Of a stretch of 32,296 nt of DNA, positions 1 through 32,296 are shown in pieces (the first letter of the stretch is position 1; each line of letters starts with the position of its first letter). Below the pieces are notes generated by a model. It worked only from the letters and a program-made list of their open reading frames with translations, did not search any database and was not told the origin of the DNA. Source of the DNA: Allosalinactinospora lopnorensis (lineage in GTDB: Bacteria; Actinomycetota; Actinomycetes; Streptosporangiales; Streptosporangiaceae); NCBI RefSeq assembly GCF_000981225.1, contig NZ_LAJC01000073.1:1-32296 (forward strand), written 5' to 3'. Position numbers and translations under genes: made by a program.

Positions 1-441
1 CCGCGCGCCGCGCGGGGGGCCGCGGAGCTGACCGTGGCGGAGATCGCGCGCGCGGCGGAAAAGCTGCGCGCCGGGCACGACCTCGTCCTCGTCGAGGGGG
101 CGGGCGGGCTGCTGGTGCGGCTGAACAGCGAGGGCGCCACGCTCGCCGACGTGGCCTCGGCGCTGGCCGCCCCCGTTCTTTTGGTCTGCCGGGCCGGTCT
201 GGGCACCCTCAACGACACCGCGCTGAGCGGTGAGGCGCTGAAAACGCGCGGGCTGACGTGCGAGGGGGTGCTGATCGGTAGCTGGCCGTCGCCCCCCGGC
301 CTCGCCGAACGCTGTAACCTGGCCGAACTCGCCGACATCGCGGGCGCCCCGCTGCTGGGCGCCTTCCCGGAGGGGATGGCCCGGCTCGCTCCGGCAGAGT
401 TCGCCGCCGCGGCCCGCGCCTGCCTCCACCGCCGATCTTGA
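1..441 (+). CDS. bioD: Dethiobiotin synthase, C-terminal part (5' end outside window)
   Basis: ATP-dependent dethiobiotin synthase closes the ureido ring of 7,8-diaminononanoate with CO2, the step before biotin synthase, in the cytoplasm. The reading frame is open from base 1, so the start lies upstream; 146 residues are visible of a family usually about 220-240 long. Seen: the VEGAGGLLVRL motif of BioD (about residues 34-44), followed by a run of hydrophobic strands (APVLLVCRAGLGTLNDTALS) typical of the P-loop fold of this family. CobB/CobQ-type amidotransferases share the fold, but the motif and the short C-terminus favour BioD. The N-terminal P-loop is not in the window. A strong terminator follows the stop at once, so this is the last gene of its operon. 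Confidence 0.88.
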   Translation, partial: PRAARGAAELTVAEIARAAEKLRAGHDLVLVEGAGGLLVRLNSEGATLADVASALAAPVLLVCRAGLGTLNDTALSGEALKTRGLTCEGVLIGSWPSPPGLAERCNLAELADIAGAPLLGAFPEGMARLAPAEFAAAARACLHRRS

Positions 442-447
442 GCATTT

Positions 448-480
448 CGTTCCTTCACGGCGCCGGGAAGGAACGGTTTT
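448..480 (+). terminator. Intrinsic terminator after bioD
   Basis: Perfect 9-bp arms CGTTCCTTC (448-456) and GAAGGAACG (467-475) enclose a loop that is itself palindromic (CGGCGCCG). The hairpin is followed by GTTTT. It starts 6 bases after the bioD stop, the classical position and form of a factor-independent terminator. Confidence 0.8.
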
Positions 481-481
481 A

Positions 482-622
482 TCAATGCCGACGACAGTTC
501 GCGATGGCCCGGATGGAGACGGTCTCGCGCTCGCCCATGGCCAGCAGGTGCCGGAGTTGCCCGGCCATGACCTCCGGGCCGCCGACGCGACGGCGCAGGG
601 CCGCCTCTTGGTGACACGCTGC
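482..622 (-). pseudogene. Remnant of an XRE/DUF5753-type regulator
   Basis: On the minus strand a short frame reads EAALRRRVGGPEVMAGQL, then RHLLAMGERETVSIRAIA, and stops at 482. This closely resembles the conserved middle of the DUF5753 domain that follows the helix-turn-helix in many actinomycete XRE regulators (family knowledge: EAxLRRxVGGPEVMxxQLxHLLE...NVxIRVLP). The HTH part and the C-terminal half are absent, the sequence just upstream matches only weakly in any frame, and no plausible start is present. It is therefore read as a decayed gene fragment, next to another XRE-controlled locus. Recognised by eye only; a profile search would settle it. Confidence 0.5.
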
Positions 623-739
623 CCGGCGGATGCTCTGGCTGTCACCGTCTCCGGAACACCTGCCGGGCACAGGGACTGAGCATGGCGCTGTCTCCAGTCC
701 CGACGCGAGGTAGGGCCGAACCTGTCCGCTGCGGCGCGC

Positions 740-997
740 TCAGCTCACTTTCCGAAGTGGCTCGAACTGGACGTTCAGCCGCATGTCCAGCGCCGCGGCC
801 ACGCGTTCCAGCACTGGGAATGTCGGCGTCGTCCCGCCCGCCTCAAGGCGGGCCACGGCGGGCTGCTTAAGGCCGGTGCGCTGCGCGAGCTCCTCCTGGG
901 TGATCCCCAGTTCCGCCCGGCGGTTCCGCACCGTCTCTCCCAGCTCGAAGCGGATCCGCGCGGCCTCGTAAGCCGTACCCGCACCCGGTCGCCCCAT
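740..997 (-). CDS. XRE-family antitoxin (HigA-like)
   Basis: A DNA-binding protein of 85 residues, expected to neutralise the toxin encoded just upstream (1043-1372) and to repress the shared promoter. Seen: one XRE helix-turn-helix, about residues 22-75, with ITQEELAQRTGLKQPAVARLE as recognition region, then VLERVAAALDMRLNVQFEP, the usual end of HigA-like antitoxins. The ATG at 997 is the only normal start. The same frame is open back to the toxin stop at 1043 (45 bp) but contains no ATG, GTG or TTG there, although the untranslated ELADKRAEI looks like family N-terminal sequence, so a non-standard start further up is possible. Order toxin-antitoxin matches higBA systems. Function is inferred from family and context. 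Confidence 0.82.
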   Translation of the reverse strand: MGRPGAGTAYEAARIRFELGETVRNRRAELGITQEELAQRTGLKQPAVARLEAGGTTPTFPVLERVAAALDMRLNVQFEPLRKVS

Positions 998-1042
998 GAT
1001 CTCGGCGCGTTTATCAGCCAGCTCTTTCGTTCCGGCATCCGC

Positions 1043-1372
1043 TCACCCCTCCTCGGCGGTGTGCTTCTCGGCTATACACCGTTGCATGGCACGCCAGGCG
1101 CGCTCAATCTCGGCCGGTTCTCGCATCCGCTGTTTGCGGAACACGGTGAGAAGAATGATCCGCCTCTCCGCCGCGATCCAGTAGGTGATGCGTACCTGTC
1201 GCCGGTCGAGGTGGAAGCGTAACTCTCGCAACTTGCCACGAAGCTGCCTTGTATAAGGCTCGCCGAGTAGTACACCACGCTCGGCCAGCAGGTCAACGTA
1301 GAACGCCGCCGTCTCCTGGCTCGCTTGGTCGAGCGTGTCGAACCACTGGTCCACCTCGGGTTCGAGTTCCAC
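1043..1372 (-). CDS. HigB/Gp49-type mRNA-interferase toxin
   Basis: A RelE-superfamily toxin of the phage-derived Gp49-like type, 109 residues, expected to cleave mRNA on the ribosome. Seen: LLGEPYTRQLRGKLRELRFHL (about residues 35-55), then RRQVRITYWIAAERRIILLTVFRK (about 57-80), the arginine-rich strand pattern that defines this family, and a C-terminal helix of the kind that ends ...EIERA in homologues. The start is GTG at 1372. A -10-like TATGAT lies 9 bases before it with no room for a normal Shine-Dalgarno leader, so the transcript may be leaderless. It shares its frame with the antitoxin 45 bp downstream. The pair sits in a short accessory patch beside a regulator remnant, which suggests acquisition. 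Confidence 0.82.
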   Translation of the reverse strand: MELEPEVDQWFDTLDQASQETAAFYVDLLAERGVLLGEPYTRQLRGKLRELRFHLDRRQVRITYWIAAERRIILLTVFRKQRMREPAEIERAWRAMQRCIAEKHTAEEG

Positions 1373-1381
1373 TTTCCCCGC

Positions 1382-1400
1382 ATCATAACGTTGATGTTAT
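1382..1400 (-). promoter_or_regulatory. Promoter/operator of the toxin-antitoxin pair
   Basis: On the minus strand TATGAT (1387-1382) is a good -10 hexamer, 9 bases before the GTG of the toxin. The same stretch holds the inverted repeat ATAAC-N6-GTTAT (1385-1400) with AACGTT inside it, in the position expected for an antitoxin operator. No convincing -35 was found. The AT-rich stretch stands out from its GC-rich surroundings. Confidence 0.5.
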
Positions 1401-1441
1401 TAATTTGGGAGTGTGTCCGCTGACGTTTCGAGAAACCGTCA

Positions 1442-1492
1442 CCGTGCTGTTTTTGTCGCCTCGCTGCGGTCCAGGCGGCAAAAACAGCACGG
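1442..1492. terminator. Strong 20-bp stem hairpin, probable terminator
   Basis: Arms 1442-1461 and 1473-1492 are complementary at 19 of 20 positions, the exception being a T/C difference that would pair as G-U in one RNA strand; the loop is 11 bases. It begins about 25 bases after the stop of the minus-strand DUF3291 gene and separates that gene from the toxin operon, so termination is the simplest role. A run of five T (or A) lies inside the stem rather than after it, unlike a textbook terminator. Confidence 0.55.
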
Positions 1493-1517
1493 CGGACGCG
1501 CCCCCGCCTGTCGCGGC

Positions 1518-1997
1518 TTAGCGGCGCGGCGGGGGGACCGGGCTGCGCAGGGTGAAGGCGCGCGGGCCGGGGCCGTGCCGCCGCAGGTGGTCCAGCCGCT
1601 CGCGGGCCTCGCTGATGGAGGCCGGCTCGCCGTCCGCGACCCACCACAGTGCGCGTTCCGCACGCACCCGCAGGCCGGTGCGGCGCTGCCAAGCAGTGAT
1701 CTCGGTGTGGCTTGCGTGCACGAATTCCAGTAGGGCCGGCACCGAACTCCACAGCGACGCGTGGGCGGCGTACCGGTGGTCTTCGGCGTCCCCCGTGCCG
1801 ATCGGTCCAATATGGCCCGGGTGCGCCGCGGCGCGCCTCCGCAAAGCGGTCAGCAGCTCCGCGACCCGCCGCTCCGATCCCTCGGGGACGGCGATGGCCT
1901 GGACCTGTGCGAGGACCGGGGCAGGAGCGCGCGCCCCGGGAAGGGCGCGGTGCTGCAGGGCGGGCTCGTGCGACGGGAGCATGGGAGTCGGCGACAT
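1518..1997 (-). CDS. DUF3291-domain protein
   Basis: A protein of 159 residues whose second half follows the DUF3291 pattern: a dimeric alpha/beta-barrel-like fold with LWSSVPALLEFVHAS (about residues 80-95), RALWWVADG (about 113-121) and the C-terminal signature ERLDHLRRHGPGPRAFTLRSP. No catalytic role is established for the family. The ATG at 1997 is chosen because a good ribosome site (GGAAGAGG, about 5 bases away) precedes it; the frame is open further upstream but that part has no family similarity. The gene is divergent from the MocR-type regulator at 2093 (95-bp gap), so it may be the regulator's target. It is followed by the 1442-1492 hairpin. Confidence 0.75.
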   Translation of the reverse strand: MSPTPMLPSHEPALQHRALPGARAPAPVLAQVQAIAVPEGSERRVAELLTALRRRAAAHPGHIGPIGTGDAEDHRYAAHASLWSSVPALLEFVHASHTEITAWQRRTGLRVRAERALWWVADGEPASISEARERLDHLRRHGPGPRAFTLRSPVPPPRR

Positions 1998-2033
1998 GGG
2001 GACCTCTTCCGCTGGTTCGTGTCCATTCACCTC

Positions 2034-2094
2034 TGGTCGCGGACCAATTTCCATGCCAATATGACTCCAACTGCGGGTGGATGGTAGGTCCAAT
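2034..2094. promoter_or_regulatory. Candidate operators between DUF3291 gene and MocR regulator
   Basis: The perfect inverted repeat TGGTC-GCG-GACCA (2034-2046) overlaps GGACCAAT (2041-2048). A second same-strand copy, GGTCCAAT (2087-2094), runs into the regulator's start codon. Repeated short elements in a divergent gap are typical of MocR-controlled promoters; a third GGTCCAAT lies at 1804-1811 inside the DUF3291 gene. Confidence 0.4.
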
Positions 2095-3577
2095 GATGCG
2101 CGAAGTGGATTCTTCTCGAAGTGCCGGCGAGCTGGCCGCGCTGCTCGGCGACTGGCCCTCCGGCGACGGTCCGCTGTACCGGAAGCTCACCCAGGCGCTG
2201 CGCCGCGCCGTCGACGGCGGGATGCTGGCCGTGGGGGAGCGGCTGCCGTCCGAACGGGCGCTGGCCGCGGCACTCGCCATCAGCCGCACGACCGTGATCG
2301 CCGCCTACGGCGAGCTGCGCACCGAGGGACTGCTCGACAGCCGGCAGGGCAGCGGGACGCGGGTGAGCCCGGGGCTGGCGCCGGCACGTCCTGACGGGTG
2401 GGTGCCGGGCGGCCGGGGCGCCCCGATGTACCAGCGCCTGCTCGACGGCTCCGGTGACCTCATCTCGCTCTCCTCCGTGCGCAGCGAGGGACTGCCGGAG
2501 GTGGCCGAGGCCGTCCGCGAGGTGGCCGCCGAGGACCTGCCCGCCCTGATGGCCGAGGCCGGCTACCACCCGCGCGGCCTGCCGGCGCTGCGTGCGGCCG
2601 TCGCCGAGCACTACACCGGCAAAGGGCTGGCCACCCACCCCGGCCAGATCGTCGTGACCACCGGCGCGCACCAGGCGATCGCGCTGGTGGCGGCCCTGTA
2701 CCTGCGCAAGGGGGCCCCGGTGGTCGTCGAGTCCCCCGGTTTCACCGGGTGCCTGGACCTGCTGCGCGCCGAAGGGGTGGAGTTCCTGAGCGTCCCGATG
2801 GACGAGCACGGCATCGACGCCGTGCGGGCGCGCGAGGTGCTGCGCGAGGGCTCCCCCCACCTGATGTACCTCATGCCCAGCTACCACAACCCGACCGGGG
2901 TCCTGATGTCGTCCGCGCGGCGCCGGGAGATCGGGGAGCTCGCCGCGCGCAACGGGGTGCCGGTCCTGGAGGACGGCGCCTACACCGGGCTGCGCGCCCC
3001 CGAGGAGCCGCCGCCGGTCGCCGCCTTCGCCCCGCGCGAGGCGGAGGTGGTCACGGTGGGTTCCCTGTGCAAGGTCGGCTGGGCGGGACTGCGCGTCGGG
3101 TGGCTGCGGGCCCCGGCCGAGATCGCCGAGCGGCTCAGCCGGCGCAAGCTCCTGGCCGATCTGGGCACCCCACTGCTGGACCAGGCGGTCGCCGTACGGC
3201 TGCTCCCGCAGTTGGACAGGCTGGCCCGGGCGCGGTCCGAACTGCTCGCCGGACGGCTGGCGTTCCTGGAGGAGCGGCTGCGCACGGCACTGCCGTCCTG
3301 GGAGTGGCGCGGCCCCGATGGCGGCTCGGCGCTGTGGGTGCGGATGCCCGGCATCGAATCCCATGTGTTCGCCCAGGTAGCGCTGCGCCACGGGGTGGAG
3401 CTCATCCCGGGGTCCGTGATGACCCCCGATGGCGGCGGGTTCAGCGACCACTTCCGGCTGCCGTTCGGGCACGACGAGGAGACCCTGGAGGAACTGGTGG
3501 CCCGGCTGGCGCGCGCCTGGAAGGATCTCTCCCGCCACGGCCCCTGCGAGGAGACGCCGGCGCGCCTCGTGGTGTGA
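2093..3577 (+). CDS. MocR-type transcriptional regulator (GntR HTH plus aminotransferase fold)
   Basis: A regulator of 494 residues with a GntR winged helix (about residues 20-85: PLYRKLTQALRRAVDGGML, LPSERALAAALAISRTTV, GLLDSRQGSGTRV) joined to a class I aminotransferase-like domain (about 110-480). The PLP-binding lysine is seen at about residue 327 in GSLCKVGWAGLRVGW, and HNPTG and YTGL motifs are present, so the domain should still bind PLP. MocR proteins usually sense PLP or an amino-compound adduct and act on a neighbouring divergent gene, here the DUF3291 gene. ATG is taken at 2093; a second ATG follows directly at 2096. A short ribosome site (AGG at 2086-2088) precedes. No pdxS/pdxT is nearby, so PdxR function is not supported. 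A GC-rich hairpin follows the stop. Confidence 0.88.
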   Translation: MMREVDSSRSAGELAALLGDWPSGDGPLYRKLTQALRRAVDGGMLAVGERLPSERALAAALAISRTTVIAAYGELRTEGLLDSRQGSGTRVSPGLAPARPDGWVPGGRGAPMYQRLLDGSGDLISLSSVRSEGLPEVAEAVREVAAEDLPALMAEAGYHPRGLPALRAAVAEHYTGKGLATHPGQIVVTTGAHQAIALVAALYLRKGAPVVVESPGFTGCLDLLRAEGVEFLSVPMDEHGIDAVRAREVLREGSPHLMYLMPSYHNPTGVLMSSARRREIGELAARNGVPVLEDGAYTGLRAPEEPPPVAAFAPREAEVVTVGSLCKVGWAGLRVGWLRAPAEIAERLSRRKLLADLGTPLLDQAVAVRLLPQLDRLARARSELLAGRLAFLEERLRTALPSWEWRGPDGGSALWVRMPGIESHVFAQVALRHGVELIPGSVMTPDGGGFSDHFRLPFGHDEETLEELVARLARAWKDLSRHGPCEETPARLVV

Positions 3578-3639
3578 GGGAGCGCCGGGCACGGCCCGCG
3601 CCCGTCCCCGCACTTCGCGAAGCGGAGGAAGAAGACGAT

Positions 3640-3660
3640 CCCCGCTTCCGCGAGGCGGGG
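3640..3660 (+). terminator. Probable terminator after MocR gene
   Basis: CCCCGC (3640-3645) pairs with GCGGGG (3655-3660) around a 9-base loop and is followed by a moderately T-rich GTTGTTGTTAG. A second palindrome, CTTCGCGAAG (3613-3622), lies just before it and could pair alternatively with the left part of this hairpin. Confidence 0.5.
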
Positions 3661-3753
3661 GCCGTTGTTGTTAGATGGACGACACATTCGTACCGGGCGA
3701 GGAGACGGCCCACAGGCGGCGGTCTCCCGCCGCGCACCGAGGGAGGCGCGAGA

Positions 3754-5733
3754 ATGCCGCAGCGGACACAGCCACCCGTGCTCTGGGAGCCCGGCGAGCA
3801 GCGGCGCGAACACGCGAACATCACGGCCTTCACGCGATGGGTGCGTGAGAACCGCGATGTGCGGGCGGACGACTACGACTCACTGTGGCGCTGGTCGGTG
3901 ACCGACCTCGACGGGTTCTGGTCGGCGGTCTGGGAGTACTTCGGTGTCCGCGCCGAGACCCCCTACGAGCGGGTGCTCGCCAAGCGGACCATGCCCGGTG
4001 CCGAGTGGTTCCCCGGGGCGCGGCTCAACTTCGCGCGGCACGTCCTCGAAGGGCGCGACGACGACACCGTGGCCATCCGGCACGCGTCGGAGCTGCGCGT
4101 CATGGGCGAGTGGACCTGGGGCGAGCTCAAGCGCCGGACGGCGGCCATCGCCGCCGGGCTGCGCCAGCTCGGGGTGGGCCCCGGCGACCGCGTCGTCGCC
4201 TACCTGCCCAACATCGCCGAGTCCGTCGCCGCGTTCTACGCCTGCGCGTCCATCGGGGCGGTGTGGTCCTCGTGCTCACCGGACTTCGGGGTGCGTAGCG
4301 TCGTCGACCGCTTCTCCCAGATCGAGCCGAAGGTGCTGCTCGCCGTGGACGGCTACCGCTACGGCGGCAGGGACTTCGACCGCCTCGACGTGATAGCGGC
4401 CCTGCGCGAGCAGCTCCCCACGCTCGAACACACCGTCGTGCTCTCCTACCTCCGCGACCGGGCGGTGGACGGCGCGCTCTCCTGGGAAGAGTTCGAAGAG
4501 GCCAGCGACGGCGCCCCGCTGCGCTTCGAGTCGCTGCCCTTCGACCACCCCCTCTGGGTGCTCTACTCCTCCGGCACGACGGGACTGCCCAAGGCGATCG
4601 TGCACGGGCACGGCGGCATGCTGCTGGAGCAGCTGAAGAACCTGAACCTGCACCTGGACGCCCGCAGCGGCGACCGGGTGTTCTGGTACACCACCACCGG
4701 CTGGATGATGTGGAACTTCCTGGTCAGCGTACTGCTGACCGAGGCATCCATCGTCCTGTACGACGGCAGCCCCGGATACCCCGATCTCGGGGCGCTGTGG
4801 GACCTGGCCGAGCGGGCCGGGATCACCATCTTCGGGACCAGCGCGAGCTACATCGCCGGCTGCATGAAGGAGGACGTCCACCCCACCGATGGGCGCGACC
4901 TCTCCGCCCTGCACGCCATCGGCTCCACCGGGTCGCCTCTGAGCCCCGAAGGGTTCGACTGGTGCTACCGCGAACTCGGCGACGGCCTCTGGCTTTTCTC
5001 CACCAGCGGCGGCACCGACGTCTGCAGCTGCCTCGTCGGCGGCGCCCCCACCCTGCCGGTCTACGAGGGCGAGATCCAGGCGCGCTCGCTCGGCATGGCC
5101 GTCGCCTCCTGGGATCCCGACGGCAAGGAGCTCATCGGGGAGGTCGGCGAACTGGTGGTGACCGAACCGGCCCCCTCCATGCCCGTCTACTTCTGGGGCG
5201 ACCCCGACGGCGAGCGGCTGCGCGACAGCTATTTCTCGATGTACCCGGGCGTCTGGCGGCACGGCGACTGGATCGAGATCACCGATCGTGGCACCGCCGT
5301 CATCTACGGCCGCTCCGACTCCACCATCAACCGCGGCGGTATCCGCATCGGCACCAGCGAGATCTACCGGTCCGTGCTCGCGCTGGACGAGGTCGTCGAC
5401 GCGCTTGTCGTGGACGTGCCACAGCCCGGGGGCGGTTCCCGCATCGAGTTGTTCGTCGTGGTGCGCGAAGGGGAGACGCTCAGCGACGACCTGGTCAAGC
5501 GGCTGGCCCGGGGGATCCGCGAGGACTGCTCGCCGCGGCACGTCCCCGATGCGGTGCACGCCGTCGCCGAGGTGCCGCGCACCCTCTCGGGCAAGGTGCT
5601 GGAGGTGCCGGTCAAGCGGATCCTCGCCGGAGAGCCGCCCGAGCGTGTCGCCAGCCGCGACTCGCTGGCCAACCCGGCCGCCCTGGACTACTTCAGCCGG
5701 CTGGCTGAACAGGAGGGACGCCGCTCCTCCTGA
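3754..5733 (+). CDS. Acetoacetyl-CoA synthetase
   Basis: An acyl-adenylate-forming enzyme of 659 residues, predicted to activate acetoacetate to acetoacetyl-CoA with ATP in the cytosol. Seen: the ACS N-terminal region with WSVTDLDGFWSAVWEYFGV (about 47-65), the AMP-binding P-loop YSSGTTGLPKAIVHG (271-285), STSGGTDVCSCLVGG, the hinge region IYGRSDSTINRGGIRIG, and the C-terminal acetylation-site region PRTLSGKVLEVPVK. Length and the acetoacetyl-type motif TDVCSCLVGG fit AacS rather than acetyl-CoA synthetase. ATG 3754 has a GGGAGG site 7 bases upstream. It probably has its own promoter, since terminators flank it on both sides. A role in ketone-body or leucine-derived acetoacetate use is inferred. 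Confidence 0.9.
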   Translation: MPQRTQPPVLWEPGEQRREHANITAFTRWVRENRDVRADDYDSLWRWSVTDLDGFWSAVWEYFGVRAETPYERVLAKRTMPGAEWFPGARLNFARHVLEGRDDDTVAIRHASELRVMGEWTWGELKRRTAAIAAGLRQLGVGPGDRVVAYLPNIAESVAAFYACASIGAVWSSCSPDFGVRSVVDRFSQIEPKVLLAVDGYRYGGRDFDRLDVIAALREQLPTLEHTVVLSYLRDRAVDGALSWEEFEEASDGAPLRFESLPFDHPLWVLYSSGTTGLPKAIVHGHGGMLLEQLKNLNLHLDARSGDRVFWYTTTGWMMWNFLVSVLLTEASIVLYDGSPGYPDLGALWDLAERAGITIFGTSASYIAGCMKEDVHPTDGRDLSALHAIGSTGSPLSPEGFDWCYRELGDGLWLFSTSGGTDVCSCLVGGAPTLPVYEGEIQARSLGMAVASWDPDGKELIGEVGELVVTEPAPSMPVYFWGDPDGERLRDSYFSMYPGVWRHGDWIEITDRGTAVIYGRSDSTINRGGIRIGTSEIYRSVLALDEVVDALVVDVPQPGGGSRIELFVVVREGETLSDDLVKRLARGIREDCSPRHVPDAVHAVAEVPRTLSGKVLEVPVKRILAGEPPERVASRDSLANPAALDYFSRLAEQEGRRSS

Positions 5734-5742
5734 CGGAACACC

Positions 5743-5755
5743 CCCCGGTTCGGGG
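5743..5755 (+). terminator. Short GC hairpin after acetoacetyl-CoA synthetase
   Basis: CCCCG (5743-5747) and CGGGG (5751-5755) form a 5-bp stem with a three-base loop, 9 bases after the stop. There is no T-run, so termination is only plausible. Confidence 0.3.
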
Positions 5756-5786
5756 AGCGGCGGAGACGAAGCGGTGCAACACGCCC

Positions 5787-5792
5787 TAGCCT
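5787..5792 (+). promoter_or_regulatory. -10 element for a leaderless membrane-protein transcript
   Basis: TAGCCT (TANNNT type) lies exactly seven bases before the GTG at 5800, and no Shine-Dalgarno sequence lies between. This is the usual layout of actinobacterial leaderless genes. No clear -35 is seen. Confidence 0.45.
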
Positions 5793-5799
5793 GGGGCAC

Positions 5800-7077
5800 G
5801 TGTCCCACCAGGTACCCGACAGTACGGCGGCACAGACGGCGACCGCGCCCCACGAGCGCATCGCCGGCGTGGACGTCGCCCGCGCGCTCGCCGTCTTCGG
5901 CATGTTCACCGTCCATCTCGGGGTGGGCTCCATCGGCCTGGTCGGTGGTGATCCCGCCGAGGCCTTCCACACGCTCACCCGCGGCAACTCCTCGGCGCTC
6001 TTCGCCTTCCTCGCCGGAGTGTCGCTCGCGCTGATGACCGGACGCGGCGTTCCGCTCTCCGGGACGCCGCTGAGCCGGGCCGCCGGGCGCATCCTGGTCC
6101 GGGCGGTCGCGCTCGCCCTGCTCGGTGGGGCGCTCGATCTGCTCGACGCTCCTGTGGCGGTGATCCTCACCTATTACGGCGGCTACTTCGTCCTCGCCCT
6201 TCCGCTGCTGCGGTTGCGTGCCCGGGCGCTGATGGTGACGGCCGCGATCATCGGGGTCGTGGGCCCGCAGGCCTCCTTCGTCGGCCGCTCCCTCTTCATC
6301 GAGGGCACCACGGTCAGGGAGGGGTCCATCAGCGGGATCGCCGACTTCCTGGCCACCGGCTACTACCCCGCGTGCACGTTCATGGCCTTCGTGGTCGCCG
6401 GGATGGCCGTGGGGCGTCTCGACCTGCGTTCGCCGCGGGTCCGCGGGTGGCTGGCCGGCGCGGGGGCCGTGCTCTCCGCGCTCGGCTACGCCGGATCCTG
6501 GGTGCTGCTGTACCCGCTGGGCGGCCTCGACCGGCTGATGGGGGTCGAACTGCGGGGCGTCGGCGGCGAGGACCCCTCGACGATGGATCCTTCGCTGCGC
6601 GACCCCATGCGCCGCTGGATGGCCGAGAGGCTCCACGACCTGCACGGCGAGGTTCCGACGGACAGCGCATGGTGGCTGCTGGTGGCCACTCCGCACAGCG
6701 GGACCTCGTTCGAGATCGCCGGGGCGATCGGAACGTCCCTCCTGGTGCTCACCGGCTGCATGGCACTGGCCGACATCGCCGGAGCCGTGCTCAGGCCGCT
6801 GGCGGCGGCCGGGGCCATGGCGCTCACCATCTACGCCGGCCACATCGTGGTGATCGCCTGGCTGGGTGCCTCGGCCCAGGACTTCGCTCCGTTCCGGCTG
6901 GAGGCGTTCGTCGCGGGCTCGCTGGTCTTCGCGATGGTCTGGCAGGCGGTGTTCGGTCGCGGCCCTCTGGAGCGTGTACTGGGGTGGTTGGCCGACGGCG
7001 CGGTCAAGCTCGCCGGACTACCCGACGAGGAGGACCGGGACCCGCCGGGGCCGGGCTCCGAGCGGCGGGTGGGCTAG
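5800..7077 (+). CDS. DUF418/HGSNAT-like multi-pass membrane protein
   Basis: A membrane protein of 425 residues. It opens with DVARALAVFGMFTVH (about residues 25-39), the first helix signature of the heparan-alpha-glucosaminide N-acetyltransferase-like (DUF1624) fold. About ten hydrophobic segments follow, and the end (MALTIYAGHIVVIAWLG ... FVAGSLVFAMVWQAVFGRGPLERVLGW) matches the DUF418 C-terminal domain. By family this is a putative acyltransferase or transporter of the cytoplasmic membrane; the substrate is unknown. A long loop around residues 245-300, rich in charged residues, should face one side of the membrane. GTG 5800 is supported by the TAGCCT element seven bases upstream. It probably forms its own transcript. 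Confidence 0.82.
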   Translation: MSHQVPDSTAAQTATAPHERIAGVDVARALAVFGMFTVHLGVGSIGLVGGDPAEAFHTLTRGNSSALFAFLAGVSLALMTGRGVPLSGTPLSRAAGRILVRAVALALLGGALDLLDAPVAVILTYYGGYFVLALPLLRLRARALMVTAAIIGVVGPQASFVGRSLFIEGTTVREGSISGIADFLATGYYPACTFMAFVVAGMAVGRLDLRSPRVRGWLAGAGAVLSALGYAGSWVLLYPLGGLDRLMGVELRGVGGEDPSTMDPSLRDPMRRWMAERLHDLHGEVPTDSAWWLLVATPHSGTSFEIAGAIGTSLLVLTGCMALADIAGAVLRPLAAAGAMALTIYAGHIVVIAWLGASAQDFAPFRLEAFVAGSLVFAMVWQAVFGRGPLERVLGWLADGAVKLAGLPDEEDRDPPGPGSERRVG

Positions 7078-7289
7078 ACATCCGATCTGCCTAAGGCGTA
7101 ACGCCGCTGCCTGAAGGCCGGGTTCGAGCACTCCGGGGAAATCGGTGTCTTCACCGAAGAGCACCCGGCGCTGTAGGCCGTGGAACAGGCGGGCGAGGAA
7201 GACGCTGAGAATCCGGTTGACGAGGAACCGCGGCCGCGACGGCCCACCCCGCGAGCTGTTCCCAGGAAGGGGGAGGGAGGGCGGTCGGG

Positions 7290-7565
7290 TCAGCCTGTGA
7301 CGGCGGCGCCGAGCTTGTCGCGGATCTCCGCGCCGTCGATGAAGCTCTCGACCACCACGATGGGAACGCCCATGTCCCCCAGTTCCGCGGCCAGCTCACT
7401 GGAGGTCAATACGACATCGGCGGTCATGGCCGCCCCCCGGGCGGTGCCGATGTCGGCGATCTCCACATCGGCGTCCAGTCCGAGCTCCTGGATCGCCCGC
7501 TCGGTGTTGGTCTTGAGGAGCACGCTGGTCCCGATGCCCATGCCGCACACGGCGAGAATCCTCAT
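7290..7565 (-). CDS. PTS IIB component, ascorbate/SgaB type
   Basis: A cytoplasmic phosphocarrier of 91 residues that would take phosphate from IIA and pass it to the sugar on the IIC permease. Seen: MRILAVCGMGIGTSVLLK at the N-terminus, with Cys7 as phosphorylated residue in the CGMGIGTS loop of the lactate/ascorbate IIB fold, and the strands VEIADIG and DVVLTSSELA. Length is normal for UlaB-like proteins. Its ATG overlaps the TGA of the IIA gene (ATGA at 7565-7562), so the two are translationally coupled. No IIC permease gene lies downstream in this window, which is odd for this family. The sugar cannot be stated. Confidence 0.85.
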   Translation of the reverse strand: MRILAVCGMGIGTSVLLKTNTERAIQELGLDADVEIADIGTARGAAMTADVVLTSSELAAELGDMGVPIVVVESFIDGAEIRDKLGAAVTG

Positions 7566-8032
7566 GTCGCGTCCTCCTCGTACTCGCTGATCAGAGTGTG
7601 CACCCGTTCCGCGTCGTCCGCCGATCTCAGTTTCTCAAGCCGCCCCGGAGTCGCGAGCATCCGGGCGAGCCGGGACAGCGCCGCGGAGTGCCCGTCGTGG
7701 TCGGTGGCGGCCAGGCCGACGATCAGGTGCACGGGGTCGTTCCGGGAGTGCCCGAACGTCACTGGTGCGGCCAGGCCCGCCCATGACAAGCCGGTACACA
7801 GCACAGCGGGAGAGGGGCGGGCGTGCGCCAAGGCCAGCCCGGGCGCGATGACGATGTAGGGGCCGTACTCCTCCACGGCGTCCTGCATCTGCTCGATGTA
7901 GGCAGCGGTGCTGACCCCGGTGGCGACCAGCAGCTCACCGGCGGCCCGGATCGCCCCTCGCCAATCCGCCACCTGGAACCCGGTCGCGATCGCCTCGATC
8001 GGGAGCAGCTGACGCAGCGATGCTTCTCCCAT
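7562..8032 (-). CDS. PTS IIA component, fructose/ascorbate type
   Basis: A PTS EIIA-2 domain protein of 156 residues (fructose/mannitol/ascorbate type) that accepts phosphate from HPr on His70, seen in the motif APGLALAHARP. Other family features are the N-terminal DWRGAIRAAGELLVATG helix (about 24-40) and VHLIVGLAATDHDGHSAALSRLARML (about 100-125). ATG 8032 is chosen for its strong AGGAGG site 5 to 6 bases upstream; the frame continues further up without family similarity. It is the first gene of a two-gene minus-strand operon with IIB. A TTACAT-N16-TAACGT promoter-like sequence lies near 8110-8137. Confidence 0.85.
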   Translation of the reverse strand: MGEASLRQLLPIEAIATGFQVADWRGAIRAAGELLVATGVSTAAYIEQMQDAVEEYGPYIVIAPGLALAHARPSPAVLCTGLSWAGLAAPVTFGHSRNDPVHLIVGLAATDHDGHSAALSRLARMLATPGRLEKLRSADDAERVHTLISEYEEDAT

Positions 8033-8342
8033 GAGCCCTCCTGCCACACCACGGCGCCCTTTGCGAGGGACCGCGCCGGGTGCGCGGCACCTGCGGGGGC
8101 CACGGTCCAACGTTATGCGGTGACCGTCTGAATGTAACGTACGCCACTCTCCGGCGTCGTGTCCGGTTTTCTTCCCGCCTGTAACCGCTGACTCGCCACC
8201 TGTAGCCGCCGCCTCGGACGCGGCGGTGCCGCGATGATCGCGACTCTCCCAGCTCCGATTCCGGCCCGCCCGGGTCCCCGTCCGCCTTTACACGACGAGC
8301 CCGTTCAGCAGGCCCACCGAACTCCTCTGCGGCGGTTTCGGC
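8033..8342. other. Intergenic region upstream of PTS genes
   Basis: A 310-base gap between the PTS operon and the end of the next minus-strand gene. It holds the candidate PTS promoter at 8110-8140; in the rest (8141-8342) I see no convincing gene, RNA or repeat. Confidence 0.5.
8110..8140 (-). promoter_or_regulatory. Candidate promoter of PTS IIA-IIB operon
   Basis: On the minus strand TTACAT (8137-8132) and TAACGT (8115-8110) are spaced 16 bases apart, like weak -35 and -10 boxes. The same bases form an inverted repeat ACGTTA-N19-TAACGT, which could also bind a regulator. The leader to the ATG would be about 70 bases. Confidence 0.35.
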
Positions 8343-9029
8343 TCAGCGGCTCCGCCGGGCTATGTGGGACGCGGTGCGGTCGCGGTGCTCCAGCGCGTCG
8401 CTGGTCGTGCGGGACTGGGCGCGCATGAGGCGGCGGGCGTCGTCGGCCGCTGCCCGCGCGGTCTCGGGGCTGGCGGTCCGGCGCTCCCGCGGGCCCCCCT
8501 CGTCATCGGGCACACCGAGACCACCGGGGAGTCCCGCACGGCCGAGGATCCGCAGCTGCGCCGTCTCCTGGGACACCGACGGCCTGATGTCGCCGGTGGG
8601 CGTCTTCCAGTTCCGCATCCGGTGCTCCAGCCACTCGACGCCCTGGTAGCCCTCACCTCGTGGCCAGGGCTGGCCATCGGGGCGGTGGCTCAGGGCGTGC
8701 AGCAGGTCGGCGACCGACCACCCGGCGGCGAAGAACCGCGCGGCCTCGTCGCGCAGGTCGCCGAACTCCACACCCCGGAGCGAGGTGTCGCGGCGGCGGA
8801 TGAGCTCGCAGGCCCGATGCACGTCGCTGCGGGTGTGCACGGGCAGGCTGAGGGGGTCGGGCTCCGGGACGTGCAGCAGCTCCTCCTCGACCGTGACGAC
8901 GACGTCACCGCCGCGGTTCTCCCAGATACCCACCCGGTCGCGGGGCCACCCCTGGGACTCGATCAGCGCCGTGGCCAGCCTGCGCAGGTCGATCCCGCCG
9001 TCGTCACAGGAGATCCGGAACTCCGCCAT
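8343..9029 (-). CDS. Uncharacterised actinobacterial protein
   Basis: A protein of 228 residues that I do not recognise as a named family. The N-terminal half (MAEFRISCDDGGIDLRRLA ... GGDVVVTVEEELLHVPE) looks like a small alpha/beta domain. The middle carries FAAGWSVADLLHALSHRPDG followed by QPWPRGEGYQGVEWLEHRM, a motif seen in several unannotated actinomycete proteins often linked to plasmid or helicase-like genes, but no catalytic residues can be named. The last 80 residues are Arg/Ala/Glu-rich and probably disordered or helical. ATG 9029 is chosen for its GGGGAGGG site about 5 bases upstream. It is divergent from deoC, with no obvious functional tie. Confidence 0.6.
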   Translation of the reverse strand: MAEFRISCDDGGIDLRRLATALIESQGWPRDRVGIWENRGGDVVVTVEEELLHVPEPDPLSLPVHTRSDVHRACELIRRRDTSLRGVEFGDLRDEAARFFAAGWSVADLLHALSHRPDGQPWPRGEGYQGVEWLEHRMRNWKTPTGDIRPSVSQETAQLRILGRAGLPGGLGVPDDEGGPRERRTASPETARAAADDARRLMRAQSRTTSDALEHRDRTASHIARRSR

Positions 9030-9156
9030 GGGGCCCTCCCCGATTCCGCCTCGCCGATGCTCCACCCCAGCTTACGGCGGGGCACCACCATCGCCGGGCG
9101 GCGCGGCCGGGCGCGCGGCGCCCGGCATGGCCGGACAGACCCGCCCACACGCGCGT

Positions 9157-9162
9157 TAAGGT
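9157..9162 (+). promoter_or_regulatory. -10-like element upstream of deoC
   Basis: TAAGGT (TANNNT type) lies about 43 bases before the deoC ATG, leaving room for the GGAGG ribosome site at 9192-9196. No matching -35 is clear. Confidence 0.3.
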
Positions 9163-9205
9163 GGCCATTCGGCGATGCAGACCGACCCGACGGAGGATGG
9201 GCCCG

Positions 9206-10150
9206 ATGCCCGATACCGCAACGCCGCCCGGCCCGGCGGCGTCCAACGCGTCGCTCCGGGCGTACCTGCACGGGCTTCCGGGGGTGGACGAGGTCGGCGT
9301 GCGCGAGCGCGCGGCGGACCTCGCGACACGCTCGGTCAAGACCGCGGCGAAGGGCCGGGCGATCGACCTCGCGATCCGGATGGTCGACCTGACCACGCTC
9401 GAAGGCGCCGACAGCCCCGGCAAGGTGCGTGCGATGTCGGCCAAGGCGGCGCACCCCGACCCGGCCGATCCGACGGCGCCGCCGGTCGCGGCGGTCTGCG
9501 TCTACTCCGACATGGTCGCGGTGGCCGTGGAGGCCCTGAAGGGCACCGGGGTGCGCGTGGCCTCGGTCGCCACCGCGTTCCCCTCCGGGCGCGCCCCCAT
9601 GGAGGCGAAGCTCGCCGATACCCGCCGCGCGGTCGCCGACGGCGCCACCGAGATCGACATGGTCATCGACCGAGGCGCCTTCCTCGCCGGCGACTACCGG
9701 AAGGTGTTCGAGGAGATCACCGCTGTCAAGGAGGCCTGCGCGACGGCGCATTTGAAGGTGATCCTGGAGACCGGCGAGCTGGCCACCTGCGACAACGTGC
9801 GCCGCGCCTCCTGGCTGGCGATCCACGCGGGTGCCGATTTCATCAAGACCTCGACGGGCAAGGTGGCCCCGGCGGCCACCCCGCAGGCCACGCTGATCAT
9901 GCTGGAAGCGGTCCGCGACCACTACGCGGCGACGGGGCGCCGTGTCGGCGTCAAACCCGCCGGGGGCATCCGCACCACCAAGGACGCCATCAGGAAACTC
10001 GTCCTGGTCAACGAGGTCGCCGGGCCGGCGTGGCTGGACCCGGACCTCTTCCGACTGGGCGCCTCCAGCCTGCTCAACGACCTGCTGATGCAGCGCACCA
10101 AGCTGGCCACCGGCAGCTACCCGGGCCCCGACTACTACACGCTGGACTGA
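9206..10150 (+). CDS. deoC: Deoxyribose-phosphate aldolase
   Basis: Cleaves 2-deoxyribose-5-phosphate to glyceraldehyde-3-phosphate and acetaldehyde, the last step of deoxynucleoside breakdown; cytosolic TIM barrel, 314 residues. Seen: VAAVCVYSDMV, the strand around HLKVILETGEL, the Schiff-base lysine at about 214 in DFIKTSTGK, and the second conserved lysine at about 250 in GVKPAGGIRT. This is the longer actinobacterial/eukaryote-like class rather than the 220-260-residue short class. ATG 9206 is preferred because GGAGG lies about 10 bases upstream; ATG 9197 overlaps that site. The aldehyde dehydrogenase that could remove acetaldehyde starts 5 bp after the stop. Confidence 0.92.
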   Translation: MPDTATPPGPAASNASLRAYLHGLPGVDEVGVRERAADLATRSVKTAAKGRAIDLAIRMVDLTTLEGADSPGKVRAMSAKAAHPDPADPTAPPVAAVCVYSDMVAVAVEALKGTGVRVASVATAFPSGRAPMEAKLADTRRAVADGATEIDMVIDRGAFLAGDYRKVFEEITAVKEACATAHLKVILETGELATCDNVRRASWLAIHAGADFIKTSTGKVAPAATPQATLIMLEAVRDHYAATGRRVGVKPAGGIRTTKDAIRKLVLVNEVAGPAWLDPDLFRLGASSLLNDLLMQRTKLATGSYPGPDYYTLD

Positions 10151-10155
10151 AGAGA

Positions 10156-11595
10156 GTGCCTGAACAGATCTTCGAGTACGCGCCGGCGCCGGAGTCGCGC
10201 GCCGTCGTCTCCCTGCGCTCGTGCTACGAGCCCTATATCGACGGGGAGTTCGCGCCGGCGAAGAGCGGCGAGTACCTGACCACGGTCAACCCGGCCGACG
10301 AGGAGCCGCTCGCCGAGGTCGCGGTCTCCGGTGAGGCCGATGTCGACCGCGCGGTGGCGGCCGCGCGGCGCGCTTTCGACACGGTCTGGTCGGCGATGCC
10401 CGGTGCCGAGCGCGGCAAGTACCTCTTCCGGATCGCCCGGATCCTGCAGGAGCGCTCCCGGGAACTGGCCGTGCTGGAGACGCTGGACAACGGCAAACCC
10501 GTCAAGGAGACCCGCGACAGCGACCTGCCGCTGGCCGCTGCGCATTTCTTCTACCACGCGGGCTGGGCCGACAAGCTCCCGTACGCCGGGCTCGGCCCCG
10601 AGCCGCGCCCGCTGGGGGTGGCCGCTCAGGTCATCCCGTGGAACTTCCCGCTGCTGATGCTGGCCTGGAAGATCGCTCCGGCGCTGGCGACCGGCAACAC
10701 GGTGGTTCTGAAACCGGCCGAGACCACTCCTTTGTCCGCGATGCTCTTCGCGGAGATCTGCCAGGAGGCGGAACTGCCGCGCGGGGTCGTCAACATCGTC
10801 CCCGGGGCCGGGGAGACCGGGCGCGCCCTGGTGGGCCACCCGGGCGCCGACAAGGTGGCCTTCACCGGCTCCACCGAGGTCGGCCGGGAGATCGCCCGCG
10901 CCGTGGCCGGTACCGGCAAGCGCCTCACCCTGGAACTCGGCGGGAAGGGCGCCAACATCGTCTACGATGACGCCGCCCTGGACCAGGCGGTGGAGGGCAT
11001 CGTCACGGGCATCTTCTTCAACCAGGGGCACGTGTGCTGCGCCGGTTCGCGGCTGCTGGTGCAGGAGTCCATCGCCGAGGAGCTGCTGCCCCGGCTGAAG
11101 GCGCGGATAGAGCGGCTGCGGCTGGGCGACCCGCTGGACAAGAACACCGACATCGGCGCGATCAACTCCGCCGCCCAGCTCGGCCGGATCCGCGATCTGG
11201 CGGGCACCGGTACCGAGGAGGGGGCCACGGCCTGGTCCCCGGCGTGCGAGCTGCCCGAGCGCGGCTACTGGTTCCCGCCGACGGTGTTCACCGGGGTGAG
11301 CCAGGCGCACCGCATCGCGCGCGAGGAGATCTTCGGTCCGGTCCTGTCGGTGCTGACCTTCCGCACCCCCGACGAGGCCGTGACCAAGGCCAACAACACC
11401 CCCTACGGCCTGTCGGCGGGGGTGTGGACCGAGAAGGGCTCCCGGATGCTGTGGACCGCCGAGCGGCTGCGGGCCGGTGTGGTGTGGTCCAACACGTTCA
11501 ACAAGCTCGACCCGGCCAGCCCTTTCGGCGGGTACAAGGAGTCCGGCTACGGCCGGGAAGGCGGACGGCACGGACTGGAGGCCTATCTTGGCTGA
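10156..11595 (+). CDS. NAD(P)-dependent aldehyde dehydrogenase
   Basis: A complete ALDH-superfamily enzyme of 479 residues, expected to oxidise an aldehyde to the acid. Beside deoC, acetaldehyde from deoxyribose-5-phosphate is the likely substrate (inference). All catalytic residues are visible: Asn163 in PWNFP, Lys186 in LKPAE, Glu260 in LELGGKGAN and nucleophile Cys294 in GHVCCAGS, with EEIFGPVLSV and PFGGYKESGYGREGG near the end. Start GTG 10156 follows an AAGAGA-like site and lies 5 bp after deoC. The stop overlaps the TTG start of the next gene by 8 bases, so the two proteins are probably made together, possibly as subunits of one enzyme. Confidence 0.9.
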   Translation: MPEQIFEYAPAPESRAVVSLRSCYEPYIDGEFAPAKSGEYLTTVNPADEEPLAEVAVSGEADVDRAVAAARRAFDTVWSAMPGAERGKYLFRIARILQERSRELAVLETLDNGKPVKETRDSDLPLAAAHFFYHAGWADKLPYAGLGPEPRPLGVAAQVIPWNFPLLMLAWKIAPALATGNTVVLKPAETTPLSAMLFAEICQEAELPRGVVNIVPGAGETGRALVGHPGADKVAFTGSTEVGREIARAVAGTGKRLTLELGGKGANIVYDDAALDQAVEGIVTGIFFNQGHVCCAGSRLLVQESIAEELLPRLKARIERLRLGDPLDKNTDIGAINSAAQLGRIRDLAGTGTEEGATAWSPACELPERGYWFPPTVFTGVSQAHRIAREEIFGPVLSVLTFRTPDEAVTKANNTPYGLSAGVWTEKGSRMLWTAERLRAGVVWSNTFNKLDPASPFGGYKESGYGREGGRHGLEAYLG

Positions 11596-12511
11596 GTCGG
11601 GCAAGCGGGCGAAGGGCGCGCGCGGCTCCGCCGCGGAGCGTTCCGAGGACGCGGCCGGGCGGCTGGCGGTGCGCAAGACCTACAAGCTCTATCTCGGCGG
11701 GGCGTTCCCGCGTTCGGAATCCGGCAGGTCCTATCCCGTGACCTCAGCGAAGGGCGATCATCTCGCCAATGCGGCGGCCGCTTCCCGCAAGGACGCACGC
11801 GACGCGGTGGTGGCCGCTCGCGCGGCGTTCGGTGGGTGGTCCTCCCGGACCGGCTACAACCGGGGCCAGATCCTCTACCGGGTCGCGGAGATGATGGAGG
11901 GGCGCCGCGCGCAGTTCACCGCGGAGATCGCGGCGGCCGACGGCATTAGCCGGACCCGGGCCGAGTCGATGGTGTCGGCCGCCATCGACCGCTGGGTCTA
12001 CTACGCCGGCTGGACCGACAAGTTCATCCAGGTCATCGGGGCTACCAACCCGGTCTCCGGGCCCTATTTCAATTCGAGCTCGCCCGAGCCCACGGGGGTC
12101 GTGGCGGTCATCGCCCCGCCCGAGGCCCCACTGCTGGGCCTGGTGTCGGTGCTCGCCCCGGTGATCGCGACCGGGAACACCGCGGTCGTCGTGGCGAGTG
12201 AGCGTGCCCCGCTCCCCGCGGTCACCCTCGCCGAGGTCCTGGCCACCTCCGACCTTCCCGGCGGTGTGGTCAACATCCTCACCGGGCGGCTGCACGAGCT
12301 CGCCCCCCACCTGGCCGCGCACGCCGATGTCAACGCCCTCGACCTCACCGGGGCGGGCGAGCTCGCGGCCGGGCTGGAGGAGGACGCGGCGCAGACCCTG
12401 AAACGGGTGCTGCGTCCCAGCGGGGACATCGACTGGGCGGCCGACCCGGGCATCTCCTGGATGACCCCGTTCCTGGAAGTGAAGACGGTCTGGCACCCGA
12501 TCGGCGTGTAG
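11588..12511 (+). CDS. Truncated, catalytically dead aldehyde dehydrogenase-like protein
   Basis: An ALDH-fold protein of 307 residues, against about 480 in the full family. The NAD-binding half is recognisable (KTYKLYLGGAFPRSESGRSY, then GVVAVIAPPEAPLLG, IATGNTAVVVASERAP, LPGGVVNILTG), but the catalytic Asn motif PWNFP has become PPEAP, the KPAE lysine is missing, and the whole Cys-bearing catalytic domain is absent. After about residue 270 the sequence jumps to a short tail (ISWMTPFLEVKTVWHPIGV). Start TTG 11588 overlaps the preceding gene by 8 bases and gives a natural N-terminus; no ATG lies near. There is no stop or frameshift, so it looks like a maintained pseudoenzyme. A structural or regulatory role is inference. 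Confidence 0.82.
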   Translation: MAESGKRAKGARGSAAERSEDAAGRLAVRKTYKLYLGGAFPRSESGRSYPVTSAKGDHLANAAAASRKDARDAVVAARAAFGGWSSRTGYNRGQILYRVAEMMEGRRAQFTAEIAAADGISRTRAESMVSAAIDRWVYYAGWTDKFIQVIGATNPVSGPYFNSSSPEPTGVVAVIAPPEAPLLGLVSVLAPVIATGNTAVVVASERAPLPAVTLAEVLATSDLPGGVVNILTGRLHELAPHLAAHADVNALDLTGAGELAAGLEEDAAQTLKRVLRPSGDIDWAADPGISWMTPFLEVKTVWHPIGV

Positions 12512-12550
12512 GGCGTCAGCGGTGGGTACGTGGCCTCGCGGGAGATGCCC

Positions 12551-12581
12551 GGTACTCCTTCCCGCCGCGTGAGCGGGTACC
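12551..12581 (+). terminator. Possible terminator after the aldehyde dehydrogenase pair
   Basis: CCCGC (12561-12565) pairs with GCGGG (12573-12577), and outer GGTAC (12551-12555) pairs with GTACC (12577-12581), sharing one base with the inner arm, giving an interrupted stem about 40 bases after the stop. There is no T-run. Confidence 0.3.
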
Positions 12582-12639
12582 GACCGTCGCCGGTCGTGGC
12601 GGCCGTCGGCCGCGCCCTGCAGGAAAGGCGGCAGCGCAG

Positions 12640-13182
12640 ATGAGGCAGCACGGAGCCGCCGGGAGGACGGTGGCCGCGGCGGCCGGGGTGGAGCTGGTCC
12701 GGCTCGACGAGGAGGCGCCCGGTGTCCCGGCCCTGCGCGAGGCCGTCGTGCGGCACCGGCTTCTTCCCGGGCAGCAGCGCTTCGCGGGCCGGGCCGCCCA
12801 CACGCTGCCCAGGGCCGACGCCGACCCCAACCGCACACCGTTCGCGGTGGTGCTCCGCGGCCAGGCCGTGGGCTTCGGTGTCATCGACCGGACGGCGGGA
12901 GTCGGCGAGTTCACCGACACCCCGCAGTACGCGGTCCTGCTCCGCTCCTTCTACATCGACCTCGAATGGCAGGGGCACGGCGTCGGACGGGCGGTCTGCG
13001 CCGCACTCGGCCCGTTCGTGCGCGCCGTCGCCCCCGGGACCGGCGAAATCCTGCTCACGGTGAACGAGGCCAACACCGCCGCCATCCGCGCCTACCTCGC
13101 GGGAGGCTTCCGCGACACCGGCCGCCGCTACCTTGGAGGTGACGCCGGTCCGCAGCTCGTCCTGCGCCGGGCGGTCGACTGA
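12640..13182 (+). CDS. GNAT-family N-acetyltransferase
   Basis: An acetyl-CoA-dependent acyltransferase of 180 residues; substrate unknown. Seen: the GNAT core from about residue 65 (FAVVLRGQAVGFGVIDR), LLRSFYIDLEWQGHGVGRAVCAAL (about 103-126) with the acetyl-CoA-binding QGHGVGRA loop, and the C-terminal NEANTAAIRAYLAGGFRDTG typical of the fold. The first 20 residues are Ala-rich and may not be translated; ATG 12640 has a poor AGGAAAGG site 13 bases upstream, and an internal GTG is an alternative. It lies between the deoC block and the nucleoside phosphorylase without coupling to either, so its role in nucleoside use is not supported. Confidence 0.8.
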   Translation: MRQHGAAGRTVAAAAGVELVRLDEEAPGVPALREAVVRHRLLPGQQRFAGRAAHTLPRADADPNRTPFAVVLRGQAVGFGVIDRTAGVGEFTDTPQYAVLLRSFYIDLEWQGHGVGRAVCAALGPFVRAVAPGTGEILLTVNEANTAAIRAYLAGGFRDTGRRYLGGDAGPQLVLRRAVD

Positions 13183-13195
13183 AGCGGGGGCGGGG

Positions 13196-13221
13196 CCGGG
13201 TTACGGTTGGATCCGTACCGG
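13196..13221. repeat. Imperfect palindrome between GNAT and nucleoside phosphorylase genes
   Basis: CCGGGTTACGG (13196-13206) and CCGTACCGG (13213-13221) form an inverted repeat with one bulge. It could be a terminator of the GNAT gene or an operator for the next gene; the sequence does not decide. Confidence 0.3.
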
Positions 13222-13322
13222 CTGAGCGCGGTTCGGCGGTGCCCCGATGGACACGGGGACACGGCCACTTCGCGGGCCGGTCGGCTCCCGCCGGATGCCG
13301 AGGATCACGAGGAGAGGCGCCA

Positions 13323-14120
13323 GTGACCACCGAAGCCCTGCAGACCGCCCAGCGGGCGGCCGACGAACTGCGTTCCCACACCGGAGTGGACTCCTACAAG
13401 GCCGCTTTCGTCATGGGGTCGGGATGGGCGCCGGGCGCCGACGCGCTCGGGGAAGAGGGCACGGAGGTCCCGATGAGCGCGCTTCCCGGGTTCCGGCCGC
13501 CCGCCGTCACCGGGCACCCGGGCAGGATCCGCTCCGTACGCAGCGGGGACCGCGACATGCTCGTCCTCCTCGGCCGCACCCACCTCTACGAGGGCCACGG
13601 CCCTGCGGCCGTCGTCCACGGGGTGCGCACCGCCATTGCCGCCGGGGCGTCCACGGTCGTCCTCACCAACGCGGCCGGATCGCTGGACCGCGAGCTCACG
13701 GTCGGCAGCCCGGTACTCATCGCCGACCACATCAACCTCACTGGGGCCTCCCCTCTGGACGGCGCCAATTTCGTCGATTTGAGCGAGACCTACAGCGCCT
13801 CGCTGCGCGCGGTCGCCCGCGAGGCGAACGCGGAACTCCGCGAGGGCGTCTACGCCGCCATGCGGGGCCCGCAGTTCGAGACCCCGGCCGAGATCCGGAT
13901 GCTCCGGGCCATGGGCGCCGATCTCGTGGGCATGTCCACGGCACTGGAAGCCGTCGCCGCGCGGGAGCAGGGCGCGTCAGTGCTGGGAATATCACTGGTC
14001 ACCAATGTCGCCGCGGGGTTGTCCGACCACCCGCTCGACCACCACGAGGTCCTGGAGACCGGTCGCGACGCCGCCGCCGACGCCGGAGGGCTGCTCGCGG
14101 CCATCGCGGCGAAAGTATGA
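13323..14120 (+). CDS. Purine-nucleoside phosphorylase
   Basis: Trimeric-type (PNP class I) phosphorylase of 265 residues that splits guanosine, inosine and their deoxy forms with phosphate into base and (deoxy)ribose-1-phosphate. Seen: the phosphate loop AAFVMGSGW (about 27-35), the HPGRI region, GRTHLYEGHG with the catalytic His (about 83-92), LTNAAGSL, YAAMRGPQFETPAEI (about 178-192), and VGMSTALEAVAAREQG followed by VTNVAAG. Start GTG 13323 has a GAGGAGAGG site 6 bases upstream. The sugar phosphate made here is the natural substrate for the mutase encoded 49 bp downstream. Confidence 0.92.
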   Translation: MTTEALQTAQRAADELRSHTGVDSYKAAFVMGSGWAPGADALGEEGTEVPMSALPGFRPPAVTGHPGRIRSVRSGDRDMLVLLGRTHLYEGHGPAAVVHGVRTAIAAGASTVVLTNAAGSLDRELTVGSPVLIADHINLTGASPLDGANFVDLSETYSASLRAVAREANAELREGVYAAMRGPQFETPAEIRMLRAMGADLVGMSTALEAVAAREQGASVLGISLVTNVAAGLSDHPLDHHEVLETGRDAAADAGGLLAAIAAKV

Positions 14121-14169
14121 CCTCGCGCAGGGCCAGACAGAGACCGGCACCGTTGCGAAGGGGAGCTCT

Positions 14170-15831
14170 ATGGGTGAGAGTTATCGCGAACAGGCGTGGG
14201 CGTGGCTGGAACAGGACCCTGATCCAAAGACCAGAGAGGAGCTGAGCGGCCTCTTGGAGGCCGGCGCCGACGCCGCCCTGGCCGACCGGTTCGGCGCCCG
14301 GTTGGAGTTCGGCACGGCCGGACTGCGCGGCGCCTTGGGGGCCGGGCCGAACCGGATGAACCGGGTGACCGTCATGCGGGCCGCCGCCGGGGTGGCGCGC
14401 TGGCTGGGGCCCGGAGGAACCGTGGTCATCGGCTTCGACGCCCGGCACCGTTCCGCGGACTTCGCCCGCGATACCGCCGCGGTGCTCTCGGGCGCCGGGT
14501 GCACAGCCCTGATGCTGCCGCGCCCGCTGCCGACCCCGGTGCTCGCGCACGCCGTCCGCGCGCGGGGCGCCGACGCCGGCATCATGGTGACGGCCAGCCA
14601 CAACCCGCCCGAGGACAACGGGTACAAGGTCGTGGTCGGCGGGTCGGGGCCGGATGCCGGCAGCCAGATCGTGCCGCCGGTGGACTCCGAGATCTCCGCG
14701 GCGATCGACGCCATCGGGCCGGTGACCGGGCTGGAGCTCGGCGAGGACTGGACCGTGCTCGGCGAGGACGTGGTCGAGGACTACCTCGACGCCATCACCC
14801 GGCTCCCGCTGGGAGTCGACCGCGACATCCACATCACCTACACGCCCATGCACGGCGTCGGCGCGCAGACGCTGCGTACGGCGTTCTCCTGGGCTGGCTT
14901 CCCCGCTCCCCGGCTGGTGCTCGAACAGGCCGCCCCCGATCCCAGCTTCCCGACGGTGTCCTTTCCCAACCCCGAGGAGCCGGGCGCGATGGACCTCGCG
15001 CTGGCGACCAGCCGCCGGCACGGCAGCGAGCTGATCCTGGCCAACGACCCCGACGCCGACCGGCTCGCGGTGGCCCTGCCCGGGCACGGGCTGCTGACCG
15101 GCGACGAGGTCGGAGGGCTGCTCGCGGAGTACGTCCTGCGCAACACCTCCGGTGCGGACCGCGTGGTGGCGACGACGATCGTGTCCGCGAGTCTGCTGCC
15201 CAAGATCGCCGCCGACTACGGGGTCGGCTGCGCCGAGACGTTGACGGGGTTCAAATGGCTGGCGCGCGCGGGCGGCCCCGGTCGGCGCAACGTCTTCTGC
15301 TACGAGGAGGCGCTCGGCTACTGCCTTGGCGGTGACGCCGGGCGGCCGGTCGCCGACAAGGACGGCATCAGCGCGGCGCTGGTCGTGACCGCCATGGCTG
15401 CGGAGGCCAAGCGCGAGGGGCGCACCCTGCTCGACCTTCTCGACGACCAGGCGCGGCGCTACGGGCTGCACCTCACCACGCAGCGCGCACTCCGCGTCGA
15501 CGACGTGGCCCTGCTGAGACGGGCGATGCGCCGGCTGCGCGCCGAGCCGCCCGACCACCTGGGGGAGTGGTCCATCGAGCAGACCGAGGACTTCCTGGAG
15601 GGCGGAGACGGCCTTCCGGGGACCGACGCGGTGCGCTACCGCCTCGCCGGCCCGACCGAGGGCCGGGTCACGCTGCGGCCATCGGGGACGGAGCCGAAGC
15701 TCAAGGCCTACATCGAGGTCGTGCTGCCGGTGCATCCCGACACCGCCGACCTGGCGCCCCTGCGCGCCCGCGCCGGCGAGCACCTCGCGGCGCTGAAGGA
15801 GGCCGTGGCCGGGCTCTTCCCGAAGGCATAA
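14170..15831 (+). CDS. PGM2/PMM-like phosphosugar mutase, probable phosphopentomutase
   Basis: An alpha-D-phosphohexomutase-superfamily enzyme of 553 residues. Seen: EFGTAGLRG (about 46-54) of the PGM2 branch, the phosphoserine Ser143 in TASHNPPEDNGYKV, the metal site DPDADR (293-298), the sugar-specificity region EEALGYCLGG, and the phosphate-binding RPSGTEPKLKAY near the C-terminus. Such genes are often labelled phosphomannomutase. Here, 49 bp behind purine nucleoside phosphorylase and with deoC and deoA nearby and no deoB seen, conversion of (deoxy)ribose-1-phosphate to the 5-phosphate, as human PGM2 does, is the better inference. ATG 14170 has an AAGGGGAG site about 5 to 6 bases upstream. 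It converges with the Lrp gene. Confidence 0.88.
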   Translation: MGESYREQAWAWLEQDPDPKTREELSGLLEAGADAALADRFGARLEFGTAGLRGALGAGPNRMNRVTVMRAAAGVARWLGPGGTVVIGFDARHRSADFARDTAAVLSGAGCTALMLPRPLPTPVLAHAVRARGADAGIMVTASHNPPEDNGYKVVVGGSGPDAGSQIVPPVDSEISAAIDAIGPVTGLELGEDWTVLGEDVVEDYLDAITRLPLGVDRDIHITYTPMHGVGAQTLRTAFSWAGFPAPRLVLEQAAPDPSFPTVSFPNPEEPGAMDLALATSRRHGSELILANDPDADRLAVALPGHGLLTGDEVGGLLAEYVLRNTSGADRVVATTIVSASLLPKIAADYGVGCAETLTGFKWLARAGGPGRRNVFCYEEALGYCLGGDAGRPVADKDGISAALVVTAMAAEAKREGRTLLDLLDDQARRYGLHLTTQRALRVDDVALLRRAMRRLRAEPPDHLGEWSIEQTEDFLEGGDGLPGTDAVRYRLAGPTEGRVTLRPSGTEPKLKAYIEVVLPVHPDTADLAPLRARAGEHLAALKEAVAGLFPKA

Positions 15832-15863
15832 GGAAAGCCCGCGGGAAGTACCCGGCGGATCGC

Positions 15864-16352
15864 TCACTCCTTGGGCGGTTCGACCACCGGCCGGTGTACG
15901 ACCTCGTCGATCACGGTGAGTGTCTGGGTCGCGGTCACCCCGGGCAGGGACTGCAACCGGGTCAGGATCAGGTCGCGCAGCTGGTGGGTGTCGGCCACCC
16001 GGACGAGCAGGACGATGTCGGCCGAGCCCACCACGTACCAGCAGTACTCGATCTCGGGGTAGGAGGAGAGGATCTCCCGGTTGGCCCGCCAGTCGGGCTG
16101 GCTCCCGGAGATCATCACCAGGGCGGTGACCCCGAGCCCCATCTTGGAATGGTCGGTGACAACGGAGTAGCCGCGGATCACGCCGTCGTCGGTGAGCCGC
16201 TTGATGCGGTTGTAGGCCGTGGCACGGGAGACGTTGGCCATCGCGGCGATTTCGGTGATCCCGGTGCGGGCGTCCTCGGCCAGCGCGCTGATGATCGTCC
16301 GGTCGGTGGCGTCCGGCAGCCGACCGGCTCTCCGGTGTTCCCCATAGGCCAT
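15864..16352 (-). CDS. Lrp/AsnC-family regulator (BkdR-like)
   Basis: A regulator of 162 residues with an N-terminal helix-turn-helix (about 16-60: TDRTIISALAEDARTG, ITEIAAMANVSRATAYNRIK, LTDDGVIRGY) and a C-terminal RAM ligand-binding domain (about 70-150: VTALVMISG, EYCWYVVGSADIVLLVRV, LPGVTATQTLTVIDEVV). It usually forms octamers that sense amino acids or oxo-acids. It is divergent from the E1 alpha/E1 beta operon, as bkdR is from the branched-chain oxo-acid dehydrogenase genes of Streptomyces, so control of that operon is likely. ATG 16352 is preceded by GGGGGAAGG. The long AT-rich gap in front holds candidate binding sites. Confidence 0.88.
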   Translation of the reverse strand: MAYGEHRRAGRLPDATDRTIISALAEDARTGITEIAAMANVSRATAYNRIKRLTDDGVIRGYSVVTDHSKMGLGVTALVMISGSQPDWRANREILSSYPEIEYCWYVVGSADIVLLVRVADTHQLRDLILTRLQSLPGVTATQTLTVIDEVVHRPVVEPPKE

Positions 16353-16370
16353 CGGCCTTCCCCCTACTTT

Positions 16371-16415
16371 TAGACGGTAGGTGACGAAGTACCAGCGAAG
16401 TGGTCTCGCCGTCTA
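16371..16415. promoter_or_regulatory. Inverted repeat in front of the Lrp gene
   Basis: TAGACGG (16371-16377) and CCGTCTA (16409-16415) are perfect inverted copies 31 bases apart, flanked by T-rich sequence. Between them lie two near-copies, GACGAAGTACC and AGCGAAGTGG. Position suggests autoregulatory Lrp sites. Confidence 0.4.
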
Positions 16416-16644
16416 TTTCTTTCTCAATTATCGAGACGCGGTGTGTGTGCTGGTCGCCTGACTCGCACGCGATGTCGCCGGACGTGGGCGCGCGCTACGG
16501 ACGGTAGTCGCCCCGGTCGGCGGCGCCGCGGTTGGCGCCGTGTGCGGTTTCCGCCGCCGTACGACCTAACGGATTAGACGAACACGGATATTTTTTGCTT
16601 GATCATGCGCTTGTGTTTCGATTTTTAGCCGATATCTAGCGTCA

Positions 16645-16675
16645 GTGTCGAGTCATTGCCGATAATCGTGTCGAG
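16645..16675 (+). promoter_or_regulatory. Candidate promoter of the E1 operon with flanking repeats
   Basis: GATAAT (16661-16666), one base off TATAAT, is flanked by direct repeats GTGTCGAG at 16645-16652 and 16668-16675, 23 bases apart, or about two helical turns. The leader to the ATG would be about 75 bases. No -35 consensus is seen, as expected for an activated promoter. Confidence 0.4.
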
Positions 16676-16748
16676 ACGGCCATACCGGCCCGCACCGCGT
16701 TCAGGAGCCCGGACGTGCGGCCGGCCGGGGTGAAGGGAGTCGCCCGAC

Positions 16749-17792
16749 ATGCAGACCAATGAGGGACCGGCCGCGGGCGCCGGGCTCCCGGCGCTCGACG
16801 ATCTCGCGCCCGACCTGTCGTGCGCCTTCTACCGCGACATGCTCACCGCCCGGCTGCTCGACACCGAGGCGATCGCGCTGCAGCGCCAGGGGGTCTTCCC
16901 CGCCTACGTCTCCCTGCGCGGCCAGGAGGCCGCCCAGGTCGGCAGCGCCGCCGCGCTCGACCGCGAGCGCGACTTCGTGTTCCCGACCTACCGCGAAATG
17001 GCCGTCGCCCTCACTCTCGGCGTGGACATGGTCGGCTACCTGGCGAGCCACCGCGCACTATGGCACGGCGGCCTGTACGACCCCATGGCCTCCCGCTTCG
17101 GCGCGGTCAACGCGGTCGTGGGCGGGCCCGTCCCGCATGCGGTCGGCTGGGCCATGGGGGAGCGGCTGGCCGGCCGCCGGGGATGCGCCATCAGCTACTT
17201 CGGCGACGGGGCCAGCTCCGAGGGGGACGTTCACGAGGCGATGAACCTCGCCGGAGTCTTCCATGTCCCTGTCGTGTTCTTCTGCCAGAACAACCAGTGG
17301 GCGCTCTCGGTGCCGAACGAGCGCCAGATCGCCGGCGGGTCGGTGGCCGCACGGGCCGCCGGGTACGGGATGCCCGGAACAGCGGTCGACGGCAACGACG
17401 CCGCCGCGGTCTACCGGGCCACCCGGGAAGCACTGGAACGGGCCCGGTCCGGAGGCGGGCCCACCCTGATCGAGGCGGTCACCTACCGGGTCGAGCCGCA
17501 CTCCACCTCCGACGACACCACCCGCTACCGGAAGGCCGCCGAGGAGCGGGCCTGGCGCGAGCGCGACCCCATCACGCGGCTGCGCGCCGCCATGCGCGCG
17601 GCGGGGCACGCCGGCGACGGTTTCTTCGAGCGCGCCGAGCGCGAGGCGCGCGCCACCGCCGAACAGGTCCGCGACGGCGTGAGTGCCGCACCGGAACCGG
17701 CAGGGGAGGACCTGTTCGGCTACGTCTATCGGGAACCCACCGGTGAACTGGCGCGACAGCGCCGCGTCTGGCAGGAGGAGGTCCTACCGTGA
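16749..17792 (+). CDS. 2-oxoacid dehydrogenase E1 component, alpha subunit
   Basis: Thiamine-diphosphate-binding E1 alpha of 347 residues. With E1 beta it decarboxylates a 2-oxo acid (or a related compound) and transfers the acyl unit to lipoate. Seen: RGQEAAQVGSAAAL (about 57-70), the ThDP motif starting GDGASSEGD at 152 and ending NN at 181-182, and the catalytic-loop region VEPHSTSDDTTRYR (about 252-265). By eye, sequence and length are closest to branched-chain oxo-acid or Gram-positive pyruvate dehydrogenase E1 alpha, not to AcoA. The first 20 residues are a flexible Gly/Ala-rich lead. The stop overlaps the E1 beta GTG (GTGA at 17789-17792). Substrate is unproven, as the rest of the operon is not a classical bkd set. 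Confidence 0.87.
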   Translation: MQTNEGPAAGAGLPALDDLAPDLSCAFYRDMLTARLLDTEAIALQRQGVFPAYVSLRGQEAAQVGSAAALDRERDFVFPTYREMAVALTLGVDMVGYLASHRALWHGGLYDPMASRFGAVNAVVGGPVPHAVGWAMGERLAGRRGCAISYFGDGASSEGDVHEAMNLAGVFHVPVVFFCQNNQWALSVPNERQIAGGSVAARAAGYGMPGTAVDGNDAAAVYRATREALERARSGGGPTLIEAVTYRVEPHSTSDDTTRYRKAAEERAWRERDPITRLRAAMRAAGHAGDGFFERAEREARATAEQVRDGVSAAPEPAGEDLFGYVYREPTGELARQRRVWQEEVLP

Positions 17793-18822
17793 CCGGAGTG
17801 ACCGTTGAGCAGGAGCGCGCCGCCGCTGTGCCCGCGGGGCCGGGCACCACCGAACTGTCGATGCGCGAGGCGGTCAACCGCGCGCTGCACACCGTACTGG
17901 GCGAGGATCCGACCACCCTGGTGTTCGGTGAGGACGTGGGCCGCCTGGGCGGCGTCTTCCGGGTCACCGACGGCCTGCAGCGCGCCTACGGGGAGGACCG
18001 CGTCTTCGACACCCCCATCGCCGAGTCCGGGATCATCGGCGTGGCGGTCGGCCTGGCGATGAACGGGTTCCGCCCGATCCCGGAACTGCAGTTCGACGGG
18101 TTCTGCTACCCCGCCGTCGACCAGATCGTGAGCCAGATGGCGCGGATGCACTACCGCACGCGCGGTACCGCCGCCATGCCGATCACCGTGCGGCTGCCCA
18201 GTTTCGGCGGCATCCAGGCGCCCGAACACCACGGCGAGAGCCTGGAAGCGCTCTTCGCGCACGTCCCCGGGCTCAAGGTGGCCGCGCCGTCGACCCCGGA
18301 CGACGCCTACCACCTGCTGCTGCAATCGGTGCGCGCCGACGACCCGGTGGTCTACATGGAGCCCAAGGCCCGCTACTGGGAACGCGGCCCGGTCGCCCTG
18401 GAGGAGAACAGGGCGACCCCCATCGGATCGAGCCGGATCGCGCGTCACGGCCGGCACGCCACCCTCATCGCCTGGGGCGCGATGGTGCAGCGCTGCCTGC
18501 AGGTCGCCGAGCTGGCCGCGGAGGACGGGGTCGAGCTTGAGGTGCTGGACCTGCGCTGGCTCAAACCGATCGACGCCGACGGCCTGGTCTCCTCGGTCGC
18601 CCGCACCAGGCGCGCGGTCGTGGTGCACGAGGCCCCGCTCACAGCCGGCCTGGGAGCGGAGGTGTCGGCGCTCATCACCGAACGGGCCTTCCGCGACCTC
18701 GCGGCCCCGGTGCAGCGCGTGACCGGTTTCGACGTCTGCTACCCGGCGGGGCCCTCGAACCGCAGTACCTGCCCACGATCGACCGCATCCTGCTCGCGGT
18801 GCAACGGACGCTGGAGTTCTGA
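17789..18822 (+). CDS. 2-oxoacid dehydrogenase E1 component, beta subunit (3' frameshift)
   Basis: Partner of E1 alpha, forming the alpha2beta2 ThDP enzyme. Seen: MREAVNRALHTVL (about 25-37), VFGEDVGRLGGVFRVTDGL (about 45-63), DTPIAESGIIGVAVGLAM (about 75-92), and the C-terminal transketolase domain with VLDLRWLKPID and VVVHEAPLTAGLGAEV. At 18748-18751 (GGGG) one base appears to be missing. As written, the frame leaves the family after CYPAG and runs on with unrelated residues to 18865. One added base restores ALEPQYLPTIDRILLAVQ, the normal E1 beta end, with TGA at 18820-18822 overlapping the next ATG. The restored protein has 344 residues, normal for the family. Sequencing error or a recent mutation could explain this. 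Confidence 0.85.
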
Positions 18823-19151
18823 TGACCATGGCCCAACACACCTTAGAACTGCCCGACCTCGGTGAGGGGCTCATCGAGGCCACCGTCTTGGAATGGCTGG
18901 TCGAACCGGGCGCCGGCGTCGAACGCAACCAGCCGCTGGTGGAGGTGGAGACGACCAAGTCGGCGGTGGAGATCCCGTCCCCCTGCGCCGGCGCCGTCGC
19001 CCGGCTGCACGCCGCCGAGGGCGACGTCGTCAGGGTCGGCGAGGCCCTGGTGACGTTCGACGTGGCACAGGACGCCGGAATCGTGGGAACGGTACCCGCG
19101 CAAGAGCGGAAACCGACGCGCCGGGTGCGGCTGAAACCCCCGGAGGAATGA
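18822..19151 (+). CDS. Free-standing lipoyl-domain protein (truncated E2)
   Basis: A protein of 109 residues made of a single biotin/lipoyl-type domain (about 6-80) with Lys46 in VETTKSAVEIPSP as the lipoylated residue, then a charged tail (RKPTRRVRLKPPEE). It would carry the acyl or reducing group from E1. A usual E2 has in addition a subunit-binding domain and a catalytic acyltransferase core of about 230 residues; both are missing, and the next gene is not one. The ATG overlaps the restored E1 beta stop (TGATG). Thirteen bases after its stop an alpha/beta hydrolase gene begins. In AcoC of acetoin-cleaving systems a lipoyl domain and an alpha/beta hydrolase are one protein, so this looks like its split form. 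Confidence 0.85.
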   Translation: MTMAQHTLELPDLGEGLIEATVLEWLVEPGAGVERNQPLVEVETTKSAVEIPSPCAGAVARLHAAEGDVVRVGEALVTFDVAQDAGIVGTVPAQERKPTRRVRLKPPEE

Positions 19152-19164
19152 ACGGAGGGACGCG

Positions 19165-20040
19165 ATGCGGCCAGGCGCACCGGCGGGGATCCGCGGAGGT
19201 GGACACGGATTTCCGGTACGGGGCACGGCACCGGAACCGGTGACGTCCGGTAGCGGGCCGTGCCCGGAGATGGAGAAGAGCTTGCACGCCACCCTCAACA
19301 GCGCTGTCACGCTGCGCTACGTGGACGACGACCCCGGCGCCGCCCCCGGCCGTCCCCCCGTACTGCTGCTGCACGGCTTCGGTTCCACCTTCGAGCTGAA
19401 CTGGGTCCGGACCGGCTGGACCGCCGCGCTGGCGGCCGAAGGGCTCCGCACGATCGGGCCCGACCTGCGCGGCCATGGCAGCAGCGGGAAACCCCGCCAG
19501 GACGACGCCTACCTGCCCGGGGTGTTCGTCGCCGACCTGGTGCTGCTCCTGGACGAGCTCGGCGTCGAGCGTGCCGATGTCGTCGGCTACTCCATGGGCT
19601 CCCGGCTGGCCTGGGAGTTCGCCCTGACCCGCCCGGAGCGGGTGCGGCGCGCGGCCCTCGGCGGTTTCGGGCCGCGCAACGCCTTCGCCGGCACCGATCT
19701 GGACGACCTGGAGTCCGACGACAGCCCCTTCGGTCGCCTGTACCGCGCGGTCGCGGAGCTGCCGGGAAACGACCTCGCGGCGCTGGCGGCGTGCGCGCGG
19801 GGCCAGGCCGCCCGCCCGTTCACCGAGGAACCCGCGCCGCGTTCCACGCCGCTGCTCTTCGTCGCGGGGGAGGAGGACGAGATCGCCGACGGCGTGGAGC
19901 GGCTCGCCCGGGTCTCCGGCGCCGCGGGGGCGCTGCGCATCGCGCGCCGCGACCACCGCACCGCCGTAACGGCCGGTGCGTTCAAGAAGGCCGTGCTGGA
20001 GTTCCTCGCCGACGAGGCCCCGATCTCCTCGACGGCCTGA
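19165..20040 (+). CDS. Alpha/beta hydrolase, possible AcoC-like partner of the lipoyl protein
   Basis: An alpha/beta-hydrolase-fold protein of 291 residues with an intact triad: nucleophile Ser143 in GYSMGS, acid about Asp238 in GEEDEI and His264 in RRDHRTAV; the oxyanion region HGFGSTFELNW is at 70-80. Start ATG 19165 has an excellent GGAGGG site, although the first 35 residues are extra to the fold and an ATG at 19270 is an alternative. It lies 13 bp behind the lipoyl gene, so it is part of the E1 operon. By analogy with AcoC (lipoyl plus hydrolase fused) it may act on the lipoyl-bound acyl group or its CoA ester; plain esterase activity is the alternative. No signal peptide. Confidence 0.82.
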   Translation: MRPGAPAGIRGGGHGFPVRGTAPEPVTSGSGPCPEMEKSLHATLNSAVTLRYVDDDPGAAPGRPPVLLLHGFGSTFELNWVRTGWTAALAAEGLRTIGPDLRGHGSSGKPRQDDAYLPGVFVADLVLLLDELGVERADVVGYSMGSRLAWEFALTRPERVRRAALGGFGPRNAFAGTDLDDLESDDSPFGRLYRAVAELPGNDLAALAACARGQAARPFTEEPAPRSTPLLFVAGEEDEIADGVERLARVSGAAGALRIARRDHRTAVTAGAFKKAVLEFLADEAPISSTA

Positions 20041-20083
20041 GGCGGACGCCCGCAGGGCGCGGACCGTCCGGGCCGTGGCCTAA

Positions 20084-20089
20084 TACAGT
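20084..20089 (+). promoter_or_regulatory. -10-like element upstream of cdd-deoA
   Basis: TACAGT within CTAATACAGTG lies about 50 bases before the cdd GTG, in a 101-bp gap after the hydrolase gene. It suggests that cdd-deoA has its own promoter. No clear -35. Confidence 0.35.
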
Positions 20090-20141
20090 GCCACCAGGAC
20101 GAGGGGCGGCGCCGGAAACCCCAACGGCAGAAGGGCCGGGC

Positions 20142-20546
20142 GTGACGCGAGAACCGGGCGAGGTGGACTGGCCGCGGCTGCGCGCCGCGGCCGGTGCCGC
20201 CGCGCGCAACGCCTACGCTCCCTACTCCCGGTTCCCGGTCGGGGCGGCGGCACTCGCCGACGACGGTCGTACGGTGACCGGCTGCAACGTCGAGAACGCG
20301 TCCTATGGGCTCACCCTGTGCGCCGAGTGCGGCCTCGTCTCGGCGCTGCACGCGACGGGCGGCGGCAGGCTGGTCGCGTTCACCTGCGTCGACGGTGCCG
20401 GGGCGCTGCTGACCCCCTGCGGCCGGTGCCGCCAGCTGCTCCACGAGCACGGCGGCGCCGACCTGCTGGTGGACACCCCGCGGGGAGCGGTCCGGCTGGC
20501 CGACCTGCTGCCCCAGGCATTCGGCCCGCACGACCTCGCACGCTGA
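20142..20546 (+). CDS. cdd: Cytidine deaminase
   Basis: Zinc enzyme of 134 residues that deaminates cytidine and deoxycytidine to uridine and deoxyuridine, feeding pyrimidine nucleosides to the phosphorylase encoded next. Seen: AYAPYSRFPVGAAAL (about 24-38), GCNVENASYGLTLCAE with zinc ligand Cys60 and proton-shuttling Glu62, and PCGRCRQLL with Cys93 and Cys96. Length is that of the tetrameric class. Start GTG 20142 is preceded by an AGAAGGG site. The deoA ATG follows 14 bases after the stop, so the two are one operon. Confidence 0.92.
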   Translation: MTREPGEVDWPRLRAAAGAAARNAYAPYSRFPVGAAALADDGRTVTGCNVENASYGLTLCAECGLVSALHATGGGRLVAFTCVDGAGALLTPCGRCRQLLHEHGGADLLVDTPRGAVRLADLLPQAFGPHDLAR

Positions 20547-20560
20547 CCGGAAAGGGACGT

Positions 20561-21850
20561 ATGGACGCCATCGACATCATCGTCACCAAGCGCGACGGCG
20601 GCGAGCTCAGTGCCGCGCAGATCGACTGGGTCATCGACGTCTACGCGCGGGGAGGCCCCAACGGCAGCGCGGTGGCCGACGAGCAGATGGCCGCGCTGAG
20701 CATGGCGATCCTCTGGCGCGGGATGACGCGCGCCGAGGTGAGCCGGTGGACCGAGGCGATGCTGCGCTCCGGTGAGCGGCTGGACTTCTCCGACCTGCCC
20801 GCGCCGACCACCGACAAGCACTCCACGGGCGGCGTCGGTGACAAGATCACACTGCCGCTCACCCCGGCGGTGGCCGCGTGCGGCGCGGCGGTGCCGCAGC
20901 TCTCGGGCCGCGGCCTGGGGCACACCGGGGGCACGCTGGACAAGCTGGAGTCCATCCCCGGCTGGCGGGCCGAGCTGACCCCCGCGGAGATGCGGCGCTG
21001 CCTCACCGAGGCGGGAGGGGTCGTGTGCGCGGCGGGCGCCGGACTGGCCCCGGCCGACCGAAGGCTGTACGCGCTGCGCGACGTCACCGGAACGGTGGAG
21101 TCCCTCCCGCTGATCGCGAGCTCCATCATGTCCAAGAAGCTCGCGGAGGGCACCGGGTCGCTCGTCCTGGACGTCAAGGTGGGATCGGGCGCGTTCATGA
21201 AGGACGCCGCGTCGGCCCGGGAACTGGCGCGCACCATGGTCGACATCGGGACCGACAACGGTGTCCGCACGGTCGCGCTGCTCACCGCCATGGACACCCC
21301 CCTCGGCCACGAGGTCGGCAACGCACTGGAGGTGGCCGAGTCCGTGCGGGTGCTCCGCGGCGGCGGACCGGACGACGTCGTCGAGCTGACCGTGGCGCTG
21401 GCCCGGGAGATGCTCGCGGCCGCGGGCCTGAACGGGGCGAAGGATCCCGCCGACGCCCTCAAGGACGGCTCGGCGATGGACGTCTGGCGCCGTATGATCC
21501 GGGCCCAGGGAGGCGACCCCGACGCGCCGTTGCCCGTTGCCAGGGAGCGCATGGAGATCCCGGCGCCGGCGACGGGCCGACTCACCCGCCTGGACGCCTA
21601 CGCGGCCGGTGTCGCCGCCCGGCGGCTCGGAGCCGGCCGGGCGCGCAAGGAGGACCCGGTGGCTCCCGGGGCGGGGGTGAGCCTGCACGCCAAGCCGGGC
21701 GACGAGGTCCACGCCGGCCGGCCGCTGTTCACCCTGCACGCCGACGACCCGGCCCGGCTGGAACGCGCCGTCGAGGTTCTCGCCGACGCCTACGAGATCG
21801 ACGGCCCGCAGGAGCGTCTCCCGCTGGTCATCGACCGGGTCACGGCCTAG
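20561..21850 (+). CDS. deoA: Thymidine phosphorylase
   Basis: Phosphorolyses thymidine (or other pyrimidine nucleosides) to base and deoxyribose-1-phosphate; 429 residues, dimeric glycosyltransferase-family-3 fold. Seen: DIIVTKRDGGELS at the N-terminus, KHSTGGVGDKITLPL (about 87-101) for phosphate binding, the family signature SGRGLGHTGGTLDKLESIPG (about 122-141), ASSIMSKKLAEG and LDVKVGSGAFMK, and a C-terminal domain with GVSLHAKPGDEVHAG. Together with cdd just upstream, purine phosphorylase, the mutase and deoC in this window it completes a route from nucleosides to central metabolism. ATG 20561 has an AAAGGGA site 5 bases upstream. Confidence 0.93.
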   Translation: MDAIDIIVTKRDGGELSAAQIDWVIDVYARGGPNGSAVADEQMAALSMAILWRGMTRAEVSRWTEAMLRSGERLDFSDLPAPTTDKHSTGGVGDKITLPLTPAVAACGAAVPQLSGRGLGHTGGTLDKLESIPGWRAELTPAEMRRCLTEAGGVVCAAGAGLAPADRRLYALRDVTGTVESLPLIASSIMSKKLAEGTGSLVLDVKVGSGAFMKDAASARELARTMVDIGTDNGVRTVALLTAMDTPLGHEVGNALEVAESVRVLRGGGPDDVVELTVALAREMLAAAGLNGAKDPADALKDGSAMDVWRRMIRAQGGDPDAPLPVARERMEIPAPATGRLTRLDAYAAGVAARRLGAGRARKEDPVAPGAGVSLHAKPGDEVHAGRPLFTLHADDPARLERAVEVLADAYEIDGPQERLPLVIDRVTA

Positions 21851-22253
21851 CGGCCCCGCGCCCGCTCCCGGCCCCCGGCGATCGGAGCCCCGCCTTCGGT
21901 GTCCTGGGAGACGGCCGCCCGGTTGCTCCCGCGCAGCGCGGGTATGCCCACTGTCAGACGTCCGTCAGGGCCGCCCGGCGCGGTCCTGGTGGACCGGTGG
22001 ACGACGTGTACCAGCGGCCGGATCGGCAGCGCCCCGCGAGAAGACACAGGACGTTCCCGGCCGTCCCTGTGGCGGTGACCGGTGGAACGCGGGTGCCGCG
22101 CTGGAACCGGTGTCCACCGGGTGTGCAGGTAGGCGGCCATTGTGTTCGGGGCGATGCCGGAATCGCCTACCACGGGTGCTTCCGGCGGACCGTGGACCGA
22201 AGTTCCGAGCGGAGGCCGCCGGGGATCGCCCATTAGGTTTGGGGGGATATCCG
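21851..22253. other. Gene-free region between deoA and acyl-CoA dehydrogenase
   Basis: In these 403 bases no frame on either strand resembles a protein family. The region holds a tight 7-bp palindrome, CCCGCGC-A-GCGCGGG (21928-21942), which may act as a terminator for deoA. It also holds three copies of CCGGTGGA: GACCGGTGGA at 21992-22001 and 22077-22086, and the inverse TCCACCGG at 22113-22120, the last two able to pair as 8-bp arms. A TAGGTT -10-like element (22234-22239) precedes the next gene. Confidence 0.45.
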
Positions 22254-23597
22254 ATGGCGATCGACTTCACTCTCACCACCGAGCAGCGGCGTCTGCAGAG
22301 TTCCGTGCGGGAGTTCGCGCGGGACGTACTCGCTCCGTTGTCGGACCAGGTCGACCAGGAGCCGGACCCGCTGCGCGCGTTCCAGCTCGTGAAACCGGCG
22401 TACTCGGAGGCGTGCAAACAGGGGATCGCCTTCTCCATGCTTCCGAGGGAGTACGGGGGCGGCGGCCTGTCCAACGTCGACTTCGTGATCGCCGCGGAGG
22501 AGATCCAGGCGGTCGATCCCGGGTTTGGGACCACCGTCCTGGTCAACGGGCTCGGGCTGATGCCCGTCTGGTACTACGGCACCGAGGAGCAGAAGAAGCG
22601 GTTCATCGGCGCCGCGACCTCCGACCAGAGCGGCGAGTTCATCGTCGGATACGCCGCGAGCGAGCCGCCCGGCACCCCGGGCGGTACCGCCAACTTCGAC
22701 GCGCCCGCGATAGGCGGGGCGGGAATGCATGTCACCGCCACGCGGGACGGGGACGACTACGTCATCAACGGCCGCAAGTACTGGCCGTGCAACGTGGGGG
22801 GCTGGGACAACCAGGGCGCCGACCTGAACCTGGTCGTCGTGCGCACCGATCCGAACTCCGGAGGGACCACGGGACTGTCCGCGATCATGGTCGAGCGCGG
22901 CACACCGGGGGTCAGCTACAACTCGATCAGCACCTCCGCCCAGCGCAGCGCTCCCAACTGCGAGATCGTCTTCGACAACGCGCGGGTTCCCGCAAGCAAC
23001 CTGATCGAGGGAACCAGGGGCAATGGCGACCTGGTGATCAACCGCAACTTCGCGTGGTCGGGGCCGGTGGCCGGGATCGGCGCCGTCGCGGTCGCGCGCA
23101 GCGCCTACGAGGACGCGCTCAGGTGGGCCAAGACCTACACGGGAGGCGGGCCCGAGCCCATCATCAACTACCAGTACCCGGGCTACGTGCTCGGGGACAT
23201 CGCGACGAAGATCGAGGCCGCGAGGTACTTCTGCTGGAAGGGCGCCCACTACCTGGACCAGCACGGCTACCACGGCGAGATGCTCGGGGCGATGTGCAAG
23301 GTGCACTGCACGGAGATGCTGTTCGACTGCGTGTACAAGTGCATGCAGGTGGTGGGGGTCAACTCCCTCGACACGAAGCACAGGTTCCACCGGTACCTGC
23401 GGGAGGCCTCGCTCCTGCCGCTCTACGACGCCGGGAACTTCGGCATGCAGAGGCGCCGCGTGCACGGTGTCATGGTCGACGAGAGCTTCAACCCGCGGGC
23501 CTTCATGGACGACGAGGCCGTTGACTTCACCAAGGGCATGGAGGGGATCGACACGGTCCCCGGTCCCAAGACGGACGCGCCCGCCATGGCGCGTTAG
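22254..23597 (+). CDS. Acyl-CoA dehydrogenase-family protein, unusual active site
   Basis: An FAD-dependent acyl-CoA dehydrogenase-fold protein of 447 residues. Seen: LTTEQRRLQSSVREFARDVL at the start, GIAFSMLPREYGGGGLSNVDF (about 61-81), the middle beta domain with YVINGRKYWPCNVGG, and a C-terminal helical domain unusually rich in Cys and His (YFCWKGAHYLDQHGY, MCKVHCTEMLFDCVYKCM). The usual catalytic Glu in the YEGT motif is replaced by Asp (about residue 392, YDAGNFGMQ), and the alternative helix-G position reads NRNFAW, without Glu. Substrate is unknown. ATG 22254 has a GGGGGG site 7 bases upstream. It stands alone, with a perfect hairpin after it. Confidence 0.83.
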   Translation: MAIDFTLTTEQRRLQSSVREFARDVLAPLSDQVDQEPDPLRAFQLVKPAYSEACKQGIAFSMLPREYGGGGLSNVDFVIAAEEIQAVDPGFGTTVLVNGLGLMPVWYYGTEEQKKRFIGAATSDQSGEFIVGYAASEPPGTPGGTANFDAPAIGGAGMHVTATRDGDDYVINGRKYWPCNVGGWDNQGADLNLVVVRTDPNSGGTTGLSAIMVERGTPGVSYNSISTSAQRSAPNCEIVFDNARVPASNLIEGTRGNGDLVINRNFAWSGPVAGIGAVAVARSAYEDALRWAKTYTGGGPEPIINYQYPGYVLGDIATKIEAARYFCWKGAHYLDQHGYHGEMLGAMCKVHCTEMLFDCVYKCMQVVGVNSLDTKHRFHRYLREASLLPLYDAGNFGMQRRRVHGVMVDESFNPRAFMDDEAVDFTKGMEGIDTVPGPKTDAPAMAR

Positions 23598-23620
23598 GAA
23601 CGCGGGCGAGACCGCGCAGG

Positions 23621-23649
23621 GGTGCACGCCGAGCCGCTCGGCGTGCACC
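23621..23649 (+). terminator. Perfect 13-bp hairpin after acyl-CoA dehydrogenase
   Basis: The arms 23621-23633 and 23637-23649 are perfectly complementary (GGTGCACGCCGAG and its inverse) around the loop CCG, 24 bases after the stop. There is no long T-run, but stem strength and position fit a terminator, and its symmetry allows it to work in both directions. Confidence 0.7.
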
Positions 23650-23793
23650 TTCGCGCGGCGGGAACCGGCGGGCGAGCAGCGGTCGAGATCTGTGGACCGA
23701 GGTCTTTCAATTCGCACGCCTTTCCCCGGGGGATTCCGGTACTGCGGGACGCCACGCTACTCGGGCTTCTTCGAGGGCCGGGCACCGGTCGGT

Positions 23794-23826
23794 GGAGAAA
23801 AACAATCACGCGTGCTTGTTTTTTCC
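23794..23826. promoter_or_regulatory. Long palindrome, candidate TetR operator
   Basis: An inverted repeat centred between 23810 and 23811 (CACG-CGTG core). Outward from the centre, 12 of 13 positions match, including the AACAAAAA / TTTTTGTT flanks. It covers the -35 region of the carboxylase operon, whose last gene encodes a TetR-family repressor, so autoregulation through this site is likely (inference). The AT-rich flanks are striking in this genome. Confidence 0.6.
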
Positions 23827-23844
23827 GGACCCGGATGCCAGGCT
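23816..23844 (+). promoter_or_regulatory. Leaderless promoter of the AtuA-carboxylase operon
   Basis: TTGTTT (23816-23821) and CAGGCT (23839-23844), 17 bases apart, resemble -35 and -10 boxes. The -10 ends six bases before the ATG at 23851, and no Shine-Dalgarno is present, so a leaderless mRNA is likely. The -35 lies inside the palindrome. Confidence 0.45.
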
Positions 23845-23850
23845 CGTCCC

Positions 23851-25578
23851 ATGAACGCGACGCCCGCGGCTTCGCTGCGTGTGGGCAACGCGTCCGGCTT
23901 CTACGGTGACCGGTTCGCGGCGGTGCGCGAGATGCTCGCCGACGGTCCGCTGGACGTGCTCACCGGCGACTACCTGGCCGAGCTCACCATGCTCATCCTC
24001 GGCCGCGACCGGTTGAGGGACCCGGGGCTGGGATACGCCCGGACCTTCCTGCGCCAGATGGAGCAGTGCCTGGGCCCGGCCCTGGAGCGCGGGGTGGCGG
24101 TCGTGGTCAACGCCGGCGGGCTGAACCCGGCGGGGCTGGCCGATCGGCTGCGGGAGCTCGCCGAGCGCCTTGGCCTGCGGGCGCGCATCGGACACGTCGA
24201 AGGCGACGACCTGATGGGGCGCACCGCCGAACTGGCCCTGGGGCAGCCCCTGACCGCCAACGCCTACCTCGGGGCGTGGGGCATCGCCGAGTGCCTGCGG
24301 GGCGGGGCCGACGTGGTCGTGACCGGCCGTGTCACCGACGCCTCCCTCGCCGTCGGGCCGGCGGCGGCCCATTTCGGCTGGGAACGCGACGACTACGACG
24401 CGCTCGCCGGCGCCACCGTCGCCGGACACGTCATCGAGTGCGGGGCGCAGGCCACCGGCGGCAACTACCCCTTCTTCGCCGAGCTGGAGGCGGCCGGATA
24501 CGACCTCACCCGGCCGGGTTTCCCCGTAGCCGAGATCCACGCCGACGGCTCCTCGGTCATCACCAAGCACGAGGGCACCGGGGGAGCGGTCACCACAGGC
24601 ACCGTCACCGCGCAGCTGGTGTACGAGATCGCGGGGGCGTGCTACCCGGGTCCTGATGTGACCGCGCGGCTGGACACCGCCGAGCTGGCCCAGGAGGCCC
24701 CCGACCGGGTGCGGATCAGCGGCGTGCTCGGGCAGGCCCCGTCGCCCGAGCTCAAGGTCGGGCTCACCCGGATGAGCGGCTTCGCCAACGAGATGACGCT
24801 CGTCCTCACCGGCCTGGACGCCGATGCCAAGGCCGAGCTCGCCGAGCGCCAGATGCGTGCCGCGCTGGCCGGGAACGAACCCGCCGACCTGGACTTCCGG
24901 CTCACCCGCCGCGGGGAGCCCGACGCCGGCACGCAGGACGGGGCGAGCGCGCACCTGCGCATCACCGCGCGCGACCCCGACCCGGGCAGGGTCGGCCGCT
25001 CCTTCAGCTCGGCGGCCGTGGAACTGGCGCTGGCCGGGTTCCCCGGGTTCCACGCGACGTCGCCGCCCTCGGAGGCCCGGCCCGACGGCCTCGCGTTCGC
25101 GTCGGGCTCCCTGCCCGCCGGTGAGGCCGCGCATACCGCGGTCCTCCCCGACGGGACGCGCGTGGACATCGCCCCCGCAGCGGCCGGCGTACCGCCGTCC
25201 GAGCCGCCGGAACCGCCGCTGCCCGCGCCGCTGCCGCACGGGCGCACCCGCGAGGTCCCGCTGGGGGCCGTCTTCGGCGCGCGCAGCGGGGACAAGGGAT
25301 CCTCGGCCAACATCGGCGTGTGGGCGCCCGGCGACGACGCCTGGCGCTGGCTGGCCCACCGCCTCACCGCGGACCGGCTCCGCGAACTCCTCCCCGAGAC
25401 CGCGCCGCTGCCGGTGACCCGCTACCTGCTGCCCAACCTGCGTGCCGTCAACTTCGTGGTCGACGGGCTCCTCGACGGCGGCGCCGCGGCGAACGGCCGC
25501 AGCGACCCGCAGGCCAAGGGGCTCGCCGAATGGCTGCGCGGTCGCCGCGTCCTGCTGCCGGAGGAGCTGCTGGGATGA
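23851..25578 (+). CDS. AtuA-like protein (DUF1446 plus AtuA C-terminal domain)
   Basis: A protein of 575 residues of the acyclic-terpene-utilisation AtuA family. N-terminal DUF1446 domain (about 8-440): RVGNASGFYGDRFAAVREML, DVLTGDYLAELTMLIL, VVNAGGLNPAGLAD, GADVVVTGRVTDASLAVGP, ECGAQATGGNYPFF, KHEGTGGAVTTGTV. C-terminal AtuA domain (about 470-575): AVFGARSGDKGSSANIGVWA, YLLPNLRAVNFVVDGLL. The biochemical role of the family is not settled; it is linked to breakdown of citronellol and geraniol or other branched acyl-CoAs. ATG 23851 is chosen because the promoter-like -10 ends six bases before it and the domain begins at once. The stop overlaps the next ATG (ATGA), so it is coupled to the carboxylase. 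Confidence 0.85.
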   Translation: MNATPAASLRVGNASGFYGDRFAAVREMLADGPLDVLTGDYLAELTMLILGRDRLRDPGLGYARTFLRQMEQCLGPALERGVAVVVNAGGLNPAGLADRLRELAERLGLRARIGHVEGDDLMGRTAELALGQPLTANAYLGAWGIAECLRGGADVVVTGRVTDASLAVGPAAAHFGWERDDYDALAGATVAGHVIECGAQATGGNYPFFAELEAAGYDLTRPGFPVAEIHADGSSVITKHEGTGGAVTTGTVTAQLVYEIAGACYPGPDVTARLDTAELAQEAPDRVRISGVLGQAPSPELKVGLTRMSGFANEMTLVLTGLDADAKAELAERQMRAALAGNEPADLDFRLTRRGEPDAGTQDGASAHLRITARDPDPGRVGRSFSSAAVELALAGFPGFHATSPPSEARPDGLAFASGSLPAGEAAHTAVLPDGTRVDIAPAAAGVPPSEPPEPPLPAPLPHGRTREVPLGAVFGARSGDKGSSANIGVWAPGDDAWRWLAHRLTADRLRELLPETAPLPVTRYLLPNLRAVNFVVDGLLDGGAAANGRSDPQAKGLAEWLRGRRVLLPEELLG

Positions 25579-27170
25579 CCGTCCTGCGTTCCAGGCTCGA
25601 CACCGCCTCGCCGCAGTTCGCGGCGGGGCGCGAGGCGATGCTGGCCAAGCTGGCCGAGATCGGGGCCGAGCACGAGAAGGCGCTGGCCGGGGGAGGCCCC
25701 GGCTACGTCGACCGGCACCGTTCCCGGGGCAAGCTGCTCGCCCGAGAGCGGATCGAGCTGCTCCTCGACCCCGACTCCCCGTTCCTAGAGCTCTCCCCGC
25801 TGGCCGCGTGGGGCAGCGACTACCCGGTCGGGGCGAGCGTCGTCACCGGGGTCGGCGTGGTCGAGGGCACCGAGTGCGTGGTCGTCGCCAACGACCCGAC
25901 GGTGCGCGGCGGCGCCACCAACCCCTGGAGCGGGAAGAAGACGCTGCGCGCTCTGGAGATCGCCGAGCAGAACCGGATGCCGCTGATCAACCTCGTCGAG
26001 TCCGGCGGCGCGGACCTGCCCAGCCAGAAGGAGATCTTCATCCCGGGCGGGCGGCTCTTCCGCGACCTGACCCGCTTCTCCGCCGCCGGCATCCCCACGC
26101 TGGCCCTGGTCTTCGGCAACTCCACCGCGGGCGGCGCCTACGTCCCCGGCATGTGCGACCACGTTGTGATGATCCGCGAGCGCTCCAAGGTGTTCCTGGG
26201 CGGTCCGCCGCTGGTCAAGGTGGCGACGGGGGAGGAGAGCGACGACGAGTCGCTCGGCGGGGCCGAGATGCACGCCCGCGTCTCCGGGCTCGCCGACCAC
26301 CTCGCCGAGGACGAGCACGACGCCATCCGCATCGGGCGGCGGATCGTGGCCCGCCTCAACCGGCGCAAGGCCGGCCCCGCCCCCGCCGCGGTCGCCGAGC
26401 CCGCCTACGACGCCGAAGAGCTGCTCGGCGTGGTCCCCAGCGACCTCAAGTCCCCGTTCGACCCGCGCGAGGTGATCACCCGCGTGGTCGACGGCTCCGA
26501 CCTCGACGAGTTCAAGCCCGGCTACGGAACCAGCCTGGTGACCGGGTGGGCCCGGCTGCACGGCTACCCCGTCGGGCTGCTCGCCAACGCACAGGGGGTG
26601 CTGTTCAGCGAGGAGTCGCAGAAGGCGGCGCAGTTCATCCAGCTCGCCAACCGGGCCGACACCCCGCTGGTGTTCCTGCACAACACGACCGGCTACATGG
26701 TGGGCCGCGACTACGAGCAGGGCGGCATCATCAAGCACGGCTCGATGATGATCAACGCCGTCTCCAACAGCCGGGTACCGCACCTGTCCGTGCTGCTGGG
26801 AGCCTCCTACGGCGCCGGGCACTACGGCATGTGCGGCCGCGCCTACGACCCCCGGTTCCTGTTCGCCTGGCCCAGCGCGCGGTCCGCCGTGATGGGAGCG
26901 GAGCAGCTCGCCGGTGTGCTGTCCATCGTCGCCCGCGAGTCCGCCGCGGCCAAGGGGCGGGACTACAGCGAGGAGGAGGACGCCGCCATGCGGGAGATGG
27001 TGCGCAACCAGATCGAGGCCGAGTCGCTCCCGCTGTTCCTGTCGGGAAGGGTCTACGACGACGGCGTCATCGACCCGCGCGACACCAGGACCGTGCTCGG
27101 GTTCTGCCTGTCGGCCGTGCACAACGCCCCGGTGCGCGGCACCGACGGCTTCGGCGTCTTCCGGACTTGA
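25575..27170 (+). CDS. Acyl-CoA carboxylase, carboxyltransferase (beta) subunit
   Basis: A biotin-dependent carboxyltransferase of 531 residues that moves carboxylate from biotin to an acyl-CoA, in the MCC/GCC (methylcrotonyl/geranyl-CoA) branch of the family by its order and motifs. Seen: GKLLARERIELLLDPDSPFLEL (about 51-72), NPWSGKKTLRALEIAEQNRMP, FGNSTAGGAYVPGMCD and VFLGGPPLVKVATGEE in the N-domain. The C-domain shows FLHNTTGYMVGRDYEQGGII, GASYGAGHYGMCGRAYDPRF and FAWPSARSAVMGAEQLAGVL. The two oxyanion-forming glycine-rich loops are intact. It overlaps the AtuA gene by 4 bases and precedes the matching biotin carboxylase, so the two subunits should form one complex. Confidence 0.92.
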   Translation: MTVLRSRLDTASPQFAAGREAMLAKLAEIGAEHEKALAGGGPGYVDRHRSRGKLLARERIELLLDPDSPFLELSPLAAWGSDYPVGASVVTGVGVVEGTECVVVANDPTVRGGATNPWSGKKTLRALEIAEQNRMPLINLVESGGADLPSQKEIFIPGGRLFRDLTRFSAAGIPTLALVFGNSTAGGAYVPGMCDHVVMIRERSKVFLGGPPLVKVATGEESDDESLGGAEMHARVSGLADHLAEDEHDAIRIGRRIVARLNRRKAGPAPAAVAEPAYDAEELLGVVPSDLKSPFDPREVITRVVDGSDLDEFKPGYGTSLVTGWARLHGYPVGLLANAQGVLFSEESQKAAQFIQLANRADTPLVFLHNTTGYMVGRDYEQGGIIKHGSMMINAVSNSRVPHLSVLLGASYGAGHYGMCGRAYDPRFLFAWPSARSAVMGAEQLAGVLSIVARESAAAKGRDYSEEEDAAMREMVRNQIEAESLPLFLSGRVYDDGVIDPRDTRTVLGFCLSAVHNAPVRGTDGFGVFRT

Positions 27171-27207
27171 GGAGAGGACCCGCCGTGCCGAACGAGGTGA
27201 GTGGTAC

Positions 27208-29164
27208 GTGATCAGCACGCTGCTCGTCGCCAACCGCGGGGAGATCGCCCGGCGGATCTTCCGGACGTGCCGCGCGCTCGGTATCGGCACCGTCGCGGTG
27301 TACTCCGACCCCGACGCGCAGGCCCCGCACGCGCGCGAGGCGGACGCCGCCGTGCGGCTGCCCGGTTCCGCGCCCGCCGAGACCTACCTGCGCGCGGACG
27401 CGCTCGTCGAGGCCGCCCGGCGGGCCGGCGCCGACGCCGTCCACCCCCGCTACGGGTTCCTCTCCGAGAACGCCGCCTTCGCCCGCGAGGTGACCAAGGC
27501 CGGACTGGTCTGGGTGGGGCCGCCGCCGGAGGCGATCGAGCAATGGGGGCCAAGATCGAGGCGAAGGAGCTGGCCCGCGGCGCCGGCGTGCCGGTCCCGC
27601 CCGTGCTCGGCGACGTCACCGAGGACGACCTCCCCGTCCTGGTCAAGGCCTCGGCCGGCGGCGGGGGCGGGGCATGCGGGTGGTCCGCGACCTCGCCGGC
27701 CTCGCCGGGGAGACCGAGGCGGCCCGTTCCGAGGCGGCCGCCGCGTTCGGCGACCCCACGGTGTTCTGCGAGCGCTACGTGGAACAGGGGCGCCACATCG
27801 AGGTGCAGGTCCTCGCGGACAACCACGGGACCATGTGGGCGGTCGGGGACCGCGACTGCTCGATCCAGCGCCGGCACCAGAAGATCATCGAGGAGGCCCC
27901 GGCGCCCGGCATCGGCGCGGCGGCGCGGGAGCGGCTGCACGACGCCGCCCGGCGCCTGGCCGGCGCGCTCGGCTACAGCGGCGCCGGCACGGTGGAGTTC
28001 CTGCTCGACGCCGACGGTACGTTCTCCTTTTTGGAGATGAACACCCGCCTGCAGGTGGAACACCCGGTCACCGAATGCGTGACGGGCCTGGACCTGGTGG
28101 AGTGGCAGCTGCGCATCGCCGAGGGGGCGGCGCTTCCGGACGAGCCGCCCGCCGCGCGAGGGCACGCGATCGAGGCCCGGATCTACGCCGAGGACCCGGA
28201 GCGGGACTGGCGGCCGCAGAGCGGGGATATCGCCGCGTTCGACGTCCCGGACCGCGTCGCCGAGCACACCAACCCCGCCGGGTACGGTGTCCGCGTCGAC
28301 AGCGGGGTCGAGCCGGGCACCGCGGTCGGCACCGACTACGACCCCATGCTCGCCAAGGTCATCGCCTGGGGGCGCGACCGGCCCGACGCCGCGCGCCGGC
28401 TGGCCGCGGCACTGGCCGGAGCCCGGCTGCACGGTCCGGGCAGCAACCGCGACCTCCTCGTCCGGGTGCTGCGCCACCCGGCGTTCGTCGCAGGCGGGGT
28501 GCACACCGGGTTCCTCGCCGAGCACTGGGCCGACGGGCTCGCGCGCCCCCTGGCCGCCGGGCCGGCCGAACGCCTCTCGGCGCTGGCCGCCGCGCTGGCC
28601 GAGGCCGCGGGCAACCGGGAGAGAGCGCCCGTGCTGTCCTCCCTGCCGCCCGGCTGGCGCAACCTGCCCTCGCAGCCGCAGTACAAGCGGTACCGCACGG
28701 CCCGCGGGGAGGAGCTGGAGGTCGGCTACCGCACCACCCGCGCGGGGCCGGTGCCCGCCACCGGCGAAGACGTGCGGGTGCACCGGGTCCGGCCCGACGA
28801 GGTCCACCTGGAGGTGGACGGGGTTCGCCGCACCTTCGCCGTCGCCCGCTACTCGGGGCCGCTGACCTGTGTGGACTCGGCGCTCGGCGCGGTCGCGCTG
28901 ACACCGCTGCCGCGCTTCGCCGACCCGGAGGCCTACGTCGCCCCCGGTTCCGTGCTCGCCCCCATGCCCGGAACCGTCGCCAGGGTCGCCGCCGCCTCCG
29001 GCGACCGGGTGCGCGCCGGGCAGGCGCTCATGTGGCTGGAGGCGATGAAGATGGAGCACCCGATCACCGCCCCCGCCGCCGGTGTCGTCACCGAGGTCGC
29101 GGCGCGGGCGGGCCAGCGGGTGGACAGTGGGGCGGTGCTCGCCGTCGTCGAAGAGGAGAATTGA
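27208..29164 (+). pseudogene. Acyl-CoA carboxylase alpha subunit (biotin carboxylase/BCCP), two frameshifts
   Basis: The alpha chain would hold biotin carboxylase (about 1-445), a linker (BT-like) region and a C-terminal biotinyl domain with the lysine in EAMKMEHP; about 652 residues when restored. It starts GTG 27208 (LLVANRGEIARRIFRTCRAL) after a GAGGTGAG site. The frame breaks twice, each time by one missing base: near 27541-27543 (AIEQ then MGAKIEAKELARG, one A or G short) and near 27663-27672 in a G-rich run (KASAGGGG then GMRVVRDL, expected GGGRGM). Beyond that, EVQVLADNHG, FLEMNTRLQVEHPVTE and the end are intact. Either sequencing error or real inactivation; all other parts look under selection. 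The next gene starts 3 bases after its stop. Confidence 0.85.
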
Positions 29165-29167
29165 CTC

Positions 29168-30325
29168 GTGAGCTTCACCGAACCCGAGGAGCGCGCGGCG
29201 CTGCGCGAGACCGTCGCCCGGCTCGCCTCCCGCTACGGTCCCGGCTACTACCGCGGCAAGGCCAGAGCGGGGGAGTACCTCACCGAACTGTGGGCCGAGG
29301 CCGGCAAGCTCGGCTACCTCGGCGTCAACCTGCCCGAGGAGCACGGCGGCGGGGGCGGCGGGATCGGCGACCTCGCCGCGGTCCTGGAGGAATTGTCCGC
29401 CGGCGGCTGCCCCACGCTGATGATGGTGGTGTCCCCGGCGATCTGCGGCACCGTGCTCGCGCGCTTCGGCACGCCGGAGCAGCGGGAGCGCTGGCTGCCC
29501 GGGATCGCCTCGGGCGAGAGCATCCTCGCCTTCGGCATCACCGAGCCCGACGCCGGGTCCAACGCGCACGACATCACCACCACCGGGCGGCGCGACGGCG
29601 CGGACTGGGTCCTCAACGGGCGCAAGACCTTCATCTCCGGCGTGGACGTCGCCGACGCCGTGCTCATCGTCGCCCGCACCGAGGACGCCCGGACCGGGAG
29701 GCTGCGGCCGGCGCTGTTCGTCGTCCCCACCGACACCCCCGGTTTCGAGGCCCGCGAGATCGAGATGGACCTGCTCAGCCCGGACCACCAGTACGCGCTG
29801 TTCCTGGACGACGTGCGGCTGCCGGGCGACGCGCTCGTCGGCGACCCGGAGAGCGGGCTGCTGCAACTGTTCGCCGGGCTCAACCCCGAGCGCATCATGG
29901 TCGCGGCACTCGCCGCCGGCTCCGCCCGCCACGCCCTCGACCAGGCGGTATCCTACGCCAACGAGCGCGAGGTGTGGGGCGCGCCCATCGGAGCCCACCA
30001 GGGATTGGCGCACCCGCTCGCCCAGGTCAAGATCGAGCTGGAGCTGACCCGGCTGATGGTGCAGAAAGCGGCCGCCCTCTACGACGCGGGCGACGACTCC
30101 GGAGCGGGGGAGGCCGCCAACATGGCCAAGTACGCCGCCGGCGAGGTGGTGTCGCGCGCCGTGGACCAGGCGGTGCAGACGCTCGGCGGCAACGGTCTGG
30201 CCAGCGAGTACGGCCTCGGCGCGGCGGTCGCCGCCTCCCGGGTGGCCCGCATCGCCCCGGTCAGCCGCGAGATGATCCTGAACTACGTGGCGCAGCACTC
30301 GCTCGGGCTGCCGAAGTCGTACTGA
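29168..30325 (+). CDS. Acyl-CoA dehydrogenase (AtuD/isovaleryl-like)
   Basis: An FAD-dependent dehydrogenase of 385 residues, expected to desaturate the acyl-CoA that the carboxylase then carboxylates. Seen: LGYLGVNLPEEHGGGGGGIGD (about 48-68), AFGITEPDAGSNAHDI (about 121-136) and WVLNGRKTFISGVDVADAVLIVART (about 147-171) for flavin contacts. GLNPERIMVAALAAGSA carries Glu241 at the helix-G position used as catalytic base in isovaleryl-CoA dehydrogenase, and RIAPVSREMILNYVAQHSLGLP closes the protein. The YEGT-type Glu is absent, consistent with that subgroup. Start GTG 29168 lies 3 bases after the biotin carboxylase stop; no strong ribosome site, so coupling is likely. Confidence 0.9.
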   Translation: MSFTEPEERAALRETVARLASRYGPGYYRGKARAGEYLTELWAEAGKLGYLGVNLPEEHGGGGGGIGDLAAVLEELSAGGCPTLMMVVSPAICGTVLARFGTPEQRERWLPGIASGESILAFGITEPDAGSNAHDITTTGRRDGADWVLNGRKTFISGVDVADAVLIVARTEDARTGRLRPALFVVPTDTPGFEAREIEMDLLSPDHQYALFLDDVRLPGDALVGDPESGLLQLFAGLNPERIMVAALAAGSARHALDQAVSYANEREVWGAPIGAHQGLAHPLAQVKIELELTRLMVQKAAALYDAGDDSGAGEAANMAKYAAGEVVSRAVDQAVQTLGGNGLASEYGLGAAVAASRVARIAPVSREMILNYVAQHSLGLPKSY

Positions 30326-30338
30326 GGGGCGGACTGGG

Positions 30339-30950
30339 GTGGACACCGCGGCCCGGCGGCGCGAACCGCGCCAGGAGCGCAGCCGCGCCACACGGCGGCG
30401 ACTGCTGGCCGCGGCGGTGGAGTGCCTGGCGGAGTCCGGCGTCTCCGGAAGCACGGTCGGCGCTGTGGCCGAACGCGCCGGGGTGTCGCGAGGGGCGGCC
30501 CAGCACCACTTCCGCACCCGCGAGGACCTGTTCACCGCCGCGCTGCGGCACATGAGCGAGCGCAGGATGGCCGAGCTCCGCGGCCGCGCCGAGGCCCTGC
30601 CCGAAGGGCCCGAACGCACCGAGGCCGTCGTGCGGATGCTCGTCGACGCCTTCAGCGGCCCGGAGTTCAGCGCCGCGGTCCAGCTGTGGGCGGCCGCGGC
30701 CAACGACCCCGGGCTGCGCGCGCACGTGATCCCCCTTGAGGAGTACGTCGGGCGCGAAGCGCACCGGGCGGCGCTCGACCTGCTCGGCGTGGACGAGTCG
30801 GCCCCGGGGGTGCGCGAGACGGTGCAGGCCACCCTGGACCTCGCGCGCGGCCTGGGCCTGGCCAACCTGCTCACCGACGATCACGCCCGGCGCCAGGGCA
30901 TCATCGCCCAGTGGGCGCGCATGCTGGAGCGGGAGCTCGGCCGCGGGTGA
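30339..30950 (+). CDS. TetR-family transcriptional regulator
   Basis: A repressor of 203 residues. The N-terminal helix-turn-helix (about 14-60) reads RATRRRLLAAAVECLAESG, VGAVAERAGVSRGAAQHHF, RTREDLFTAAL. The C-terminal half (about 70-200) is helical and forms the ligand pocket and dimer interface; Trp-containing AVQLWAAAANDPGLRAHV is typical of acyl-CoA-responsive members. Start GTG 30339 lies 13 bases behind the dehydrogenase stop, with a GAGGGG stretch upstream, so it is the last gene of the operon and probably represses it through the palindrome at 23794-23826. Likely inducer: a pathway acyl-CoA (inference). Confidence 0.88.
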   Translation: MDTAARRREPRQERSRATRRRLLAAAVECLAESGVSGSTVGAVAERAGVSRGAAQHHFRTREDLFTAALRHMSERRMAELRGRAEALPEGPERTEAVVRMLVDAFSGPEFSAAVQLWAAAANDPGLRAHVIPLEEYVGREAHRAALDLLGVDESAPGVRETVQATLDLARGLGLANLLTDDHARRQGIIAQWARMLERELGRG

Positions 30951-30951
30951 G

Positions 30952-30965
30952 CCGGCCCGTGCCGG
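30952..30965. terminator. Short hairpin between convergent genes
   Basis: CCGGC (30952-30956) and GCCGG (30961-30965) form a 5-bp stem with a four-base loop in the 21-bp gap between the TetR gene and the convergent hydrolase gene. It could stop both transcripts weakly. Confidence 0.35.
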
Positions 30966-30971
30966 AGTCCG

Positions 30972-31826
30972 TCACGAGCGGAGGAAATTGAGAATGGCCG
31001 CCGCGACCGCCTCCGGCTGCTCGACGCCGAGGTCGTGCCCGCCGCCGGGGATCTCGGCCAGGCGCGCGTCCGCCAGGCGGTGGCGCATCCGCGTCGCGGT
31101 CGCCGGCGAGAGCAGCTCGCTGTGCTCGCCCCGCAGGACCAGTGTCGGGACGGTGATCCGGTCGACCGCGTCCCATAGCTGCTCCCCTGTGACCCCTTCG
31201 GTCACGAAGCGGCCGAGCCGGGCCGCGTCGAACCGCCACACCAGCCGGCCGTCGGCACGCGGCACGAGGCTGTGCTCGACGTAGTGCCGGATGAGGGCCT
31301 CGCGGGCGAGCGGGTTGCCGGCCAGCCATTCCCCGACCGCCTGTTCCGGGTCCTCATAGGAGTTGTCGGCCATGGCCTCCAGGATGGACGGCAGTTCCCG
31401 CCTGCCCCAGCCGGAGGTGAGGCTGTCCGGCCCGACGTCGACCACCACCAGCCGCTCGACCAGGTCGGGCCGCTGCGCCGCGCACACCATGGCGATGATC
31501 CCGCCCAGCGAATGGCCGACCAGGGTCACCCGCGCGAGACCGAGCGAGTCCACCAGCCCGATGACGTCGTCGGCCATGCCGGTGGCGGTGTACTCCTCCG
31601 CCCAGTCGGTCCGGCCGTGCCCGCGCTGGTCCACCGCGATCACCCGGAAGCTCTCCGCGAGCTCGGAGGTGAGCGTGTCCCACTCCCGGCAGACCCCCAT
31701 GAGGCCGTGCAGCACCAGCACCGGCGGGGCGGTGGCGGGCCCGGACTCGCGGTAGTGGAACCGCAGCCCGTTGACGTGGACGTAGTCGTCGGAGCCGGTA
31801 CCGGGGGCCGGGCCGGATGTCGTCAT
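30972..31826 (-). CDS. Alpha/beta hydrolase
   Basis: An alpha/beta-hydrolase-fold enzyme of 284 residues; substrate unknown. Seen: VLVLHGLMGVCREWD (about 36-50) with the oxyanion region, AVDQRGHGRTDWAEEYT (about 64-80), nucleophile Ser106 in VGHSLGG, and the catalytic His in IPGGGHDLGVEQPEAV near the end. The acid position reads LRGEHSELLS, so a Glu rather than Asp may serve, as in some close relatives. ATG 31826 is chosen for its GAGGTAG site; the frame is open about 45 codons further up without similarity to the family. No signal peptide. It converges with the TetR gene and is transcribed alone. Confidence 0.83.
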   Translation of the reverse strand: MTTSGPAPGTGSDDYVHVNGLRFHYRESGPATAPPVLVLHGLMGVCREWDTLTSELAESFRVIAVDQRGHGRTDWAEEYTATGMADDVIGLVDSLGLARVTLVGHSLGGIIAMVCAAQRPDLVERLVVVDVGPDSLTSGWGRRELPSILEAMADNSYEDPEQAVGEWLAGNPLAREALIRHYVEHSLVPRADGRLVWRFDAARLGRFVTEGVTGEQLWDAVDRITVPTLVLRGEHSELLSPATATRMRHRLADARLAEIPGGGHDLGVEQPEAVAAAILNFLRS

Positions 31827-31944
31827 GGCTACCTCGATCGGGTGGGGGAACCCATGGCTGGTGACCTCGTGCTTCAGGGTATCGTCCCAGCCCACAGCGC
31901 CGACCGGGGTATGCCGGACGCGCATCGGAGCAGGCGCCGCATGA

Positions 31945-31977
31945 GTGTGGCCCGGGAGCATGTTCCCCGGGCCACAC
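31945..31977 (-). terminator. Perfect 12-bp hairpin terminator
   Basis: GTGTGGCCCGGG (31945-31956) and its exact inverse (31966-31977) enclose a 9-base loop, starting 7 bases after the stop of the minus-strand gene at 31985. No long T-run follows, as often in actinomycete terminators. Confidence 0.65.
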
Positions 31978-31984
31978 CATGGGG

Positions 31985-32296
31985 TCAGGCTGTTCGCGGG
32001 CGGGGACGGGGCGGTAGGCGTCGTGCGGGCCAGTGCCGGGCCGTGCCCGTTTCCCTCGGTAGCGCCGGATGGAATCGGTTGATCGCTTCGGCGAGTTCGG
32101 TGTCGCTGTCGCCGGACAGCAGCACCATGCGACCGGTGTGGGCGGCCCAGTACTGGCCGGTGGTGTCGCCGTGCCAGATGGTCCAGCCGTACCGCCGGTA
32201 GCTACGGCGCAACCGGTGTAGCGCGGAATCGATCGTGGTGGTTGGTTCGGTAGCGGCTGGGGCGGCTGGGGCGGCTGGGGCGGCTGGGGCGGCGGG
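31985..32296 (-). CDS. Uncharacterised protein with Pro-Ala-Ala repeat (start outside window)
   Basis: I do not recognise this family. The frame is open from the window edge, giving 103 visible residues. It begins with a repeated Pro-Ala-Ala stretch (about five copies) encoded by a 9-bp tandem repeat, then TEPTTTIDSALHRLRRSYRRYGW, a compact region with TIWHGDTTGQYWAAH and MVLLSGDSDTELAEAINRF, and a Pro/Arg-rich tail. The compact part (about 60 residues) looks like a small alpha/beta domain, with a flexible linker before it. A TTG at 32212 could start a 75-residue version, but the unbroken frame and the repeat argue for a longer protein reaching beyond the edge. A strong hairpin follows its stop. 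Confidence 0.6.
   Translation of the reverse strand, partial: PAAPAAPAAPAAPAATEPTTTIDSALHRLRRSYRRYGWTIWHGDTTGQYWAAHTGRMVLLSGDSDTELAEAINRFHPALPRETGTARHWPARRLPPRPRPRTA
32253..32296. repeat. 9-bp tandem repeat at the window edge
   Basis: GCGGCTGGG is repeated in exact tandem at 32253, 32262, 32271 and 32280, followed by a partial, slightly changed copy up to the window end. Nine bases keep the reading frame, so copy number can vary without breaking the minus-strand gene. Confidence 0.85.

Follow-up and report, generated by a model that had tools for sequence, protein, structure and literature searches.

A two-gene form of the aldehyde dehydrogenase ALDH16 next to deoC in Actinomycetota

Ordinary aldehyde dehydrogenases (ALDHs) pair through a β-hairpin of the N-terminal domain and a C-terminal strand. 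In the dimeric and tetrameric enzymes of the ALDH1/2 type, catalysis and this oligomerisation flap are found on each chain. ALDH16 enzymes carry an extra C-terminal domain, the role of which is to our knowledge unsettled, both in bacteria and in human ALDH16A1, and we know of no agreed substrate for the family. Structures of the enzyme from Loktanella sp. (6MVR, 6MVS, 6MVT, and 6MVU) are those of Liu and Tanner (2019), as cited in excerpts of two reviews (PMC8160307, PMC10650815). This ALDH16 is a single polypeptide of about 767-795 residues made up of a catalytic N-terminal part, which carries the active-site Cys but has no dimerisation hairpin, and of a C-terminal domain that has both the hairpin and the C-terminal strand. 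According to an excerpt of PMC8160307, its tertiary contacts mimic quaternary ones and two subunits mimic a tetramer. Human ALDH16A1 is also a single chain with an extra domain and is presented, in the excerpted parts of both reviews, as a pseudoenzyme; its catalytic Cys is missing.

The locus described here lies in a stretch of 32,296 nucleotides from Allosalinactinospora lopnorensis (hereafter, the window). Two genes, called A and B, follow deoC on the forward strand. Their features are as follows.

9161..10150, + strand: deoC, deoxyribose-phosphate aldolase (TIGR00126, 182.4 bits, cut-off 117.3; longest frame, start provisional)
10156..11595, + strand: chain A, assigned as the catalytic part of ALDH16, 479 aa, GTG start
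10567..10614, + strand: hairpin of A in shortened form, with 16 residues separating W137 from G154
10642..10644, + strand: Asn163 of A
10711..10713, + strand: Lys186 of A
10933..10935, + strand: Glu260 of A
11035..11037, + strand: Cys294 of A, nucleophile, aligned with the Cys mutated to Ala in the C295A structure 6MVU
11577..11581, + strand: GGAGG, Shine-Dalgarno-like, for B, 6 nt 5' of the TTG
11588..12511, + strand: chain B (307 aa, TTG start), assigned as the C-terminal domain of ALDH16 on its own
12014..12094, + strand: region of B containing the oligomerisation hairpin at full length (27 residues)
12473..12499, + strand: C-terminal strand of B, residues 296-304, EVKTVWHPI

At the level of sequence comparison, the homology of A and B to ALDH16 is firm. 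Among PDB sequences, the top match of A is the Loktanella enzyme (6MVR, residues 11-474, 546 bits; 415 for the next other protein). It is also the top match of B, with 208 bits in total vs. 112 for the best ordinary ALDH, and the best stretch of B (155 bits) covers residues 492-766, which form the extra C-terminal domain. Because both match 6MVR, and in the same order, A and B are considered as two parts of one known protein. Pfam sees Aldedh as the sole family in either chain, the match of B being limited to profile positions 11-233 of 461. No curated family reached its own cut-off among the matches listed for A (25 of 44), and the model of the ExaC acetaldehyde dehydrogenase, NF050026, gave 424.2 bits, below its equivalog cut-off of 900. 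Whereas ALDH16 is a single polypeptide, A and B are two genes, and this is so in all 162 actinobacterial loci having both parts. The pair is therefore filed as a split variant of ALDH16 rather than as a plain member.

The sequence-only reading of the locus had credited A with Asn163, Lys186, Glu260, and Cys294, and this is borne out by the relatives: wherever the aligned residue is present in a set of 161, it is conserved (N163 and K186 in 154/154, E260 and C294 in 156/156). A thus differs from human ALDH16A1 in keeping all active-site residues, which it shares with ordinary ALDHs. That B is a 307-residue chain devoid of the Asn, the Lys, and the Cys domain, and yet free of stops, also holds. 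E179, V202, and P277 occupy the positions of N163, K186, and E260, C294 has no counterpart, and the reading frame contains no internal stop. Over 164 relatives of B, the first position is Asn in five, the second is never Lys and the third never Glu.

B had further been regarded as a truncated paralogue of A, and here the interpretation has to be changed. B shares 35% identity with A and is much closer, as judged from the PDB match, to the fused C-terminal domain; it corresponds to a stand-alone ALDH16 C-terminal domain, which is fused to the catalytic part in 10 proteobacterial loci. If B were a truncated copy of A that is decaying or can be dispensed with, the loss of the catalytic domain and of the aligned Asn and Lys would be accounted for, and one locus (L042) does show decay. 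However, this idea is contradicted by the nearness of B to the fused domain, by the co-occurrence of A and B, by the intact state of B in the relatives examined (no full-length second gene was seen among the 164), and by the strength of selection. Median dN/dS values over 148 pairs, which are not independent and in which B is at least 86% identical, are 0.150 (A) and 0.170 (B), with a maximum of 0.254 for B, far from the value near 1 expected of neutral decay. B is under purifying selection. Many of its positions are conserved in at least 97% of the 164 relatives and many are identical in all 10 fused rows; such positions include R67-K68-D69, W84, R92, Q94, D144-K145, T220, D222, H245, and W302. 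We consider decay to be extremely improbable.

In the model of B (pLDDT 83.1, pTM 0.81), residues 160-168, 171-175, and 296-304 form strands. Foldseek ranks ALDH16 first (TM 0.80). With VIA-align, B is superimposed on ordinary ALDHs with Z 34.2 and an rmsd of 1.9 Å over 269 residues, which reach from chain residue 7 to 480 and comprise the N-terminal domain and the C-terminal strand without the catalytic domain; on ALDH16 the corresponding values are Z 32.7 and 270 residues, several ordinary ALDHs fitting equally well or slightly better. The predicted fold of B therefore resembles that of an ordinary ALDH reduced to its N-terminal domain and C-terminal strand.

Examination of the flap shows that its pieces are unequally distributed between the two chains. 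The hairpin of A has 14-17 residues in 149 of 154 sequences and 22-25 in the remaining five; that of B has 27 in 165 of 165. The C-terminal strand motif is found in 156 of 164 B tails and in none of 161 A tails, A ending before the strand; the eight B tails without the motif are seven variants and one cut sequence (L224). The fused proteins show the same arrangement within one chain: in 10 of 10, the hairpin is 14 residues long in the catalytic part and 24 in the C-terminal domain, and the protein ends with [DQ]VK[NT]IW (the strict motif in two of the 10 C-domains, QVK[NT]IW in the other eight). As controls, eight ordinary ALDHs were used, five from the genome of the window and three from relatives. 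A believable hairpin length was obtained in four (25, 25, 30, and 30), a mismatch in one (44), and none in three; all eight extend past the position where A ends. Hence, A lacks both classical flap pieces and B has both. In ordinary ALDHs, catalysis and flap are on each chain; here, they are on separate chains. As the dead chain carries the coupling piece that is absent from the working one, B is probably a needed partner rather than a broken gene.

The overlap of eight bases and the TTG start of B, read earlier from the sequence, were found at 11588-11595; an in-frame GTG at 11669 is a possible alternative start. Of 162 loci, 74 have a start codon at the -8 position seen in the window, and in 71 of these a Shine-Dalgarno-like motif is present under a loose definition; this recurrence is weak support since the bases concerned also encode A. 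The survey behind these counts comprises 165 actinobacterial loci (the best 80 of 574, 83 genomes besides that of the window, L158, which is an actinobacterial chromosome listed as a plasmid and is counted among the split forms, and the window itself). Both parts are present in 162; the other three (L080, L199, and L202) have B at the end of a contig. The 162 loci are all split, mostly with overlapping genes, and the pair proposed from one sequence is conserved among them. This conservation supports the earlier proposal that a working chain and a catalytically dead one form a two-chain aldehyde dehydrogenase behind deoC.

These loci also bear on the possibility that the two frames form a single gene for a fused ALDH16, owing to a sequencing error or a programmed frameshift. 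In the window, B is one frame off A with an overlap of eight bases, as such a view would have it. However, all three frame relations occur across the 162 split loci, and in some of them A and B are set apart by gaps or by other genes. In addition, start codons recur right at the stop of A, the start of B nearest to that stop being at -8 in 53 loci, -4 in 43, and -1 in 14. A single gene is thus very improbable, even if programmed frameshifting may occur in addition to the split in overlapping loci. In L097, a TGA separates A from B in translation, hence the locus is split; L088 has the ordinary 8-base overlap. A read-through A-stop-B model of L097, built to look at how A and B are arranged and for which few sequences were available in the N-terminal half of A, is poor (pTM 0.45), with A badly packed; its best PDB match is ALDH16, with a whole-chain rmsd of 27-28 Å, and A alone gives 12-16 Å against ordinary ALDHs. 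Long open frames of 770-1154 aa in Actinomycetota were considered as possible fused genes, and the regions fetched were all split.

Some loci depart from the common arrangement. B is intact in L166, L171, L175, and L193 although other sequence of 0.6-2.1 kb lies between it and A. Just before B, the loci L166, L171, and L175 share a similar short frame (about 80-100 residues) that contains repeats of the type IGRLAIGQ.AMRRV. A has at least 440 residues in 152 of 162 loci; the ten shorter cases comprise six that run into a contig end, the truncated L042, and three (L081, L207, and L208) in which A is broken or incomplete. In L081 (Fodinicola feengrottensis) and L207, A was matched in two pieces with a break, possibly a frameshift or a sequencing error. 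In L042 (Nonomuraea deserti), the last 134 residues of A are present and B has an extra tail of 30 residues, as if this copy were a duplicate in decay. In L178, L179, and L195, the end of A is extended by long tails rich in Lys and Ala (22, 51, and 34 residues past Y478), and the C-terminus of B is about 8 residues longer than in the window in Streptomyces-like loci (L159, L160, L162-L165, L167-L169, and L174).

Among near relatives, B was detected (E below 1e-100) in 27 of 41 genomes, at 28 loci since one genome (G003) has two, and in 21 of the 24 other family members in that set. In a draw of 396 genomes over the phylum, B is present in 84 (E ≤ 1e-40), A in 82 (E ≤ 1e-150), and both in 81; the four genomes with one part only are contig-end cuts (G249, G305, and G325, with a cut A beside B, and G173, where A is cut on its 3' side). 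About four fifths of these genomes have neither part. The fused form was studied in 10 plasmid-collection records, two of them from S. meliloti, hand-picked mostly for their annotation out of 159 records matching at E ≤ 1e-18. On S. meliloti pSymB, both parts are in one frame directly after deoC, and fusion with adjacent deoC is found in 10/10 of these proteobacterial loci (pSymB, eight more annotated ones, and the unannotated L118). A further partial match, L157, is an ordinary ALDH without deoC. A tree of A was built by a quick search from 55 of 151 split chains (thinned at 84% identity), the chain of the window, 9 fused rows, and 7 outgroup rows. The split and fused forms are set apart from the seven ordinary ALDHs (support 100), and one branch parts split from fused forms (SH-aLRT 99), a topology compatible with either fission or fusion.

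The pair had been placed behind deoC, and deoC indeed ends 5 nt before A. Of the 162 split loci, 145 have the gene at most 300 nt upstream and eight have it 373-1871 nt away; it was not found in the fetched DNA of the other nine. Further genes were assigned from Pfam downstream of the pair in the window.

13239-14120, downstream: nucleoside phosphorylase superfamily gene
14005-15831, downstream: phosphoglucomutase/phosphomannomutase gene
19260-20546, downstream: cytidine deaminase gene

This nucleoside-salvage setting fits the breakdown of deoxyribose phosphate to acetaldehyde. The window also has a frame with an acetyl-CoA-synthetase-type AMP-binding domain at 2749-5733. In S. coelicolor, SCO4913 and SCO4912 would correspond to A and B. 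SCO4914 is given as deoC and SCO4917 as purine nucleoside phosphorylase in an excerpt of PMC6302529; an excerpt of PMC3293853 names SCO4913 once, as a homologue in a list for arginine catabolism, with unchanged expression.

The adjacency of deoC, in both split and fused loci, raises the question of whether B works apart from A, for instance by pairing with or regulating DeoC or some other protein, and is merely co-expressed. A contact of B with DeoC, suggested earlier from the sequence, may exist, gene adjacency being the one argument for it. The persistence of B up to 2.1 kb away from A would suit such a role, and human ALDH16A1 is reported in an excerpt of PMC10650815 to bind other proteins. 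However, the link with deoC is equally true of A, the two parts are covalently joined in the Proteobacteria loci examined, and the flap of B is exactly what A is missing. A function of B apart from A is thus unlikely.

Our preferred reading, to which we give a probability of about 0.83, is that the pair is an ALDH16 built from two subunits, B being an obligate structural, perhaps regulatory, subunit, and that AB oxidises the acetaldehyde released by DeoC. A would be an NAD-type aldehyde dehydrogenase with a full active site, deprived of the hairpin and of the strand used for dimerising, and B an ALDH N-terminal Rossmann domain without the catalytic domain that has retained both dimerisation pieces. 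Most likely, the flap of B docks on the catalytic domain of A in the way the covalently attached domain of the Loktanella enzyme does. AB would then form one pseudo-dimer, and (AB)2, i.e. A2B2, would mimic the classical tetramer. The simplest reading would be that B supplies in trans the flap missing from A to give an (AB)2 enzyme. The same two parts in the same order, with the active-site Cys in the catalytic one, would thus be used as in Loktanella, on two chains instead of one. DeoC would convert deoxyribose-5-phosphate into glyceraldehyde-3-phosphate and acetaldehyde, and AB, judging from gene context, would oxidise acetaldehyde to acetate. More speculatively, the pair may represent an obligate two-subunit aldehyde dehydrogenase of Actinomycetota in which the flap-less A relies on a dead Rossmann partner able to switch the enzyme, for example in response to NADH, acetaldehyde, or DeoC. 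Unlike in fused ALDH16, B could do so because it can come off; we hold this extended view as possible but doubtful.

The titles and abstract starts searched contain no description of a split ALDH16, which the primary ALDH16 paper may mention. As far as the searched literature shows, the two-gene form is a newly noticed form of a known family. It offers an explanation for short "aldehyde dehydrogenase family" genes that resemble pseudogenes. Moreover, the association of ALDH16 with deoC in two phyla suggests deoxyribose-derived acetaldehyde as a substrate. Since the C-terminal domain is encoded by a separate gene, it can be deleted, re-added, and titrated. These soil bacteria would have an unusual aldehyde-oxidising enzyme, which is one long protein elsewhere and is made here of a working half and a dead half.
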